Shown here piece by piece: positions 1 to 64,000 of a stretch of DNA of 64,000 bases (position 1 is its first letter; each line of letters opens with the position of its first letter). A program made the position numbers and the translations under genes. The stretch comes from Galbibacter sp. BG1 (GTDB lineage: Bacteria; Bacteroidota; Bacteroidia; Flavobacteriales; Flavobacteriaceae): the NCBI RefSeq assembly GCF_013391805.1, contig NZ_CP058364.1, positions 372,501 through 436,500 on the forward strand, read 5' to 3'. The notes below the pieces were generated by a model. It was not told the origin of the DNA. It saw only the letters and a list, made by a program, of their open reading frames with translations, and made no database searches.

Positions 1-816
1 AGAAATGGGGGAAGTGATCACCAAATTGCTCCTTCTAAGGTGGTGAACATCCATACCAAAAAAGGAATTGTAAAAGGGGTTTTTGGCTGGCCAGCAATAC
101 ATACGAGGGATAATAAAGACGAAAATGCCCCTAAATTGGATAATATTTTTATCGATATTGGTGCGAAGGATAAAGAAGAGGTTGAAAAAATGGGTGTACA
201 TGTTGGGTGCGTTATTACGTATCCCGATGAATTTTTTATCCTGAACAACGATAAGTTTGTATGCCGGGCAATAGACAACCGTGCAGGTGGTTTTATGATT
301 GCTGAAGTGGCTCGTTTGCTACATGAAAATAAGGAAAAGTTACCTTTTGGGCTTTACATCACCAATTCTGTACAGGAAGAAATTGGTTTACGTGGCGCAG
401 AAATGATTACGCAAACCATTAAACCAAACGTTGCAATTGTTACCGATGTTTGCCACGACACCACTACCCCAATGATTGAAAAGAAAAAACAGGGTCATAC
501 AGAAATTGGAAAAGGACCAGTCATATCTTATGCTCCTGCCGTTCAAAACAAATTGCGTGAGCTAATTATTGAAACTGCAGAGGAAAAAGAAATTCCTTTT
601 CAACGCATGGCAGCTTCAAGGATGACAGGAACCGACACCGATGCTTTTGCCTACAGTAACGGCGGGGTAGCTTCTGCACTTATCTCTTTACCGCTACGCT
701 ACATGCACACAACGGTAGAAACTGTTCATAGAGAGGACGTGGAGCATGTTATTCAATTAATTTATGAGACATTGTTAAAGATAAAACCGAATGAAACTTT
801 TAGCTATTTTGATTAA
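1..816 (+). CDS. M42 family metallopeptidase (5'-truncated by window edge)
   Basis: Aminopeptidase/endoglucanase-like M42 enzyme, a di-metal cytosolic peptidase that forms large assemblies in characterised members. The frame is open from base 1, so the gene begins outside the window; the GTG at 40 is only an internal valine. About 271 codons are present against the usual 350-360, so roughly 85 residues, including the first metal-binding His, are missing. The other active-site motifs are visible: DNRAGG (metal Asp), QEEIGLRGAE (catalytic and metal Glu), TDVCHD (metal Asp) and the late His in TTVETVH. The substrate cannot be read from sequence. Confidence 0.9.
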   Translation, partial: RNGGSDHQIAPSKVVNIHTKKGIVKGVFGWPAIHTRDNKDENAPKLDNIFIDIGAKDKEEVEKMGVHVGCVITYPDEFFILNNDKFVCRAIDNRAGGFMIAEVARLLHENKEKLPFGLYITNSVQEEIGLRGAEMITQTIKPNVAIVTDVCHDTTTPMIEKKKQGHTEIGKGPVISYAPAVQNKLRELIIETAEEKEIPFQRMAASRMTGTDTDAFAYSNGGVASALISLPLRYMHTTVETVHREDVEHVIQLIYETLLKIKPNETFSYFD

Positions 817-853
817 TCGCTAAATTTATAAGGAATCTTTAAAACTATTTCGA

Positions 854-1405
854 TTGGATGAATATGTAGATATATTGGATAAGGAAGGAAATGCAACGGG
901 AGAAGTCCTTTTGAAGTCGGAAGCACATCGAAAAGGACTTTTTCATCCCACCGCACATGTTTGGATCTATACCCAAGATGGTAAAGTGCTTATTCAAAAA
1001 CGTGTTGCTACCAAGAAAACCTTCCCAAACAAATGGGATGTTTCCGTAGCTGGACATATAAGTGCGGGAGAAACACCCCTGATTTCTGCAATTCGCGAAA
1101 TTAAGGAAGAAATAGGTCTGGACGTCACCCAGAAAGACCTGGAGAAGATCGGGATTCATAGATCTACCATAGTACACAGCCAAGAGGTTATCGATTGCGA
1201 ATTTCACCATATTTATTTAGTGGAATTAAAGCAATCCGTAGATTCACTCATTCTTCAAAAAGACGAAGTTGCAGCGGTAAAACTAATCGATATTGATGTT
1301 TATCTAGGTGAACTTGGCAACTATGCCCTTATGAAAGATTACGTCCCCTTGGAACCAGATTATTTGGATTTGGTATTTTCTGCCATCCGACGAAAACTAA
1401 AATAA
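854..1405 (+). CDS. NUDIX hydrolase (isopentenyl-diphosphate isomerase-like)
   Basis: A 183-residue NUDIX protein with a complete box (G-x5-E-x7-REIKEEIGL, about residues 67-89), so a metal-dependent pyrophosphohydrolase of nucleoside-diphosphate-linked substrates. The N-terminal layout (DEYVDILDKEGN, then HRKGLFH and WDVSVAGH) matches the IDI-like NUDIX subgroup often annotated as isopentenyl-diphosphate delta-isomerase, but isomerase activity cannot be inferred. No in-frame ATG precedes the conserved start of the domain, so TTG at 854 is the best start. It follows the M42 gene by 37 bases and is closed by a strong terminator. Confidence 0.85.
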   Translation: MDEYVDILDKEGNATGEVLLKSEAHRKGLFHPTAHVWIYTQDGKVLIQKRVATKKTFPNKWDVSVAGHISAGETPLISAIREIKEEIGLDVTQKDLEKIGIHRSTIVHSQEVIDCEFHHIYLVELKQSVDSLILQKDEVAAVKLIDIDVYLGELGNYALMKDYVPLEPDYLDLVFSAIRRKLK

Positions 1406-1412
1406 ACGTTTT

Positions 1413-1440
1413 AGCCTCTGAAATCCCAGAGGCTTTTTTT
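1413..1440 (+). terminator. Rho-independent terminator after NUDIX gene
   Basis: GCCTCTG-AAATCC-CAGAGGC stem followed by a run of T, 8 bases after the NUDIX stop codon. Confidence 0.85.
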
Positions 1441-1505
1441 ATTTAAATTTGTTAGGAACAACTTCAACCAATAATAACTAATAATATTGTTGCATACCGA
1501 AATAT

Positions 1506-3425
1506 ATGAAAAACACCATTGCAGAGCGCGTTGCCGATTTTTTAAAGAGATTTCCACCCTTCGAACTTTTAAAGACCAATGAATTACTGGAAATCGCACA
1601 GGAGGTTCAGGTGATCTACAAGCAAAAAGGAGCTGTTATTTTTCAACAAGGGGATTCTGGTCACCACCAATTTTATATTGTTCATAAGGGTGCTGTTTCC
1701 ATTCAACGAAATGAAAATGATGTTACAGAAACCCTCGACAAATGTGATGAGGGGGATATTTTTGGTTTGCGTCCCATTTTTGCGAAGGAAAATTATCTAA
1801 TCAGTGCAATAGCGGATGAAGAATGTATTTTATATGCCATTTCCATTGAAACTTTCCAACCTATAATTCAAAATAATTACCGTGTGGGCCAGTTTTTAAT
1901 TGAAAGTTTTGCCTCCAATACAAGAAATCCGTATTCAAGGGAACACCGAGGAAGATTGTATACCGAAGGCGAACCAAAACAAGAAATGGCTCCAGAGCTA
2001 TTTGAATTGCAACCCGTAAATTATGTAAAAAACATTATTAGCTGTACCAAAGAAACTCCCGTATCTCAAGTGGCCAAGCAAATGTCTGATAAAAATGTAG
2101 GATCCATATTAGTCTTGGAAAACGACTTGCCGATTGGGGTGGTTACCGATAAGGATATAAGAAACACTATTGCTGTAGGGCTCTTCCCTATTGATGTGGC
2201 TGTAGAAAAAATTATGTCCTCTCCCGTTATTTGCTATTCCAAAGGACTTACCATTGCCCAAGCACAAGTTGCCATGATGAAGCACAAAATAAGTCATATC
2301 TGCATTACCAAGGATGGCACCCCAAACAGTAAAGTTTTGGGAATAGTTTCTGAACATGATATTATTGTAAGTCAAGGGAATAATCCTGCGGCTTTAATGA
2401 AAGCCATAAAACGCGCCAAAAAAACAAAAACGCTTAAAGCGATTCGTGGGCGTATCATGCATTTATTAAATGGGTATTTACAACAGAATATCCCCATGAC
2501 GCATGTTTCTAAAATAATGTTTGAATTGAATGACGCCACCATAAAAAGAGTTATCGAGCGGAGCCTAAAGAAAATGAACACACCACCGCCGGTTAACTTT
2601 GCATGGATGTCTTTGGGAAGCCAAGGCAGAAAAGAGCAGCTTTTGCATACCGACCAAGATAATGCCATTGTTTTTGAAGACGTTGTGGAGGAACAGTTGG
2701 AAGGTACCAGAAAATACTTTTTAAAACTGGCGAAATTGGTAAATAAAACCCTCAACACCATTGGTTATGAATATTGTCCAGCAGACATGATGGCCAAAAA
2801 CCCTGATTACACTTTATCGCTCACCGAATGGAAACAAAAATTTACCCATTGGATTACAGAACCTGGCAATGATGAGATTTTATTATGCTCCATTTTTTTT
2901 GATTATGATATTTCCTATGGCGACAGCAAACTTACCAATCAACTTTCAGATACCATTTTTAGCTTAAGCGAAAACAATTCCCTTTTTATAAACACTTTAG
3001 CTTCCGTAGCCTTAAGGAGTCCGTCGCCGCTCGGATTTTTCAGGCAGTTTTTGGTAGAAGCCAATGGCGAGCATAAAGATTTCTTTAACTTGAAAAAGCG
3101 TGCTTTAATGCCCCTTACCGATGCGGCCAGAGTACTTATCCTTCAGCATAAAATAAAAAACATAAATAATACAGCCGAGCGTTTCGAGAAATTAGCGGCC
3201 CTCGAACCCGAAAATAAAGAACTGTATTTATCCTGTTCTTATTCTGCCAAAGCACTTCTTAAATTTAGAACTAAACAAGGGCTGTTGCATAATGACACGG
3301 GACGTTTTATCGAGCTGGAAACCTTATCGAAGGAAGAAAAAATTAAATTGAAACGTTGCTTTAAATCTGTTAATGAGGTTCAAGAACTTATTAAACTTCG
3401 TTTTAAAATAACACCTTTTCTATAA
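1506..3425 (+). CDS. cNMP-binding / CBS-pair / DUF294 nucleotidyltransferase-like protein
   Basis: A 639-residue soluble multidomain protein. In order: a cyclic-nucleotide-binding beta-roll (about 20-130), a pair of CBS domains (about 165-290, with VTDKDIR and VSEHDI, which usually bind adenosyl ligands), a DUF294 putative nucleotidyltransferase domain (about 310-450) with the GSQGRKEQ...TDQDNA signature near residue 370, and the DUF294 C-terminal helical domain. The family is thought to act as a ligand-sensing nucleotidyltransferase, but its target is unknown. Its stop codon overlaps the ATG of the exonuclease gene by one base (TAATG), so the two are almost certainly translationally coupled. 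Confidence 0.9.
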   Translation: MKNTIAERVADFLKRFPPFELLKTNELLEIAQEVQVIYKQKGAVIFQQGDSGHHQFYIVHKGAVSIQRNENDVTETLDKCDEGDIFGLRPIFAKENYLISAIADEECILYAISIETFQPIIQNNYRVGQFLIESFASNTRNPYSREHRGRLYTEGEPKQEMAPELFELQPVNYVKNIISCTKETPVSQVAKQMSDKNVGSILVLENDLPIGVVTDKDIRNTIAVGLFPIDVAVEKIMSSPVICYSKGLTIAQAQVAMMKHKISHICITKDGTPNSKVLGIVSEHDIIVSQGNNPAALMKAIKRAKKTKTLKAIRGRIMHLLNGYLQQNIPMTHVSKIMFELNDATIKRVIERSLKKMNTPPPVNFAWMSLGSQGRKEQLLHTDQDNAIVFEDVVEEQLEGTRKYFLKLAKLVNKTLNTIGYEYCPADMMAKNPDYTLSLTEWKQKFTHWITEPGNDEILLCSIFFDYDISYGDSKLTNQLSDTIFSLSENNSLFINTLASVALRSPSPLGFFRQFLVEANGEHKDFFNLKKRALMPLTDAARVLILQHKIKNINNTAERFEKLAALEPENKELYLSCSYSAKALLKFRTKQGLLHNDTGRFIELETLSKEEKIKLKRCFKSVNEVQELIKLRFKITPFL

Positions 3426-4096
3426 TGGGATTATTCGATTTATTTAAAAAAGAGCCTCCCAAATACCCCGAGTTTTGGAAAAAATATGAATCTACTTTCG
3501 AGAAGAAACTTCCAGAAACCATTGGCGAAACCCGGTTTGTTATATTGGACACAGAAACAACTGGCTTTAATTTTATGAGCGATCGAATGCTTTGCATAGG
3601 TGCCGTTTCTTTAAAGAACAATATCATTAACGTTTCAGAGGTATTTGAAGTTTACATAAACCAAAAACAATTTAATCCAGAGACTGTTAAAATCCACGGT
3701 ATTATTAACAACGAACCGGCAGCCATGCTTTCAGAAAAAGAAGCCATCATCAAGTTTTTGGAATATATAGAAAATTCGATTTTAGTGGCACATCATGCCC
3801 ATTTCGATATTGAAATGTTAAACCGTGCCCTGGAACGTTTGGGATTACCAGTCTTAAAAAACAAAGTCTTGGATACCATGATTTTGTATAAGGCCACACG
3901 CATTCATTCCAACTTAATAAATAGAAACAAGTCTTATAGCTTAGATGAAGTTGCTGAAAATCTCAATATTTCCCTAAAAGATAGACATACGGCCGCAGGT
4001 GATGCAATGATTACCACAATCGGGTTTTTGAAAATTATAAATAAGCTTTTTCCAAAAGAAAACGGTAAATTAAAGGATCTTTTAAAAATTAGGTAA
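3425..4096 (+). CDS. 3'-5' exonuclease, DnaQ/DEDDh family
   Basis: A 223-residue exonuclease domain protein resembling the proofreading epsilon subunit fold. Exo I is DTETTG (about residue 42), Exo II is in HHAHFDIEML (about residue 123), and Exo III is DRHTAAGDA, whose His and Asp complete the DEDDh set. An N-terminal extension of about 35 residues precedes the domain. It starts on the last base of the upstream DUF294 gene's stop. Coupling of a DUF294 protein to an exonuclease suggests both act on the same nucleic acid or nucleotide pathway; that is inference. It is unlikely to be the replicative epsilon. Confidence 0.88.
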   Translation: MGLFDLFKKEPPKYPEFWKKYESTFEKKLPETIGETRFVILDTETTGFNFMSDRMLCIGAVSLKNNIINVSEVFEVYINQKQFNPETVKIHGIINNEPAAMLSEKEAIIKFLEYIENSILVAHHAHFDIEMLNRALERLGLPVLKNKVLDTMILYKATRIHSNLINRNKSYSLDEVAENLNISLKDRHTAAGDAMITTIGFLKIINKLFPKENGKLKDLLKIR

Positions 4097-4100
4097 TCTA

Positions 4101-5180
4101 GTGAAAATTTCAACCAAAGAACTGAACAAAATTCTAACCGATCCCGAGGAAGCCGCAAAATTTGGAAACTTAGTTTACATCTACGAAAACGATTTGGAGA
4201 TTTTAAGGAAGAAAAAAGGGGAGGAATTTATATATCTTCGAGAGAACAAGCCTTTAACCGATGAAAAAATAATCAATCGTATTGAGAGTCTCGTGATCCC
4301 TCCAGCTTGGCAAAATGTAAAAATTGCCGCTATTGAAAATGCCCATTTGCAAGTAATTGGAGAAGATTTAAAAAAGCGGAAACAATATAGATATCACGAG
4401 CTATGGACTAAAATAAGAAACTGTACTAAGTTTTATAAGATGAGTGCTTTTGGCAAAATGCTGCCAAGTTTAAGGGAAAAAGTTGATAATGACCTTTCCT
4501 TAAAAGGTATGCCACAAGAGAAAGTATTGGCTTTAATTGTAAGGCTGATGGATGAAACCCACATACGAATAGGCAACGAATACTACGCCAAGAAAAACAA
4601 TTCCTATGGTCTTTCCACCATGCGCACTAGACACTTGAAAACGGTGGACACTAAAATGAAGTTTCATTTTGTAGGGAAAAGAGGTAAAGAACACAGGGTT
4701 ACGATAAAAAATAAAAGACTAAAACGCCTTGTACTGCAAAGCAAGGAAATACCAGGATGGGAGCTTTTTCAATATTATGATGAAAGTGGAAACCATCATT
4801 CCGTAGACTCTGGCATGGTAAACGAATACATCCATGACCTCAGCGGCGATGATTTTTCTGCCAAAGACTTTAGAACATGGGCAGCCACGACTATTTTTTT
4901 TAGTTCCCTTTACCAATCTGGAATAGAGACCAAAGAATCCAAAAACAAAAAGAATATTCTAAAGGCCTACGATTCGGCGGCAGAAGGCCTTGGAAACACC
5001 CGCAATGTTTGCAGAAAGTATTATGTGCATCCCGAGGTTGTAAAACAATATGAAACAGGGGAAATAGATTCTTATTTTAAAGGACTTAACCGTAGAAAAG
5101 AACAGCACTACTTTTCCAAAGAAGAGAGTGCTGTTTTAGATATTATTAATGGTTACCAAATAGTTATTGACGAACTTTAA
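4101..5180 (+). CDS. DNA topoisomerase IB (poxvirus/eukaryote-like)
   Basis: A 359-residue type IB topoisomerase, which relaxes supercoils through a 3'-phosphotyrosine intermediate. Visible family signatures: RIGNEYYAKKNNSYGLSTMR (active-site Arg region), HRVTIKN, DFSAKDFRTWAAT (second Arg), and NTRNVCRKYYVHP with the catalytic Tyr at about residue 307. The length matches bacterial members (320-370). The start is GTG, 4 bases after the exonuclease stop, so it probably belongs to the same operon. Bacterial TopIB is patchily distributed and non-essential where tested. Confidence 0.92.
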   Translation: MKISTKELNKILTDPEEAAKFGNLVYIYENDLEILRKKKGEEFIYLRENKPLTDEKIINRIESLVIPPAWQNVKIAAIENAHLQVIGEDLKKRKQYRYHELWTKIRNCTKFYKMSAFGKMLPSLREKVDNDLSLKGMPQEKVLALIVRLMDETHIRIGNEYYAKKNNSYGLSTMRTRHLKTVDTKMKFHFVGKRGKEHRVTIKNKRLKRLVLQSKEIPGWELFQYYDESGNHHSVDSGMVNEYIHDLSGDDFSAKDFRTWAATTIFFSSLYQSGIETKESKNKKNILKAYDSAAEGLGNTRNVCRKYYVHPEVVKQYETGEIDSYFKGLNRRKEQHYFSKEESAVLDIINGYQIVIDEL

Positions 5181-5186
5181 GAAGTT

Positions 5187-5942
5187 CTATTCTACTTCTT
5201 CAAAAAAGGTACTGTCTACCTCTTTTGTACTTAAAGAAACTTCTTCAAAAGTAACTGGATTCACGGTTTTAGGAGGCACTATATTCCCTATGGAATCTTT
5301 TTCGTACCACACTAGAGATCGCGGTAATTTCAATCCATCGATATCCTGCCATTCATCATATTTTATAATTGAGGTTTCGTCTTTTGCCTTATTATCAAAA
5401 AATGTTACGGTATATCCCAACCATTCCATTTGATGATTTTTAGGGTTGTAATACAAATAATAGTTATCCTTTGAGGAAGCTCCTACCCCGTCCTTAAAAG
5501 ATATTTTAATTCCTGGATAGCTTTTTCCTTCTACTATTAATGAATCTGTAGCGTCGTAGACAATCCCATCATCCGCTAAGACAAAAGGCATTGCATAGAA
5601 ATAGAAAAACAAATTGTGGTAAAAATCAGGATTCCCTTTAAAAGCGGCCGAATCTTTTTCTTTTAACCAGGTGTTCTTTCCATTATAACCCAAGGTATAT
5701 TTTGGGGACACAACCAAGGATTTTCTATTGCTCAAATCGATAGTATGTATTTCTTCACCTTTGGAAAATTTAAGTAATTTTTGTTTATTCCATGTTTCGA
5801 GTCCGCCATGCGCTTCGAGAACCTTCACCAATTTAGGTGGATATTGATCTAGATTTACCGAGACCTCTTTCTCTTTTTTTTCTTCTGAAGCACAGGCAAC
5901 AATAAGTATCGCAAGAAACGCGATTGCAATTAGGTTTTTCAT
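5187..5942 (-). CDS. DUF6503 family lipoprotein
   Basis: A predicted lipoprotein of about 251 residues. An upstream frame extension exists (to 5996), but the ATG at 5942 gives a proper signal peptide ending in LIVAC, a good lipobox with Cys at about 17, so that start is preferred. The mature part is a beta-rich domain (HGGLETWNK...; repeated substrate-like strands ending WQDIDGLKLPRSL) typical of the Bacteroidota-specific DUF6503 family, resembling LolA/LolB-like folds. Function unknown. It is convergent with the topoisomerase gene, with only 6 bases between stops. Confidence 0.8.
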   Translation of the reverse strand: MKNLIAIAFLAILIVACASEEKKEKEVSVNLDQYPPKLVKVLEAHGGLETWNKQKLLKFSKGEEIHTIDLSNRKSLVVSPKYTLGYNGKNTWLKEKDSAAFKGNPDFYHNLFFYFYAMPFVLADDGIVYDATDSLIVEGKSYPGIKISFKDGVGASSKDNYYLYYNPKNHQMEWLGYTVTFFDNKAKDETSIIKYDEWQDIDGLKLPRSLVWYEKDSIGNIVPPKTVNPVTFEEVSLSTKEVDSTFFEEVE

Positions 5943-6024
5943 TTTAGATATTTTATTTATTGGTTCTTGGCTTAGACGTGTATTCTGAAGCTTCATTACA
6001 AAACGAATTTATTTTTTCTTAGGG

Positions 6025-7416
6025 TTACATAGAACCACCAAGGGCTAAAAACAGATTAATTCGTTGTACAATTTTTTCACCACGAAGCCTTAACAAGTCG
6101 ATTTCCGACCGGAATAAATCCATTTGTTGGGTAATTAGATCCCGCATATCGGAAATTCCAACCTTATAACGTTGTTGTTCCAGCTCGAAAGCCCTTAGGT
6201 TATTTTTAACGGCCAGATCTAAAAACTGCTCCCGGCTATCTACCACTTCAACAGCATCCAAGGCACTTTCCACATCGGTCAGTGCATTTAATACCGTTCG
6301 ACTATAAACCTCTACCGCCTGTTTCTGTTGCGCATTTCTAATAACCACATTGGCACGAAGCTCGCCCCCTTGGTAAATAGGTGCTGCAAGTTCACCACCA
6401 ATGCTACGAATAGGGTTTGAGAACTGGGAGGTAAGATCGATTATCTCACTGGAAATATACCCAAAACCGGCAGTAAGACTTAAATTTGGTAGTTTGGCTG
6501 CTTCAGCCTCTCCCACTCTGTAAAAAGCCGCGTTAAATCTATATTGCGCCGCCAAAACATCGGGTCTTCGTTCTAAAACCTGCACAGGGATCCCTGCGGG
6601 AATATAGGTGGTAATCTGCGGCAAACTGTTTCTTACCTCTATTTCTGCAGCGGGATATCTACCCAAAAGTAATTCTAAAGACCGTAATTGATTGGAATAA
6701 GCCAGTTCTAATTGTTTCACGCCATCTTTTAATCTATTCAAATTAGCTTCGGAAACCACAAAATCGATTTCCGTTCCTATTCCAACGTCAAATCTTTTTT
6801 GGGAAAGCTCTCTCATTTTTTCAGAGATTTCCAGCATTTGTTTAGCCAGTTGAATTTGTAAATAGGTTTCAGAAGCCAAATAATAAGATCGTGCTACGGT
6901 TGCTGCAAGCGATAATTTTGCAAAAGACATTTCAGCTTCAGAAGCTGCTAAATTAGACTGTTCTGCATTTCTGGCATTTCTTAGTTCTCCCCAAATATCC
7001 AATTCCCAAGAAGCCGAAAACAGGGCTCCGTTAAGGCCTCCCCCTAAATTTCCTCCTAGCTTACTGGTTTCCCTTCCTAAGATACTTAAAGCAGGCCTTA
7101 AAGCTGCCTGAGCGGCTTGAACATACCCTTGTGCTTCTTCTATACGTGCGCTACTAATACGTAAATCGGGATTATAAGCTAAAGCTTCCAGCACCAAGGT
7201 ATCTAACAATTCATCATCGAAAGTGCTTAACCAATTTTCTTTTATTCCTAAAGTATCGGCACTATTTTGCCAGGTAGAAGGTAAAATAAAATTAGCAAAA
7301 GACTGCTCATAAAGGTCGTCTTCAACAGGCGGCTTTTTTACTGCACAATTTTGAAAAAATGGAAATAGAAGTGCCAGAAGAACTAAACGATATAAATTTG
7401 GAATACGGTTTTTCAT
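6025..7416 (-). CDS. NodT-family outer membrane efflux lipoprotein (TolC-like)
   Basis: A 463-residue outer membrane factor. The signal peptide ends in a lipobox (FFQNC, Cys about 24), as in the lipid-anchored NodT/OprM branch. Two OEP repeats follow, with family motifs such as NPDLRISSARIEEAQG and LERRPDVLAAQYRFNAA. It forms the trimeric channel that completes a tripartite exporter. It is the last gene of a minus-strand operon, 3 bases downstream of the HlyD-type fusion gene, and no inner-membrane pump gene is adjacent. Confidence 0.9.
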   Translation of the reverse strand: MKNRIPNLYRLVLLALLFPFFQNCAVKKPPVEDDLYEQSFANFILPSTWQNSADTLGIKENWLSTFDDELLDTLVLEALAYNPDLRISSARIEEAQGYVQAAQAALRPALSILGRETSKLGGNLGGGLNGALFSASWELDIWGELRNARNAEQSNLAASEAEMSFAKLSLAATVARSYYLASETYLQIQLAKQMLEISEKMRELSQKRFDVGIGTEIDFVVSEANLNRLKDGVKQLELAYSNQLRSLELLLGRYPAAEIEVRNSLPQITTYIPAGIPVQVLERRPDVLAAQYRFNAAFYRVGEAEAAKLPNLSLTAGFGYISSEIIDLTSQFSNPIRSIGGELAAPIYQGGELRANVVIRNAQQKQAVEVYSRTVLNALTDVESALDAVEVVDSREQFLDLAVKNNLRAFELEQQRYKVGISDMRDLITQQMDLFRSEIDLLRLRGEKIVQRINLFLALGGSM

Positions 7417-7419
7417 GTT

Positions 7420-8601
7420 TTAGTGAAGTTTTAAAACCAGCCAATCCATTTTAGTTCCAACCCTTATAATTACTTTTCTAACTAAATGAATAGGACCTCC
7501 ATGATCGGTATAAATAGCTCCTTGTCCAACTGCTCCAGGAGCTAAAAACAAGCCTTTTTCTTCTTCCGATAATTTTAAACGTACGGCAAAACGGCCTTCT
7601 TCAAAGCCGGTTTCTTGAGTGTCTGGCAATCTTCCGGAGGCCGTTAACTGCCCCTGTGCATTTGCCCAGACAATATGTTCTACTTCGCATTTTATAATAC
7701 GGTTGGGATATGTTTTCAATGCAATTTCTGCTTCTTGCCCAGCTTCTACGTATCGAATTTCATTTTGCTCGAACAATGCCGTTACCCACTGTTCATCTTC
7801 GATAAATGTCATTACCGGTTTTATAGGGAATTGCACAGCCATGGCTCCAGGACGCAACTGTAAATTAACTACCCTTCCGTCTGCGGGTGCCCTATAAACT
7901 GTTTGCTCCAATTTCCACTTCGCTTCTTCCAGTTCTGCTTTTGCCTGCTCCAAATCGGCTCTAGCTTGGGCAATTTCAGACAACTCCCCATCGGAAGCTA
8001 CAGCAGAAATCCGTTGAATATACTGTGATTTCTCTGACTGTGCTGCAGCACGTTGCGCCTGTAAATTCTTTAGGTTGGCCTCTGCCTGCTCATAATCGAA
8101 TTTAGAGCCAGCTCCAGAAAGCGCCAATTCCCTAGTTTGTTCCAGTCTTTTGGCAGCAAGATCCAATTGCGCATCGATCATGCTTATATTGCTGGAGGCA
8201 GCCTCTATTTGGTCTTCCAACTCTTTATCGTACGCTTTAGCACTAATGAGTTTTGCTTCCAACATAGGGATACGTGCCTGTAAATTATTGACCTTTAATT
8301 GAAAGGGTTCGGGATCTATTCTATATAGTACATCGCCCTTTTTTACATGCTGATTAGGTTCCACCGGCACTTCGGTCACCAAACCAGTTACTGCTGGTAC
8401 CACCTCTACATTGTAATTCATTACCCTCACATCGTGGGAAGATGGCGCTACAATATTCAGAAATAATATTAAAATAGATATTGAGACAATGGGAATAATA
8501 AAAGAAACTGCTTGGGTAAATGTGTTCCAGGGCAGCCATTTGTATTTAAAGAACACCAGCCATACAATGCCCGAATATATAAGGAGTAGTAGTATTTCCA
8601 T
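7420..8601 (-). CDS. HlyD/EmrA-like membrane fusion protein (YibH-like)
   Basis: A 393-residue periplasmic adaptor. Two hydrophobic segments (about 3-19 and 29-49) anchor it to the inner membrane, an unusual double-span N-terminus shared with YibH-like proteins. A split biotinyl-lipoyl region (PAVTGLVTEVPVEPNQHV...YRAPADGRVVNLQLRPG) then surrounds a long alpha-helical hairpin (about 115-235, rich in A, E, Q and L). It lies between a DUF3302 gene and an outer membrane factor gene, a grouping that resembles E. coli yibI-yibH with a TolC partner added. Confidence 0.88.
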   Translation of the reverse strand: MEILLLLIYSGIVWLVFFKYKWLPWNTFTQAVSFIIPIVSISILILFLNIVAPSSHDVRVMNYNVEVVPAVTGLVTEVPVEPNQHVKKGDVLYRIDPEPFQLKVNNLQARIPMLEAKLISAKAYDKELEDQIEAASSNISMIDAQLDLAAKRLEQTRELALSGAGSKFDYEQAEANLKNLQAQRAAAQSEKSQYIQRISAVASDGELSEIAQARADLEQAKAELEEAKWKLEQTVYRAPADGRVVNLQLRPGAMAVQFPIKPVMTFIEDEQWVTALFEQNEIRYVEAGQEAEIALKTYPNRIIKCEVEHIVWANAQGQLTASGRLPDTQETGFEEGRFAVRLKLSEEEKGLFLAPGAVGQGAIYTDHGGPIHLVRKVIIRVGTKMDWLVLKLH

Positions 8602-8635
8602 AATTAGATAATGTAGTTATACTTAAAATAAACTT

Positions 8636-9067
8636 TTACAATTGTGGGTCTGCAGGTGGTGGGGTCTGTTGCTGCTTTTCTTTGCTTTCCTTGAATTCCT
8701 TAATGGTGGTTTCGTGATAATCACCTTGATCGGTTCCATAAGCCATTTTATAAAACACTGGTTTTGTGTAGGCCCAGAGCCAAGCCAAAGGCCATAGCAA
8801 ACCTCCAAAAAGAAGAGAAAGAAAGCACAATACTTTTATGGCCTGCGCTTGCGGATGATTTCTTTTTTCGGCGATTTTTTCAGGTAATACATGTACAAAT
8901 AAAAATACGCCAATAGCAACAATGGGACCAATAATTAAGGCCACCCAACTCACCACCTCTGCAATCGCATCTTCGGCAGAGGCGAAAGTTGAAAGCGGCA
9001 AAATAAATACCAAAAAAGTTAGCAGTGTTTTAAAGGGGGAAGCAAAATTAAAAAAGGAATGCTTCAT
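8636..9067 (-). CDS. DUF3302 (YibI-like) membrane protein
   Basis: A small inner-membrane protein of about 143 residues. ATG at 9067 is preferred over the upstream in-frame ATG at 9115 because it gives a clean signal or first membrane segment (KTLLTFLVFILPLSTFASA). Two more hydrophobic spans follow (ALIIGPIVAIGVFLFVHVL and LCFLSLLFGGLLWPLAWLWA) with the DUF3302 hallmark KRNHPQAQAI before the last one. The C-terminal tail is polar and Gln/Pro-rich. It is the first gene of the export operon; the family always accompanies YibH-type fusion proteins, suggesting it is a small pump partner. Confidence 0.82.
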   Translation of the reverse strand: MKHSFFNFASPFKTLLTFLVFILPLSTFASAEDAIAEVVSWVALIIGPIVAIGVFLFVHVLPEKIAEKRNHPQAQAIKVLCFLSLLFGGLLWPLAWLWAYTKPVFYKMAYGTDQGDYHETTIKEFKESKEKQQQTPPPADPQL

Positions 9068-9404
9068 AGATGGTGTTTTACTCAAATATAAGAAAAAAGT
9101 TGTTAAATTTTTCAACCTCTTTGAATTACAAGGGATTGAAAAATGGGATTTCTTGAAAAATTCGATGTTAATCTATAAAAGTTCAACCAAAATTTATGAA
9201 GTAATTCTATGGTACTCCTTCATATTTTCAGAATGCAAAGTATTTATTTAAAAAGCTCGATGATTCTTTCCTTTAAGAGTTATTGGAGTCAAATTTTATC
9301 TTATCTGGTTTAATCATTGAAAAATGATACTCAATTAAAACTTCCTTTTAGGCCTGCCAATTTCTTGTCAGTATATATTCTAAAGAACTTTTCCCTTAAA
9401 TAAG

Positions 9405-9435
9405 TTGACCCTTTTCATGGTAAGCATTAAATTTG
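9405..9435 (+). promoter_or_regulatory. Probable purB promoter, Bacteroidota type
   Basis: TTG box at 9405-9407, 20 bases, then TAAATTTG at 9428-9435. This fits the Bacteroidota sigma consensus TTTG-N19/20-TAnnTTTG. Transcription would start near 9442, giving a leader of about 90 bases. Confidence 0.7.
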
Positions 9436-9505
9436 CATCTTTGGTCATTACCAAAAAAACTAAAGTGATTATTTAACTAATTTTCAAGCACAAAAGCCTG
9501 AAAAG

Positions 9506-9520
9506 TCCCAAAGTTTGGGA
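9506..9520 (+). promoter_or_regulatory. purB: Hairpin in purB leader
   Basis: Perfect 7-bp inverted repeat TCCCAAA-G-TTTGGGA, 14 bases upstream of the purB ATG. With a single-base loop it is more plausible as a DNA operator-like dyad than as an RNA hairpin. Confidence 0.4.
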
Positions 9521-9534
9521 ATTAACATACAAAC

Positions 9535-10878
9535 ATGCAACTAACACCATTAAATGCTGTTTCTCCAATAGATGGAAGATACCGCAGTAAAACTGAAAGT
9601 TTAGCCGATTTTTTCTCTGAAGAAGCACTCATAAAATACAGGGTACGCGTAGAAATTGAATACTTTATAGCGCTCTGCAACATCCCTTTACCTCAATTAA
9701 AAGAGTTCGACCACTCACTATTTAACGACTTAAGAGCGATCTACGAAGATTTTACGGCTATTGATGCCGCAGCCATTAAGCAAATTGAAAAAACTACCAA
9801 CCACGACGTAAAGGCAGTGGAATATTTTATAAAAGAAAAATTTGATGATCTGGGAATTGATTTATTTAAAGAATTTATACACTTCGGACTCACTTCACAG
9901 GATATCAATAATACTGCAATTCCGCTTTCCATAAAAGAAGCCTTGGAAAAAACATACCTACCACTCTACGAAGATATTGTTACCAAACTTAAGGGCTTGG
10001 CGGCAGAATGGAAAGATGTTTCCATGCTTGCCAGAACACACGGGCAACCAGCTTCCCCTACTCGATTAGGAAAAGAAATTGAGGTTTTTGTGGTAAGACT
10101 GAGCGAACAATTTAGCGGATTGAAGAATATACCTATTGCGGCTAAGTTCGGCGGGGCAACTGGGAATTTTAATGCCCATAAAGTAGCCTACCCTTCTATT
10201 AACTGGAAAGAGTTCGGAACCGAATTCGTAGAAGACAGCCTACAACTGCGTCATTCGTTCCCCACCACACAAATAGAGCATTACGACCATATGGCGGCGC
10301 TATTCGATGCCCTAAAAAGAATCAATACCATCATTATCGATTTCAATAGGGATATGTGGACGTATATTTCCATGGATTATTTCAAGCAAAAAATAAAAAA
10401 GGGAGAAGTGGGCTCTTCTGCCATGCCTCATAAAGTAAACCCTATTGATTTTGAAAATTCTGAAGGAAACTTGGGGATTGCCAACGCCATTTTTGAACAT
10501 TTATCTGGAAAACTACCTATCTCCAGATTGCAAAGGGATTTAACCGATAGTACCGTATTAAGAAATGTGGGAGTTCCTTTTGGACATACCCTTATCGCAT
10601 TTCAATCTACTTTAAAAGGATTGAACAAATTATTACTGAACAACACTAAGTTTGAAGAAGATCTTGAAAATAACTGGGCGGTTGTGGCAGAAGCAATTCA
10701 AACTATATTAAGACGGGAAGGTTATGCAAATCCTTATGAAGCATTAAAGGGCCTTACACGTACCAACGAGAAAATAAACAAACAATCCATCGCTGCATTT
10801 ATTGAAACCCTAGAGGTGTCGGAGGCGGTTAAAAAAGAACTTAAGGCTATTACACCTTCAAATTACACCGGTATTTAA
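9535..10878 (+). CDS. purB: Adenylosuccinate lyase
   Basis: A 447-residue fumarase-superfamily lyase that cleaves SAICAR to AICAR and adenylosuccinate to AMP in purine synthesis. The family signature GSSAMPHKVNPIDFE (about residues 288-302) with the flexible catalytic-Ser loop is intact, as are THGQPASPTRLGKE and TSQDINNTA. The length agrees with the E. coli-type enzyme (456). It is a single-gene unit with its own promoter and a terminator. Confidence 0.97.
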   Translation: MQLTPLNAVSPIDGRYRSKTESLADFFSEEALIKYRVRVEIEYFIALCNIPLPQLKEFDHSLFNDLRAIYEDFTAIDAAAIKQIEKTTNHDVKAVEYFIKEKFDDLGIDLFKEFIHFGLTSQDINNTAIPLSIKEALEKTYLPLYEDIVTKLKGLAAEWKDVSMLARTHGQPASPTRLGKEIEVFVVRLSEQFSGLKNIPIAAKFGGATGNFNAHKVAYPSINWKEFGTEFVEDSLQLRHSFPTTQIEHYDHMAALFDALKRINTIIIDFNRDMWTYISMDYFKQKIKKGEVGSSAMPHKVNPIDFENSEGNLGIANAIFEHLSGKLPISRLQRDLTDSTVLRNVGVPFGHTLIAFQSTLKGLNKLLLNNTKFEEDLENNWAVVAEAIQTILRREGYANPYEALKGLTRTNEKINKQSIAAFIETLEVSEAVKKELKAITPSNYTGI

Positions 10879-10903
10879 GAAACCATAAGATTATACGATT
10901 TCA

Positions 10904-10940
10904 AAAAAGATGTTTTCCTTTAAGAAAGCATCTTTTTTTT
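10904..10940 (+). terminator. Rho-independent terminator after purB
   Basis: AAAGATGTTTTC...GAAAGCATC stem with one G-T pair, followed by nine or more T. It lies 26 bases after the purB stop. Confidence 0.8.
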
Positions 10941-11112
10941 TAAAAAGAACTTTCCAATTCAGAACAGGCTACCCTTATTCATTAGAAATCAATGTTTTTA
11001 AATAGGTCTCTTAATGATTATATTAAGAATATTTAGTATTTTCACTGTAAGATCTTATCGATTCCTCCTCCAACCTATTAATTATTTATAGAAGTAATTA
11101 ACGCTTTACTGT

Positions 11113-11838
11113 ATGAAAAAATACCTCGTAGTACTTTCCTTTTTGTCTTTTCAATTAGGATTTAGTCAAGAAATTGCTGTAGTAGATTCTGCCGCCATCG
11201 ACAAATTAGATAAAATGGGAGCTTACATTGGAACCCTAAATTCCTGTAAATTCTTTTTAGAACGGTCTGTGGATGAAAATGACCTTTATGGTCTTCAAAA
11301 ACATTATTATACCGATGAAATCGCCATGTTTGGACCAGACAAAATGATGGTGAAAAGCAGGGGCACTCTGCACAACAAGGATTATTATTATAATGGAAAG
11401 AACTTTGTTTACTACTCTGCCGGTGAAAACAATTATGTAATATTACCTGCACCCGACAACATCATCTCCATGATAGACAGTATACACACTCATTTTGGGG
11501 TGCGATTTCCTGCTGCCGATGTTTTCTATCCCAGCTTAACGGACGATCTTATCGCAGATTTTCCAGTAATACTTTATTTGGGGGAAGATAAAATAGCGGG
11601 TAAAGAATGTTCCCAAATACTGGCATCGAACGATAAAATGAATGTACAGCTTTGGATTGAAAATAAAGAAAAACCACTACCCATAAAACTGGTCATTATA
11701 CACAAAGACAAGCAACAAAACCAATATGAGGCCACCTTTACCAAATGGGAAATAAACCCTAAAGTAGACAACGCTATGTTTGATTTTGTGCCTCCGGAAA
11801 ATGCGAGAAAAATTAGCATCATGTCCAAATCCAAATAA
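11113..11838 (+). CDS. DUF2092 family exported protein
   Basis: A 241-residue secreted protein with a signal peptide (cleavage expected after GFSQ, about residue 19). The remainder matches DUF2092, a periplasmic family with a LolA/outer-membrane-lipoprotein-sorting fold: a conserved YYYNGKNFVYYS strand pair and a C-terminal TKWEINPKVDNAMFDFVPPENA segment. The usual annotation is 'predicted periplasmic protein'; the ligand is unknown. It precedes the DUF6515 gene by 29 bases on the same strand, and DUF2092/DUF6515 pairs are seen in other flavobacteria, so co-transcription is likely. Confidence 0.8.
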   Translation: MKKYLVVLSFLSFQLGFSQEIAVVDSAAIDKLDKMGAYIGTLNSCKFFLERSVDENDLYGLQKHYYTDEIAMFGPDKMMVKSRGTLHNKDYYYNGKNFVYYSAGENNYVILPAPDNIISMIDSIHTHFGVRFPAADVFYPSLTDDLIADFPVILYLGEDKIAGKECSQILASNDKMNVQLWIENKEKPLPIKLVIIHKDKQQNQYEATFTKWEINPKVDNAMFDFVPPENARKISIMSKSK

Positions 11839-11867
11839 AACTTTAGGTAAATTAAAAAGCTATTAAG

Positions 11868-12890
11868 ATGAATACACTCATAAAAAACATAATTTCGTTA
11901 GGCAAGGTACTACTGTTTACAGTGCTCTTAACCCTACCATTATCCTCATTAGAAGCACAACGGTTTGGCCATGGAGCAAGTCGAGGGGGTGGTGGCTTTT
12001 CTAAACCTTCAGGAGGCCGTTCCATAAATGGAGGTTTTCAAAAACAGCCAAACAGAAATTTTTCTTCTTCTAGGCCTTCTACCATGCCCAGCACAAGACC
12101 TTCTACAAAACCTTCTTTTAGCAATAGTGGTAGCCGTGATATTTCGAGGCCAAGTACGAGTAAGCCTAAAATTGATAGAGGAAACACCAATATTAAAAAC
12201 AACCACAATCGAGATTTCTCCAATTCCAAAGTGGTTAATAAACCTCGAACAAAAAATAATGTAAATATTGACAATAGCCGTAGAAATAATGTGAACGTAC
12301 GAAATAATAATATTAACATTAACAATCGGCACACAGTGGTGGTTGCCAATCCAAGACCATACCGCCGACCTCCATATAGGTATGGTGGTTTTGGCTATTA
12401 TTGTTACCACCCTTATTACTACCATCCCTTTAGGCCCTTTTATTGGGGGCCTATCTGGCATCCTTGGGGGTTCTTTATAGCTTCCATGGCCACCACAGCT
12501 ATTATTGTTAGTATTGAAAATCAAAATTATTATTACGATCAAGGAAATTATTACAACAAGGTTGAAGATGGCTACACCGTTATACAGGCTCCCGTGGGTG
12601 CAACTATAAAAGTACTGCCAGACGGTTACGAAGTAGTTTCTGAAGGTGGGGAAGGTGGCACAACCAATAATTATTATTACGGAGGTGCATACTATGAAAA
12701 GTCGGATGATGGTTATACAGTAGTTCCTCCAACAGCCGGTACCGTTGTGGAAAATTTACCAGAAGGCGCCGAGGAAGTCCGCATTGGAGACCAGACCTAC
12801 GTAAAATATGGAGAGACATACTACCAACCAGTTAAAGTAGACGGCAAAAACCAATATGAAGTTGCCGATGTTAAGCAAGAAGACGAATAA
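11868..12890 (+). CDS. DUF6515 family exported protein with low-complexity N-terminus
   Basis: A 340-residue secreted protein. A signal peptide (about 1-30) leads into a Gly/Arg/Ser/Pro-rich stretch (about 35-95), an Asn-rich stretch (about 100-155), an aromatic YHPYYYHPFRPFYW segment, and one hydrophobic helix (FFIASMATTAIIVSI). The C-terminal half contains three diverged copies of a unit running YY...DGYTV(I/V)..P.GA....LP.G.E.V (about 225-340), the DUF6515 domain. The basic, Asn-rich middle is typical of cell-surface or nucleic-acid-sticking proteins, but no function is established. Confidence 0.8.
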   Translation: MNTLIKNIISLGKVLLFTVLLTLPLSSLEAQRFGHGASRGGGGFSKPSGGRSINGGFQKQPNRNFSSSRPSTMPSTRPSTKPSFSNSGSRDISRPSTSKPKIDRGNTNIKNNHNRDFSNSKVVNKPRTKNNVNIDNSRRNNVNVRNNNININNRHTVVVANPRPYRRPPYRYGGFGYYCYHPYYYHPFRPFYWGPIWHPWGFFIASMATTAIIVSIENQNYYYDQGNYYNKVEDGYTVIQAPVGATIKVLPDGYEVVSEGGEGGTTNNYYYGGAYYEKSDDGYTVVPPTAGTVVENLPEGAEEVRIGDQTYVKYGETYYQPVKVDGKNQYEVADVKQEDE

Positions 12891-12902
12891 AATTTTAAAA
12901 TA

Positions 12903-13229
12903 TTGAATTGGATTATTTTAATTATAGCCGGCCTCTTTGAGGTCGGCTTTGCTACATGTTTAGGCAAGGCTAAGCACGCAGAAGGAAACACAGCCCATTT
13001 ATGGTATGGTGGTTTTATAGTATGCTTAGCCATCAGCATGCTATTGCTTATAAAGGCCACCGAGACTTTACCCATTGGTACCGCTTATGCCGTTTGGACT
13101 GGAATTGGTGCAGTGGGAACCGTATTGGTTGGTGTTATTATTTTTAATGAACCAGCTGATTTTTGGAGACTTTTCTTTATTACCACCTTGATAATCTCCC
13201 TAGTAGGATTAAAGTTTGTTTCCCATTAA
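12903..13229 (+). CDS. sugE: SMR-family guanidinium exporter, SugE/Gdx type
   Basis: A 108-residue four-helix small multidrug resistance protein with the essential membrane Glu13 (AGLFEVGFA). The strongly conserved ATETLPIGTAYAVWTGIG segment places it in the SugE/Gdx branch, which exports guanidinium in exchange for protons as an antiparallel homodimer, rather than the promiscuous EmrE branch. The start is TTG, 12 bases after the DUF6515 stop, with no ATG available; low expression by read-through is possible. No guanidine riboswitch is visible upstream. Confidence 0.88.
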   Translation: MNWIILIIAGLFEVGFATCLGKAKHAEGNTAHLWYGGFIVCLAISMLLLIKATETLPIGTAYAVWTGIGAVGTVLVGVIIFNEPADFWRLFFITTLIISLVGLKFVSH

Positions 13230-13285
13230 TGAGCATTTTGCTATCTTCGAAGTTTAACAACCACAAATTATAAATTCTCAAACCA

Positions 13286-13657
13286 ATGAAGTTAAACTTT
13301 TCCCTTTTAATAGCGGTACTCTTAACAGTAGTTATAACAAGTTGCAATGAAACTAAATCCAGCGAAATGATTACCCACAGTGTCTTTTTTAAGTTAAAAC
13401 ATCCAAAAGGATCAGAAGCGGAAAAAGCTTTTATTGAAAAAGCAACCGCATTACAATCCATCCCCACCGTTAAAAACATGAAAGCCGTTAAGGAAATTGG
13501 AAAAAAGAATGATTTTGATTGGGGACTCACCATGCAATTTGAAACTCAAGAAGATTACGACACCTACAATAACCACCCAGACCATGTAAATTTCGTTGAG
13601 AATGTTTGGAAAAAAGAGGTAGTAGACTTTATGGAGATTGATTATATAGCGAATTGA
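13286..13657 (+). CDS. Dabb-domain lipoprotein
   Basis: A 123-residue protein: a lipoprotein signal (lipobox VITSC, Cys about 20) followed by one stress-responsive alpha/beta-barrel (Dabb) domain, recognised by MITHSVFFKLKHP at its start and the YNNHPDHVNFVENVWKKEV segment at its end. Dabb domains dimerise like ferredoxin-fold monooxygenases; an envelope-anchored version is common in flavobacteria and its role is unknown. It is probably its own transcription unit. Confidence 0.82.
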   Translation: MKLNFSLLIAVLLTVVITSCNETKSSEMITHSVFFKLKHPKGSEAEKAFIEKATALQSIPTVKNMKAVKEIGKKNDFDWGLTMQFETQEDYDTYNNHPDHVNFVENVWKKEVVDFMEIDYIAN

Positions 13658-13751
13658 TTTTCTTTTGCTAAATAAACAGGCAAAACTTTCGAGCACGCCA
13701 TCAAATAATCGATAATAGGTTACTACAAATTCAAAAACCTTACAAGATCAA

Positions 13752-14492
13752 ATGCCATTTACTTTCTCACATCCAGCAATAGTTTTACCATTAAATTACT
13801 TGCCTAAAAAATGGTTTTCGTTAACTGGATTAGTAATCGGAAGTATAACCCCTGATTTTGAATATTTTTTAAGGATGAGAATTGAAAGTAATTATAGCCA
13901 TACAATTGCTGGGATTTTTTGGTTCGACTTACCATTAGGACTTTTACTAGCTTTTATTTTTCATCAGATTGTTCGAGACAGCTTATTGGACAATTTACCT
14001 ATTGTTTTAAAGTCAAGATTTTTTCGCTTTAAAAAGTTTAATTGGATTAATAGCTTTAAAAGAAATTGGTTTGCAATTATAATTTCTATTTTAATTGGTG
14101 CAGTTTCACATATTTTTTGGGATAGTTTTACCCATCACAATGGATATTTCGTTCAAAAAATCCCAATATTATTGAACAGCATTGAAATTCTAGGCAAGCC
14201 AATATATATTTTGAAAATTCTACAACATTCGAGTACGTTAGTTGGTGGGTGCATTATCGCCTTAGTTATATATCGATTACCAAGAGAGTTTGGAATTAGT
14301 GCAAATGTTAATCTTAAATTCTGGCTGATTTTAATCGGGCTAACATTTATAATCACATTAATTAGGATTTTTAGTGGACTTGACATCAAACAATACGGAA
14401 ATGTTATCGCAACTGCAATTTCAGCGGGAATTATAAGTTTGATTTTGACCCCCTTAATTTTAAAAAAACAAACTCATACAAAAAAGGTATAA
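13752..14492 (+). CDS. DUF4184 family membrane protein
   Basis: A 246-residue inner-membrane protein with the DUF4184 hallmarks: an N-terminal MPFTFSHPAIVLPL motif, GSITPDFEYFLRM, and an HIFWDSFTHHNG motif in the middle. The arrangement of His and Asp residues (SHP, TPDFEYF, WDSFTHH) resembles the YdjM/DUF457 family of membrane-bound metal-dependent hydrolases. About six hydrophobic segments. It is more AT-rich than its left neighbours and is followed by a 43-bp repeat array, so it may be a later arrival. Confidence 0.8.
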   Translation: MPFTFSHPAIVLPLNYLPKKWFSLTGLVIGSITPDFEYFLRMRIESNYSHTIAGIFWFDLPLGLLLAFIFHQIVRDSLLDNLPIVLKSRFFRFKKFNWINSFKRNWFAIIISILIGAVSHIFWDSFTHHNGYFVQKIPILLNSIEILGKPIYILKILQHSSTLVGGCIIALVIYRLPREFGISANVNLKFWLILIGLTFIITLIRIFSGLDIKQYGNVIATAISAGIISLILTPLILKKQTHTKKV

Positions 14493-14611
14493 CCAAAATT
14501 CGGTTAGTTTCGATTGCGTCCTAATTTACTAAAGATTGTTTTTACCTATAATTATCAGGAATTAATCCCGCCCCCCTTAAAATAAAATCGAAATAAGAAA
14601 ATATCAAGAAA
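14493..14611. other. Intergenic, AACC/GGTT dyad after DUF4184 gene
   Basis: Just after the stop there is an AACC-AAAATTC-GGTT dyad without a clear T tract. Otherwise nothing is seen before the repeat array begins. Confidence 0.4.
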
Positions 14612-14956
14612 TTTTAAACGTATCCCGATAAGTAATAAAACATATCTGCCGAGCTCTTGAACGTGTCCCGATACATTGTGGGACGTATCCAGCGACATCC
14701 TGAACATATCCTAATACGTTGATGAACGTAACTGACGAGGTTTTAAATATCTCCTGATACGTTAAGGCACGTATCCAGAGAGGTTTAAAATGTGTCCCGA
14801 TACGTTGTGGGACGTGTCCAATGAGATCTTGAACGTCTCCCGATACGTCAAGGGACGTATCCAGAGGGGTCTTGGACGTGTACAGATCGCTATACGACGT
14901 GTCCAACTGGTTGTCAGACGTCTCCCGATACGTTAAGAAACGTATCGAGTGAGGTT
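14612..14956. repeat. Array of eight ~43-bp tandem repeats, hairpin-forming
   Basis: Units start at about 14612, 14657, 14700, 14743, 14786, 14829, 14872 and 14914; most are exactly 43 bp and diverged. Each unit contains GATACGT-(6 bases)-ACGTATC or a near variant, a 7-8 bp inverted repeat (perfect in the units at 14743, 14829 and 14914). Within a unit the GACGTNTCC-like core appears twice about 21-22 bp apart. The array is more GC-rich than its surroundings and lies between convergent genes. It is not a CRISPR: there are no unique spacers. Confidence 0.9.
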
Positions 14957-14996
14957 TTTTAACGCGCTCGCCCCCATTAAAACGTATAAATTGGAT

Positions 14997-16301
14997 TTAA
15001 GCTACGGGTTTTCCGTATAAATCGAAATCGCCAGCCTCTTCAACTATAATATTGGCGAATTCACCCGTTTTAAGATAATATTGAGATGCATCGATCAATA
15101 CTTCGTTATCCACATCGGGAGAATCGAACTCGGTTCTTCCTACAAAATAATTTCCTTCTTTTCTATCGATGACACAACGAAAAGTCTTTCCTACTTTTTC
15201 CTGATTCAATTCCCAAGATATTTGAGATTGAATATCCATAATCTCGGAAGCCCTTTGTTGCTTGACTTCTTCAGGCACATCATCTTCTAAATTGTAAGCA
15301 TGGGTGTTTTCTTCGTGACTGTAAGTAAAGCATCCTAAACGTTCAAAACGCATCTCTTTAACCCATTCTTTTAAGGTTTGGAAATCTTCTTCCGTCTCCC
15401 CAGGATAACCAACAATTAAAGTGGTCCTAATAGCCATATGGGGTACCGCTTCCCTAAAATCCTTAAGAAGTTTTGTGGTTTTTGCCTGCGTTGTTCCCCG
15501 TCGCATGGATTTTAAGATGGCATCAGAAATATGTTGAAGCGGAATATCGATATAATTACAAACTTTAGGCTCATTTTTCATTACTTCCAACACATCCATA
15601 GGGAATCCTGTAGGGAAGGCATAATGTAAGCGTATCCATTCAACACCTTCAACTTTTACAAGTTCCTTAAGCAAATCTGCAAGCGCACGCTTTTTGTATA
15701 AATCGAGTCCGTAGTAGGTAAGGTCCTGTGCGATAAGCACTAATTCTTTAACCCCATTAGCCGCCAGTTTTTCCGCCTCTTTAACCAAATCTTCTATCGG
15801 TGTACTTTTGTGCTTTCCTCTCATTAAAGGGATTGCGCAAAAACTACAGGGACGGTCGCAACCTTCGGCTATTTTTAAATATGCATAGTTTTTTGGAGTA
15901 GTGGTTAACCGTTCCCCTATAAGTTCATGCCTATAATCGGCCCCCAACGCTTTTAAAAGGCTAGGAAGTTCTGTAGTTCCAAAATATTGATCCACATCTG
16001 GAATTTCCTTTTCTAAATCGGGTTTATATCGCTCGCTTAAACAACCGGTTACAAAAACTTTATCTACTTCTCCTTGCTCTTTTTTCTGAAGGAACTCTAA
16101 AATAGTATTTACACTTTCTTCCTTGGCATTATTTATAAAACCACAGGTATTGATAACCACTACATTCCCTTCCTCTTCATGAACAACTTCTTTGCCACCT
16201 GCCTTTAGTTGCCCCATAAGTACTTCACTATCGTACACATTTTTGGAACACCCAAGGGTTACTACATTGATCTTATTCTTCTTTAAAGATTTTGTTCTCA
16301 T
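14997..16301 (-). CDS. rimO: Ribosomal protein uS12 methylthiotransferase
   Basis: A 434-residue radical-SAM methylthiotransferase that adds a methylthio group to the conserved Asp of ribosomal protein S12. In order: an N-terminal UPF0004 domain with three cluster Cys (TLGCSKNVYDSEVL, INTCGFI, TGCLSERY), the radical-SAM CDRPCSFCAIP motif (about residues 145-155), and a C-terminal TRAM domain. The RGKHKS sequence after the CxxxCxxC motif is typical of RimO rather than MiaB. It is convergent with the repeat array. Confidence 0.96.
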   Translation of the reverse strand: MRTKSLKKNKINVVTLGCSKNVYDSEVLMGQLKAGGKEVVHEEEGNVVVINTCGFINNAKEESVNTILEFLQKKEQGEVDKVFVTGCLSERYKPDLEKEIPDVDQYFGTTELPSLLKALGADYRHELIGERLTTTPKNYAYLKIAEGCDRPCSFCAIPLMRGKHKSTPIEDLVKEAEKLAANGVKELVLIAQDLTYYGLDLYKKRALADLLKELVKVEGVEWIRLHYAFPTGFPMDVLEVMKNEPKVCNYIDIPLQHISDAILKSMRRGTTQAKTTKLLKDFREAVPHMAIRTTLIVGYPGETEEDFQTLKEWVKEMRFERLGCFTYSHEENTHAYNLEDDVPEEVKQQRASEIMDIQSQISWELNQEKVGKTFRCVIDRKEGNYFVGRTEFDSPDVDNEVLIDASQYYLKTGEFANIIVEEAGDFDLYGKPVA

Positions 16302-16431
16302 ACTACCTATTGTTATGCGACATTTCCATTTTCGATATTCAGAAAAAACAGAAAAATGCTTATTTTAAAACAGTGGGCAAAATTACGATTTGAAAGTGTA
16401 TAAAACGAAGATAATTGAATTAAATATTTGT

Positions 16432-16710
16432 TTAAGAACCAAAAACTTGCTGTAAATATGGAATTAAGGTAGGTTCGTAGTATCGCAGTGCCGAAAGCAG
16501 GATAACACATACTCCAACAAAATACCAATTGTACTTTTCATGCTTCATTATATAAAAGCCTATTCCGGCAGTAATCCCTAAGAAAATAGCAATTATTAAA
16601 TTAGGCCAAAGCCATAAACCCTGAAAAATAGCATAGATTTTTACCGCTGCATAGAACAAACAATAGTAAGCGATTATCTTTGTAAAGGTTATTTTATATC
16701 TTTCTTTCAT
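16432..16710 (-). CDS. Small membrane protein of unknown function
   Basis: A 92-residue hydrophobic protein with three predicted membrane helices (about 10-30, 34-55 and 63-78) and a basic N-terminus (MKERYKITFTK). I do not recognise the family. It starts 2 bases after the amidase stop on the same strand, so it is very probably translated from the same message. The helical pattern and an ATG start make it look like a real gene rather than a chance frame. Confidence 0.6.
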   Translation of the reverse strand: MKERYKITFTKIIAYYCLFYAAVKIYAIFQGLWLWPNLIIAIFLGITAGIGFYIMKHEKYNWYFVGVCVILLSALRYYEPTLIPYLQQVFGS

Positions 16711-16712
16711 AA

Positions 16713-18359
16713 TTATTGGTAATCCTTTGGCAATTTACGAATAGGAAACTCCTGCTCAAAGAAAAATGCCAATTGCAACAATAGTTCTTCCCTAAATGGC
16801 TTCCCAATAAAAGTAATACTCTTTGGTTCTCCGGAATTTTTATACCCCATTGGCAATGCCAAAGCGGGATACTTGGCTACGGCAGCATAAGCCGCATGAT
16901 AATTGTTTATGGAAAGTACGGCGTCAACTTTATACACACCAAAAGCTGTTTCAAAAAATTTACGCCCGTTGTACTGCAAACTATCTTTTACAAGGGCCAA
17001 CTCATCCAGCGAAGTAGTATCTGCCAAAATTCCATCGAATAGTTCCTGTTTGTAGGGTGCCCGAAGGGTAGTATCTTTCAAGTTAAAATCTACTATGTCT
17101 TGAATATTCTTTACCCGCACTTGTTTACTGGCGTTGCTTTTTAAATAATTTGCAAGATCGTTTTTCATATCTATATTCAACAGCGTTAGAAATCCGTTTA
17201 AATTAACCTCTGGAGTTTCTATTTCCACAATTTCGATCCCAACGGAACGCCACTTCTCTACCGTGCTTTTATACATTGAGTCGCTTTCCATTAAACTTTT
17301 AAGGGCTCCTAGCTTAATGGTATCCACAGAGATGTTGGTAAGTTCGGAATAATAGTTTGTATTGGAACTAATGGACGCACTATCGTTATCATCCTTCCCT
17401 TTTAAGGCATCGAGAAGTATGGCATTATCTGTTACATTTTTGGTCATAGGTCCGGGTGTGTCGAGGGTACTGGAAATAGGTACAATTCCAGACCGACTTA
17501 AAACACCGATTGTAGGCTTTAAACCTACTACAGAATTCTGACTTGAAGGTGATAAAATAGAACCCGCTGTTTCCGTACCCACCGCTGCAACTGCATAGTT
17601 GGCAGCTGTAACCGCTCCACTCCCCGAACTAGAACCTCCCGATTCAAAAACTTTTCTTCCGTAGGGGTTAAGCGTTTGCCCACCGATGGCAGAATATCCA
17701 AGTGGACAACCATCGCAAAAATAATAGGCCCATTCACTTAAATTTACTTTCCCTAGAATAAGAGCTCCGTGCTCTTTTAACCGTTGCGTGATAAATGCAT
17801 CCCCAGCATAGTTTTCTTTTAAAGCCACCGCACCCGCTGTGGTAGGCATACCATCACTACCAATGTTGTCTTTTAGCAGTATGGGCATTCCAAAAATAGG
17901 GTTCGGAAGTGTTTTATTCTGTTTGAAAAAACGATCCTTTTCTTCCGCTTCCTTAATTACATTGGTATTTAAACTAATAATAGCATGCAAGGAAGTAGTC
18001 GGGTTGCTTTCGTATTTATGAATTCTAAACAAATAAAACAAAGTGAGCTCTTTATAAGATAGATTGCCATTGGCCACATGCTCTTGAAGGCTCGGGATAT
18101 CCTTCTCCAGTATTAACGGTTTGAGCTCCTCGTATCTGTCTTCTCCAAAGTCCTTCAATTCTTTCCGAAAAGACGCAAAAATATCATCTCGATCTATCTT
18201 AGACTGTAATAATTTAAAGCGCATACGCTCATTTTCGTGGGCTTGTTGCTTCTCTATCTCCAGAGTTTCGTTGTTGGTAATTGATTCTTTTTTGGTATCG
18301 GTATTTTCTTTACAACTGTACAAACAACAAACAAAGAGTAGAAAGAATATCTTTTTCAT
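16713..18359 (-). CDS. Amidase-signature family lipoprotein
   Basis: A 548-residue amidase with a lipoprotein signal (CCLYSC, Cys about 16). The amidase signature is complete: catalytic Lys in MPILLKDNIG, the Gly/Ser-rich GGSSSGSGAVTAANYAVAAV carrying the cis-Ser, and the nucleophile in GTETAGSI. Family members hydrolyse amide bonds of varied substrates (peptide amides, fatty acid amides). An envelope-anchored amidase suggests an extracytoplasmic substrate. An N-terminal region of about 90 residues, Glu/Lys-rich, precedes the catalytic fold. It stands between rimO and ftsY and may be an insertion into that conserved block. Confidence 0.9.
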   Translation of the reverse strand: MKKIFFLLFVCCLYSCKENTDTKKESITNNETLEIEKQQAHENERMRFKLLQSKIDRDDIFASFRKELKDFGEDRYEELKPLILEKDIPSLQEHVANGNLSYKELTLFYLFRIHKYESNPTTSLHAIISLNTNVIKEAEEKDRFFKQNKTLPNPIFGMPILLKDNIGSDGMPTTAGAVALKENYAGDAFITQRLKEHGALILGKVNLSEWAYYFCDGCPLGYSAIGGQTLNPYGRKVFESGGSSSGSGAVTAANYAVAAVGTETAGSILSPSSQNSVVGLKPTIGVLSRSGIVPISSTLDTPGPMTKNVTDNAILLDALKGKDDNDSASISSNTNYYSELTNISVDTIKLGALKSLMESDSMYKSTVEKWRSVGIEIVEIETPEVNLNGFLTLLNIDMKNDLANYLKSNASKQVRVKNIQDIVDFNLKDTTLRAPYKQELFDGILADTTSLDELALVKDSLQYNGRKFFETAFGVYKVDAVLSINNYHAAYAAVAKYPALALPMGYKNSGEPKSITFIGKPFREELLLQLAFFFEQEFPIRKLPKDYQ

Positions 18360-18400
18360 AAGCTTGGCTTTTCATTAAAGATAAAATGTTTTCAGCAAAG

Positions 18401-18435
18401 AAAAAGGACCTTGTTAAATAATATCAACAAGGCCC
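18401..18435 (-). terminator. Rho-independent terminator after ftsY
   Basis: On the minus strand GGCCTTGTT...AACAAGGTCC followed by TTTTT, about 25 bases past the ftsY stop. Confidence 0.8.
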
Positions 18436-18458
18436 CAAATAATACTGTATTTTGAAAT

Positions 18459-19412
18459 TTACTTAAAAAAAGAATCTACAAACTCATATTTATTAAAAAC
18501 CTGAAGATCTTCAATCCCTTCTCCCACTCCAATATATTTTACGGGAATTTTAAACTCATCGGAAATACCAATAACCACCCCACCTTTTGCGGTACCATCG
18601 AGTTTGGTAACCGCCAAAGAGGTAACTTCTGTGGCTTTGGTAAATTGTTTTGCCTGCTCAAAAGCATTTTGTCCAGTGGAACCATCGAGGACCAAAAGCA
18701 CTTCATGGGGTGCATCTTCAACTACTTTTTGCATTACCCTTTTTACTTTGGTAAGCTCATTCATGAGATTCACCTTGTTGTGCAGCCTACCAGCCGTATC
18801 TATAATTACCACATCGGCATCTTGGGTAACAGCAGATTTTAGTGTATCGAAAGCTACGGAAGCTGGGTCACTACCCATTTTTTGTTTTATAATGGGAACA
18901 TCCACACGGTCTGCCCAAACCTGTAATTGATCGATTGCGGCAGCTCTAAAGGTATCAGCAGCCCCTAAAACCACTTTTTTACCTTGCTTTTTAAATTGAT
19001 AGGCCAACTTTCCAATAGTGGTAGTTTTACCAACACCGTTTACACCCACAACCATTAATACGTACGGTTTTTTACCGGCTGGGATTACAAAGTCTTTTTC
19101 TTCACCGGAATTGGTTTCCGAGAGTAAACCGGCAATTTCTTCCCTTAAAATAAGGTTTAGTTCTTCCGTTCCAAGATATTTATCTTTGGCTACACGCTCC
19201 TCAATACGCTCAATAACCTTAAGCGTAGTGTTTACACCCACATCGCTGGTTACTAAAACCTCTTCCAGATTATCTAAAACCTCATCATCTACTTTAGACT
19301 TTCCGGCTACAGCTTTTCCTAATTTAGATAAGAAACTTGTTTTGGATTTTTCCAGTCCCTTGTCTAAGGTCTCTTTTTTTTCTGAAGAAAATATTTTTTT
19401 AAATAAGCTCAT
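18459..19412 (-). CDS. ftsY: Signal recognition particle receptor
   Basis: A 317-residue SRP GTPase that docks SRP-ribosome complexes at the inner membrane. The NG domain is complete: GVNGVGKTTTIGKLA (P-loop), DTFRAAAIDQL, DTAGRLHN and TKLDGTAKGG. The acidic A domain is nearly absent (about 30 mostly basic residues), as usual in Bacteroidota. It lies downstream of rpmB-rpmG-DUF4295, a conserved flavobacterial order, but a terminator-like hairpin at 19684-19717 separates it from them. Confidence 0.97.
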   Translation of the reverse strand: MSLFKKIFSSEKKETLDKGLEKSKTSFLSKLGKAVAGKSKVDDEVLDNLEEVLVTSDVGVNTTLKVIERIEERVAKDKYLGTEELNLILREEIAGLLSETNSGEEKDFVIPAGKKPYVLMVVGVNGVGKTTTIGKLAYQFKKQGKKVVLGAADTFRAAAIDQLQVWADRVDVPIIKQKMGSDPASVAFDTLKSAVTQDADVVIIDTAGRLHNKVNLMNELTKVKRVMQKVVEDAPHEVLLVLDGSTGQNAFEQAKQFTKATEVTSLAVTKLDGTAKGGVVIGISDEFKIPVKYIGVGEGIEDLQVFNKYEFVDSFFK

Positions 19413-19493
19413 CGTTTATTCAATATTAGTTGATTGTTGTAAAATTGATTGATAACGAATGTTTTCCAATTATCCATAATCTATCATTACTTA

Positions 19494-19603
19494 CGGTAAC
19501 CTCGATCGAAGTCGAGCGTTAATCTAAGTTTCAAGTATTTAAAATAAGGTCTAGCTACGCCTGTTTGCCGACATAGGCAGGATCGACCTGAAATTTATAC
19601 GTT
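19494..19603. repeat. REP-like nested palindromic element
   Basis: Left part: CTCGA-TCGAAG-TCGAG hairpin. Right part: AGGTC...GACCT enclosing GCCT-GTTTGCCGACAT-AGGC. It is GC-richer than its flanks and non-coding, the look of a dispersed flavobacterial repeat; only one copy is visible here. Confidence 0.5.
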
Positions 19604-19683
19604 GTTGATGAGAGATTATGGTTATTCAAAAGTGCTTCTTATCCATTAAAAACTCCACAAACTTTTCAACATCAAATATATAA

Positions 19684-19717
19684 AAACAAAAAGCTACTTT
19701 CTATGGAAAGTAGCTTT
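19684..19717 (-). terminator. Rho-independent terminator after DUF4295 gene
   Basis: Minus strand AAAGCTACTTT-CCATAG-AAAGTAGCTTT, perfect 11-bp stem, followed by T-rich sequence. It would end the rpmB-rpmG-DUF4295 message before ftsY. Confidence 0.8.
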
Positions 19718-19742
19718 ATATATATAATAAGTTGTGAACTTC

Positions 19743-19895
19743 TTATTTCTCGTTTAACCAGTCGTTAACTAATTCTGGAGTCATTACTGACTCAACAAAA
19801 GTATAAGCTCCGGATTTCGGAGACTTAACCATTTTAATTGCTTTGGTTAATCTCTTCGAACTTGTCTGTAAGGTTGCTACTGTCTTCTTTGCCAT
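19743..19895 (-). CDS. DUF4295 family protein (small, 50 aa)
   Basis: Reads MAKKTVATLQTSSKRLTKAI and ends NDWLNEK, 50 residues, very basic N-terminus. This is the DUF4295 family, found almost only in Bacteroidota and nearly always directly after rpmG, which suggests a ribosome-associated role; that is inference from context. It begins 7 bases after the rpmG stop. Confidence 0.9.
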   Translation of the reverse strand: MAKKTVATLQTSSKRLTKAIKMVKSPKSGAYTFVESVMTPELVNDWLNEK

Positions 19896-19902
19896 GGCTT
19901 AA

Positions 19903-20085
19903 TTATTTTATTTCTTTGTGAACAGTCATTTTATTAAGGATAGGATTAAATTTCTTAATCTCTAATCTATCCGGCGTATTCTTCTTATTTTTCGTAGTAA
20001 TGTAACGAGAAGTTCCTGGCTTACCAGTAGCTTTGTGCTCGGTACACTCTAAAATAACCTGTATTCTATTACCTTTCTTTGCCAT
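19903..20085 (-). CDS. rpmG: 50S ribosomal protein L33
   Basis: A 60-residue bL33 of the large subunit near the E site. It has the [18 protein letters not shown] start and the family [20 protein letters not shown] core. The zinc-binding CxxC pairs found in some L33 are absent (only one Cys), so this is the zinc-free form. It lies between rpmB and the DUF4295 gene in a ribosomal protein operon. Confidence 0.97.
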
Positions 20086-20113
20086 CTTTATATCGTTTTA
20101 TTGGATGAATTAA

Positions 20114-20350
20114 TTACTTAATAAATCCTTTTTCTTTTGCTTCTTTTAAAACCGCTGTAATACCTTTTTTGTTGATGGTTTTCAACGCAGAGGTAGAAAT
20201 TTTAAGGGTAACCCAACGATCTTCTTCTGGTAAGAAAAAACGTTTTTTGATAAGGTTAGCATCAAATTTACGCTTGGTTTTGTTCATTGCGTGAGAAACG
20301 TTATTTCCCACCATTGCTTTCTTTCCTGTAAGTTCACAAACTCTTGACAT
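20114..20350 (-). CDS. rpmB: 50S ribosomal protein L28
   Basis: A 78-residue bL28 with the conserved [21 protein letters not shown] start and KRKFDANL segment. First gene of the rpmB-rpmG-DUF4295 operon. The zinc ribbon Cys pairs of some L28 are missing, as is usual for this lineage. Confidence 0.97.
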
Positions 20351-20386
20351 TCTTCTAAAACTTTAGTGTTATTTTAAAACAGGGTG

Positions 20387-20417
20387 CAAATTAACGAATT
20401 TTTGACTTGTAAGACAA
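20387..20417 (-). promoter_or_regulatory. Possible rpmB promoter
   Basis: Minus strand TTG (20415-20417), 20 bases, then TTAATTTG (20387-20394) followed by CACCC. One mismatch to TAnnTTTG; spacing agrees with the Bacteroidota consensus. Confidence 0.5.
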
Positions 20418-20426
20418 GTAAATAAG

Positions 20427-21674
20427 CTATTTTTTTAAAATTTCTTTTAAAAGCATTTCCAAAGCTTTGTTAACCGCTTTATTTATTACTTTTTCCCGAT
20501 GATTCCCAAAATTAAATTCTTCTGAAAAAACCCCCTTGGGAGTGGCAATTCCGATAAAAACAGTCCCAACTTCTGCCTGGGATTCTCCTTTTTCGGGTCC
20601 TGCATTGCCCGTGGTCGAAATTGCATAGGTAGATTTTAGTATTTCTTGGGCATTTTTTGCCATGGCCTCTACAACGGGTGCGCTCACTACTGAATATCTA
20701 TCTATCAAAGATTTATCTACCTTTAAAATATCTACTTTCGTTTCAGTGGCATAACTAACGATCCCTCCTTTAAAGTAAGAAGAAGATCCAGGAATTTCCG
20801 TTAAGGTTTCGGCTATTTTACCACCAGTACAACTTTCTGCAGTACTCAAAGTGGCGTTGCGCTCCTTCAACAGTTTCCCTATAATTATTTCTACGGCACT
20901 ATCTTCTTCCATTCCGAAGAAAATATCGTTTATAAGCGGATTCAAGCTTTCAATTTGCGCTTTTACCGATGCATCGAGCAACTCTTTATCTTCCCCTTTA
21001 GCCGTTAGCCTTAAACGCACTTTGCCCAAATTGGGTAGATACGCCAATTTTATAAAAGATGGCAAATTGTCTTCCCACTCCTCCAAACGCTCTGCTATGG
21101 CACTTTCCCCAAGTCCGTATGTAATAAGCGTTTTATGCAGAATAAAAGGTCTTTTGTACTTCTCCTGAATTTTTGGGAGCACCTCATCTTTAATTAAAGC
21201 CTTCATCTCGTAAGGAACCCCGGGCAGGGAAATAAACGTTTTAGCTCCTTTTTCGAGCCACATTCCAGGTGCCGTACCATACTTATTCTGTAAAACGGTA
21301 GCTTTAGATGGTACTAGCGCCTGTTTCCTGTTTAAATTGGAAATGGGGGTACTTATATATTTTTCGAAAAGCATTTCTACATGTTCCAAAACGGAATTAT
21401 CCTCGACAAGCTCATCTTCAAAGTACTCACAAATGGTATGCTTGGTAATATCATCCTTAGTAGGCCCCAAACCACCTGTAATAATAATAATATCTGCCCG
21501 CTCTTCTGCTTCCTTGAAAGCTTTGAGAATATGACTTTTATCGTCTTGTATGGAGGTAATTTGGAATACGGAAACTCCAATAAGATTTAATTGCTTGGCG
21601 ATAAAAGCAGAATTGGTGTCTATAATTTGTCCAATTAGAATTTCATCGCCAATAGTAATAATTTCTGCAAACAT
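20427..21674 (-). CDS. cinA: CinA family protein / nicotinamide-nucleotide amidase
   Basis: A 415-residue two-domain CinA. The N-terminal COG1058 domain (about 1-170; [32 protein letters not shown]) has the molybdopterin-binding fold with pyrophosphatase activity in homologues. The C-terminal PncC domain (about 255-415; [33 protein letters not shown]) deamidates NMN to nicotinate mononucleotide in NAD recycling. Full-length and intact. It follows the Hpt gene by 4 bases on the minus strand. Confidence 0.95.
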
Positions 21675-21678
21675 AAAA

Positions 21679-22014
21679 TTAGTTCAGGTAAGCTTTAAAC
21701 TCCGTAAACGAATTTTGAAGTTCTTTTTCTGCACTTTCCAAGGTTTGCTCAATGGCATCAATATCCTTGTCGCCACGGGCATGCCCTTCTATCTTCAACA
21801 TTTCGTCCCGTACACTGTCTACACCCAATAAGTCTGCATTTGGTTTAATTTTATGTGCAAACTGATAAATATGATCAAACTCCTTATTTGCTACTGCCTT
21901 TTTCAGGTTTGATAGGTCTTCGGGGGTTTCCAGCAAAAAAGTCTCTATCACAGAAGCATTAAACTCTTGGTCTCCTCCAGATAGCTCATTCAATTTGCCC
22001 AAATCGTATTTCAT
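21679..22014 (-). CDS. Hpt-domain protein (histidine phosphotransfer)
   Basis: A 111-residue four-helix Hpt protein. The phosphorylatable His is in [15 protein letters not shown] (about residue 54), followed by the small-residue LLG turn typical of the family. Free-standing Hpt proteins relay phosphate between a hybrid kinase and a response regulator, but no kinase or receiver gene lies nearby, so its partners must be encoded elsewhere. It is probably co-transcribed with cinA (4-base gap). Confidence 0.88.
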
Positions 22015-22077
22015 ACGTTTAAATTTTAATATCTTTTATTGTTGTAAGTTGTTCTGTATAAAGTTTAGCAAACATAT

Positions 22078-22689
22078 TTATTTTACGTTCACAGAAAACA
22101 TTTTTTCTTCGCTAAGGTAGCCTTCCAAGACATCATCGGGATTTACCTTCCCTACGCCTGCCGGTGTCCCTGTAAAGATTATATCTCCCGTTTTTAAAGT
22201 AAAAAACGTGGAAATATACGAAATTAACTCATCTACTTTCCACAGCATTAACGAAGTATTTGCATTTTGAACGGTCTGTCCGTTTTTTAAAAGGCTAAAG
22301 TCGAGGTTGTTGATATCTCCCAACTTTTCCTTCGGAATCCATTTACCAACCACGGCAGCATCATCAAAACCTTTGGCTTTTTCCCAAGGCAATCCTTTTT
22401 CTTTAAGTTTACTCTGAAGGTCCCTAGCGGTAAAATCAATTCCAAGTCCGATTTCCTTATAATACTTAGGAGCAAATTTTTGATCTATATGTTTTCCTAC
22501 TTTACTTATTTTCACCAAAACCTCCACTTCGTAATGCACGTCTTTTGAAAACTCTGGAATATAGAAATCGTGTTGATTTTTGAGGATGGACGAGTCTGGT
22601 TTTATAAAAATTACAGGATCTGAAGGTTTTTCGTTCTGCAGTTCTGCAATATGCTCGGTATAGTTTCTACCAATACAAATAATTTTCAT
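22078..22689 (-). CDS. Fumarylacetoacetate hydrolase family protein
   Basis: A 203-residue FAH-fold enzyme, the short form like YcgM/FAHD1, which act as acylpyruvate hydrolases or oxaloacetate decarboxylases. Visible: KIICIGRNYTEHIAEL at the start, the metal-binding HYEVEVLVKI segment, and the GDIIFTGTPAGVG motif. The substrate cannot be assigned. It is 14 bases downstream of the exonuclease gene on the same strand. Confidence 0.88.
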   Translation of the reverse strand: MKIICIGRNYTEHIAELQNEKPSDPVIFIKPDSSILKNQHDFYIPEFSKDVHYEVEVLVKISKVGKHIDQKFAPKYYKEIGLGIDFTARDLQSKLKEKGLPWEKAKGFDDAAVVGKWIPKEKLGDINNLDFSLLKNGQTVQNANTSLMLWKVDELISYISTFFTLKTGDIIFTGTPAGVGKVNPDDVLEGYLSEEKMFSVNVK

Positions 22690-22703
22690 TGCAAGCGGTC
22701 TGT

Positions 22704-23480
22704 TTAATTCAACTTGGTATTAAGCTTCCTTAATTTTATGGCTGTAAGTACTTTTTTGGTATACAAAGGGAAATCTGCATTTAGCAACCATCCAAAATAT
22801 CCAGGCTCTTGCTCCATTACATCTTCTACTCTTTTCCCTTTATGCTTTCCGAAGGAAAACACCTCTTCCCCTTTATCATTAAAAACAATAAACCCAGCAA
22901 AGTCCGCAGTTTGTTTCCGGGTAGTAAAATCCCCTAAAAACTTCATATTGTTTTCCAATTCCTCATAACGGTCCAATTGAGATTTTAAAACTTCGTAGGT
23001 AGCGTTAGTATCGGCTTCAGCAGAATGGGCATCTTCCAGATTTTTTCCGCAGTAAAATTTATACGCTGCAGACAAAGTGCGTTGTTCCATTTTAAAGAAG
23101 ATGGTTTGCACATCTACAGAAACGCGATTTCCCATATCAAAATCTATATCGGCTCTTAGCATTTCTTCAGCAAGCATAGGGATATCGAAGCGATCGGAGT
23201 TATAACCACCCAAATCACTATCCTTAATCATATTATAGATAGTTTTGGAAAGCTCTTTAAATGTCGGTTCGTTTGCAACCTTTTCATCGGTAATTCCATG
23301 AATTGCAGAAGACTCAGCTGGAATAGGCATTTCTGGATTTACCAACCATGTCCTACTCTCTTTGTTCCCATTGGGAAAAACCTTTAATATCGATATTTCT
23401 ACCACCCTGTCTTTCGCTACATCTATTCCGGTTGTTTCCAAATCGAAAAAACAGATTGGCTTGGATAAATTTAATTCCAT
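22704..23480 (-). CDS. 3'-5' exonuclease (DEDDh) with C-terminal DUF3820 domain
   Basis: A 258-residue protein. The DnaQ-like exonuclease domain (about 8-175) has FDLETTGID (Exo I), LGGYNSDRFDIPML (Exo II) and DAHSAEADTNATY (Exo III). The C-terminal domain (about 200-250; FGKHKGKRVEDV...YFGWLLNADFP) is the DUF3820 module that often follows DnaQ-like exonucleases in Bacteroidota. It is a second, unlinked DnaQ paralogue besides the one at 3.4 kb. Likely role: DNA or RNA end trimming in repair; inferred. Confidence 0.88.
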   Translation of the reverse strand: MELNLSKPICFFDLETTGIDVAKDRVVEISILKVFPNGNKESRTWLVNPEMPIPAESSAIHGITDEKVANEPTFKELSKTIYNMIKDSDLGGYNSDRFDIPMLAEEMLRADIDFDMGNRVSVDVQTIFFKMEQRTLSAAYKFYCGKNLEDAHSAEADTNATYEVLKSQLDRYEELENNMKFLGDFTTRKQTADFAGFIVFNDKGEEVFSFGKHKGKRVEDVMEQEPGYFGWLLNADFPLYTKKVLTAIKLRKLNTKLN

Positions 23481-23514
23481 GATTTTGTTTTGAAACTATA
23501 AAATTAGGCATTGA

Positions 23515-23552
23515 AAAAATAAAACCCCGAGAATTTCAGGGTTTATTTTTTG
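23515..23552. terminator. Probable terminator after E2 gene
   Basis: Minus strand AAACCC-TGAAATTCT-CGGGGTTT followed by TATTTTTT; both sides of the stem carry A/T tracts, so it could act in both directions. Confidence 0.6.
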
Positions 23553-23620
23553 CTATTGATTTATATTCTTTGGCTTTCCCGAAAAACAAATACTTTTTCG
23601 GGCATGCACTTCTTTACCGT

Positions 23621-25006
23621 TTAGATCTCCTTATCGGCATCCCAAGCTTCTAAATACTCGGCAACCCTTTGTATAAATTGTCCACCAAGGGCACCGTTTA
23701 CCACCCGGTGATCGTAACTATGACTTAAGAACATTTTATAGCGAATCCCTATAAAATCCCCTTCTGGAGTTTCTATCACGGCAGGCACTTTTCGTATAGC
23801 CCCAAGCGCCAGAATGGCTACTTGCGGCTGGTTTATAATAGGGGTTCCCATTACGCTGCCAAAAGTACCCACATTGGTTACCGTATAGGTACCTCCTTGA
23901 ATTTCGTCTGGTTTTAATTTATTTTCCCTAGCACGACCTGCCAAATCGTTTACGCGTTTTGCCATTCCCACCAAGTTCAACTGATCGGCATTTTTAATTA
24001 CCGGTACAATAAGGTTTCCATCTGGTAAGGCAGCCGCCATCCCTAGGTTAATATTTTTCTTTTTAATGACCTTATCACCATCCACCGAAATATTTATCAT
24101 CGGGAAATCTTTAATGGTCTTTGCAATTACTTGCATAAAAATGGGGGTAAAGGTAAGTTTTTCGCCTTCTCTCTTCTGAAACTCATTTTTTACCTTATTT
24201 CTCCAATTCCAAATATTGGTAACATCTACTTCTATAAAACTTTGAACGTGGGCCGAGGTTTGTACACTCTCCACCATGTGATGCGCAATGAGTTTCCCCA
24301 TTCTAGACATTTCTATAATTTCATCTTGCCCATTAACGGAACCCGGTGTTACTTGTGCTGCTGTCGCTGCAGCCTTCGCAGGCTTTTCTACAGGAGCACT
24401 CTGTTTTGGAGCAGCCTCGGTAGCTGGTTGCGGCTTAACCGCTTCTTGGGTTTTAGTACTCGATGGTTGGGAAGCACCTCTTTTTTCCAGATATGCAAGC
24501 ATATCGTCTTTGGTAACACGCCCATCTTTTCCAGTACCTTGAATATTTTCCAGTTCTTCTAAACTAACATTTTCCTCCTTTGCGATATTCTTAACCAGCG
24601 GAGAATAAAATCTTTCACTATCAGAATAATCGGCTGTAGGAGTGCTCACGCTATCTCTTACCTCTGTAATATTTTCTTCCAATGAGGCCGCTACCTCTTC
24701 CGTATCGTCTTCTTCTTGCTGTGTATCTTCACTTGAAGATTCCTCACTTCCTCCGTCATCTTCTCCATCTGTTTCTATAATAGCAAGTACATCCCCTACC
24801 TTAGCAACATCGTCAACGTCAAAAAACTTTTCAATTAAAACACCATCAACTTCACTAGGAACTTCAGAATCTACCTTATCGGTAGCAATTTCCAAAACGG
24901 CCTCATCTGCTTCAATGGTATCTCCTACTTCTTTCAACCATGAAGTAACCGTTGCTTCTGCGACACTTTCGCCCATTTGGGGAAGTTTTAATTCAATTTT
25001 TGCCAT
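23621..25006 (-). CDS. 2-oxo acid dehydrogenase E2 (dihydrolipoyl acyltransferase)
   Basis: A 461-residue E2. One lipoyl domain (about 1-78; EIATDKVDSEVP with the lipoyl Lys at about 44), an acidic linker (Glu/Asp/Ser, about 80-125), the E3-binding domain (about 132-172; SPLVKNIAKEE...GTGKDGRVTKDD), a Pro/Ala/Gln linker, and a catalytic core (about 230-461). The resemblance is to branched-chain-type E2, but the complex cannot be fixed because no E1 gene is adjacent. Oddity: the catalytic motif usually HxxxDG reads HRVVNG, with Asn (codon AAC) instead of Asp. Confidence 0.9.
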   Translation of the reverse strand: MAKIELKLPQMGESVAEATVTSWLKEVGDTIEADEAVLEIATDKVDSEVPSEVDGVLIEKFFDVDDVAKVGDVLAIIETDGEDDGGSEESSSEDTQQEEDDTEEVAASLEENITEVRDSVSTPTADYSDSERFYSPLVKNIAKEENVSLEELENIQGTGKDGRVTKDDMLAYLEKRGASQPSSTKTQEAVKPQPATEAAPKQSAPVEKPAKAAATAAQVTPGSVNGQDEIIEMSRMGKLIAHHMVESVQTSAHVQSFIEVDVTNIWNWRNKVKNEFQKREGEKLTFTPIFMQVIAKTIKDFPMINISVDGDKVIKKKNINLGMAAALPDGNLIVPVIKNADQLNLVGMAKRVNDLAGRARENKLKPDEIQGGTYTVTNVGTFGSVMGTPIINQPQVAILALGAIRKVPAVIETPEGDFIGIRYKMFLSHSYDHRVVNGALGGQFIQRVAEYLEAWDADKEI

Positions 25007-25106
25007 ATCAATAATTTGTAGCTATTTTTAGATGCTTATTTTGCGAAAATAATAAAAAATAAGCTTTTCTGTTATTAAATTTTACTTCTATATTAAGAAA
25101 CGTGTT

Positions 25107-25727
25107 TTAATCGTTTCTTAAGGAATTTTCAAAAGGCACCCGGTGCAATATACTCCTGCCCAAAGTTACCTCATCTGCATACTCCAATTCGTCCCCTACC
25201 GAAATCCCCCTAGCTATCGTAGAGGTTATAATTTTGTAAGGTTCCAACTGTTTAAATATATAAAAATTAGTAGTATCTCCTTCCATTGTTGAGCTTAGCG
25301 CAAAGATTATTTCTTCCACTTTGTCGGCTTTTACCTTTTCTACCAAACTCCCTATGTTAAGATCCATGGGGCCTACACCATCCATAGGAGAAATCTTACC
25401 ACCCAGCACATGATAAATACCACGGTACTGGCCCGTGTTTTCAATGGCCATAACATCGCGTACATCTTCGACCACACAAATAAGTTTTTCTTCCCGTTTG
25501 GGGTTCGAACAAATTTCGCATAGTTGTGAGTCGGAAATATTATGGCAGCTTTTACAAAATTTAACCTCACCGCGTAAATGCTGTAAAGCTGTTGTTAAAT
25601 TTTTAGTCTGACTTTCGGGTTGGCGCAGTAAATGAAGTACCAAACGCAGTGCGGTACGTTTTCCAATGCCTGGAAGTTGAGAAACCTCATACACGGCATT
25701 CTCTAATAATTTCGATGAAAATTCCAT
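25107..25727 (-). CDS. recR: Recombination mediator protein RecR
   Basis: A 206-residue RecR that acts with RecO and RecF to load RecA on gapped DNA. It has an N-terminal helix-hairpin-helix ([20 protein letters not shown]), a four-Cys zinc finger ([16 protein letters not shown]), and a Toprim domain ([16 protein letters not shown]...). Intact, normal length. It is divergent from the symporter gene at 25808. Confidence 0.97.
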
Positions 25728-25773
25728 TACTGCGAAATTACAATTTTAACCTTCATAAATAAATATTATAACA

Positions 25774-25781
25774 TAGTTTTG
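25774..25781 (+). promoter_or_regulatory. -7 box for symporter gene
   Basis: TAGTTTTG matches TAnnTTTG, 26 bases before the ATG at 25808. No clear upstream TTTG box. Confidence 0.5.
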
Positions 25782-25807
25782 TATTTTTCAAGCTTGAAAT
25801 ATAATTT

Positions 25808-27286
25808 ATGAAGCCAATTTACATCCTACTCATTATTGCCGCTTACTTCGGTGTTTTAATTTTAATTTCCTTTTTAACCAGTAAAGATGAAGAAAGTAAC
25901 GACAATTTTTTTAAGGCAAATAGACAATCCCCTTGGTATGTAGTAGCTTTTGGAATGATTGGCGCCTCCCTGAGTGGGGTGACATTTATTTCGGTTCCCG
26001 GTTGGGTCGAGGAATCTAAATTTGGCTATATGCAGGTAGTATTTGGTTACATAATAGGCTACCTTATTATAGGTACTGTTCTACTCCCTCTCTATTATAA
26101 ATTAAACCTTACCTCCATTTATACCTATCTTGAAAAAAGGTTTGGAAATAACAGTTACAAAACTGGTGCTTCATTTTTCTTGTTGTCTAGAATTGTAGGT
26201 GCCAGCTTTCGGCTTTTTCTAGTGGCCAATGTTTTACAGGTAATTATATTTAACCAAATGGGCGTTCCTTTTTGGGCTACAGTTACGCTTACCATTATTT
26301 TAATTTGGTTGTATACCTTTAAAAGCGGAATTAAAACCATAGTGTGGACCGACACTCTCCAAACACTTTTTATGTTAATTGCCCTCGGGGTGGCCATTGT
26401 TACCGTTTACAACGATTTAAATATTGGAGAGGAAAGTTTGGTGAATTACATCTCCTCCAGCGAGCTTTCCCAAATATTCTTTTTCGATGATGTTAAAAGC
26501 GCAAATTATTTCTGGAAACAGTTTATATCCGGAGCATTTATCGCAGTGGTAATGACAGGTCTGGACCAAGATATGATGCAGAAAAACCTTACCTGTAGAT
26601 CCCTAAAGGATGCACAAAAGAATATGTTTTGGTTTACCATTGTATTAACCGTTGTAAACTTTATCTTTTTGTGTTTAGGTTTATTAATGACCATCTATGC
26701 CCAGCAAAACGGTATCGATGCCCATAAAGACGATCTTTTTGCGGTACTGGCCAAAGATTACTTGGGAATAGCCGTTTTTATTTTCTTTTTAATCGGACTC
26801 ATAGCTGCAGCCTACAGTAGTGCCGACAGTGCCCTAACTTCATTGACAACATCTTTTAGTGTGGATATCTTAAACATTGAACAATACGAAGAAAAACAAC
26901 AAATTAAAATAAGAAAGCGCACCCATGTGGCTTTTTCCTTATTGTTGATATTAGTAATTATCGCCTTTAAATACATTATTCAAAACGAAAGTGTAATCGC
27001 TAAGCTCTTTGTTTTTACAGGCTATACCTATGGCCCGCTACTTGGCCTTTATAGCTTCGGACTCTTCACCAAACTAAAGGCTAACGACACCTTTATACCA
27101 ATGGTAGCCATATTGGCTCCAGTAGTATCGTATGCCATTAGCTATTACAGCAATGCTTATTTTGATTTCGATTTTGGCTTTTTTGTACTGATCCTTAACG
27201 GAGCACTTACCTTTCTAGGCTTGTTAATAATATCCAGAAAACCGACACCAGCAGAACGAGAGTTAATTTTTATTACGGAAAACTAA
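25808..27286 (+). CDS. Sodium:solute symporter (SSS family)
   Basis: A 492-residue inner-membrane transporter with about 13 hydrophobic helices, the usual LeuT-fold SSS layout. Recognisable parts: FFKANRQSPWYVVAFGMIGASLSG (unwound first helix of the core), GLDQDMMQKNLTCRS, and AAYSSADSALTSLTTSF, which includes the conserved Na2-site Ser residues. The substrate (sugar, amino acid, or sialic-acid-like) cannot be decided. It stands alone between recR and HicAB. Confidence 0.9.
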   Translation: MKPIYILLIIAAYFGVLILISFLTSKDEESNDNFFKANRQSPWYVVAFGMIGASLSGVTFISVPGWVEESKFGYMQVVFGYIIGYLIIGTVLLPLYYKLNLTSIYTYLEKRFGNNSYKTGASFFLLSRIVGASFRLFLVANVLQVIIFNQMGVPFWATVTLTIILIWLYTFKSGIKTIVWTDTLQTLFMLIALGVAIVTVYNDLNIGEESLVNYISSSELSQIFFFDDVKSANYFWKQFISGAFIAVVMTGLDQDMMQKNLTCRSLKDAQKNMFWFTIVLTVVNFIFLCLGLLMTIYAQQNGIDAHKDDLFAVLAKDYLGIAVFIFFLIGLIAAAYSSADSALTSLTTSFSVDILNIEQYEEKQQIKIRKRTHVAFSLLLILVIIAFKYIIQNESVIAKLFVFTGYTYGPLLGLYSFGLFTKLKANDTFIPMVAILAPVVSYAISYYSNAYFDFDFGFFVLILNGALTFLGLLIISRKPTPAERELIFITEN

Positions 27287-27314
27287 AATTTTTTCTTAAA
27301 AGTAAATTATTATT

Positions 27315-27322
27315 TACTTTTG
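27315..27322 (+). promoter_or_regulatory. -7 box for hicAB
   Basis: TACTTTTG, 28 bases upstream of the hicA ATG at 27350. Its position argues against translation starting at the in-frame TTG at 27320, which lies inside the box. Confidence 0.6.
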
Positions 27323-27349
27323 TACTCGTCATCAAATTTAAAATCCTTA

Positions 27350-27535
27350 ATGAAGTGTTCTCAACTTTATAGAATCCTTACAAAAGATGGATGGTTTGCT
27401 GTATCTCAAAAAGGTTCGCACGTTAAAATGAAACACGCAACAAAAAAAGGGATTATAATATTTCCAAATCACGGAAGTCAAGAAGTTGGTAAAGGACTGG
27501 AAAATAAAATTTTAAAAGACGCTGGAATTAAAAAA
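27350..27535 (+). CDS. hicA: HicA toxin (mRNA interferase)
   Basis: About 62 residues, a double-stranded-RNA-binding-like fold toxin that cleaves mRNA. Catalytic His24 lies in QKGSHVKMKH, the hallmark of HicA, after the conserved RILTKDGWF helix end; the tail LENKILKDAGIKK is also typical. ATG at 27350 is chosen over an upstream in-frame TTG because a promoter box covers the latter. The stop is TAA at 27536-27538; hicB follows 4 bases later, so the toxin is first in the operon, as usual for hicAB. Confidence 0.92.
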
Positions 27536-27542
27536 TAAAATT

Positions 27543-27935
27543 ATGGCTACTAAAAAAATTATATTAACTGTTGAAAAAACTGATACTGGTTTCTCCGCAT
27601 ATTCACAGGATTACCCAATTTTTACCACTGGGCAATCCATTCCCGAACTCATAAACAGCGCATATGAGGCGGCTGAATTTTATTTTGAAGACGAAAACAT
27701 TAAATTAAGCAACACCGACATTAAGTTTGAAATCGATTTCAAGCAGTTCTTTAAATATTATAAAGTGATAAATGCTAAATTTCTCGCTCAAAAAATTGGT
27801 ATGAATGCTACCTTACTTTCTCAATATGTTAATGGAACCAAGAAACCTTCAGCAAAGCAAACTGAGAAAATCTTAAACGGAATTCACCAAATCGGTCAAG
27901 AATTATCAGAAATCAACTTATTGCAGACTGCTTAA
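27543..27935 (+). CDS. hicB: HicB antitoxin
   Basis: A 130-residue antitoxin. The N-terminal half (about 1-60; ILTVEKTDTGFSAYSQDYP...TTGQSIPELINSAYEA) is the partial RNase-H-like HicB fold that covers HicA. The C-terminal half (about 78-125; AKFLAQKIGMNATLLSQYVNGTKKPSAKQ) is an Xre-type helix-turn-helix that would bind the operon's own promoter. It starts 4 bases after hicA. Confidence 0.92.
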   Translation: MATKKIILTVEKTDTGFSAYSQDYPIFTTGQSIPELINSAYEAAEFYFEDENIKLSNTDIKFEIDFKQFFKYYKVINAKFLAQKIGMNATLLSQYVNGTKKPSAKQTEKILNGIHQIGQELSEINLLQTA

Positions 27936-28040
27936 AACCCGAAAAACAACTTAGGTGATCAAGAAGTTAAAAATTATGACGTTTTTGATTTCTAACGTAA
28001 AAAAACCAGCCTCTTAAAAACCTTTTACACACCTATTTGC

Positions 28041-28400
28041 TTAATACTGCCCGGTAGAAAGCAGCACCAAGGTGCAAGCCACTTCCGATTCGATATTGTG
28101 GTTGCGCAACTTGGCATAAAAATCAGGATTCTCGGTACCCGGATTAAAAATTACCCGCTTGGGATTCAACCCAATAATATAATCGTAGTATGTTTCTTGG
28201 TTTTTTGCATTAAGGTACAAAGTTACAGTATCTACTTCTTTGTATTTATGCAAATCGGTATCTATGGAAATTCCGGCCACTTCCCCTTCCTTTAATCCAA
28301 ACGCAACTACTTCTTCCCCAGCAGCAACCAATCTATTTATCGCAATATTACTATATCTCGAAGGCTTCAGCGAAGCACCCATTACCAATGTTTTCCCCAT
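28041..28400 (-). CDS. CoA-binding domain protein (YccU-like)
   Basis: A 119-residue Rossmann-fold protein of the CoA_binding_2 family, homologous to the nucleotide-binding domain of succinyl-CoA synthetase alpha. MGKTLVMGASLKPSRYSNIA is the start of the fold and RVIFNPGTENPDF the conserved middle. A ligand has not been established for most members. Isolated on the minus strand between HicAB and the TonB receptor. Confidence 0.85.
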   Translation of the reverse strand: MGKTLVMGASLKPSRYSNIAINRLVAAGEEVVAFGLKEGEVAGISIDTDLHKYKEVDTVTLYLNAKNQETYYDYIIGLNPKRVIFNPGTENPDFYAKLRNHNIESEVACTLVLLSTGQY

Positions 28401-28607
28401 GTGTTAAAATATGTTAAACAATTTATTCAGCTGTAACAGCTTTTCAAATTGGTCGTCTATTCAGTAACAACCTTAAATAAAAATATGAAAAATATGTCAA
28501 CTCCCGCCAAGCGAATTTTAGCAAAATTGGAAAGCGTGTAAACGTTGACAATCTAAAAGTCTCTTTACCGAGAACTAATCATCAATCAAAAAAAATCAAT
28601 CTAACCA

Positions 28608-31073
28608 ATGAAATCAATTTTTATGTTGTGCATGGCATTGTTATCGGCCATCACTTATTCTCAGAACAGCGTACCGAATACTAGTTTTGCCAAGATCGGT
28701 AGTATCACAGGAATTATCATCGACAAAAACACCCAAGAGCCCATTCCCTATGCCACTGTAATGGTAAAACAGGAAGGGGCTACGGTACAGGGCGGCATTA
28801 CCGAAGATAATGGGGCGTTTTTTTTAAAAGATCTTGAAGAAGGCACCTACCAATTTGAAGTGCAATTTATAGGCTACACATCCTACTCTAAAAGCGTTAC
28901 CATTTCTAAAAGCGACCGAAAAGTAGACATGGGAACCATTTCTCTAGAGGAAAATGTTACCGAACTGGAAGGTGTCGATGTGGTGGCCGAGCGCTCCAGC
29001 ATTGAGCAAAAAATAGACCGAAAGGTGGTAAATATAGGAAAAGACCTCACTACACAGGGGCCAACGGCCAGCGATATTATGAACAATATCCCTTCGCTAA
29101 ATGTAGACCAACAAACAGGGGAGCTATCCATGCGTGGAAACTCCAACGTAAGGGTTATGGTAGATGGAAAACTCTCCAACGTTCCCGTAGCTCAGCTTTT
29201 GAAACAAATCCCTTCCACTTCCATTAAAAAAATCGAGCTTATTACCAACCCGTCCGCCAAATACAACCCAGAAGGGATGAGCGGACTCATAAATATTGTA
29301 CTTTATAAGGATGCCAATATTGGTTTCAACGGAAATGCCAACGTTGGGGTGTCTTACGAGGAAGAGGCTAAGTTTAATACGTCATTGGATTTGAATTACC
29401 GTCGCGGGAAATTCAACATGTACGGAAACGTGGGTACCAACATTGGTAAATACGTAAATAACGGGCAGGTAGAAAGGTTGGACGACCCAGTAACTAATTT
29501 TGATGAAAACCAAATACAGGATTTCTACTTTTTCAACAACAACAAATCGTATCTCTATAAAATTGGGGTGGACTATTTCTTAAATGAAAAGAACACCATT
29601 TCTTTCTTTACCAATCAGAATATATTTGATGGTAAGGGCCTTGGAGATACCGATATTATAAATTTTGACCCTTCCGTAGGAGATTCAGAACAACTTTTCA
29701 ACAACGTAAACTCCAACCAAAACGAACAATACAATTTTGATTACAAACGGGACTTCGATAAAGAAGGGCATAACATAGAACTGGAGGTAGATTATAGCAA
29801 TTTTACCAACGATGAAGACGCCAATTTTAATTTTGAAGGCGAAAATACGCAACCCGATTACATGGATTTTGTAGATACCAGAAGACAGCAAACCATTGCC
29901 AACCTAGATTATGTTAACCCAATTAACGAAAAAGGAAAATTAGAGCTTGGTTTGGAGGCTCGTTTGTTTGAAACCGATGTAGACTACTCCTCTACCGGAT
30001 TTACATTTAACAGTGGCGGACAGTTAATCCCCATCCCAGATACCGAATTTGTTTACGGAATGGATATCTACTCGGCCTATGCCACCTATGGACAAAATTT
30101 CGAGAAATGGAGTTACCAGGTAGGGGCCCGTTTTGAAGATGTAAGCGTAAAGGCAGATACCAATAGCGTGCGCAGTTTTACAGACGATTACAAGCAACTG
30201 TACCCATCGGCATTTGTTACGTACACACCCTCGGAGAAAAACCAGTTCCAGGTAAGTTTTAGCCGCCGTGTGGACAGACCGGGGTTAACACAGGTAAACC
30301 CAATTAGGGAGTGGAGCACGCCACAGATATCCTCTTTTGGAAACCCAAGTTTGCTTCCGCAGTTTACCAACTCCTACGAAACTAACTATACAAGAAGGCT
30401 GGAGCATGGTAGCCTTACGTTCGGGCTGTACTACCGTACCATTAAAGACGAGATTAACCGTGCGCTATATGTAGACCGCTTAGACCTTACCAAGCAAATA
30501 CTTACCTATGATAATTTCGACGATACCGAAGCCTATGGGGTGGAAGTTTCATTAAACTATAAGCCTTTGGAATGGTGGAGCATAAACGGAAGTTTTGATC
30601 TCTATTCCCAAACGCAACGCGGTTTAACCGAGATTTTGGCACCTAGTGAAAACCCAACGGTAGACGATATTATTGAAGAAGAAGTAGAAGTAGACAACGT
30701 AGCCTACAATTTTAGACTAAATAACAACTTTAATGTAACCAAGAAAATTAGTCTATCGCTATTTGGTTTTTACCGCGGGGAAAATAGGGGCATACAAATG
30801 AATGCCAAAGCGATGTACTTTGTAAACACCGGTGCCCGCTACAGTTTTGCCGATGGCAAAGGAACCTTTAGCCTTAATTTTAATGATATTTTTAATACCA
30901 TGCAGTTCCGTTTTGATGGCGAACGCCCTTACGAACAACGCGGCGCCTTTAACTGGGAAAGTAGAACTATTTATGCCGGTCTTTCTTACCGATTTGGTAG
31001 TGGTAAAAACCGAAAAGCACAACGTAAAAACCGTGATAGCAATACCAAAGAAGGCGGCGGAGGCATTATGTAA
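28608..31073 (+). CDS. TonB-dependent receptor, outer-membrane beta-barrel family
   Basis: An 821-residue outer membrane protein. A signal peptide (about 1-18) is followed by a carboxypeptidase-D-like regulatory domain (about 30-115; GIIIDKNTQEPIPYATVMV), a plug (about 130-225; ASDIMNNIPSLNVD, MRGNSNVRVMVDG), and a large barrel ending LSYRFG. A basic, Gly-rich tail follows (about 795-821), so it does not end in the usual aromatic residue. No SusD-like partner is adjacent, so it belongs to the orphan OMP_b-brl_3 group rather than to a glycan utilisation locus. Substrate unknown. Confidence 0.9.
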   Translation: MKSIFMLCMALLSAITYSQNSVPNTSFAKIGSITGIIIDKNTQEPIPYATVMVKQEGATVQGGITEDNGAFFLKDLEEGTYQFEVQFIGYTSYSKSVTISKSDRKVDMGTISLEENVTELEGVDVVAERSSIEQKIDRKVVNIGKDLTTQGPTASDIMNNIPSLNVDQQTGELSMRGNSNVRVMVDGKLSNVPVAQLLKQIPSTSIKKIELITNPSAKYNPEGMSGLINIVLYKDANIGFNGNANVGVSYEEEAKFNTSLDLNYRRGKFNMYGNVGTNIGKYVNNGQVERLDDPVTNFDENQIQDFYFFNNNKSYLYKIGVDYFLNEKNTISFFTNQNIFDGKGLGDTDIINFDPSVGDSEQLFNNVNSNQNEQYNFDYKRDFDKEGHNIELEVDYSNFTNDEDANFNFEGENTQPDYMDFVDTRRQQTIANLDYVNPINEKGKLELGLEARLFETDVDYSSTGFTFNSGGQLIPIPDTEFVYGMDIYSAYATYGQNFEKWSYQVGARFEDVSVKADTNSVRSFTDDYKQLYPSAFVTYTPSEKNQFQVSFSRRVDRPGLTQVNPIREWSTPQISSFGNPSLLPQFTNSYETNYTRRLEHGSLTFGLYYRTIKDEINRALYVDRLDLTKQILTYDNFDDTEAYGVEVSLNYKPLEWWSINGSFDLYSQTQRGLTEILAPSENPTVDDIIEEEVEVDNVAYNFRLNNNFNVTKKISLSLFGFYRGENRGIQMNAKAMYFVNTGARYSFADGKGTFSLNFNDIFNTMQFRFDGERPYEQRGAFNWESRTIYAGLSYRFGSGKNRKAQRKNRDSNTKEGGGGIM

Positions 31074-31104
31074 GGTTATAGAAACCGAGTGCCAGATGCG
31101 AGGA

Positions 31105-31151
31105 TACTTTGTACTTGATACTTAATACTTTGTACTAGTTACTGTATACTT
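31105..31151. repeat. TACTTTGTACT-type microrepeats
   Basis: Overlapping short copies of a motif like TACTTTGTAC, GATACTTAATACT and GTTACTGTATACT in 47 bases. This is low-complexity, self-similar, non-coding sequence just after the TonB receptor gene. Confidence 0.6.
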
Positions 31152-31235
31152 TTTTTCAAAAAATAAACCAACCTAAACACCATAGTAGCAGCAACGAGTA
31201 GTTGATGGTTAGTGTATAAAAGTTGCTGTTAACGG

Positions 31236-31272
31236 GAAGTCCGAAATCTTTTTAAGATTTCGGGCTTTTTTA
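31236..31272 (+). terminator. Rho-independent terminator downstream of TonB receptor
   Basis: AAGTCCGAAATC-TTTTTAA-GATTTCGGGCTT stem (one G-T pair) followed by T6, about 165 bases after the receptor stop. Confidence 0.85.
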
Positions 31273-31391
31273 GTTCTTGCCGAAAAGAATCAGTTATCCA
31301 TTTTGTATAGAAATATTAACTTTTAGTTTCGAAAAAATATTATATTAGTTTCTAGAGACACCTTTTTTGCCAATATTAAATAAGCCCTACG

Positions 31392-31700
31392 TTGAAAAAA
31401 TTTCTTTTAACCCTTGTTATTCTAATTTCCAGTTGCAGCACTACCATAGATAAAAACGGGATTTTTGAGAAACAAGAATATTCAAAGCACAATTTAGAAT
31501 TTTTAAACACATCCATTTTTCTACCTAATGAATATGTTGAAATTGAAATCTCTAAATTAGAAGATTTTCTATTTAATCCGGACAATGAAGAAGTGCCGTT
31601 TAACATGGTGGAAATGTGGATGAGAAATATTGAATCTCCGAACAGTGGAATTGCCATTTTCAAAAAAATTTCAGATCCATTGAATTTTCTTGTCATATAA
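31392..31700 (+). CDS. Short lipoprotein, possibly the 5' half of a frameshifted gene
   Basis: A 102-residue predicted lipoprotein starting at TTG (MKKFLLTLVILISSCS; lipobox LISSC, Cys about 15). The mature part (EYVEIEISKLEDFLFNPDNEEV...) is of no family I recognise. It stops at 31698-31700 while a second open frame covering the next 300 bases begins inside its end, so the original protein was possibly about 205 residues. If intact, it is a short surface lipoprotein of unknown role. It begins the AT-rich accessory stretch. Confidence 0.55.
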   Translation: MKKFLLTLVILISSCSTTIDKNGIFEKQEYSKHNLEFLNTSIFLPNEYVEIEISKLEDFLFNPDNEEVPFNMVEMWMRNIESPNSGIAIFKKISDPLNFLVI

Positions 31701-32007
31701 AAAATTCCCTCGTCACATACCTATAAAATATGGTACTTCAAGAGTGCTGCGTTCTATAATTAAAGAACATCTAGATCGTGATGCAGCCCTGTATAACCTC
31801 AAATACCATATTGATAAAAGTATTTTTGAGAGCTATAAGGGTGTAGGAATATATAAGTTTGAATTTTCAAGCGATTTATCGGGGGTGGCCTCAAAGAACT
31901 TGAGATATTTTGTAGATACAAATAATCAAACTATAGACATCCAAGCACTGCATGTAGGAGATGATGAAGACTTTGATAAGATTGTTAAAAACCTAGAAGT
32001 TTACTAG
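31690..32007 (+). pseudogene. Probable 3' half of the frameshifted lipoprotein gene
   Basis: A 105-residue reading with no ATG; the first available start is TTG at 31690, which overlaps the end of the upstream frame by 11 bases. The frame is closed upstream by TGA at 31681. The content (IKYGTSRVLRSIIKEHLDRD... YKFEFSSDLSGVASKNLRYFV) looks like a real folded domain. A single shift between 31684 and 31697 would join it to the lipoprotein; it could alternatively be a coupled second gene. Confidence 0.45.
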
Positions 32008-32155
32008 TACCTAACTAATGACTAGATGTAATAAGCTACTATTCAATTCTAAGACTAGAATTGATATACCGATAAAACCATTTTTTATTTTGCAAAATTT
32101 AAAAGGTCTCTTATAGAAATAATATTTAGAACTATTTAGAAAACAGATAATTTGT

Positions 32156-32163
32156 TAGATTTG
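32156..32163 (+). promoter_or_regulatory. -7 box in leader A
   Basis: TAGATTTG (TAnnTTTG). Transcription from about 32170 would give a leader of roughly 55 bases before the esterase ATG. Confidence 0.5.
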
Positions 32164-32197
32164 GAAGAGGGATAAACGTTAGTGTGTTTATATGGTA

Positions 32198-32211
32198 GTT
32201 GTGCACAATTA
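32198..32211 (+). repeat. 5' arm of esterase-flanking inverted repeat
   Basis: GTTGTGCACAATTA, 14 bp before the esterase start. It matches the reverse complement of 33609-33622 at 12 of 14 positions. Confidence 0.75.
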
Positions 32212-32225
32212 AAACGAAATGCTAA

Positions 32226-33611
32226 ATGAGAAAAATACTAATAACAATTTTACTACTATCATCTATAATTTCATTCGGACAAAATGATAGACTTGATAAA
32301 GGTAGAGTAACATTAGATTATGAGATTAAATATATAACTTCTGAGCATTACCCAAATGAAGAACGAATTCTAAGAATATTTTTACCTAAATATTACGATT
32401 CATCTATAAAATACCCAGTTGTTTACACATTAGATGGACAGACATTATTTGATGCGGTTATCAAAAATGTTTCGGTATTACAAGACAAAACTTTTGATGA
32501 CAACAATATAATTCCCGAATGTATAACTGTTGCTATCGACAATAATAATCGAAGTAGAGACTTAACACCGAATTTAGGATTTAATTCCAACTTAGAACTT
32601 GGGGATTTTAAAGAAGGGCCCAAAACATTCTATAATATTCTCAACCAAGAAATAGTTCCATTCATTGATAGTAATTATTCTACTTCTGGGTACAATGTAA
32701 TAATAGGACATTCTGATTCTGGGCATTTTGTTACTCAACTATACCTTAAAAACGATAATCCATTCGATGGCATTATTGCACTATCAATAAATGATGGCGG
32801 TAACTATTTTAGGCGACATATTCCTGAAAAACTTAAACAAGAAGAATCTAAACTTTTATTTATTGGTTATGGTAATATGGACGTTGAATTTAATGGATTA
32901 GGATACTTTTTAGATTCGCTAAAACTTGACAATAATAATCTTATGATCAAAAAGTATAATGCCAATCATATTCAGATGCCATTTGTTAGTTTATGTGACG
33001 CATTAAGATATGTTTTTTCGGATTACAGATTTTATGATAAGCTAATTGATGAGACATTCAATAAAGAATTTGATTATCAAAATTTTACAAAAAAATATAA
33101 AAAAAATATTCTTAAAAAATATGGTGTGAAAACGGAAATAGGTTATGATGTTGATTACTTGTTAAACAAAGCATTAGTGACTGATAATACAACCGTATTT
33201 CACAATATTCTTGACGATATTGACCGAACTAAAATTTTGCAACTACAATTTAGGTTTTGGTACTGTAATGAATTTAACCAAAACGAAAGGGCAAAGAAAT
33301 ACTTGTATCAAATGCTGAATAGTGATGATGAAACGGACAAACTTATATTCTTTGCGAATTTGGATGACCAGTACTTGAACTTTTTTGTAAAGAAACTAAA
33401 ACAACCATTGGAGTTCATTGATTTTGTTGAGCAAGCTAAAGTGAAATGGTCTGAATACACATTGGAATTTAACTATCTGATTTTAAAAACTTTGGTCAAT
33501 GAAAAAATTAAATCATTCAAGAAAAGGGAATACTACAAATACTGTGAACAAAATTTTAAAGAAAATAGGTATTTCGACATTAAATATTTAAAAAAACTAA
33601 ACAAAAAATAA
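32226..33611 (+). CDS. Secreted esterase-like alpha/beta hydrolase
   Basis: A 461-residue exported protein: signal peptide (cleavage near SFGQ, residue 18) and a putative esterase-D-type hydrolase domain (about 30-275). Ser is in GHSDSGHF (about residue 164), an unusual nucleophile elbow with Asp-Ser where GxSxG normally has x-Gly. A late His (YNANHIQMP) could complete the triad. A C-terminal helical region of about 180 residues, Lys/Phe/Tyr-rich, has no family I know. AT-rich. It sits between the arms of a gene-specific inverted repeat, whose 3' arm includes the stop codon. Confidence 0.75.
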   Translation: MRKILITILLLSSIISFGQNDRLDKGRVTLDYEIKYITSEHYPNEERILRIFLPKYYDSSIKYPVVYTLDGQTLFDAVIKNVSVLQDKTFDDNNIIPECITVAIDNNNRSRDLTPNLGFNSNLELGDFKEGPKTFYNILNQEIVPFIDSNYSTSGYNVIIGHSDSGHFVTQLYLKNDNPFDGIIALSINDGGNYFRRHIPEKLKQEESKLLFIGYGNMDVEFNGLGYFLDSLKLDNNNLMIKKYNANHIQMPFVSLCDALRYVFSDYRFYDKLIDETFNKEFDYQNFTKKYKKNILKKYGVKTEIGYDVDYLLNKALVTDNTTVFHNILDDIDRTKILQLQFRFWYCNEFNQNERAKKYLYQMLNSDDETDKLIFFANLDDQYLNFFVKKLKQPLEFIDFVEQAKVKWSEYTLEFNYLILKTLVNEKIKSFKKREYYKYCEQNFKENRYFDIKYLKKLNKK

Positions 33612-33622
33612 CTGTGCACAGC
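33609..33622 (+). repeat. 3' arm of esterase-flanking inverted repeat
   Basis: TAACTGTGCACAGC; its first three bases are the esterase stop codon. Reverse complement matches the 5' arm at 32198-32211 (12 of 14). Confidence 0.75.
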
Positions 33623-33752
33623 AATGGCTCTTATAAAAAGCACTTGCCCAGTCCTCCAAAGTTAATATTTAATTATAAAATTGGCCCAACTGAAACGTAT
33701 CGTTTATCAAATAACCTACGTTTCTCATATTAACCGTTATATGCAGCTAAAA

Positions 33753-34352
33753 ATGAACATGGAAATTTTAAAAACAAAAATACAGCTTGAAAATGACAGA
33801 GTATTATTATTGCCTTTTGAGCATTTGAGAAATCAAGAACTGAAGGAAATAATCTTTTGCGGAGAAATTTGGAAATATATGGGAATGGACATAAAAACCG
33901 AATTAGATTTTGAAAACTACATAACGAATACTATTGAGCAAAAAGCCAATGGAACTTGTTATCCGTTTCTGGTTATCGACAAACTTAATAACCGAGTTGC
34001 AGGTAGCACTAGATATGGGTATTTGAATAGTGCAAGTCAAAAATGCGAAATCGGCTGGACTTGGTATGGAACAGAATTTCAAGGAACAGGATTGAATAAG
34101 GCTTGTAAGTATGAACTGTTAAATTTTGGATTTGAAACTATCGGATTCAGAAGAATTCAGTTTAGTGCCGACCAAGAAAATTTAAGGTCTCAAAAAGCAA
34201 TCGAAAAATTAGGAGCAAAAAAAGAGGGCGTTTTTAGAAATAATTACATCGGGCTGAAAGGAGAAAGTAGAAACGATGTCTATTTCAGTATAATAAAAGA
34301 AGACTGGCCCTTGCTTAAAGCAGAGCATTTTACGGAATTTGGACAAGACTGA
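33753..34352 (+). CDS. GNAT N-acetyltransferase, RimJ/RimL type
   Basis: About 199 residues. A RimJ/RimL-like acetyltransferase that transfers acetyl from acetyl-CoA to an amino group. Visible: NNRVAGSTRYGYLN (beta strand 4), EIGWTWYGTEFQGTGLNKAC (acetyl-CoA pyrophosphate loop), RRIQFSADQENLRSQKAIEKLGAKKEG (the Asn-Ser/Gln helix). The substrate is unknown: it could be a small molecule or a protein N-terminus. ATG at 33753 is chosen because upstream codons lie in a flank motif (CGTTATATGCAGC) shared in type with other single-gene units here. Confidence 0.82.
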   Translation: MNMEILKTKIQLENDRVLLLPFEHLRNQELKEIIFCGEIWKYMGMDIKTELDFENYITNTIEQKANGTCYPFLVIDKLNNRVAGSTRYGYLNSASQKCEIGWTWYGTEFQGTGLNKACKYELLNFGFETIGFRRIQFSADQENLRSQKAIEKLGAKKEGVFRNNYIGLKGESRNDVYFSIIKEDWPLLKAEHFTEFGQD

Positions 34353-34570
34353 AAAACATGCAGAACGCAAAAGCCAGTTATCTACTATGACTATAGCAAA
34401 TAGGGCGTTCCAAATATTAAGAGAGTTCTATGGTCATTTAAAACATCCCCAAATCGTTGATTTGGCTTTTAGATAAAAAGGTGAAAACAAAACGCAAAAG
34501 GTTTGGCTTAATGAATAATCCGATAGGTTTACGTATTTTTAAATGCTACGTTTGATATACCAGACTATTT

Positions 34571-34582
34571 GTAAACATTTAA
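34571..34582 (+). repeat. 5' arm flanking the two-helix membrane protein gene
   Basis: GTAAACATTTAA, 11 bases before the ATG. It matches the reverse complement of 35060-35071 at 11 of 12 positions. AT-rich and partly self-complementary, so weaker than the other pairs. Confidence 0.5.
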
Positions 34583-34592
34583 AACCGATATT

Positions 34593-35063
34593 ATGACAAA
34601 ATGGAATTTTAAATTAAAAAATAGCCCAAAAAAACTCGGTGAAAAAATAGATTCCTCACTAAACACAGTTAATGGACTAGTATTTCATTTGAATCGAGAT
34701 AAAAATGAATCCATAAATTTTAAAATCAGGAAAAGAATTCTATATCCTTGGTACTTATTTTTTTTAAACAGTCTTGTCGTTAATGGAAAATTATCAAAAA
34801 CAAAAATTGAAAATGAGTCTAACGTAGAAATTTCTTTTAAACAGCATTTTTTATGGATAGCCGTGATATTGGCCGATATGATATTAGGATTGTCCTTATT
34901 AATTGTCACGGTTTCTGGAAAGGACAACAATGTTTACACCTATTTAATCGGAACTTTAATATTAGCCATTGGAGTTATTTTGTGGATTAGAACACAAAGA
35001 AAATATGAACAAAATATCCAAGAATATAAAACATTGATTTCTCAAGTTTTGGGAGTCCATTAA
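34593..35063 (+). CDS. Hypothetical two-helix membrane protein
   Basis: A 156-residue protein of no family I recognise. The first 80 residues are polar and basic (TKWNFKLKNSPKKLGEKID..., KIRKRILYPWYLF), followed by two hydrophobic helices (about 88-108 LWIAVILADMILGLSLLIV and 117-135 YLIGTLILAIGVILWI) and a short basic tail. The layout suggests a cytoplasmic N-terminal domain tethered to the inner membrane. It resembles small orphan genes common in flavobacterial accessory regions. Confidence 0.55.
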   Translation: MTKWNFKLKNSPKKLGEKIDSSLNTVNGLVFHLNRDKNESINFKIRKRILYPWYLFFLNSLVVNGKLSKTKIENESNVEISFKQHFLWIAVILADMILGLSLLIVTVSGKDNNVYTYLIGTLILAIGVILWIRTQRKYEQNIQEYKTLISQVLGVH

Positions 35064-35071
35064 ACGTTTAC
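35060..35071 (+). repeat. 3' arm flanking the two-helix membrane protein gene
   Basis: TTAAACGTTTAC, containing the TAA stop (35061-35063). Reverse complement of 34571-34582 with one mismatch. Confidence 0.5.
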
Positions 35072-35150
35072 CCATAATGTATTGAAGCATACTGAATCTT
35101 GAATTAATGCCATCAAATGACGGATTTAATACCATTTAAAAAACAAAAAG

Positions 35151-35615
35151 ATGAAAAGTTTATATAAAAGTATATCGGCGATCTTAATCTGTTGCATGTT
35201 TTTATTCAACAGTTGCTCCAAAGACGACAGCCAAATCACCTATGATTTAACAGGAAATTGGAAAGTAGCGTACTATATTGAGAACGGGATAAAAATTACA
35301 AAAACTAAAGAAAATACTTGGTTAGACATTAACAATGGAGATATTACCGCGAGTTTTGCCGAACCTCAAAATGGCGGGGTAGGAAGTATTTCAGGAATTA
35401 AGGTCACTAATAGCTACAGTGGTGAATTCCGAGCCCAAACAAACGGAGAAATATCAATAGGGCAAGTTTTTCAAACAGAAGCGAATGAACCTGAATGGAC
35501 TGAATTATATAAAATAAGCGAGGCCGAGTACTACGAAATTAAAAATTCCAAACTTCACATTTATTACAATGGGAGGAAGAATGTTATTGTACTTGAAAAA
35601 ATTAGGCCTTTTTAA
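35151..35615 (+). CDS. Small lipoprotein, lipocalin/META-like
   Basis: A 154-residue predicted lipoprotein (lipobox LFNSC, Cys about 22; SKDDS spacer). The mature domain starts YDLTGNWKVAYYIENG, a lipocalin-like first strand, and continues through GEFRAQTNGEISIGQVFQT and WTELYKISEAEYYEI, features shared by META- and lipocalin-like envelope domains of Bacteroidota. A single-domain surface or periplasmic protein; ligand unknown. Its ATG is 87 bases after the previous gene. The flanks carry a weak CCATT(T)AAAAA / TTTTTAATGG pairing. Confidence 0.65.
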   Translation: MKSLYKSISAILICCMFLFNSCSKDDSQITYDLTGNWKVAYYIENGIKITKTKENTWLDINNGDITASFAEPQNGGVGSISGIKVTNSYSGEFRAQTNGEISIGQVFQTEANEPEWTELYKISEAEYYEIKNSKLHIYYNGRKNVIVLEKIRPF

Positions 35616-35756
35616 TGGCCGAATTAAAAATATTAAACAAGGCAAATACATACAAAATGTTTATTTTTACCTAAAAGACAGCAGACTTTAGCAATAATGT
35701 TGATACTTCGTTAAAAAGAATTATTTTTTATACTCCACAGAAAACAGATAATTTGG

Positions 35757-35764
35757 TAGATTTG
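35757..35764 (+). promoter_or_regulatory. -7 box in leader B
   Basis: TAGATTTG (TAnnTTTG), at the same place in the leader as in copy A. Confidence 0.5.
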
Positions 35765-35798
35765 AAAGGGAAATAAACGCAATTGTGTTTATATGGTA

Positions 35799-35812
35799 GT
35801 TGTACCACATTA
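35799..35812 (+). repeat. 5' arm of hydrolase-flanking inverted repeat
   Basis: GTTGTACCACATTA, 12 bases before the ATG. It matches the reverse complement of 36677-36690 at 13 of 14 positions. Confidence 0.8.
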
Positions 35813-35824
35813 AAACACTGGATA

Positions 35825-36679
35825 ATGAAGACGTTTTTTATTAAAAGTGTAAAAATATTAGGTAGCTTATTTATACTTTTTTATCTAGCTATGTGTATTT
35901 GGTTCTATTATAGGCAAGAATCATTCATATTCATGAATCCAGTAAAACTAGATACTAATTTCAACTACGCTTTTCAAGGGAATTTTGAAGAAATTAATAT
36001 TAATGTAGATGACAGTATTAAACTCAATTCTTTATTATTTAAATCAGACATGCAACCACCTAAAGGTATCATTTTCAATTTGAAGGGTGCTGGAGGTAAT
36101 ATTTCAAATCAAGACGAAGCTGCAACTATATACAATGAGGAGGGTTACGATTTCTACGTAATGGATTTCAGAGGATATGGCAAAAGTCAAGGTGCTTATA
36201 ATAATGATTTGCAAATGTATAATGACGGCCAAGCTGCTTATGATAAATTATTAGAAAGAGGATATAAGGAAGATGACATCATTATTATTGGGGTTTCATT
36301 AGGTACAGGAGTAGCAAGTTATCTCGCCAAAAATAACAGTCCCGGACAACTCATCCTGATCTCTCCTTATTATAGTATGAAAGATTTAGCAAGGAATTTA
36401 ACTTTACCGAATCTAAAATATTTACAATACTTACCGACAGATTTACTAATCCGATATAATCTGGACAACGCAAAACATATAAAAAACATAAAAGCGCCAG
36501 TAGCAATTTTTCATGGTACAGATGACAGGCTCATATATTATGGTTCATCACTTAAACTTAAAGATTGTTTTAAACCAAAAGATACATTAATTACAATAAA
36601 AGGTGGTATCCATAATGGTTTTGAAAGCAGACCAGATGTAATTGAAGGAATTAAAGAAGTAATAAATGGATTAAAATAA
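35825..36679 (+). CDS. Membrane-anchored alpha/beta hydrolase (BEM46/ABHD13-like)
   Basis: About 284 residues: one N-terminal membrane helix (about 9-28), then an alpha/beta hydrolase domain facing the periplasm. The nucleophile is in GVSLGTG (about residue 157), an acid in HGTDDRLI (about 235), and the His in GGIHNGF (about 263), a complete triad. GYDFYVMDFRGYGKSQG is the typical strand-loop before the catalytic core. Substrate unknown; homologues are acyl hydrolases. ATG at 35825 is used because the upstream in-frame start would lie inside the repeated leader. Confidence 0.85.
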   Translation: MKTFFIKSVKILGSLFILFYLAMCIWFYYRQESFIFMNPVKLDTNFNYAFQGNFEEININVDDSIKLNSLLFKSDMQPPKGIIFNLKGAGGNISNQDEAATIYNEEGYDFYVMDFRGYGKSQGAYNNDLQMYNDGQAAYDKLLERGYKEDDIIIIGVSLGTGVASYLAKNNSPGQLILISPYYSMKDLARNLTLPNLKYLQYLPTDLLIRYNLDNAKHIKNIKAPVAIFHGTDDRLIYYGSSLKLKDCFKPKDTLITIKGGIHNGFESRPDVIEGIKEVINGLK

Positions 36680-36690
36680 CGTGGTACAAC
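36677..36690 (+). repeat. 3' arm of hydrolase-flanking inverted repeat
   Basis: TAACGTGGTACAAC; begins with the gene's stop codon. Reverse complement of 35799-35812 with one mismatch. Confidence 0.8.
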
Positions 36691-36739
36691 ACCGGTAACC
36701 GTTTCAAAAAAGTCTAATTTTCTAAAAACAGAACAAATT

Positions 36740-36766
36740 TAAGCCCATTAAAGGGCTTTTATTTTT
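36740..36766 (+). terminator. Rho-independent terminator
   Basis: AAGCCC-ATTAAA-GGGCTT followed by TTATTTTT, about 60 bases past the hydrolase stop. Confidence 0.75.
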
Positions 36767-36922
36767 AAACTATTTTATAGTAACCAACTAAAATCATCTT
36801 AGGATCGCTAAAATCTTATTCATCTTTTTCATAAGGCTTCATACTTAAATATGCCCATAATTCACTAAATTTAAGGTATATACAAAAAAGCATTCTAAGA
36901 TTTTTGGAATGTGATCATTAAA

Positions 36923-37050
36923 ATGCAACCAGCTATGTATACCAGAGTCCTTTTAGTGATAAGTTCTTGTGTTCTAGCAATCGCTTGTAAAAAAGAAGTA
37001 AACCAAAACGAAAACGATTACACCTTATACCCGGCGGTGATATTATTACC
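36923..37050 (+). pseudogene. N-terminal lipoprotein fragment of the amidohydrolase, out of frame
   Basis: Reads MQPAMYTRVLLVISSCVLAI then ACKKE, a lipoprotein signal with Cys at about 22, then DYTLYP before leaving the amidohydrolase frame. The remainder of this frame (to 37201) is nonsense for the family. It is the displaced 5' end of the following gene. Confidence 0.7.
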
Positions 37051-38664
37051 ATGGAAAGCGAACAACCACAATATGTGGAGGCGTTGGTTTCCAGTGGAGA
37101 TTCCATCGTTTATTTGGGAAGCCTTAAAACTGCCAAAGAAAACTATAAAAAGGCAAAGGATCATAACCTTAAAGGAACCACTCTTTTACCTGCATTTTTA
37201 GATGGTCATGGCCATATCTTTAATGTTGGTTTGGTGTCGCTTTTTGCTAACCTCCTCCCACCTCCCGATGGTCCTGGCGCCGATTTTAATACTATTGTAA
37301 ACACTTTAAACGAATTTAAAGATAGCGAAGACGGTAAATGGTCGGTAAATAAGTTTGGGTGGATTGTAGGGAACGGCTACGACGATTCGCAACTAAAGGA
37401 AAAAGATCATCCAAAAGCGGCAGATTTAGATAAAGTAAGCGAGGAACTTCCGGTATTAATTTTACATCAATCGGGGCATTTAGGGGTGGTAAACTCCAAA
37501 GGGTTGGAAGCAATGGGGTGGACTTCCAAAGATACACCAGACCCAAAAGAAGGAAAACTGAGAAGAAATTCCGATGGAACACCGAATGGGGTCATGGAAG
37601 AAAATGCATTTTTTACGGTACTGGGCGAAATTATGTCTGAAGCAGATGATGAAGTTAATGCAAAAGCGGTTAAATTGGGACAAGCGCAATATGCTAAAAA
37701 TGGCTATATGACCGCCCAAGAAGGCAGAACCACTCCCGGACAGGTTAATGCCATTATAAAAGAAGCTGAAGCGGGAAAATTATATTTAGATGTAGTTTCC
37801 TACCCCGATATGCGCATTAAAGGCGCCTACGATTTATTGGACGGAAATTATTACAACCACAAGCATCAATATAAAAACAAATTTAGAATCGGTGGGGTAA
37901 AATTAACATTAGATGGCTCGCCACAAGGAAAAACAGCATGGCTTACACAACATTACCATATTCCGCCACCGGGGGAAGATTCAGACTACAAAGGGTATCC
38001 TATTATGGCAGACTCCCTTGCGAATAGATATGTACACGATGCCTTTAAAAATAAATGGCAAATTTTGTGTCACACCAACGGCGACGCGGCTATCGATCAA
38101 TATTTAAATGCCGTTGAAAAAGCCCTAGAAAATTATAATTACGATGATCATAGAACCGTAATTGTACACGGGCAGACCATCAGGAAAGATCAGATTGAAA
38201 AAGCGGCCCAGCTCAATGTGGATGCTTCCTTGTTTCCCATGCATACTTTCTATTGGGGCGATTGGCATGTAGAATCGGTATTGGGGCACCCAAGGGCAGA
38301 TTATATATCCCCTTGTGTGGACGCGTTAAATGCCGGACTCAACATTACTTCCCATCACGATGCACCAGTAACCTTTCCAAATTCCATGCGTGTTTTAGAT
38401 GCCACTGTAAACCGCGTGACCCGAAGTGGAGTGATTTTGGGTCCAGAACAACGCCTTTCCGCTTACAAGGGATTGAAAACCTTAACGATATGGGCGGCCA
38501 ATCAGTATTTTGAAGAAAACGAGAAAGGAAGTTTAAAGGTTGGTAAAAATGCTGATTTTGTGATTTTAGATAAAAATCCGCTAAAAGTAGACCCGTTAAC
38601 CATACACGATATTAAAGTGTTAGAATCCATAAAAGACGGCAAAAACGTTTACAGCATAAATTAA
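37051..38664 (+). CDS. Amidohydrolase-3 family protein (YtcJ-like), frameshifted near its 5' end
   Basis: 537 residues of a metal-dependent amidohydrolase. Metal His pair in LDGHGH (about residue 50), a Lys in GGVKLTLDGSPQGKTAW, His in HTNGDAAID, and the Asp in SHHDAPV; the C-terminal NADFVILDKNPL closes the composite beta sandwich. Codons immediately upstream in this frame read GGDIIT, the normal start of this family, but the lipoprotein signal lies in another frame: one base appears to be missing at the CCC run near 37030-37032. The intact protein would be about 580 residues. As it stands it lacks its export signal. Confidence 0.8.
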   Translation: MESEQPQYVEALVSSGDSIVYLGSLKTAKENYKKAKDHNLKGTTLLPAFLDGHGHIFNVGLVSLFANLLPPPDGPGADFNTIVNTLNEFKDSEDGKWSVNKFGWIVGNGYDDSQLKEKDHPKAADLDKVSEELPVLILHQSGHLGVVNSKGLEAMGWTSKDTPDPKEGKLRRNSDGTPNGVMEENAFFTVLGEIMSEADDEVNAKAVKLGQAQYAKNGYMTAQEGRTTPGQVNAIIKEAEAGKLYLDVVSYPDMRIKGAYDLLDGNYYNHKHQYKNKFRIGGVKLTLDGSPQGKTAWLTQHYHIPPPGEDSDYKGYPIMADSLANRYVHDAFKNKWQILCHTNGDAAIDQYLNAVEKALENYNYDDHRTVIVHGQTIRKDQIEKAAQLNVDASLFPMHTFYWGDWHVESVLGHPRADYISPCVDALNAGLNITSHHDAPVTFPNSMRVLDATVNRVTRSGVILGPEQRLSAYKGLKTLTIWAANQYFEENEKGSLKVGKNADFVILDKNPLKVDPLTIHDIKVLESIKDGKNVYSIN

Positions 38665-38831
38665 ACGTTTATAATAAGGGTGCACATTTTTTCTTATACT
38701 AAAACTAAGGTCCATCATCGATGCGGTAAATTTTAAGATTTAATTACGGTAACTTTTATTATTTTTATAAGTAACTATTTAACTACAAATAGTTTACACA
38801 AATAAAACAACAAACCAAAAATCATATCCTT

Positions 38832-39224
38832 ATGAAAAATGCACCGATTCCCAACCCCGTAAACTGGTTCGAAATTTATGTAAACGATATGGGTCGAGCC
38901 AAAAAGTTTTATGAAGATGTTTTCCAAACATCTTTAGAACATCTGCCTAATCCCAATGATGATGGACTCGAAATGTACACTTTTCCTTCCAATATGGAAA
39001 AGCACGGCTCTGGAGGTGCCATTGTGAGAATGGACGGAGTTTCCCCAGGAAACAACAGTACCATCATTTATTTTGGTAGCAACGATTGCGGGGTAGAACA
39101 AGAACGCATTGCTCCCGCCGGCGGAACTATTTTTAAACCAAAAATGTCTATTGGCGAATACGGTTTTATAGTTCTCGCCAGCGATACCGAAGGAAATATG
39201 TTTGGTGTGCATTCCATGAAATAG
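38832..39224 (+). CDS. VOC (glyoxalase/bleomycin-resistance) family protein
   Basis: A 130-residue single vicinal-oxygen-chelate protein, probably a dimer. NPVNWFEIYVNDMGRAKKFYE is the first beta-alpha unit, and GEYGFIVLASDTEGNMFGVHS the last; Glu and His at expected metal positions are present. Members range from glyoxalases to antibiotic-binding proteins; nothing narrows this one. Single-gene unit closed by a terminator. Confidence 0.88.
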   Translation: MKNAPIPNPVNWFEIYVNDMGRAKKFYEDVFQTSLEHLPNPNDDGLEMYTFPSNMEKHGSGGAIVRMDGVSPGNNSTIIYFGSNDCGVEQERIAPAGGTIFKPKMSIGEYGFIVLASDTEGNMFGVHSMK

Positions 39225-39253
39225 GAAGATCGTGTGCACTATAATAATGGTAA

Positions 39254-39288
39254 GAAGTGGGCTGAGAATAATTCAGCTCGCTTTTTTG
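39254..39288 (+). terminator. Terminator after VOC gene
   Basis: AGTGGGCTGA-GAATAAT-TCAGCTCGCT stem with G-T pairs and T6. Confidence 0.65.
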
Positions 39289-39373
39289 TTATATTAGAAA
39301 GAAATGATATACTAAGAAAAGCTGTTGAAGCGAAAAGAAGCAGCTGTTTTAAAAATAATTAAAAGCATAATGT

Positions 39374-40048
39374 ATGATAAAAGCAATATTTTTCGACATG
39401 AATGAGACCCTGTTGAACTTAAATTTGCTAAAAGAGGAATTCGATAAACATTTTGAAGATCCGTATGTTTTAAAATATTGGTTCGCAAAATTGCTGCACA
39501 GTTCCACAGTAATGGGGATTATGGGCAGCTATCGTAATTTTGGGGAACTTGCTGATGTAGCATTGGAAAATGTATTTTATGAAAACAGCAAAGCTTTGAA
39601 TACAGAAACAAAAGAAGAAATTCTAGGTGCTTTTAAAAAGCTTCCTGCCTACGAAGATGTAAAACCAGCACTTCAGCTTTTAAAAAACAACGACTTTAGG
39701 TTGATTGCCGTTTCCAACTCTTCCAAAGAAATGATGCAAGAACAGCTTAGCAATGCCAATATTATCGATTTATTCAATGCCTATTATTCGGTAGATCGTG
39801 TGGAAAAATACAAACCTTTTGAAGACGTATATCTTGCTACCGCAGATAAAGAAGGCCTAAAACCACCGGAAATAGTAATGGTAGCTACCCACGACTGGGA
39901 CTTGTTTGGAGCGAAAAAAGCAGGACTCCATACAGCCTACATAAAACGGAAAGAAGAAATTTACCATCCCTTTTATTTAAAACCCGACTACCACGCAACT
40001 AACTTAACTGATTTGGCGAATCAAATTATAAAAGCAGCGAAGACATAA
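39374..40048 (+). CDS. HAD-family hydrolase (haloacid dehalogenase type II-like)
   Basis: A 224-residue HAD enzyme. Nucleophile Asp8 in FFDMNETLLNL; the second position after it is Asn (DxN), a hallmark of 2-haloacid dehalogenases rather than phosphatases. Motif II is AVSNSS, motif III the Lys in EKYKPFEDVY, and motif IV VATHDWDLFGAKKAG. Plausible reaction: hydrolytic dehalogenation of L-2-haloacids, though many DxN members have other roles. Its 3' end faces the dnaB-end duplicate. Confidence 0.85.
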   Translation: MIKAIFFDMNETLLNLNLLKEEFDKHFEDPYVLKYWFAKLLHSSTVMGIMGSYRNFGELADVALENVFYENSKALNTETKEEILGAFKKLPAYEDVKPALQLLKNNDFRLIAVSNSSKEMMQEQLSNANIIDLFNAYYSVDRVEKYKPFEDVYLATADKEGLKPPEIVMVATHDWDLFGAKKAGLHTAYIKRKEEIYHPFYLKPDYHATNLTDLANQIIKAAKT

Positions 40049-40086
40049 TACATTTAAGCAGACTTGATACAAATGCTAATTAACTG

Positions 40087-40135
40087 CTAAAACGGAACGT
40101 CATCTTCGTCTAAGTCGTTGTTCATGGAGCTGCCA
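40087..40135 (-). repeat. Direct repeat of dnaB 3' end, distal copy
   Basis: 49 bp identical to 40831-40879 except one base (T for G at 40111), and in the same orientation. It starts exactly at a TAG stop on the minus strand and encodes GSSMNNDLDEDDVPF, the DnaB C-terminus with Phe changed to Leu. Confidence 0.95.
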
Positions 40136-40176
40136 GATACATCAAATTGAAACTGTCTTTTCTTAAAAATTTTTAT

Positions 40177-40184
40177 TAATTTTG
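40177..40184 (+). promoter_or_regulatory. -7 box for toxin-antitoxin pair
   Basis: TAATTTTG (TAnnTTTG), 22 bases before the toxin ATG and inside the segment bounded by the dnaB-end repeats. Confidence 0.55.
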
Positions 40185-40206
40185 TCTTCATATAGATACA
40201 GGTAGC

Positions 40207-40506
40207 ATGTATTTTATTGAGAAAACCGTCGAGTTTGACAAATGGATTAAAAAACTAAAGGACTTTAGAGCCAAATCAAAAATTCTTTTTAGAATTCAGA
40301 AACTAGAAAGCGACGAACATTTTGGAGATTGTAAATCTGTAGGCGATGGAATTCGAGAAATTCGAATAAATTTTGCCAAAGGATATAGGGTTTATTTCAA
40401 AGAAAAAGATGGCAAAATTATCATCTTATTAATCGGTGGAAATAAATCAACCCAACAGAAAGATATTATAAAAGCCAAGGAAATCTGGAGAAAATTAAAC
40501 AGTTAA
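40207..40506 (+). CDS. RelE/ParE-superfamily toxin, HigB/Gp49-like
   Basis: A 99-residue toxin of the phage-derived Gp49-like/HigB family (addiction module killer protein), a ribosome-dependent mRNA interferase fold. FDKWIKKLKDFRAKSKILFRIQKLE is the N-terminal helical pair, GDGIREIRINFAKGYRVYFKE the central sheet, and GGNKSTQQKDIIKAKEI the C-terminal part characteristic of this subfamily. The toxin gene comes first and the antitoxin follows by one base. Confidence 0.88.
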   Translation: MYFIEKTVEFDKWIKKLKDFRAKSKILFRIQKLESDEHFGDCKSVGDGIREIRINFAKGYRVYFKEKDGKIIILLIGGNKSTQQKDIIKAKEIWRKLNS

Positions 40507-40507
40507 A

Positions 40508-40792
40508 ATGAAAACCTCAAAATTTGATATAGCCGATTATTTAGACAACGAAGAAATGATTGCAGAATACCTTAATACAGTGTTGGAAGAAGGTAATAGC
40601 AATGATTTAGTGGTGGCAATAGGCCATGTAGCCAAAGCTATTGGTATGACAAAAATAGCCGAAAAAACAGGAATGAGTAGACCCAGTCTTTATAAAGCTT
40701 TGTCTGATGGAAACAAACCACAATTTGGCACTATTGTTAAAGTTCTAAAAGCTATTGGCGGACAAATACAGGTTAAACCTACGACGGTATAA
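40508..40792 (+). CDS. HigA-like antitoxin (addiction module antidote)
   Basis: A 94-residue antitoxin with an Xre-type helix-turn-helix (about 42-85; AKAIGMTKIAEKTGMSRPSLYKALSDGNKPQF). The N-terminus, FDIADYLDNEEMIAEYLNTVLEEG, is typical of the TIGR02684 antidote family that partners Gp49-like toxins. It would neutralise the toxin and repress the promoter. Ends 38 bases before the dnaB stop. Confidence 0.88.
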   Translation: MKTSKFDIADYLDNEEMIAEYLNTVLEEGNSNDLVVAIGHVAKAIGMTKIAEKTGMSRPSLYKALSDGNKPQFGTIVKVLKAIGGQIQVKPTTV

Positions 40793-40830
40793 ACATTAAT
40801 AAAAATTTTAAAATCCCATTATTTCAGTTC

Positions 40831-40879
40831 CTAAAACGGAACGTCATCTTCGTCGAAGTCGTTGTTCATGGAGCTGCCA
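40831..40879 (-). repeat. Direct repeat of dnaB 3' end, in-gene copy
   Basis: The last 49 bases of dnaB including its TAG stop. Partner of 40087-40135 (48 of 49 identical). Confidence 0.95.
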
Positions 40880-42372
40880 AAAGCTTCATCTGCACTTGGA
40901 AGATCTTTGGTTGCAAACGGGTTTTCATCCCCATCATTCATTTTGGACTGGAACTCAAACGGTGAATCGAAATCGTCTAGGTTATCGAATTTACCAAGGT
41001 GACCGATAAACTTCAAACGAATGTTCTCCAAACCACCATTACGGTGTTTCGCAACGATAAACTCCCCTTGCCCTTGTGTTGGACTGCGTTCTTCATCGTC
41101 CCACTCTTCTATTTTATAGTATTCCGGTCGGTAAATAAAGGACACGATATCGGCATCCTGCTCAATCGCACCCGATTCACGTAGATCGGAAAGCAATGGC
41201 CTTTTACTTCCCCCACGGGTTTCTACTGCCCGCGACAACTGGGATAAAGCAATAACAGGCACATTAAGTTCTTTTGCTAAGGCTTTTAAGTTTCTGGAAA
41301 TGGTAGAAATTTCCTGCTCTCGGTTCCCTCCCTTTTGCGAGCCTCCAGCCGTCATTAACTGCAAATAATCTATTATAATCATTCTAATACCGTGCTGCGA
41401 AGCCAATCGGCGTGCTTTCGCCCGCAAGTCGAATATGGAAAGAGACGGGGTATCGTCTATAAAAAGTGGTGCTGTTTCTAGGGATTTTACTTTCACGTTT
41501 AATTGTTCCCATTCGTGTTTTTCCAATTTTCCGGTACGTAACTTTTCTGAAGAAAGTCCGGTTTCCGAAGAAATCAAACGGGTGATCAACTGTACGGAAG
41601 ACATCTCCAAGGAGAAGAACGCCACTGGAATATTGGAATTTACAGCTATATTTCTAGCCATCGATAGGGTTAATGCGGTTTTACCCATACCCGGTCTCGC
41701 AGCCACAATAATTAAATCACTGGGTTGCCAACCAGAGGTTAATTTATCCAATTTGTCGAAACCAGAAGGGATCCCACTTAAACCTTCCTTATTGGAAATC
41801 TCTTCAATCTTCTTTTTTGCCTGAATAACTAAACTCTGTGCCGTTTCCGAAGATTTTTTAATATTTCCTTGGGTAACTTCGTATAGTTTAGCCTCGGCAT
41901 TGTCCAAAAGATCGAAAACATCGGTACCTTCATCATAGGCATCCTCAATAATCTCACTGGAAATTTTTATGAGGCTACGCTGTATGTATTTTTGAAGAAT
42001 AATACGTGCGTGGAACTCTATATGCGCTGAAGATGATACTTTTTTGGTTAACTGAATGAGGTAAAAGTCACCTCCAACGGATTCCAACCTTTTATTTTTC
42101 TTCAACTGCGCAGAAACTGTTAATAAGTCAATAGGCTCAGAAGTTTCAAATAGCTGAACCACTGCCTCATAGACATATTTATGCGCGTCTTTATAAAAAG
42201 CATCGGGGTGTAGAATGTCTATAATTTCATCAACACCTTTCTTGTCGATCATCATCGCACCCAACACAGCTTCCTCTAAATCAATGGCTTGCGGAGGTAT
42301 TTTACCTTTTTCTAGCTGAATTACATTAGATTTATCTATTTTAATTCCTTGTATTGGGTTTATTTTTTCCAT
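40831..42372 (-). CDS. dnaB: Replicative DNA helicase DnaB
   Basis: A 513-residue hexameric replicative helicase. N-terminal DnaB domain (about 20-130; PQAIDLEEAVLGAMMID), linker, then RecA-like ATPase (about 195-460) with AARPGMGKTALTLSMA (Walker A), FFSLEMSS, IIIDYLQLMTAGG (Walker B) and SQLSRAVETR. No intein. The C-terminal 50 residues are an acidic tail ending NNDFDEDDVPF, which looks like the tip of single-stranded DNA-binding protein. Its 3' end is duplicated 744 bases downstream, on the far side of a toxin-antitoxin pair. Confidence 0.97.
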   Translation of the reverse strand: MEKINPIQGIKIDKSNVIQLEKGKIPPQAIDLEEAVLGAMMIDKKGVDEIIDILHPDAFYKDAHKYVYEAVVQLFETSEPIDLLTVSAQLKKNKRLESVGGDFYLIQLTKKVSSSAHIEFHARIILQKYIQRSLIKISSEIIEDAYDEGTDVFDLLDNAEAKLYEVTQGNIKKSSETAQSLVIQAKKKIEEISNKEGLSGIPSGFDKLDKLTSGWQPSDLIIVAARPGMGKTALTLSMARNIAVNSNIPVAFFSLEMSSVQLITRLISSETGLSSEKLRTGKLEKHEWEQLNVKVKSLETAPLFIDDTPSLSIFDLRAKARRLASQHGIRMIIIDYLQLMTAGGSQKGGNREQEISTISRNLKALAKELNVPVIALSQLSRAVETRGGSKRPLLSDLRESGAIEQDADIVSFIYRPEYYKIEEWDDEERSPTQGQGEFIVAKHRNGGLENIRLKFIGHLGKFDNLDDFDSPFEFQSKMNDGDENPFATKDLPSADEAFGSSMNNDFDEDDVPF

Positions 42373-42485
42373 GAATACGAATGTAAATAATTGTAACCTT
42401 AAATCCGGTTAAAAGATAAGCTAGGTTTTTAACTGATCGTCAACAATTTAACTGTTGATAACTTTTGTTTCCTGTTAATAAAGTT

Positions 42486-42512
42486 AAAAAAAACCGAAGC
42501 GCAAACTTCGGT
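42486..42512 (-). terminator. Rho-independent terminator after accA
   Basis: Minus strand ACCGAAG-TTTGCG-CTTCGGT followed by T7 or more, 30 bases past the accA stop and before dnaB. Confidence 0.9.
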
Positions 42513-42541
42513 CTTAACATTAAGGTAACAAACAAAGGGAA

Positions 42542-43495
42542 TTAGTTACTAAACACTCCCATGTTTGAATATTTGTCCATGCGTTTTTTTACTAAATCGG
42601 CTGGGGATAACTTTTTTAACTCTTCGTAAGTTGAAGAAATCTTTTTCTCAACCGTTTTAAAGGTCGTTTCCCTGTCGGCGTGTGCACCTCCTAAAGGCTC
42701 CTTAACAATATCGTCTACCAAATGTAATTTCTTCATATCGGTAGCGGTAAGTTTTAAAGCATCGGCAGCTTGCTCCTTGTATTCCCAACTTCTCCAAAGA
42801 ATGGAAGAACAAGATTCTGGAGAAATAACAGAGTACCATGTATTTTCCAACATAAGTACCTTGTCTCCTACTCCAATTCCCAAAGCCCCACCAGAAGCTC
42901 CTTCACCAATAATCAATACAATAATTGGCACTTTTAGGCGTGTCATTTCTAGAATATTTCTAGCAATGGCTTCCCCTTGTCCTCTTTCCTCAGCTTCAAT
43001 ACCAGGATAAGCACCAGGGGTATCTATTAAAGAAACCACGGGAATATTAAATTTTTCTGCCATTTTCATTAAGCGCAATGCTTTTCGGTAGCCTTCGGGA
43101 TTGGCCATCCCAAAGTTTCTGTACTGGCGGGTTTTAGTGTTATACCCTTTTTGTTGACCGATGAACATATAAGATTGATCCCCTATTTTTCCGAGTCCAC
43201 CAATCATCGCCTTGTCGTCTTTTACATTTCTATCGCCGTGAAGCTCTAAAAAGGTATCCCCACAAATAGCTCTAATGTAATCTAATGTATAAGGCCTTGA
43301 TGGATGCCTAGACAGCTGAACCCGTTGCCAAGCAGTAAGGTTTTTATATATTTCCTTTTTGGTCTTTTCTAACTTTTTATCCAATTGCTTACAGGTATCG
43401 GTAACATCAATGTCACTTTCCGATCCTAGAACTTTACACTTATCTAACTGTTCTTCAAGCTCTTTAATTGGTAACTCAAAATCTAAATACTCCAT
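42542..43495 (-). CDS. accA: Acetyl-CoA carboxylase carboxyltransferase subunit alpha
   Basis: A 317-residue AccA that, with AccD, moves carboxyl from biotin to acetyl-CoA to make malonyl-CoA for fatty acid synthesis. Key parts: the N-terminal coiled region ([16 protein letters not shown]), [25 protein letters not shown], the crotonase-like core with [19 protein letters not shown], and [15 protein letters not shown]. Normal length. It is 47 bases downstream of the EamA transporter gene and has its own -7 box. Confidence 0.97.
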
Positions 43496-43524
43496 GAGTT
43501 TTGTTTTGATAATTTATTAGCGTA

Positions 43525-43532
43525 CAAATATA
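43525..43532 (-). promoter_or_regulatory. -7 box for accA
   Basis: Minus strand TATATTTG (CAAATATA on plus), 29 bases before the accA ATG; the start site would lie in the gap between the EamA and accA genes. Confidence 0.55.
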
Positions 43533-43542
43533 AAACTTTAAA

Positions 43543-44445
43543 CTATTTAGTCTGCCCAACCGGCACTTTTCTTTTTAAAGAATTCTTTAAAATCCCGTTA
43601 GCCAGCACAGTAGACAGAATAATTAAGGCTCCTATATAAAAGCCTTCGCTCATTTCTTCTGATGATCCCAAAATTACAAAAGCTAAAATAATTCCGTAAA
43701 TAGGCTCCATATTAATGGTGAGCATAACGGTATACGGACTTATAAGCTTCATAACCTTTACTGAACCAATAAAAGCATAAGCGGTACAAATGCTTGCCAA
43801 AAGTAATAAATAGATCCAATCTGAAGCAGAAAGCACAAAAAATTCAGCAGAAAACCCATTGGTAAAAATAAGATATAAGGTTATAAAAGCTACCCCACTG
43901 GATAATTCGTAAAAAGAAATTATAGAAGGTTTGTATTGTTTGGCAAGTTTACCATTGATCAAGGAAAACGTAGCGGAGAGTAAAGTGGCGATGAGCGCCA
44001 AAATTATCCCTAAAAAATAAGATGTCTCGACAGAAAAAATGATATACAGCCCAGCGATAACCAATAGGCCAAATACAATTTCGTACCAAATCATTTTCCG
44101 TTTGTAAAATATGGGCTCCAAAATGGCGGTAAAAAATGCGCCCGTAGAAACCGTAGCCAGGGTAACAGATACATTGGAAACCTTAATGGCTTTGAAAAAG
44201 AAGATCCAATGCAGGGCTATGGTGATACCCGCAACAATAAAAGTATAAAAGGCCTTTTTCGGCACTTTTAAAGGGAATTTTTTAAATGCGATATAAAACC
44301 ACACAAATATAGAGGCCAGAAACATTCTAAACCAAACCAAAGGTATTGCATCGATTGTTATAAGTGCCCCAAGCACTGCCGTAAACCCCCAGATAAACAC
44401 AATTAAATGTAGATAGAGGTAATTCTTAAGTTTATCGTTTAGCAT
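43543..44445 (-). CDS. EamA-family DMT transporter
   Basis: A 300-residue inner-membrane protein with ten predicted helices in two EamA repeats (first about 8-140, second about 150-290). WGFTAVLGALITIDAIPLVWFR and LEPIFYKRK in the first half, NMEPIYGIILAF in the second, are typical of drug/metabolite exporters. Substrate unknown; amino acids or nucleosides are common. The start codon overlaps the lptF/G gene's end by 14 bases, so it is translationally coupled. Confidence 0.88.
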   Translation of the reverse strand: MLNDKLKNYLYLHLIVFIWGFTAVLGALITIDAIPLVWFRMFLASIFVWFYIAFKKFPLKVPKKAFYTFIVAGITIALHWIFFFKAIKVSNVSVTLATVSTGAFFTAILEPIFYKRKMIWYEIVFGLLVIAGLYIIFSVETSYFLGIILALIATLLSATFSLINGKLAKQYKPSIISFYELSSGVAFITLYLIFTNGFSAEFFVLSASDWIYLLLLASICTAYAFIGSVKVMKLISPYTVMLTINMEPIYGIILAFVILGSSEEMSEGFYIGALIILSTVLANGILKNSLKRKVPVGQTK

Positions 44446-45511
44446 TTTTTAATAAGTAGATCGCAAGGATCCCAAATAAAATATTAGGAATTGCCACTGC
44501 CAATAGCGGAGAAAAGTCGGATTGTTCTGCCAAGGTACCAAATACCTTATCGAAAAAAATGAAAATAAAAGCCAAGGAAATCCCCACAGCCAAGTTTACT
44601 CCCATCCCTCCCCTTCTTTTCATAGAGGAAACGGAAACTGCAATTATAGTAAGTATAAAAGCAGATATGGGCAAACTCCACCTTTTGTATTTTACTACGA
44701 GATAGGTATTAATATTAGGAGCTCCTTTTTTGCGTTGCTCCTCGATAAATTTATTAAGTTCGAAAAGGTTTTTGGTTTCCGCCACATAGGAAACCGGCGT
44801 TAAATCGTCCAAATCAAATTCAAACAAGGTATCGAGGCGGTTTTGCTTTTCGAGAATATCATCATTTTTACCCACAGTACGTTTTACATAACCACTTAAA
44901 CGGTAGGTGCTGTCTTTATCGATCCAACGGATGTTGCTGGCCTTTATTTTATATTGCAATTCATTTCCGTCGAAATGTTCTAAAGTAAAATTATAACCAA
45001 TTTTAGTGCTTGGTGTAAAACTACTAACATAGATGTATTCGTTATCGTTTATTTGATTGAATAAATTGGTGGTTTCCCTATCTTTATCGCGTCCTCCTTT
45101 TAAGTATTTTATACGGAAATCGTTGTAACCTTCACTGGCTTCTGGAACTATAAACATTCCCATAACAAAGGAAAATGCCGCAATAATTGAAGCCCCAATA
45201 AAATAAGGTCTTAAAAATCTCCAAAACGAAATACCCGAACTTAAAATGGCAATAATTTCGGTATTGTTTGCCAATTTGGAAGTAAACCAAATGATGGATA
45301 AAAATAGAAAAATTGGAAATAAGAAGCTAGCAAAATAGAAAGTGAAATCGATGTAATAAGAGATAATGGCTTCGGTTGGCGCCTCATTATCTATCATCTT
45401 ATCCACCTTTTCCGATACATCTACCATAATCCCAATTGGGATGAACAACATGATCATTGCAAAAAAGGTTAATAAATACCTTTTTAATATGTACCAATCT
45501 ATTATTTTCAC
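44432..45511 (-). CDS. LptF/LptG family permease
   Basis: A 359-residue YjgP/YjgQ-family protein, one of the two inner-membrane subunits that extract lipopolysaccharide for the Lpt bridge. MKIIDWYILKRYLLTFFAMI is the standard first helix; further helices lie at about 55-80, 100-120 and three near the C-terminus (from about 275), around a periplasmic beta-jellyroll (about 130-265). The start is GTG. It follows tgt, a conserved Bacteroidota pairing. Whether it is LptF or LptG is not decidable here. Confidence 0.9.
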   Translation of the reverse strand: MKIIDWYILKRYLLTFFAMIMLFIPIGIMVDVSEKVDKMIDNEAPTEAIISYYIDFTFYFASFLFPIFLFLSIIWFTSKLANNTEIIAILSSGISFWRFLRPYFIGASIIAAFSFVMGMFIVPEASEGYNDFRIKYLKGGRDKDRETTNLFNQINDNEYIYVSSFTPSTKIGYNFTLEHFDGNELQYKIKASNIRWIDKDSTYRLSGYVKRTVGKNDDILEKQNRLDTLFEFDLDDLTPVSYVAETKNLFELNKFIEEQRKKGAPNINTYLVVKYKRWSLPISAFILTIIAVSVSSMKRRGGMGVNLAVGISLAFIFIFFDKVFGTLAEQSDFSPLLAVAIPNILFGILAIYLLKNAKR

Positions 45512-45624
45512 GTTACACGGGCTGGGGTTTATGTTTTAATTTCAATGGCTGGGTTCTTGTTTTACTATTCCTGAAGGGCTTTCAGCAGAATAAAAACTGC
45601 TTGCCTTTTCATTTCAGGTTTCGC

Positions 45625-46755
45625 TTACAACCTTTTGTCCATTTGCTTTACCATTTTATTTTTCCATTCATAAAAATCTCCTGCTAAGATATGTTTTCTA
45701 GCTTCACGAACCAACCACAAATAAAATCCTAGATTATGAATGGTTGCAATTTGCTTGCCAAGATATTCGTTGGCCGCAAATAGATGACGTAAATAAGCTT
45801 TTGAATAATAAGTGTCTACAAACGTAATTCCCATTTTGTCAACCGGTGAAAAATCGGCTTCCCATTTTTTATTTTTAATATTAATAGTTCCATGGGCCGT
45901 AAAAAGCATTCCATTTCTTGCATTTCGGGTTGGCATCACACAATCGAACATGTCTACGCCTAAAGCGATGTTCTCTAAAATGTTTATAGGTGTTCCCACG
46001 CCCATAAGGTAGCGTGGTTTATCCTCGGGGAGAATCGCGCAAACTACATCGGTCATTGCATACATTTCTTCGGCCGGCTCCCCAACAGAAAGTCCGCCGA
46101 TGGCGTTTCCTTCTGCTCCAGCATTTGCTATATATTCTGCAGATTGTTTTCTTAAATCTTTATAAGTAGACCCTTGAACGATGGGAAATAAGGTTTGTTG
46201 GTAACCGTATTTATCGGGTGTATCGTTAAATCTCTTAATACACCTGTCCAGCCAACGGTGCGTCATGTGCATGGAGCGTTTGGCATAGTTGTAATCGCAT
46301 GGATAAGGTGTACATTCATCGAAAGCCATAATAATATCGGCCCCAATTGTTCGTTGGATATCCATTACATTTTCAGGTGTAAAAAAATGATAAGAGCCAT
46401 CAATATGACTTTTAAATTTAACCCCTTCTTCCTTAATTTTTCTATTGGCTGATAAAGAGTAAACCTGGTACCCGCCACTATCGGTTAGGATGTTTCTATC
46501 CCAGTTCATAAACTTATGCAATCCGCCAGCAGCTTCAAGAATATCTATTTGCGGACGTAGGTATAGATGATAGGTATTCCCAAGAATAATATCTGGATTT
46601 ATATCTTCCTTCAACTCCCTTTGGTGCACTCCTTTAACCGAAGCCACGGTTCCCACCGGCATAAAAATAGGGGTTTCTATCTCCCCATGATCGGTTGTAA
46701 CCACCCCTGCCCTAGCCTTACTACCAGCGTCTTTTCCTATTAACTTAAAATCCAT
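45625..46755 (-). CDS. tgt: tRNA-guanine transglycosylase (queuine/preQ1)
   Basis: A 376-residue TGT that exchanges G34 for preQ1 in tRNAs with GUN anticodons. Catalytic and binding motifs present: DSGGYQVYSL (Asp), GGLSVGEPAEEM, MGVGTPINILENIALGVDMFDCVMPTRNARNG (nucleophile Asp in FDCVMP). Oddity: the zinc site CxCxxC expected before YSKAYLRHL is absent (the segment reads DKMGITFVDTYYSKAYLRHL), though the later His (TIHNL) is kept. First gene of tgt-lptF/G-eamA. Confidence 0.95.
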   Translation of the reverse strand: MDFKLIGKDAGSKARAGVVTTDHGEIETPIFMPVGTVASVKGVHQRELKEDINPDIILGNTYHLYLRPQIDILEAAGGLHKFMNWDRNILTDSGGYQVYSLSANRKIKEEGVKFKSHIDGSYHFFTPENVMDIQRTIGADIIMAFDECTPYPCDYNYAKRSMHMTHRWLDRCIKRFNDTPDKYGYQQTLFPIVQGSTYKDLRKQSAEYIANAGAEGNAIGGLSVGEPAEEMYAMTDVVCAILPEDKPRYLMGVGTPINILENIALGVDMFDCVMPTRNARNGMLFTAHGTINIKNKKWEADFSPVDKMGITFVDTYYSKAYLRHLFAANEYLGKQIATIHNLGFYLWLVREARKHILAGDFYEWKNKMVKQMDKRL

Positions 46756-46832
46756 TTATTACCAATATTGTGTATAAGATGCCTTTATCTATTCCGAAGA
46801 AAACACCCTAAATACCTGTCTTTTAAAACGTG

Positions 46833-46840
46833 CAAATATA
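46833..46840 (-). promoter_or_regulatory. -7 box for tgt operon
   Basis: Minus strand TATATTTG (CAAATATA on plus), followed by GCACG; gives a leader of about 70 bases before the tgt ATG. Confidence 0.55.
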
Positions 46841-46924
46841 GTCAAGAAAATGCCTTTAACTTCCTAATAACCCCTTAAAATCTTACATTTAAAACAAAAC
46901 AGCCAAATATGTGTACAAATTTAC

Positions 46925-46955
46925 TTTGCTATGGTTTTTTAAAGGTTTATTTTTG
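46925..46955 (+). promoter_or_regulatory. Transketolase promoter, Bacteroidota type
   Basis: TTTG at 46925-46928, 19 bases, then TATTTTTG at 46948-46955: full match to TTTG-N19-TAnnTTTG, 27 bases before the ATG. Confidence 0.75.
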
Positions 46956-46982
46956 TTTGAGATAATTAATTAACAATTACAA

Positions 46983-47828
46983 ATGCCAGATACACAACAA
47001 TTAAACGAAATAACAACCCAAGTAAGAAGGGATATTGTAAGAATGGTGCATAATGTAAATTCTGGCCACCCTGGAGGTTCTTTAGGATGTACAGAATTTT
47101 TTGTAGCACTTTATAACGAAATAATGGAGCTCGATACAGATTTTAAAATGGATGGTATCGGCGAAGATTTATTCTTTTTATCAAACGGACATATTTCTCC
47201 AGTTTTTTATAGTGTTTTAGCTAGAAGGGGATACTTCCCAGTTAAAGAACTCAACACTTTTAGATTAATAGATTCCCGTTTACAGGGGCATCCAACCACC
47301 CACGAAGGCTTACCAGGTATTCGTATCGCATCGGGTTCTCTTGGCCAAGGTATGTCTGTAGCCATCGGGGCCGCACTTGCCAAAAAACTCAATAAAGACA
47401 ACCATATTGTTTACAGTTTACATGGAGATGGCGAGTTGCAAGAAGGACAAAATTGGGAAGCTATTATGTATGCCGCCGGAAACAAAGTGGATAACTTAAT
47501 TTCTACCATTGATTATAACGGACAACAAATTGATGGCGCCACCAACGATGTACTTCCGCTGGGAGATCTTAAAGGAAAATTTGAAGCTTTCGGTTGGGAT
47601 GTCATGGAAATTGAAAAAGGGAACGATATCGAAGCAGTTATTGCCGGGTTAAAAGAAGCCAAAAGCAGAACCGGAAAAGGAAAGCCAGTATGTATTCTTT
47701 TACATACCGTTATGGGTAATGGAGTAGATTTTATGATGGGTACCCATGCTTGGCACGGAAAAGCGCCAAACGACGAGCAATTGGAAAAAGCATTGGCTCA
47801 AAATCCTGAAACCTTAGGAGACTACTAA
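46983..47828 (+). CDS. Transketolase, N-terminal (TPP-binding) subunit
   Basis: A 281-residue N-terminal half of transketolase, which moves two-carbon units in the pentose phosphate pathway. The TPP pyrophosphate-binding motif is HGDGELQEGQNWEA...NKVDNL; HPGGSLG and GSLGQGMSVAIGAAL are also canonical. The enzyme is encoded as two genes, as usual in this phylum; the C-terminal partner begins 42 bases later, so they form an operon with a consensus promoter. Confidence 0.95.
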   Translation: MPDTQQLNEITTQVRRDIVRMVHNVNSGHPGGSLGCTEFFVALYNEIMELDTDFKMDGIGEDLFFLSNGHISPVFYSVLARRGYFPVKELNTFRLIDSRLQGHPTTHEGLPGIRIASGSLGQGMSVAIGAALAKKLNKDNHIVYSLHGDGELQEGQNWEAIMYAAGNKVDNLISTIDYNGQQIDGATNDVLPLGDLKGKFEAFGWDVMEIEKGNDIEAVIAGLKEAKSRTGKGKPVCILLHTVMGNGVDFMMGTHAWHGKAPNDEQLEKALAQNPETLGDY

Positions 47829-47870
47829 GCCTTTCTATTCAACTGATTGTAAAACACAGAAAATTATAAA

Positions 47871-48824
47871 ATGAAAAAATATACATATACAGAAAAAATA
47901 GATACACGAAGCGGTTTTGGTGCCGGACTCACAGAATTGGGGAGAACCAATCCAGATGTTGTAGCCTTATGTGCCGATTTGGTAGGTTCTTTAAAAATGC
48001 AGGATTTTATCGATGAAAATCCAGATCGTTTCTTTCAAATAGGAATTGCTGAAGCTAATATGATGGGGATCGCCGCCGGATTAACCATTGGAGGTAAAAT
48101 CCCTTTTACAGGAACCTTTGCAAATTTCTCTACAGGAAGGGTATACGACCAGATCAGGCAATCTATCGCTTATTCTGATAAAAACGTGAAAATCTGTGCT
48201 TCCCATGCGGGATTAACGCTTGGGGAAGATGGAGCTACGCACCAGATTTTGGAAGATATCGGACTTATGAAAATGTTGCCAGGGATGACGGTTATCAATC
48301 CATGTGATTTTAACCAAACTAAAGCGGCTACCATAGCTATTGCCGAGCACCATGGACCGGTTTATTTACGTTTTGGCCGCCCTGCAGTACCGAACTTCAC
48401 GCCAGCCGATCAAAAATTTGAAATCGGGAAAGCCGTTAAAATAAACGATGGAACCGATGTTACTATTATCGCTACTGGACATTTGGTTTGGGAAGCCATT
48501 CTAGCAGGGGAAAAATTAGCAGAACAAGGTATTTCTGCGGATATATTGGATATTCATACCATAAAACCTTTAGATGAAGAAGCTATATTGGCTTCCGTAG
48601 GGAAAACAGGATGTGTGGTTACTGCTGAGGAACATAACTTCTTAGGCGGGTTGGGAGAAAGTGTCGCCAGAACACTTGCCACCAACACCCCTGCCCCACA
48701 GGAATTTGTTGCCACCCAAGATACTTTTGGGGAAAGTGGCACCCCTGCGCAATTAATGGATAAGTACGGTTTAAATAGTGAAGCTATTGTTAAAGCTGTT
48801 ACAAAAGTGTTAAAAAGAAAATAA
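47871..48824 (+). CDS. Transketolase, C-terminal (pyrimidine-binding) subunit
   Basis: A 317-residue partner carrying the Pyr domain (GIAEANMMGIAAGLTIGGKIPFTG, with the catalytic Glu in GIAEAN) and the C-terminal transketolase domain (about 190-317; DILDIHTIKPLDEEAI). Intact; combined with the upstream gene it gives a complete enzyme of about 600 residues. It resembles DXP-synthase-like split transketolases, but the upstream half identifies it as transketolase. Confidence 0.94.
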   Translation: MKKYTYTEKIDTRSGFGAGLTELGRTNPDVVALCADLVGSLKMQDFIDENPDRFFQIGIAEANMMGIAAGLTIGGKIPFTGTFANFSTGRVYDQIRQSIAYSDKNVKICASHAGLTLGEDGATHQILEDIGLMKMLPGMTVINPCDFNQTKAATIAIAEHHGPVYLRFGRPAVPNFTPADQKFEIGKAVKINDGTDVTIIATGHLVWEAILAGEKLAEQGISADILDIHTIKPLDEEAILASVGKTGCVVTAEEHNFLGGLGESVARTLATNTPAPQEFVATQDTFGESGTPAQLMDKYGLNSEAIVKAVTKVLKRK

Positions 48825-48880
48825 ATAAAGTAATTCTTAGTTTATACACTTAATTAACAATTTAAAAATAAACAGACAAA

Positions 48881-49459
48881 ATGAAGAAATCACTTTTAAT
48901 AATTTGCTTATTGGCAGGCTTTACAAGCTTTGCTCAATCGGGCTCTGGATTTGGTGTAAAAGGGGGATTAAACTTTAACTCCAATGGAGATGCCGAAGTT
49001 TTTGAGGACACCCGAAATATCGGTTCCGATTCACAAATTGGTTTTCACCTAGGTGGATTTGGAAAAGTGGACTTTGGAACACTGTATTTTAGACCTGAGT
49101 TGGTGTATACCAAAACAAACTCTGATTATGATGGCGATAAGTTTGAAATGAAAAAATTAGACGCTCCTTTGTTATTAGGTCTTAATCTTATAGGGCCACT
49201 TCACATCTTTGCCGGACCTTCGTTGCAATATATTCTTGACACCGATTTGGAAGGTGTTACCCTCAACGATGTGGAAAACGACTTTACCGTGGGATTAAAC
49301 ATGGGTGTAGGAGTTAACCTTGGTGAGAAACTGGGAATAGATTTGCGTTATGAAAGAGGATTTAGTGATAATGAAGCTGAATTTGTAGGCTTGAATGGAA
49401 GCGGAAGAATAGACACTAGACCTTCCCAACTCATTTTAAGTGCGTCTTTAAAATTATAA
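48881..49459 (+). CDS. Outer-membrane beta-barrel protein (porin-family, PorT-like)
   Basis: A 192-residue exported protein: signal peptide cleaved near TSFAQ (residue 19), then an eight-stranded small barrel (GFGVKGGLNFNSNGD, GFHLGGFGKVDF, YFRPELVYTK, LDLRYERGF, ILSASLKL ending in Leu). This is the generic Bacteroidota 'outer membrane beta-barrel' (OMP_b-brl_2) fold. Specific function unknown. It follows transketolase by 56 bases but is a separate functional type; a terminator closes the unit. Confidence 0.85.
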   Translation: MKKSLLIICLLAGFTSFAQSGSGFGVKGGLNFNSNGDAEVFEDTRNIGSDSQIGFHLGGFGKVDFGTLYFRPELVYTKTNSDYDGDKFEMKKLDAPLLLGLNLIGPLHIFAGPSLQYILDTDLEGVTLNDVENDFTVGLNMGVGVNLGEKLGIDLRYERGFSDNEAEFVGLNGSGRIDTRPSQLILSASLKL

Positions 49460-49476
49460 TTGAAGTACGTATTCAA

Positions 49477-49511
49477 AAAAAATCCAGTGGGGTAACCGCT
49501 GGATTTTTTTT
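49477..49511 (+). terminator. Terminator after beta-barrel gene
   Basis: AAAATCCAG-TGGGGTAACCG-CTGGATTTTTTT. Confidence 0.85.
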
Positions 49512-49720
49512 ATCCATAAACATCGTATCGCCTAAAATATACCAGAAATTAACTTGCTCCAGCATCAGGTTAACAAAGCAAACCGTAAACACCATCAAGA
49601 CTTGCATAACCTTTCTTATTTCTGGAATACCTGATTTTTACACATCTTTAAATATGTTTTAGCAAAATAGTTTAATTCCTTCATCTATGGTAGGTCTTAA
49701 AGTTTAAAAAAAATAACATA

Positions 49721-49757
49721 AAAAAAACCTGCGAAGCTTTAAAACTTCGCAGGTTGT
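49721..49757 (-). terminator. Terminator after FKBP lipoprotein gene
   Basis: Minus strand AACCTGCGAAG-TTTTAAAG-CTTCGCAGGTT plus T tract; perfect 11-bp stem. Confidence 0.9.
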
Positions 49758-49790
49758 ATTTTTTAAAAACAATCTATCTCTATTTATAAA

Positions 49791-50729
49791 TTACCCAATC
49801 TGATTATCTGGATCTAAGTAATCTGGAACACCGTCACCATCGCTATCGTCTGGAATTCCATCTCCATCTACATCGTATTCAAATTCGGTTAAGATCCCAT
49901 CGCCATCATCATCGGCATCAAAATAATTAGGTATTCCGTCTTCATCGGTATCATCGTCGCGAGGATCCCCATTTCCGTCCACATCTTCCATATGAGAAGG
50001 GATTCCGTCTGGCGAGGAGATATTCCCGGAAGCTGTTTGTATGATATCTTGGTCTAAATCATTAAACTGTAGCATGTCGGACTTAAATATGAGCGGGCTG
50101 TAAGTGGGGATTTGAGTACCGGGAGGAGGTGAACTAAAATAAGCTAAACCTGAGGGTAAAAAAACAGCGCCAATTCCATAATCGTTATTCCATTTAATAG
50201 TACCATCAACATTCTCATCAAAGCCTGAAGCACTCCGAAGTTTAACGAGAAAATCTCCATAACCAACCACTACCCCCAAACTACTAAAAGAGGTTTCAAC
50301 ATTAGACTCATCGAAAACTTCTCCATCTAAATAACTACCCTCGTACCTCACAAGAACTTGTTGCCCCAATTGTGGCTTAGGGTTGGTTTTTGGGCCTTGT
50401 CTTGCGATCAAATAATAAAAGGTATGAGGCACATCCCTAAAATCTACCACGGTATCCGTTACCTGTTCAATCAAAGGGGTTTTATTGGCATTGTCTCCAG
50501 CAATGGTATCGAAGACTATTTTATAATCAAAATCCGCCGACGGACTAGCAAATTCTTCATAATTATAAAAATGTGTTTGAAGGTAAAGTTGTATCTCGGC
50601 ATCATCCTCGGCTTCCACCTCAGCCACGTCCCTTTCTTCAAAGCCATCCCCTCTATCATCATCATTGTTGCAAGCAAAAAATGCGCAGGCAACAATAAAC
50701 ACAGGTACTAAATATTTTAATTTCATCAA
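49791..50729 (-). CDS. FKBP-type peptidyl-prolyl isomerase lipoprotein with Ca-binding tail
   Basis: A 312-residue lipoprotein (lipobox AFFAC, Cys about 20; DDD after it). The central region (about 105-235) is an FKBP-type PPIase domain (GQQVLVRYEGSYLDGEVFDES..., GAVFLPSGLAYF), as in GldI-like proteins of flavobacteria. The C-terminus (about 250-312) is a run of DxDxDG calcium-binding loops of the thrombospondin type-3 kind (DTDEDGIPNYFDADDDGDG, DVDGDGIPDDSDGDGVPDYLD). Likely a surface- or periplasm-anchored folding factor stabilised by calcium. Confidence 0.85.
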   Translation of the reverse strand: MMKLKYLVPVFIVACAFFACNNDDDRGDGFEERDVAEVEAEDDAEIQLYLQTHFYNYEEFASPSADFDYKIVFDTIAGDNANKTPLIEQVTDTVVDFRDVPHTFYYLIARQGPKTNPKPQLGQQVLVRYEGSYLDGEVFDESNVETSFSSLGVVVGYGDFLVKLRSASGFDENVDGTIKWNNDYGIGAVFLPSGLAYFSSPPPGTQIPTYSPLIFKSDMLQFNDLDQDIIQTASGNISSPDGIPSHMEDVDGNGDPRDDDTDEDGIPNYFDADDDGDGILTEFEYDVDGDGIPDDSDGDGVPDYLDPDNQIG

Positions 50730-50794
50730 TCTTGCTTTTTCAGTCTATATTATTATATTCCACAATTTCAGGTGCGCAAGATACTATTTTCTAG

Positions 50795-50802
50795 TATTTT
50801 TG
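50795..50802 (+). promoter_or_regulatory. -7 box for S4 protein gene
   Basis: TATTTTTG (TAnnTTTG), 34 bases before the ATG at 50837. Confidence 0.5.
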
Positions 50803-50836
50803 CTTTATCCATTAACGAAATTTTTTAATTAGTGTT

Positions 50837-51202
50837 ATGCGTATTGACAAGTATTTATGGTGTATTCGATATTATAAAACTCGTAATATGGCTACAGAAG
50901 CCTGCAAAAAGGGCCATGTAAAAATAAACGATCAAAAAGTAAAACCCTCTAGGGATGTTTTTCCCGCGGATAAAATAGAGTTACGGAAAAACCAGATTAA
51001 CTATCAAATAAAAGTTTTAGACATTCCAGAAAGCCGTGTGGGAGCTAAATTGGTGGATATTTACAGAAAAGACACCACTCCCGAAGAAGCTTTCGACCAT
51101 GTGGATTTACTAAAGTATTCCAAAGACTATTACAGAAAAAAAGGAACCGGAAGACCTACAAAAAAAGACCGACGGGATATTGATGATTATTTGGAGGATT
51201 AG
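50837..51202 (+). CDS. S4-domain RNA-binding protein (Hsp15-like)
   Basis: A 121-residue basic protein with an N-terminal S4 domain (MRIDKYLWCIRYYKTRNMATEACKKGHVKINDQKVK), a match to Hsp15/HslR, which rescues stalled 50S subunits with nascent chains. The tail (YYRKKGTGRPTKKDRRD) is Lys/Arg-rich. Function in this lineage is inferred from homology only. Confidence 0.88.
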   Translation: MRIDKYLWCIRYYKTRNMATEACKKGHVKINDQKVKPSRDVFPADKIELRKNQINYQIKVLDIPESRVGAKLVDIYRKDTTPEEAFDHVDLLKYSKDYYRKKGTGRPTKKDRRDIDDYLED

Positions 51203-51292
51203 TTTTTACATCTTTTCAATTCTATTGTTTCCCCAGTTTACAAACCTTTAAATTCTGACAAAAACGAATATCTTTTTCACCCCAAACTTCCT

Positions 51293-51300
51293 TATCTTTG
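51293..51300 (+). promoter_or_regulatory. -7 box for phosphoribosyltransferase gene
   Basis: TATCTTTG, 16 bases before the ATG at 51317; the leader would be only about 10 bases. Confidence 0.5.
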
Positions 51301-51316
51301 ACTAAAATTTGAAGCA

Positions 51317-51820
51317 ATGAGCCATCAGCAAAACAAAATTTTAAATCACGAGGAAATTCAGCACAAAATAAAAAGAATCGCCTACCAGATTTACGAAACC
51401 TACGTGGATGAAAAAGAAATTGTAATTGCTGGTATAGCCGCTAGCGGAGTAGACCTCGCCAAAAAGATTAATGCCGTGATGCTGGAGATTTCCGACATAC
51501 AGACGACTCTTTGTGAAGTTAAAATAGACAAGGAAAACCTGCTAAAACCTATTGAGACTTCTATTGACGAAAATGAATATAAAGGGAAGTCCGTTATTTT
51601 GGTGGACGATGTTTTAAACTCTGGAGGGACACTTATTTATGGGGTTAAACATTTTTTAAATGTCCCACTTAAAAAACTTAAAACGGTAGTTTTGGTAGAT
51701 AGAAACCACAAGAGATATCCCGTAAAAGCAGATTTTAAAGGGATTTCCCTCTCCACTTCACTGCAAGAACATGTGTCGGTTGTTTTTGAAGAGGGAAACG
51801 ATGCAGTTTATTTAGGCTGA
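51317..51820 (+). CDS. Phosphoribosyltransferase (PyrR-like)
   Basis: A 167-residue type I PRTase. The PRPP-binding loop is SVILVDDVLNSGGTLIYG (about residues 95-112). The layout (HEEIQHKIKRIAYQIYET, GIAASGVDLAKKI) resembles PyrR/uracil-hypoxanthine PRTases, but no pyr operon is nearby and the RNA-binding face cannot be judged. Convergent with aroK; their 3' ends overlap by 9 bases. Confidence 0.85.
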   Translation: MSHQQNKILNHEEIQHKIKRIAYQIYETYVDEKEIVIAGIAASGVDLAKKINAVMLEISDIQTTLCEVKIDKENLLKPIETSIDENEYKGKSVILVDDVLNSGGTLIYGVKHFLNVPLKKLKTVVLVDRNHKRYPVKADFKGISLSTSLQEHVSVVFEEGNDAVYLG

Positions 51821-52327
51821 TTTTTCCATTATTTTATTAGCAATTTCTGATGGGGACTCGTTGCCAACAGCTATAATATGATGTGCTTGTAAATAATAAA
51901 AATTTCTTTCAAACAAATGCTTTCTAATAAACTCAGACAGGGCTTCATTGGCTATATCCTTAATTAGTGGACGTTGCACTTTTTCTTTTTGTAAACGTTC
52001 CACCAGTTTATCTACTGAAAGCTTTAAATAAAAGACATTCTTAGTTGCTTCTAAGATAACGTTGATGTTATTTCCAAAACAAGGTGTGCCTCCGCCCAAA
52101 GAGATAATGGCGTTGGTTTCTTCTGAAAGTAATTCGACTAAATATGCGGCCTCCTTTTTTCTAAAATAAATTTCCCCTTTGGTTTTAAATAGTTCTGGGA
52201 TGGACAGGCCTTCTTTATCTTCTATATAATTGTCGAAATCTATAAACGGTAAGGATTGTTCTTTTGCCATTATTTTACCTACGGTAGACTTTCCACTACC
52301 CATATATCCTATTAAAATTTGTACCAT
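51812..52327 (-). CDS. aroK: Shikimate kinase
   Basis: A 171-residue shikimate kinase that phosphorylates shikimate at O3 in aromatic amino acid synthesis. P-loop GYMGSGKSTVGKIMA, shikimate-binding FIDFDNYIE and FRKKEAAYL (Arg), and SLGGGTPCF are all intact; the lid has EKVQRPLI with the conserved Arg. Single gene, with its 3' end overlapping the PRTase gene. Confidence 0.95.
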   Translation of the reverse strand: MVQILIGYMGSGKSTVGKIMAKEQSLPFIDFDNYIEDKEGLSIPELFKTKGEIYFRKKEAAYLVELLSEETNAIISLGGGTPCFGNNINVILEATKNVFYLKLSVDKLVERLQKEKVQRPLIKDIANEALSEFIRKHLFERNFYYLQAHHIIAVGNESPSEIANKIMEKSA

Positions 52328-52403
52328 GTACTATTCAAATTATTAATTTTCACTGTTTTATAAAGTCTCTACAAAAAAAAGACAAATTTATATTAAAAAT
52401 GGC

Positions 52404-52433
52404 TTGAATTATAAATAAATGGTCTTATATTTG
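52404..52433 (+). promoter_or_regulatory. tRNA-Lys promoter, Bacteroidota type
   Basis: TTG (52404-52406), 19 bases, then TATATTTG (52426-52433), about 48 bases upstream of the tRNA. Confidence 0.75.
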
Positions 52434-52480
52434 CACCCGCAAACGAGAAACGTTGCGCACGTACTTTTAAATTACGTAAT

Positions 52481-52553
52481 GACTCGATAGCTCAGTTGGT
52501 AGAGCACAACACTTTTAATGTTGGGGTCCTGGGTTCGAGCCCCAGTCGGGTCA
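52481..52553 (+). tRNA. tRNA-Lys (TTT), copy 1
   Basis: 73-nt cloverleaf: acceptor GACTCGA/TCGGGTC (one G-T pair), anticodon stem CAACA/TGTTG with loop CTTTTAA giving anticodon TTT, T arm GGGTTCGAGCCC, discriminator A. CCA is not encoded. Confidence 0.97.
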
Positions 52554-52688
52554 CTAAATGACTTTTGGCAAGAATAACTTACCATTATTTGCTCTAATTG
52601 GCGAGAAGCCTGTACCGAGCAAGGTCGAGGTAAGCCCAAGTCGGGTCACCAAGTGATATTTTGTCTTTTTTAAGGCCTTTATCACTTT

Positions 52689-52712
52689 AATATTTTTCAG
52701 CTGAAAAATATT
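52689..52712. repeat. Perfect 24-bp palindrome
   Basis: AATATTTTTCAG followed by its exact complement CTGAAAAATATT, between the two tRNA-Lys genes. Confidence 0.7.
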
Positions 52713-52727
52713 ATTAATTTTTATTTT

Positions 52728-52755
52728 AAATAGCCTTTTGGGCTATTATTTTTTT
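52728..52755 (+). terminator. Terminator between tRNA-Lys copies
   Basis: AATAGCC-TTTT-GGGCTATT then ATTTTTTT, ending two bases before the second tRNA-Lys. Confidence 0.75.
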
Positions 52756-52756
52756 A

Positions 52757-52829
52757 GACTCGATAGCTCAGTTGGTAGAGCACAACACTTTTAATGTTGG
52801 GGTCCTGGGTTCGAGCCCCAGTCGGGTCA
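52757..52829 (+). tRNA. tRNA-Lys (TTT), copy 2
   Basis: Identical in sequence to the copy at 52481-52553; starts 276 bases after it. Anticodon TTT. Confidence 0.97.
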
Positions 52830-52924
52830 CATTGTGACAATTGGCAAATAAATTTATAACTATTTGTTTAAGTTGGCAAAAGCCTACACTAAGCAAAATT
52901 TAGGTAAATTTAAGTCAGGTCACT
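52830..52924 (+). repeat. Second spacer with degenerate tRNA-Lys 3' end
   Basis: It aligns with 52554-52650: TTGGCAA...TTATTTG...TTGGC..AAGCCT.C.C..AGCAA...AGGTAA...AAGTC.GGTCAC. It ends in TTTAAGTCAGGTCAC, a decayed tRNA 3' end. Confidence 0.7.
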
Positions 52925-52929
52925 TAAAT

Positions 52930-52968
52930 AAAAAAAAGTTGAGCTAATAGCTTAACTTTTTTTATTTT
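52930..52968 (+). terminator. Terminator between tRNA-Lys and tRNA-Leu
   Basis: AAAAAAAGTTGAGCTA-A-TAGCTTAACTTTTTTT stem with T tract, ending 14 bases before tRNA-Leu. Confidence 0.75.
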
Positions 52969-52981
52969 AGCCAATGTAAAT

Positions 52982-53065
52982 ACCGGGATGCTGGAATTGG
53001 TAGACAGGCATGGTTGAGGGCCATGTGTCCATTAGGGCGTGTGGGTTCGACTCCCATTCCCGGTA
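52982..53065 (+). tRNA. tRNA-Leu (GAG)
   Basis: 84-nt class II tRNA. Acceptor ACCGGGA/TCCCGGT, anticodon stem CATGG/CCATG with loop TTGAGGG giving anticodon GAG, a long variable arm (TGTCCATTAGGGCGT region), T arm GTGGGTTCGACTCCCAT. Confidence 0.93.
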
Positions 53066-53067
53066 CT

Positions 53068-53104
53068 AAAAGACTTAGATTATTATCTAGGTCTTTTTTA
53101 TTTT
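53068..53104 (+). terminator. Terminator after tRNA-Leu
   Basis: AGACTTAGAT-TATT-ATCTAGGTCT stem plus T6. Confidence 0.85.
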
Positions 53105-53168
53105 ATACACTCTCCAATCCAACCCCAATTAATACATCTTTAAATTAAGTTATTTACTATATTTGAAT

Positions 53169-53459
53169 ATGCTTACGTCCAATCAAATAGATATTATAAT
53201 TAAAACAATGATGCCTTTCAATCCTTCAAAAATCGGCATTTTTGGTTCTGAAGCTAGAAATGAAGCTTCAGAAGATAGCGATATAGATATATTGTATCAA
53301 TTTAAAAATACTATTGGATTGTTTAATTTAATTGGATTAAAACAGAATTTAGAAAAAAAACTAAACAGGAAAGTTGATTTAGTTTCCGAAAAATTCATCA
53401 ATCCTAAACTGAAGCCATACATTCTAAATGATCTAAACATTATATATAGTGATGAATAA
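53169..53459 (+). CDS. mntA: MNT-domain nucleotidyltransferase antitoxin (MntA-like)
   Basis: A 96-residue minimal nucleotidyltransferase with the exact GSx10DxD signature (GSEARNEASEDSDID, G26-D40). In characterised MntA-HepT pairs it AMPylates the HEPN toxin and silences it. ATG at 53169 preferred over a TTG two codons upstream. Its stop overlaps the HEPN gene start by 8 bases. The pair follows tRNA-Leu, a common integration neighbourhood. Confidence 0.9.
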   Translation: MLTSNQIDIIIKTMMPFNPSKIGIFGSEARNEASEDSDIDILYQFKNTIGLFNLIGLKQNLEKKLNRKVDLVSEKFINPKLKPYILNDLNIIYSDE

Positions 53460-53799
53460 AAATCTCTTCCGGCTTGAACATATTTTAGAATCCATATTTA
53501 AAATAGAGGAATTGGTTAAGATTGTTAAGGATTTTAATACCTTCGAAAAAAGATGGATTGAACAAGATGCCATAATTAGAAATTTTGAAATTATAGGAGA
53601 AGCTTCTAATCATATTTCCGAGGGTATAAAAAATGAGTACCCTAAAGTACCTTGGAATGAAATGAGAGGAATGAGGAATTTTATGACTCATGAATATTTT
53701 GGCCTCCAACTAGACACTATTTGGGACGCAGCAGTTAACGATATCCCGATACTAAAAAGGCAAATTATAGAAATCTGTGAAAAGCTAAAGAAAAAGTGA
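53452..53799 (+). CDS. hepT: HEPN-domain toxin (HepT, DUF86)
   Basis: A 115-residue all-helical HEPN RNase toxin. The active-site motif RX4HXY is intact (RNFMTHEY, R75, H80, Y82); Tyr is the residue AMPylated in the Shewanella system. VPWNEMRGMRN is the usual preceding helix. Cleaves RNA, reported for tRNA 3' ends in one characterised homologue. Translationally coupled to the antitoxin, which comes first. Confidence 0.9.
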   Translation: MNKNLFRLEHILESIFKIEELVKIVKDFNTFEKRWIEQDAIIRNFEIIGEASNHISEGIKNEYPKVPWNEMRGMRNFMTHEYFGLQLDTIWDAAVNDIPILKRQIIEICEKLKKK

Positions 53800-53858
53800 A
53801 ATTCCTAAAAATGTAAAGTGCAACTTCAATAAATCACACCCCATTTTACTTTAAACAC

Positions 53859-54086
53859 CTAACTTTTCTTCACGAACAAATAATAAAAATTAACACCTAA
53901 AATAGCTGCGTTAGTTATTATGATAGGGAGAGATGGAAGTAAAACACCATAGATTATAAAAAGCAAACAACCCATAGAATTTACAATTCGAAGTCGGCGG
54001 ATTTCCTTCATAAAAAAAGAAAGCAACACTCCCAATGAGGCTGCATACCCTATCAATTCGGTGGGTGATGTACTAAAATATTCCAT
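53859..54086 (-). CDS. YgjV-like small inner-membrane protein
   Basis: About 75 residues with three hydrophobic helices (TELIGYAASLGVLLSFFM, RIVNSMGCLLFIIYGVLL, IIITNAAILGVNFYYLF), resembling half of a PQ-loop/YgjV-type protein. ATG at 54086 is preferred to the ATG 20 codons upstream, which would add a polar Lys-rich leader. Function unknown. Convergent with hepT. Confidence 0.6.
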   Translation of the reverse strand: MEYFSTSPTELIGYAASLGVLLSFFMKEIRRLRIVNSMGCLLFIIYGVLLPSLPIIITNAAILGVNFYYLFVKKS

Positions 54087-54248
54087 GTAAAAAGTCGTTT
54101 TTTGTATGCATTTTATAAAAGCATCCTTCGAATAAATATAAGTCAATTCTTCTTTTATTTTTTATAAATAGCTTAAAAAACATGGAATAATAATAACAAT
54201 CTATTATTTTTACTGTCAAAGATTACTTTTTCAGCAAAGAAAATACAC

Positions 54249-55004
54249 ATGGAAATTTTAGGAATAGATGTAGGCGCTTCCGGCATGAAAGGAGCCATTG
54301 TAGATATTGAAAAAGGTGTTCTACTTACAGAACGCTTTAGAATTGAAACGCCCAGACCCGCTACCCCAGGTGCTATGGCGGCGGTAATAAAGGAAATCGT
54401 CCGTCATTTTAAATGGAAAGGGCCTGTAGGTTGTGGTTTTCCTACCGCTATTAAAAATGGAATTGCCCTAACGGAAAGCAACCTGCATAAAAAATGGGTT
54501 GGTGTGAATGCCGAAGAATTGTTTGAACAAGAAACAGGCCTCCCTTTTGTTGTGGCCAACGATGCCGATGTGGCAGGAATTGCTGAAATGAATTTCGGCG
54601 CTGGAAAAGGTAAAAAAGGATTCATTTTAATTATTACGGTAGGAACCGGACTTGGGTGCGGCGCTTTTTATAATGGCGAACTCATCCCAAATTTTGAATT
54701 GGGACAGATGTACTTCAAAAAGTATAAAAATGTAGAAAATTATGCCGCAAACTCAGTGCGAAAGAATAAAAACATGAGTTTCAAAAAATGGGGCAAACGC
54801 TTTAATAAGTTTTTGAATTATGTCGGACTCATTTTAAGTCCGGATTTATTTATTATTGGAGGGGGCGGTAGTAAATACTTTGAAGAATACGAAAAGTATT
54901 TGGATATGAAAATCCCAACCATTCAAGCAGAAACCCTTAACGAAGCCGGTATTATTGGTGCTGCGTATGCTGCAAAGAAGCTAGCTACTGAAAAGGCAAA
55001 ATAG
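54249..55004 (+). CDS. ppgK: Polyphosphate glucokinase (ROK-like)
   Basis: A 251-residue ROK-fold kinase. [19 protein letters not shown] (phosphate 1), [22 protein letters not shown] (catalytic Asp in ND), [16 protein letters not shown] (phosphate 2), [10 protein letters not shown] (adenosine/hinge). The size and GAGKGKKG segment fit polyphosphate-dependent glucokinase, which phosphorylates glucose with inorganic polyphosphate. Its stop is directly followed by the ABM gene's ATG (no gap). Confidence 0.9.
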
Positions 55005-55322
55005 ATGATTACGGAAGCCGCATATCTCTCGGTTATACAAGGTAAAGAGAAAGCTTTTGAAGAAGATTTTAAAAAAGCTAGTAAATACATTTCTTCCATT
55101 GATGGATATATAAAACATAGCTTACTAAAATGTATTGAAAGGGAAAGCACCTATCTTTTGATTGTGGAATGGAAAAGTCTTGAAGACCATACTATAGGGT
55201 TTAGAAAATCTAAGGAGTATTTAGAATGGAAAAAACTATTACATCATTATTACGATCCTTTTCCCTCCGTGGAACATTTTGAAACCATTATAACAAACAA
55301 TAAAAAAGCGGACAAAGACTAA
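55005..55322 (+). CDS. Antibiotic-biosynthesis-monooxygenase (ABM) fold protein
   Basis: A 105-residue ferredoxin-fold dimeric protein (EAAYLSVIQGKEKAFEEDFKKA, GYIKHSLLKCIERESTYLLIVEW, FRKSKEYLEWKKLL). ABM members include quinol monooxygenases and haem-degrading enzymes, but many are of unknown role. ATG abuts the ppgK stop. Its stop lies inside a bidirectional terminator. Confidence 0.82.
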   Translation: MITEAAYLSVIQGKEKAFEEDFKKASKYISSIDGYIKHSLLKCIERESTYLLIVEWKSLEDHTIGFRKSKEYLEWKKLLHHYYDPFPSVEHFETIITNNKKADKD

Positions 55323-55345
55323 ATCTTTATCCGCTTTTAGTTTTA
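55301..55345. terminator. Bidirectional terminator between ABM gene and typA
   Basis: AAAAGCGGACAAAGA...TCTTTATCCGCTTTT stem with A and T tracts on both sides, overlapping the ABM stop codon. Confidence 0.85.
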
Positions 55346-55364
55346 TAAAATCTCGCTCTGCGAA

Positions 55365-57170
55365 TTATCCTATTTGCTTTCCAAAACGCTTACGATCGGT
55401 TTCCTTTAAGTATATCTTACGGATACGCATAGTTTTAGGAGTTACCTCAACATACTCATCTTTTTGGATGTATTCCAACGCTTCTTCCAAAGAGAATTTA
55501 ATTGCAGGAACAATTTTAGCTTTATCATCTGCTCCTGAAGAACGAACGTTTGAAAGTTTTTTGGTTTTGGTAATATTCACCGTCATATCATCACTACGGG
55601 AATTTTCACCAACAACCTGACCTTCATAGATCTCTTCATTCGGATCTACGAAAAATTTACCTCTATCTTGAAGTTTGTCAATAGAATAAGGAATCGCTTT
55701 TCCATTTTCCATAGAAATCAACGATCCATTATTTCTTCCAGGAATTTCTCCCTTGTATGGCTGGTACTCTAAGAAACGGTGATTCATAATCGCCTCTCCT
55801 GCAGTTGCAGTAAGTAATTGATTACGTAATCCAATGATACCTCTAGAAGGAATATTGAAAACAATATTCATACGCTCTCCTTTTGGCTCCATACTTAACA
55901 TTTCACCTTTACGAAGGGTTACCATTTCCACAGCTTTCCCTGAAACGCTTTCTGGTAAATCGATAGTTAACTCCTCAATAGGCTCACATTTAACACCATC
56001 AATTTCCTTGATGATAACTTGCGGCTGCCCAATTTGAAGCTCATAACCTTCTCTACGCATGGTTTCAATTAAAACTGAAAGGTGCAATACCCCACGACCA
56101 AAAACCAAGAATTTATCAGCACTGTCGGTTTCATTCACACGCAACGCTAAGTTCTTTTCCAATTCCTTATTTAAACGGTCTTTAATATGGCGGGATGTTA
56201 CAAACTTACCATCTTTCCCGAAGAAAGGAGAGTCGTTTATGGTAAACAACATACTCATGGTAGGCTCATCGATAGCAATGGTTTTTAAGCCTTCTGGATT
56301 TTCAAAATCGGCAACTGTATCACCAATTTCAAAACCTTCAAGCCCTACCAGTGCACAGATATCCCCTGTTTGTACTTCGTCTACTTTTATACGTCCAAGA
56401 CCTTCAAAAACATGAAGTTCCTTTATTTTACTTTTTACGATAGAACCATCGCGTTTTACCAACGAAATGTTCTGTCCTGCTTTTAATTCACCCCTTGTTA
56501 AACGACCAATCGCAATACGTCCCGTAAAGCTGGAAAAGTCTAAAGAAGTTATAAGCATTTGTGTATTTCCTTCTGGTAATTTAGGTGCTGGAATATGCTC
56601 GATTACCATATCCAATAGTGGCTCGATGTTTTCAGTTGGGTTTTTCCAATCTTCAGACATCCAGTTATTTTTTGCCGAACCGTATACAGTTGGGAAATCT
56701 AACTGCCACTCTTCTGCTCCCAATTCGAACATTAAATCGAATACCTTTTCATGAACTTCTTCTGGAGTACAGTTCTCTTTATCTACTTTGTTTACAACCA
56801 CACAAGGTTTTAACCCTAAATCGATTGCTTTTTGCAATACAAAACGCGTTTGTGGCATAGGACCTTCAAAAGCATCCACTAAAAGTAAAACACCATCGGC
56901 CATGTTTAAAACACGCTCCACTTCTCCACCAAAATCGGCGTGACCAGGAGTATCTATAATATTTATTTTAGTGTCTTTATAAATAACTGAAACGTTTTTA
57001 GAGGTAATGGTAATACCACGTTCACGCTCTAAATCGTTATTATCAAGAATTAAATCCCCTGTGTTTTCGTTTTCACGGAACAACTGACAGTGATACATTA
57101 TTTTATCAACCAAAGTTGTTTTACCGTGGTCAACGTGCGCAATAATCGCTATGTTTTTAATAGAAGTCAT
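55365..57170 (-). CDS. typA: GTPase TypA/BipA
   Basis: A 601-residue ribosome-associated translational GTPase needed for 50S assembly at low temperature in model organisms. GTP motifs: [14 protein letters not shown] (G1), RGITI (G2), [14 protein letters not shown] (G3), NKVDKE (G4). EF-G-like domains II, III and V follow, then the BipA-specific C-terminal domain ending [16 protein letters not shown]. Intact. Confidence 0.97.
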
Positions 57171-57194
57171 ATTATACCCTCGCTTTTAAGGGCG

Positions 57195-57202
57195 CAAAGG
57201 TA
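57195..57202 (-). promoter_or_regulatory. -7 box for typA
   Basis: Minus strand TACCTTTG, 25 bases before the typA ATG. Confidence 0.5.
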
Positions 57203-57388
57203 ATGTATATTTGTGATAGATAAGAGAAAAAAGCAAAATTAATTAAATGTTTGATTTTTAATTCATTAGACTATTTCATAAAGGGTTTACACAACCCTAT
57301 AAATACCACACTATCAGAAGTTTGTTTTAAAATTGGAAAATGTAACTTTTCTTTAGGAACCAACAGATTTACTTATTTAGTAAAACAG

Positions 57389-57396
57389 TATCTTTG
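57389..57396 (+). promoter_or_regulatory. -7 box for kdsA
   Basis: TATCTTTG followed by TACT, 21 bases before the ATG at 57417. No clear TTTG box. Confidence 0.55.
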
Positions 57397-57416
57397 TACT
57401 ACAAATATTTATTGAA

Positions 57417-58235
57417 ATGCTTTTAGAGAAAATTCCGCAAATAAAACATACCAACAAGAACAATTTCTTTTTACTCGCAGGACCTTGCGCCATCGAAGGG
57501 GAAGATATGGCCCTGCGTATTGCAGAAAAAGTTGTTTCCATTACCGACAAACTTGAAATTCCCTACATTTTTAAGGGGAGTTTCAAAAAAGCCAACCGCA
57601 GTAGAATCGATTCTTTTACTGGTATTGGTGATGAAAAAGCGCTAAAAATACTAAGAAAAGTTTCGGAAACCTTTAAGGTGCCAACGGTGACCGATATTCA
57701 TGAAATAAGTGATGCTGCCATGGCTGCTGAATATGTAGATGTGTTGCAGATCCCGGCATTTTTGGTACGCCAAACCGATTTGGTGGTAGCTGCTGCAGAA
57801 ACAGGTAAAACCGTGAATTTGAAAAAAGGACAGTTTATGAGTCCGGAAAGTATGAAGCATGCCGTTCAAAAAGTATTGGATTGCGGAAACGAACAGGCTG
57901 TTATTACCGATCGAGGCACTATGTTCGGCTACCAAGATATGATCGTAGATTTTAGGGGTGTACCTACCATGAAACAATATGCACCTGTTGTGCTAGATGT
58001 TACACACTCGCTCCAACAGCCCAATCAAAGCAGCGGGGTTACAGGGGGACGCCCAGACATGATAGGAACTATTGCCAAAGCAGGGATTGCTGCCGGGGTA
58101 GATGGCCTTTTTATGGAAACACATTTTGATCCGGCAAATGCCAAAAGTGATGGGGCGAACATGCTTCACCTGGATCACTTGGAAAAACTACTAACAAACT
58201 TAGTAGCACTTAGAAAAACAGTAAATACTTTTTAG
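57417..58235 (+). CDS. kdsA: 3-deoxy-8-phosphooctulonate synthase
   Basis: A 272-residue KDO-8-P synthase that condenses PEP and arabinose 5-phosphate on the way to Kdo of lipopolysaccharide. LLAGPCAIEGE contains Cys in the position that binds metal in class II (Aquifex-type) enzymes, so this is the metal-dependent form. KGSFKKANRSRI, QIPAFLVRQTDL, NLKKGQFMSPE and DVTHSLQQPN are conserved. Intact. Confidence 0.96.
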   Translation: MLLEKIPQIKHTNKNNFFLLAGPCAIEGEDMALRIAEKVVSITDKLEIPYIFKGSFKKANRSRIDSFTGIGDEKALKILRKVSETFKVPTVTDIHEISDAAMAAEYVDVLQIPAFLVRQTDLVVAAAETGKTVNLKKGQFMSPESMKHAVQKVLDCGNEQAVITDRGTMFGYQDMIVDFRGVPTMKQYAPVVLDVTHSLQQPNQSSGVTGGRPDMIGTIAKAGIAAGVDGLFMETHFDPANAKSDGANMLHLDHLEKLLTNLVALRKTVNTF

Positions 58236-58277
58236 AAAGAATTACGATACTTTTTAGGGGTTTTACCAGAAAACCTT

Positions 58278-58309
58278 TTAAATGCCGCACTAAAATGTGT
58301 GGCATTTTA
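58278..58309 (+). terminator. Terminator after kdsA
   Basis: AAATGCCGCAC-TAAAAT-GTGTGGCATTTT with a single mismatch; about 43 bases after the stop. Confidence 0.75.
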
Positions 58310-58648
58310 ATATAAGGCCTTTAACTCCTCTATTACCTCCAGAACAATGGTGTCGTCGATATCATCAACAGACCAAAACCTGAGGGATTTCACCAATTTT
58401 CTGTCTTTCCCTACTAAATGGTTCGTATGTTTTGTCAATTGCATTCCTTTCATAAAACATAAATCAACGTAGCCATGGGTTACGTTGAAATAACAAAAAG
58501 GTTTTGCTTTATAGTAGTAGAACGGCAAATGCCATTTGTATTTCAGGTCCAAATCTTCCTTTGTGTTTTCGACAATTAATTGAAGGTGCATCAAAATTAT
58601 ACGGAATTTTTCAGGCTGATCCAGAATGTACTTATCGGCTGGGCTCAT
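58307..58648 (-). CDS. DUF1801 family protein
   Basis: A 113-residue DUF1801 (YdhG/YobT-like) protein: KYKWHLPFYYYKAKPFCYFNVTHGYVDLCFMKGMQL is the conserved middle. Aromatic-rich, soluble, no signal peptide. Function unknown. Convergent with kdsA. Confidence 0.82.
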   Translation of the reverse strand: MSPADKYILDQPEKFRIILMHLQLIVENTKEDLDLKYKWHLPFYYYKAKPFCYFNVTHGYVDLCFMKGMQLTKHTNHLVGKDRKLVKSLRFWSVDDIDDTIVLEVIEELKALY

Positions 58649-58731
58649 TAAGGAAAATTTTTACACTTAGTTTGTTATAAATTTAGTATTTTAAAGAAAT
58701 AAAATTTAATTTAGTATAAAATTTATAAATT

Positions 58732-59379
58732 ATGATAAAGAAAGTAATTCTGCCCTTGCTAACATTGGCTTTGGTATACTCATGTGGAACTACTACAAAT
58801 GTTACCGCCTCTTGGGCCAATAAAGAAGCTTTTGTAAACAAAAAATATCAAAGCGTATTTATTGCCGCTATTACGGGAAATGTTCCTGCCAAAACCACTA
58901 TTGAAAACGAATTGGCATTTCAATTACAGGGAAGAGGTATCGGGACCACAAAAAGTCACGATGTATTTCCAGGTACTTTTACAAAGGAAAATAAGCCATC
59001 AAAAGAAACATTGCTAGAAAGAATTAGAGCGTCTAAAAGTGATGCAATATTAACAATAACCTTGAGAGATCAAGAAACAGAATCCCGTTATGTACCTGGC
59101 ACCAATAATTATGCTATGTACAATCCTGTAGGGTTTGGATATTATGGAAATTTCTATGGATATTATGATACGATGTATGGTTTTGGGTACGATCCTGGGT
59201 ATTACACCACTGATAAGGTATACTATTTAGAAACTAATATTTATGATGCTGATAGTGAAGAATTAATCTGGTCGGCACAATCTAAAACATATAATCCTTC
59301 TAATATAGACGACTTTACCAAAGGATATACAGAAGCTATCATCAATAAACTTCAAAAAGACGGTATTTTAGCAAAATAG
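58732..59379 (+). CDS. DUF4136-like lipoprotein with Gly/Tyr segment
   Basis: A 215-residue lipoprotein (lipobox LVYSC, Cys about 18). N-terminal NVTASWANKEAFVNKKYQSVFI and C-terminal YYLETNIYDADSEELIWSAQSKTYNP resemble the DUF4136 family, with an inserted Gly/Tyr-rich loop (about 130-165). It resembles in architecture the lipoprotein at 61862, so the two are likely paralogues. Role unknown; the family often occurs with stress-response envelope genes. Confidence 0.72.
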   Translation: MIKKVILPLLTLALVYSCGTTTNVTASWANKEAFVNKKYQSVFIAAITGNVPAKTTIENELAFQLQGRGIGTTKSHDVFPGTFTKENKPSKETLLERIRASKSDAILTITLRDQETESRYVPGTNNYAMYNPVGFGYYGNFYGYYDTMYGFGYDPGYYTTDKVYYLETNIYDADSEELIWSAQSKTYNPSNIDDFTKGYTEAIINKLQKDGILAK

Positions 59380-59417
59380 CAACCAATTTTTTTAATTATT
59401 GAGATACAAAACAATGC

Positions 59418-59454
59418 AAAACGGTTAAGTTTATTTTAAGCTTGACCGTTTTTT
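59418..59454 (+). terminator. Terminator after DUF4136-like gene
   Basis: ACGGTTAAG...CTTGACCGT stem with a G-T pair and T6. Confidence 0.7.
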
Positions 59455-59565
59455 AATTTTAAAATTTTGTTATCTTTATATAGCACTAGTTCAATTTTTA
59501 AGAAGTAGTGCACAACTTTCCCCCTCACCCTATTGAATCTAAGCACATTAAAAACATCAATAGGA

Positions 59566-60606
59566 ATGCAGAAAATTTTTACACTTTTACTAGTTTTTAC
59601 AATTTCGATTAGCTTACAGGAAGTTTATGCACAAAGCAGTGAACCTAACGACTCTATTGTTTTAGACAATAACGACATCTTAGTTGGGGAAATCAAAGAA
59701 ATGAAAAACGGAGTACTTACCATTGAAACCGATTATAGTGACAGCGATTTTAAGGTAAAATGGATTAATATAAAAAAGGTAAATAGTAATCAATACTATT
59801 TAGTAACACTTTCCGATGGAAGACGCCTAAATACCAGTCTACAAACCAAACCAAAAGATACTGCACAGGTAGATGTTATTAATGCAAATGACGAAACGAT
59901 AACGGTTAACATTAGCGACATTGTTTATGTAAAGGCTGTTAAAAGCTCTTTCTTTTCCAGATTAAGTGCTTCCATTTCCTTGGGTTACAACTTTACCAAA
60001 AGCAATAATTTGAGTCAGTTTACCGTGCGGAGTACCGTTGGCTACATTGGAGATAAATGGGGCTTTAACGGTAGTTATAACTCCGTAAGGAGTGATCAGG
60101 ATAGTGTACCGGAAACTCAACGTACCGATGCCTCCTTGGGCGCAAAATATTTTTTGAGGCATGATTGGTTCTATTTACTTTCGGGTGATTTCCTTTCCAA
60201 CGACGAACAAAAACTTAAGCTAAGAAGCACTATTAAAACAGGACTTGGTAAGTATATTATTCATTCCAACAGAGTTTATTTCTCTACTGGAGCAGGTTTG
60301 GCTTGGAACAACGAACGTTTTACCGACTCGGTAGATCCAAACAGAAATAGTTTAGAAGCATTTTTAGGTCTGGAGCTCAATATGTTTGATTTCGATGACA
60401 TAAGTATATTCTCCAATTTCACGGCTTATCCTAGCTTGACAGAATCTGGAAGGATTAGGACGGACTTTAGCGTAGACCTGTCTTACGACCTCCCACTAGA
60501 CTTTTTTATAAAAGTGGGACTCACACACAACTTCGACAGCAGGCCAGTACAAAATGCCTCGAAGGTGGATTATATTTTCCAAACTACGTTTGGATGGGAA
60601 CTTTAA
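59566..60606 (+). CDS. DUF481 family outer membrane protein
   Basis: About 346 residues. ATG at 59566 gives a proper signal peptide (MQKIFTLLLVFTISISLQ, cleaved near VYAQS) and is preferred to a TTG 11 codons upstream. A beta-rich N-terminal region (about 28-130; IVLDNNDILVGEIKEMKNGVLTI) precedes a DUF481 barrel (about 140-346) ending TTFGWEL. DUF481 proteins are salt-stress-induced or OmpA-like barrels in some bacteria. The next gene begins 9 bases after its stop. Confidence 0.82.
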   Translation: MQKIFTLLLVFTISISLQEVYAQSSEPNDSIVLDNNDILVGEIKEMKNGVLTIETDYSDSDFKVKWINIKKVNSNQYYLVTLSDGRRLNTSLQTKPKDTAQVDVINANDETITVNISDIVYVKAVKSSFFSRLSASISLGYNFTKSNNLSQFTVRSTVGYIGDKWGFNGSYNSVRSDQDSVPETQRTDASLGAKYFLRHDWFYLLSGDFLSNDEQKLKLRSTIKTGLGKYIIHSNRVYFSTGAGLAWNNERFTDSVDPNRNSLEAFLGLELNMFDFDDISIFSNFTAYPSLTESGRIRTDFSVDLSYDLPLDFFIKVGLTHNFDSRPVQNASKVDYIFQTTFGWEL

Positions 60607-60615
60607 TTTTTAAAT

Positions 60616-61194
60616 ATGATATATCAAAGAATATTTCACAGCTCCAAAAATTTTATTTGGATCGTCTTATTAATATCTGCCACAGCGTTTGGACAAGAAA
60701 ATGAGAGTGAAAACGAGAACGACATGGAAACCGAAGAAGAGTTTAAGCGCCATAAACCTGCAATTTTTACGGGTTATAGCTGGATTCCACAAGGAGAGGA
60801 TGAAGATACCGGTGAAAAAGAAACGATTTTCGTTCCCTCCATAGGGTTTTCTTATGAGTATTGGTTTTCAGAAAAATGGGCAATTGGAACCTATAATGAT
60901 GTTGAAATTATTAAATATGAAGTAGAGCGCGATGATGAATCTTCCTCATTAAAACGGGAAAATGCCATTTCTCTTTCCATAGCTGGAGTTTATGAAGTAC
61001 TACCAAAATGGACACTCATTGCCGGTACAGGATTGGATATTGATAAAAACGAAACCCTCCCAATTTTACATTTTGCTACAGAATACGTAATTCTGGAAAA
61101 AGCGGACACAGAGCTTTCCGTTAGCCTTTCCTATAACAATAAAAGATTTTACGACTCTTTCTCCATAGGACTCGTATTAGGAAAAAAATTATAA
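60616..61194 (+). CDS. Hypothetical outer-membrane beta-barrel protein
   Basis: A 192-residue exported protein. Signal peptide cleaved near TAFGQ (about residue 26), a Glu-rich spacer (ENESENENDMETEEEF), then a small barrel with alternating strands (FVPSIGFSYEYWFSEKWAIGTYNDVEI, AISLSIAGVYEVLPKWTLIAG) that ends GLVLGKKL. No named family is obvious. It follows the DUF481 gene by 9 bases. Confidence 0.68.
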   Translation: MIYQRIFHSSKNFIWIVLLISATAFGQENESENENDMETEEEFKRHKPAIFTGYSWIPQGEDEDTGEKETIFVPSIGFSYEYWFSEKWAIGTYNDVEIIKYEVERDDESSSLKRENAISLSIAGVYEVLPKWTLIAGTGLDIDKNETLPILHFATEYVILEKADTELSVSLSYNNKRFYDSFSIGLVLGKKL

Positions 61195-61225
61195 ATAAAA
61201 TAGAAATTTTAAAAACAACCATACT

Positions 61226-61828
61226 ATGTTACAATCTTTAATGAAACACTGGTGGGCACTGGCACTTAGAGGTCTTTTACTCATTATTTTTGCATTATTA
61301 ATTTTTGCAAATCCACTAATAAGTGCTGCCACTTTGGCAATATGGTTTGCTATAATAATGGTGGTAGATGGCATTTTCTCTATCATCGGAGCTATTGCCA
61401 GCTGGAAAGAACAAGAAGATAAGTGGCTCATTCTTATTGAAGGTATTATTAGTATTGTACTAGGTATTATACTTTTTCAAGTACCGCAACTCACTCTTCT
61501 GGTTATTGCATACACCATAGCTTTCTGGTTTATATTTTTGGGAGTGAGCAGAATAGCCATGGGCATTCAAGTTCGTAAAGAGATTGAAGGTGAAGGATGG
61601 ATAATCCTCGGCGGGGCACTATCTGTAATTTTAGGAATTGTAATAATCGCCATGCCAATTGTAGGTATCAGTTCTGTAATGTGGCTTATTGCATTTACCG
61701 CCCTTATCGTTGGAATTGTTATGATTGTAATTGCACTTAAAATAAGAAAAGGAGGAAAATGGATTAAACATCAAATCGAAGAAATTGACGAAGACATTAA
61801 AGAAGCTAGGGAAAATTTAAAAAATTAA
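61226..61828 (+). CDS. HdeD/DUF308 family membrane protein
   Basis: A 200-residue six-helix inner-membrane protein of the HdeD family, linked to acid resistance in E. coli. Two repeats of the DUF308 motif (WWALALRGLLLIIFALLIF; WILLGGALSVILGIVII-like) are seen, with a basic/acidic amphipathic tail (WIKHQIEEIDEDIKEARENL). Its exact role here is not known. Confidence 0.88.
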   Translation: MLQSLMKHWWALALRGLLLIIFALLIFANPLISAATLAIWFAIIMVVDGIFSIIGAIASWKEQEDKWLILIEGIISIVLGIILFQVPQLTLLVIAYTIAFWFIFLGVSRIAMGIQVRKEIEGEGWIILGGALSVILGIVIIAMPIVGISSVMWLIAFTALIVGIVMIVIALKIRKGGKWIKHQIEEIDEDIKEARENLKN

Positions 61829-61861
61829 ACTCAAATTACGATTAACTTTAAAATTAAGCAG

Positions 61862-62515
61862 ATGAAAAAAATGAACTTGTTTCGTTTGGGATATCTCATT
61901 TTGGGATCCTTATTAGTTCTAAGTTGTGCAGAAGACGGTCCCGATTACGTAGATGAATTGGATGTTGTTTATACGAACTACAATGCCGATTTCGATTTTG
62001 GTACAACTAATACTTACGCTATCCCAGATAATGTGGTAAAGATAGACGATGCCGATTTCCCCTTGGCGGAAGGAGAAGAACCCGAATTTATAGACCCCGT
62101 TTATGGTGATGTTATTTTAAGTGCCATCGCAGACAATATGAATGATAGAGGTTGGACACAGGTTGATAAAGATAATAACCCAGATGTTATTATTTTGCCA
62201 ACGGCCATGTCTACTTTAAATCTCTATTATTATTACGATTGGGGCTACTGGGGATGGTGGGGCTACCCAGGTTATGGCCCTGGATGGGGCTGGTGGTATC
62301 CGGGTTATTACCCTCCTTACGTAAGTGGTTACCGATCTGGAACGGTAGTCTTGCAAATGACCTACCCAGATGGAATTGGCATAGACGATACAATTCCAGT
62401 TATTTGGACTTCAGCTATAAATGGCTTGTTTGAAGGAAGTACTGCTTCCATCCAAGATAGGATACAGAATACTGTAGACCAGGCATTTACTCAATCACCA
62501 TATTTAACCAAATAA
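61862..62515 (+). CDS. DUF4136 domain lipoprotein
   Basis: A 217-residue lipoprotein (lipobox LVLSC, Cys about 21). DUF4136 core: YTNYNADFDFGTTNTYAIPD at the start, NMNDRGWTQVDKDNNPDVIILP in the middle and WTSAINGLFEGST at the end. It has a striking aromatic stretch (about 122-160; repeated YYDWGYWGWWGYPGYGPGWGWW-type residues) like the lipoprotein at 58732. Function unknown. Confidence 0.85.
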   Translation: MKKMNLFRLGYLILGSLLVLSCAEDGPDYVDELDVVYTNYNADFDFGTTNTYAIPDNVVKIDDADFPLAEGEEPEFIDPVYGDVILSAIADNMNDRGWTQVDKDNNPDVIILPTAMSTLNLYYYYDWGYWGWWGYPGYGPGWGWWYPGYYPPYVSGYRSGTVVLQMTYPDGIGIDDTIPVIWTSAINGLFEGSTASIQDRIQNTVDQAFTQSPYLTK

Positions 62516-62528
62516 ACTTCGACGAATA

Positions 62529-63131
62529 ATGAAAAAGATAGCAACAATTATATTCTTGTGCTCCCTTGGTTTTGGGGCAACAGCACAGGAAATACAAATG
62601 AAATCGATAACAAGTTTAAATTATAGCATTGGAGTCCCAACCGGAAATCTAAATGATTTTATTTCCCGAATTAGCGGAAGCGGGTTCTCTATTGACTATA
62701 AACGTATGGTAGCACCCAATATTTATTTGGGGGGAGAATTTGGTTACAACTATTTTAGCGAAGAAAAGGATTATGATACCTATACTGATGAAACGGCATC
62801 CATAAGCGGTATACAAACACGCTATAATACAAGTGTACCCATTACTTTAACGGCAGATTATGTTTTTACCGACAATAGTCAATTTAAACCCTATATAGGG
62901 CTTGGTATTGGTACAGTATACAATAACCGGGAAGTCGATCTGGGCTTACTCACATCTGCTGTAGATACTTGGTTTTTTACGTTGAAACCAGAAGCAGGAA
63001 TTATTTACAATTTAAGTTCCTATACTGGAATAAAGGTAAGTTCCAGATATTACCAAACCTTTAACAACAAGGATTTAGATGCCCACTCCTATTTCGCTTT
63101 TGATATAGGCTTTGTGTTTATGTCTTTTTAG
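62529..63131 (+). CDS. OmpW/PorT-like outer-membrane beta-barrel protein
   Basis: A 200-residue exported protein (signal peptide cleaved near ATAQE, residue 20) and an eight-stranded barrel (GSGFSIDYKRMV, YLGGEFGYNYF, KPYIGLGIGTVYNN, AFDIGFVFMSF ending in Phe). OMP_b-brl type. It starts 13 bases after the DUF4136 gene and is probably co-transcribed with it. Possible partner in the same envelope complex; inferred. Confidence 0.82.
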   Translation: MKKIATIIFLCSLGFGATAQEIQMKSITSLNYSIGVPTGNLNDFISRISGSGFSIDYKRMVAPNIYLGGEFGYNYFSEEKDYDTYTDETASISGIQTRYNTSVPITLTADYVFTDNSQFKPYIGLGIGTVYNNREVDLGLLTSAVDTWFFTLKPEAGIIYNLSSYTGIKVSSRYYQTFNNKDLDAHSYFAFDIGFVFMSF

Positions 63132-63155
63132 GTAAATATAACATGCGGCAACAAT

Positions 63156-63190
63156 AAAAAAATCCGGTCTTTTAAAAGACCGGATTTTTT
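63156..63190. terminator. Terminator between envelope cluster and rplT
   Basis: AAAAAAATCCGGTCTTTTAAAAGACCGGATTTTTT; a perfect stem with A and T tracts on both sides, so it may act in both directions. Confidence 0.9.
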
Positions 63191-63313
63191 AAATAAGCGG
63201 ATAATATATTGTTAAACGTTTACTCACTTCAGTGAGATTAAAATTTCCCACTATTATGTGCGACATGCTGTATATACGTCATCTCTAACGTTTCACATAC
63301 GCCAGTAGCGAGC

Positions 63314-63658
63314 TTATTTTACTTTCTCAACAATTGCTTTAAAAGCCTCTGGGTGGTTCATCGCTAAATCGGCTAAAACCTTGCGGTTTAATTCGATGTC
63401 TGCAGCTTTTACTTTCCCCATAAACTGAGAGTAAGACAATCCGTGTAGTCTAGCACCCGCATTAATACGAGTAATCCACAAAGCGCGGAATGTTCTTTTC
63501 TTATTTCTACGGTCTCTGTATGAGTAAGACATGGCTTTCTCAACCGCATTTTTGGCAACTGTCCAAACGTTTTTACGTCTACCGTAGTAGCCTTTTGCTT
63601 GCTTCATCACTTTTTTTCTTCTTGCGCGTGAAGCTACTGAATTTACTGATCTTGGCAT
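63314..63658 (-). CDS. rplT: 50S ribosomal protein L20
   Basis: A 114-residue bL20: [20 protein letters not shown] at the start, [20 protein letters not shown] and [22 protein letters not shown] are the signatures. Last of the infC-rpmI-rplT cluster; 136 bases separate it from rpmI. No L20-leader-like structure is obvious. Confidence 0.98.
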
Positions 63659-63794
63659 AATTTTTAATTTTTTGTAGCAGGCGGTCTTTTGACACTTTTT
63701 TTCACAATCCTGTACTCCGTTTATTCAACTTTATACTTGATAACTGTGGCCTGACTCCAGGGTTAAACAATAATAATTGAACCGAAAGAACTTC

Positions 63795-63992
63795 TTACTT
63801 TAAACGTAATTGTTCTTTGATGCTATTCTCATCTGCTTTATCTACTAAACCAGAATGAGTTAGCGCTAGCTTACGCTTTTTAGACTTCTTTGTTAAGATG
63901 TGACTCTTAAAAGCGTGCTTTCTTTTAATTTTACCGGTACCAGTAAGCTTAAAACGCTTCTTAGCACTGGATTTAGTTTTCATTTTAGGCAT
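63795..63992 (-). CDS. rpmI: 50S ribosomal protein L35
   Basis: A 65-residue bL35: [20 protein letters not shown], then [20 protein letters not shown]. Starts 8 bases from the window edge; the infC gene would lie just beyond. Confidence 0.98.
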
Positions 63993-64000
63993 AATCCTAA

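Follow-up and report, generated by a model that had tools for sequence, protein, structure and literature searches.

Two unrelated hydrolase genes (genes 1 and 5) in the window, the 64,000-nucleotide stretch of the Galbibacter sp. BG1 chromosome analysed here, follow nearly identical leaders, and each is bounded by an inverted repeat of its own. The question raised by this locus is what such gene-specific arms are for. Either mobile gene cassettes or an mRNA panhandle had been proposed from the sequence, and following our analyses it is very probable that the genes inside the arms are stray cassettes, and that the integron-like system to which they belong is encoded at another site of the same chromosome.

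The arms follow one formula, 5' GTT-N7-A-TT and 3' AA-C-N7'-AAC, in which N7' is the reverse complement of N7 and co-varies with the gene, while position 11 is a constant A.C mismatch in genes 1, 3 and 5. On the opposite DNA strand this A.C becomes a T.G wobble. As the original prediction held, the arms enclose both leader genes (N7 7/7 in each) and a third gene (6/7), for which the support is weaker; its counts of 12/14, 13/14 and 11/12 matching bases were correct on recount, and in both leader genes the 3' arm does begin in the stop codon (TAA). The arms of the window genes sit at start and stop codons. Only three of the five genes of the cluster are armed, two of them with decayed ends. Inspection did not find arms of the GTT/AAC form around the GNAT gene, for which a looser flank had been suggested (no GTT-N7-ATT / AAC-N7'-AAC pair), nor around the gene at 35151-35615. 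A clear inner stem was not seen on inspection after the R'' box of cassette 5, and consequently the right end of this cassette is undefined.

Table 1. Features of the gene cluster in the window (window coordinates).
Feature	Position	Strand	Evidence
Candidate -7 promoter element TAGATTTG, leader 1	32156..32163	+	sequence
attI-like site 1 (type 2): hairpin ATAAAC..GTTTAT + 6 nt, abutting GTT	32172..32197	+	pattern scan
R'-like 5' arm, cassette 1: GTTGTGCACAATT, GTT-GTGCACA-A-TT	32198..32210	+	arm comparison
Cassette gene 1, putative esterase, 461 aa	32226..33611	+	PF00756 E 8e-16
R''-like 3' arm, cassette 1: AACTGTGCACAGC, AA-C-TGTGCAC-AGC	33610..33622	+	N7 7/7 complementary; position 11 A.C
Intervening GNAT acetyltransferase gene, no arms demonstrated	33735..34352	+	PF13302 E 5.5e-16
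Degenerate 5' arm, cassette 3: ATTTGTAAACATT	34567..34579	+	N7 6/7, A.C
Cassette gene 3, 156 aa	34593..35063	+	no Pfam family
Degenerate 3' arm, cassette 3: AACGTTTACCCAT	35063..35075	+	N7 6/7, A.C
Candidate promoter element TAGATTTG, leader 2	35757..35764	+	sequence
attI-like site 2 (type 2)	35773..35798	+	with upstream part 52/60 identical to site 1
R'-like 5' arm, cassette 5: GTTGTACCACATT, GTT-GTACCAC-A-TT	35799..35811	+	arm comparison; exact-pair scan
Cassette gene 5, alpha/beta hydrolase, 284 aa	35825..36679	+	PF12146 E 2.8e-19
R''-like 3' arm, cassette 5: AACGTGGTACAAC, AA-C-GTGGTAC-AAC	36678..36690	+	N7 7/7, A.C

The same arms were found about 2.5 Mb away from the window, where a tyrosine recombinase gene (2,944,838-2,945,962) is directly followed by a cassette array on the integrase strand, running from 2,944,794 down to 2,931,251. 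An exact scan of this array gave 19 cassettes with 10 different N7, each bounded by arms of this form. Scanning 100 kb with all 16 base combinations at position 11 and a mismatch-free N7 returned 25 A.C hits and no Watson-Crick pair, everything apart from the A.C hits being mirror readings; the hits in excess of 19 arise where the arms of different copies of a single cassette are paired with each other. One cassette is present in four copies that are mismatch-free over about 730 nt and then break abruptly at CGTT, and a repeated 184-bp cassette has clean right ends in some but not all copies. The recombinase carries domains PF13495 and PF00589 and is XerA/IntI-like: its best family score was to NF040815 (XerA; 221.4 bits, cut-off 220) and its best PDB match was XerA-type (E 6.7e-41; 5hxy, 4a8e), while against TIGR02249 (IntI) it reached 218.5 bits, below the cut-off of 265 bits.

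Regions beside 40 relatives of this integrase were then scanned for the exact form, and yielded 100 A.C arm pairs, all on the integrase strand, versus 4 of other base combinations. At least one A.C pair was present in 25 of the 40 regions. The first 20 regions contributed 81 A.C versus 4 other pairs, with at least one A.C pair in 15 regions (15 of the 16 that span at least 13 kb), and 20 further, mostly distant regions contributed 19 versus 0, in 10 regions. The exact pair was absent from the remaining 15 (5 + 10, of which 4 + 2 are under 4 kb). Two genomes (G250 and G282) have a cassette with its site in common, 97.5% identical over 1061 nt, next to integrases only 41% identical, and the common unit begins at GTT, the expected recombination point. 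Repeated and shared units both break at the arm, in support of mobile cassettes. The attC core AACAMCGTRTATAATT occurs in 467 copies in 81 of 149 genomes, versus a single copy of the reversed pattern, and is found in 62 of 88 genomes with the integrase versus 19 of 61 without an integrase match (Fisher p 2.5e-6). The paired-arm cassette system, as read from these patterns, is present in many flavobacteria and relatives.

The arms had been thought to set these genes apart from integron attC sites, in which the complementary arms would all lie 3' of the gene. This distinction did not survive: complementary arms at cassette distance were likewise seen in 20 canonical IntI regions. Once a cassette has been integrated, its 5' end carries the R' end of its own attC, and arms enclosing a gene are normal for integrons. 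Since canonical IntI regions share this property, and canonical IntI is common in the other classes of the phylum (105 of 395 genomes), the window genes might be cassettes of a canonical IntI integron since lost, with the XerA-like recombinases as bystanders. We consider this highly improbable: the 108 IntI-positive genomes include none of the same family or order and one of the same class, a separate search placed 0 of 5 over the cut-off, the A.C signature occurred 123 times in 42 XerA-like loci (660,651 bp) versus once in the 20 IntI regions (367,184 bp), and the array in the BG1 genome starts right behind the XerA-like gene.

The other original proposal was that the arms pair in the mRNA as a panhandle regulating stability or translation, with no mobility involved. 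Their placement at start and stop codons would suit this and they would fold in RNA, but the constant A.C is unpaired on the coding strand, compensated forms are nearly absent (the four other pairs noted above) and the integrase strand of the 40 regions was without a single G.T pair. When 43 rejoined sites were folded with DNA parameters, the bottom strand was more stable than the top in all 43, a bias partly built in because the sites were selected by their A.C arms; the best bottom-strand structure held at least 11 of the 13 arm pairs in 14 of 43 sites and the top strand in none. Cassettes also appear to move as whole units. Regulation by a panhandle is thus not supported and is very improbable.

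The original prediction had also excluded chance, and this was borne out. For each leader, the partner 10-mer (AAC + N7') occurs a single time in the 64 kb, both strands considered, and the place is the stop codon of the gene that the leader precedes; by simple arithmetic with equal base frequencies, a 10-nt match within a 40-nt flank has p ~4e-5 per gene. In the 324 kb made up of the window and its surroundings the exact form (GTT/AAC ends, A.C) occurs twice, once as the gene 5 unit and once as a pair at window positions 26405-26659 within coding sequence, surely a chance occurrence. When all ORF flanks in the 324 kb were scanned without gaps, there was no excess over mismatched pairs (score at least 10: 11 observed, 9.6 expected), and blind searches of ORF surroundings for inverted arms were swamped by AT-rich noise, so that the arms are visible only through the exact form and not as a general excess. 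Chance inverted repeats together with a duplicated promoter segment, favoured by the many short inverted repeats of an AT-rich genome and by this missing excess, retain next to no probability given the unique partners at the right stop codons, and are refuted by the array in the BG1 genome and by the arm pairs of the integrase regions.

The leaders are indeed shared (52 of 60 bases alike just before the arm, 79% over 98 nt), but the promoter from which they had been named is a candidate only, and they are better read as attI-like sites, because 4 of 41 related integrases have the same hairpin-spacer-GTT motif just at their stop codon. This type 2 pattern was found exactly twice in the window (both strands scanned) and six times in 1.28 Mb over the 41 integrase regions (both strands), four of the six no more than 40 nt from the integrase stop codon. 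Within 200 nt of the stop, 16 of 41 loci had a type 1 site, 4 a type 2 site and 21 neither, the BG1 locus being one of these last. By this motif the window leaders match the type 2 integron attachment site. Of the 41 loci, 12 have TAnnTTTG, a Bacteroidetes promoter element, close to the integrase stop, a raw count with no background figure. In another genome with many leader-cassette units (G048), the arms of the other leader copies also proved complementary, own pairs beating permuted pairs (p = 0.0013, 11 pairs) in a test that takes in some long-range pairs (own scores 2-9) which are probably wrong. Despite these units, G048 was without an integrase match at E 1e-40, and no plasmid matched the leader. 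No clean empty site was found among six same-genus relatives. All six keep the outer-membrane gene (28608-31073) and one (G006) also aligns at 31166-31272; to the right of 31272 none of them aligns, three of the six stretches ending within 12 kb. Taken together, the arms, the array beside an integrase, the shared cassettes and the attI match point to integron-type cassettes.

The XerA-like integrase is present in 88 of 149 same-family genomes, BG1 included. At the position of the IntI additional domain it has 46-51 residues in 75 of 75 proteins versus 88 in 34 of 34 IntI, and is thus about 40 residues short (counts leave out five second or broken ORFs and same-genome duplicates). An extra N-terminal domain is usual. 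This piece of the BG1 integrase alone had no Pfam match; 14 aligned members gave DUF5710 in 5 (best E 8.7e-4) and HARP in 2 (best E 7.6e-5), and the best PDB match was a chain named a-iTHR-201 (E 0.0038). With such poor scores a HARP-like domain is a weak lead. What is new is an integrase lacking the IntI additional domain and usually carrying this N-terminal domain. A pattern scan of genome contigs gave seven loci, of which inspection accepted only Adhaeribacter soli. Nine viral candidates contained no relative of the integrase, and the sole viral pattern match was rejected, there being no such unit there.

We suggest that a cassette consists of TT-N7-ATT (its own R' box), the gene, then the R'' box AAC-N7'-AAC and finally an attC-like stem with CG at its end. 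The unit boundaries suggest excision and insertion catalysed by the integrase: the XerA/IntI-like recombinase would act on the cassette's own attC with its bottom strand folded, cutting that strand within CG|TT and joining the end to attI or to another attC. With such a cut, the cassette-specific part of the stem would stay on both sides of the gene and so co-vary with it. The A.C, read as T.G on the bottom strand, would help that strand to fold and may determine the orientation of the cassette. The window leaders would be attI-like sites with a candidate promoter expressing the first cassette behind them, the integrase no longer being alongside. More tentatively, although we consider it quite possible, there may be a second kind of integron across Bacteroidota, in which a XerA-derived integrase without the additional domain reads the folded site otherwise, perhaps through an N-terminal HARP-like domain binding the stem and the A.C / T.G strand mark, and which spreads also as orphan attI-promoter units hosting single cassettes.

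The system resembles IntI integrons (class 1 and chromosomal; IntI4, PDB 2a3v) in its head-to-tail cassettes, mostly of one gene, its R''-L''-L'-R' stem with the boundary G|TT and the cassette's own R' at the 5' end, its attI-like site ahead of the array, its short cassettes without evident gene and its better folding bottom strand. The array lies next to the integrase in BG1, with exact pairs in the further regions counted above; sites with AAC..GTT ends, an inner L''/L' stem and a favoured bottom strand are present, by folding of preselected sites; and an attI of type 1 or 2, expected at the head of an array, lies near the integrase stop in 20 of 41 loci, BG1 not among them. It differs in the integrase, which lacks the additional domain near patch III, usually has an N-terminal extension and in BG1 scores under the TIGR02249 cut-off, in an array that in BG1 lies 3' of the integrase and on the same strand (in relatives the 3' side alone was examined), and in an arm of 3+7 nt, a constant A.C and then TT/AA. 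XerA-type recombinases (NF040815; PDB 5hxy, 4a8e) give the best family scores, but the integrase is tied to cassette arrays and usually has the extra domain; the adjacent arrays speak for a role other than Xer chromosome dimer resolution. In the terms of IntegronFinder, CALIN are attC clusters without integrase and In0 are integrases without attC.

Passages of PMC9668308 and PMC2426708 describe the additional domain near patch III as needed by integron integrases and as the feature by which surveys select them, and under the rule as given there the integrase of 88 of 149 sampled family genomes would be missed. For Bacteroidetes proper, IntegronFinder 2.0 reports a single complete integron, that of Salinibacter ruber (PMC9024848). 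The XerA-like integrase is a natural test of the need for the additional domain in single-strand recombination, the A.C arms offer a simple rule by which cassettes can be recognised in sequence, and the system points to cassette genes in large numbers that integron surveys do not reach. The window cassettes, having no integrase nearby, resemble CALIN (PMC9024848), but differ from CALIN and In0 alike in that attI-like sites and cassettes, of the XerA-like type, stand together without an integrase.

The inverted arms around window genes exist as the original prediction described, and the finding is real. The best explanation of its units is that they are stray cassettes, along with orphan attI sites (integrase-side attachment sites), that belong to an integron-like system whose integrase is XerA-like, a tyrosine recombinase found in this genome and in relatives. 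A sharper reading of the arms gives boxes of 13 nt, GTT-N7-A-TT on the 5' side and AA-C-N7'-AAC on the 3' side, where N7' is the reverse complement of N7. Complementarity of N7 and N7' is 7/7 in both leader genes and 6/7 in the third gene, and at position 11 an A stands opposite a C (A.C) in all three armed genes. Each leader's partner 10-mer has a single copy in the window, at its own gene's stop codon, and the two leaders share 52 of 60 positions upstream of the arm. By inspection of the window sequence, the GNAT gene and one further gene are without such boxes.

Around this cluster lie other features (see table). Directly ahead of leader 1, a single lipoprotein gene seems to have been broken by a frameshift into two overlapping ORFs of 102 and 105 aa. 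To the right of the cluster lies an amidohydrolase for which only 4 of 40 genomes, its own counted, have a match at E 1e-60, and therefore this flank may itself be a recent acquisition. Two copies (91%) of a 58-nt piece matching the dnaB 3' end flank a toxin-antitoxin pair identified by eye as RelE/HigA-like, and AT-rich inverted repeats adjoin; this region looks like an insertion at the dnaB end.

Features of the window and of the Galbibacter sp. BG1 integrase locus
Feature	Frame	Position	Strand
Two overlapping ORFs	window	31392-32007	
Gene 1, putative esterase (leader gene)	window	32226-33611	
Gene 3 (armed)	window	34593-35063	
Gene without boxes	window	35151-35615	
Gene 5, alpha/beta hydrolase (leader gene)	window	35825-36679	
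Amidohydrolase	window	37051-38664	
Insertion-like region	window	40087-40888	
dnaB-end repeat, copy 1	window	40087-40144	
Toxin-antitoxin pair	window	40207-40792	
dnaB-end repeat, copy 2	window	40831-40888	
Tyrosine recombinase	genome	2,944,838-2,945,962	minus
Cassette array	genome	2,944,794 to 2,931,251	minus

The tyrosine recombinase of Galbibacter sp. BG1 (374 residues) is followed, directly downstream in reading order, by a cassette array. An exact-arm scan, which is blind to decayed units, found 19 cassettes with 10 different N7; other DNA fills three gaps, two of them 560 nt and the third 796 nt long. When one mismatch was allowed in N7, 100 kb gave 26 A.C matches, 25 with zero mismatch and the 26th outside the array; with mismatch disallowed there were 25 A.C and 0 Watson-Crick matches, all others being mirror readings of these matches. 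On visual inspection, the array contains HigB/HigA-like pairs, repeated copies of one gene and transposase-like inserts. Its inter-cassette sites are mostly about 143 nt long with complementary inner boxes, such as GTATATAGCTCATAGC with GCTACGAGCCATATAC. One gene cassette is present four times with zero mismatch over about 730 nt, both sides breaking at CGTT. A 184-bp cassette with no ORF longer than 44 aa has six copies, which are more variable, with clean ends not in all.

We scanned regions downstream of 40 integrase relatives, selected to favour long contigs where possible, and the integrase strand carries all of their A.C pairs. The first 20 regions, from the same family, contained 81 A.C pairs versus 4 of other kinds, with at least one pair in 15/20, four of the five empty regions being shortened by contig ends. 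The second 20 (1 from the same genus, 7 from the same class, 12 from the same phylum) contained 19 A.C pairs and no other, with at least one in 10/20. At E 1e-60 the integrase is matched in 88 of 149 family genomes, nearly all of different genera, and in 58 of 296 of the wider phylum (own genome counted in both); some matches are shorter proteins lacking the N-terminal extension. The core of the cassette recombination site (attC), AACAMCGTRTATAATT, has 467 copies in 81 of the 149 family genomes, versus 1 copy of the reversed control, and co-occurs with the integrase (62/88 genomes versus 19/61, p 2.5e-6). At least 11 minus-strand matches of the family search have their 3' side no more than 350 nt from the end of a contig, as if array repeats had broken the assemblies.

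Cassettes are also shared between genomes. Genomes G250 and G282 have in common a cassette with its site, at 97.5% identity over 1061 nt; the shared unit starts exactly at GTT and ends just past ACC|GTT, and the next unit begins GTTAGC in both; the adjoining integrases are 41% identical, and a short piece upstream of the unit also aligns (53 nt, 81%). A Galbibacter sp. BG1 cassette matches one of genome G006 at 90% over 785 nt, with different neighbours. No counterpart of the window genes was found among 119 collected cassettes.

A 17-nt leader core, with at most one mismatch, is present in 6 of 60 genomes, its own counted; three of the other matches (L007-L009) showed no cassette on inspection. 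Leader-like sites occur in genomes G038 and G048. A scripted scan of 349 kb of G048 identified 14 leaders together with 18 conserved 3' tails, which could be combined into 11 leader-tail pairs. Complementarity was higher in own pairs than in permuted ones (p = 0.0013, summed score 65), in line with complementary arms in other leader copies too, some pairs having bases changed on both sides (TTGG with CCAA, for example). On contig C23 of G048 (L016-L032), conservation is unusually high in leaders and tails that are 200-300 nt long, and a short recurring ORF (MYRHYTFLKIYRE...) lies behind some cassette tails. An integrase search of G048 at E 1e-40 gave no match. The leader also occurs in Adhaeribacter soli, at the head of two cassettes; one attC-like stem separates these, another follows the second, and the genome has an integrase match (E 3.2e-70).

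Judged by its sequence, the window leader is a predicted attI. Two kinds of site occur behind the integrase stop: ATAA(N)C-N-AGTT in 16 of 41 integrase loci, 5 to 198 nt past the stop (a raw count), and a hairpin, ATAAAC..GTTTAT/C followed by 5-7 nt and GTT, in 4/41. The hairpin type has 6 copies in 1.28 Mb of integrase regions, of which 4 lie no more than 40 nt from the integrase stop, and exactly 2 in the window, which are the two leaders; a single copy in 260 kb beside the window is probably due to chance. Galbibacter sp. BG1's own integrase has neither pattern. TAnnTTTG near the integrase stop (12/41 loci) and TAGATTTG, present in both window leaders, are candidate promoter elements.

Forty-three distinct attC-like sites, each rejoined to its own first 13 bases, were folded. 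The bottom strand was stabler than the top in 43/43 (mean -29.4 versus -25.4), a bias that is partly a selection effect because the sites were picked by their A.C arms. The rejoined bottom strand was stabler than that with the next cassette's bases in 41/43, and at least 11 of 13 arm pairs formed in the best structure of 14/43 bottom strands and no top strand.

The enclosing geometry of the arms had been proposed as a departure from integron attC sites. This distinction falls: complementary arms stand at cassette distance also in 20 regions of the same phylum with canonical integron integrases (IntI), and the geometry is therefore ordinary for integrons. Those regions gave 264 pairs of 7 nt near versus 42 at control distance, and 152 versus 20 for 8 nt, all of them counts uncorrected for region ends, which lower the controls. 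What differs is the A.C followed by TT/AA, found once in the 20 IntI regions (367,184 bp) versus 123 times in 42 XerA-like loci (660,651 bp). IntI exceeded the cut-off in 105 of 395 phylum genomes; among the 108 IntI-positive genomes listed, one belongs to the window's class and none to its order. As sampled, this frequency in other classes of the phylum is far above the level that PMC9024848 suggests. Background was also drawn from PMC9668308, PMC8618304, PMC8138268, PMC2727003, PMC2426708, PMC8352920 and PMC8565304; among the matches listed in the open-access literature, no report of such a system in Flavobacteriia was found.

The integrases themselves are also distinct. All 75 new integrases retain the five catalytic residues and the tyrosine, and a catalytic-domain segment measures 46-51 residues in 75/75 versus 88 in 34/34 IntI (52-54 in two Xer proteins of Galbibacter sp. 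BG1). In the tree, IntI groups as a single clade (100/99), and a branch (96/74) has the new set on one of its sides, the Xer rows being only two and both long-branched. Taking the first start codon, 64/75 have an N-terminal extension of at least 71 residues; among 14 aligned members it matches DUF5710 in 5 and HARP in 2. In its anatomy the new system works as an integron does; it falls outside the IntI definition.
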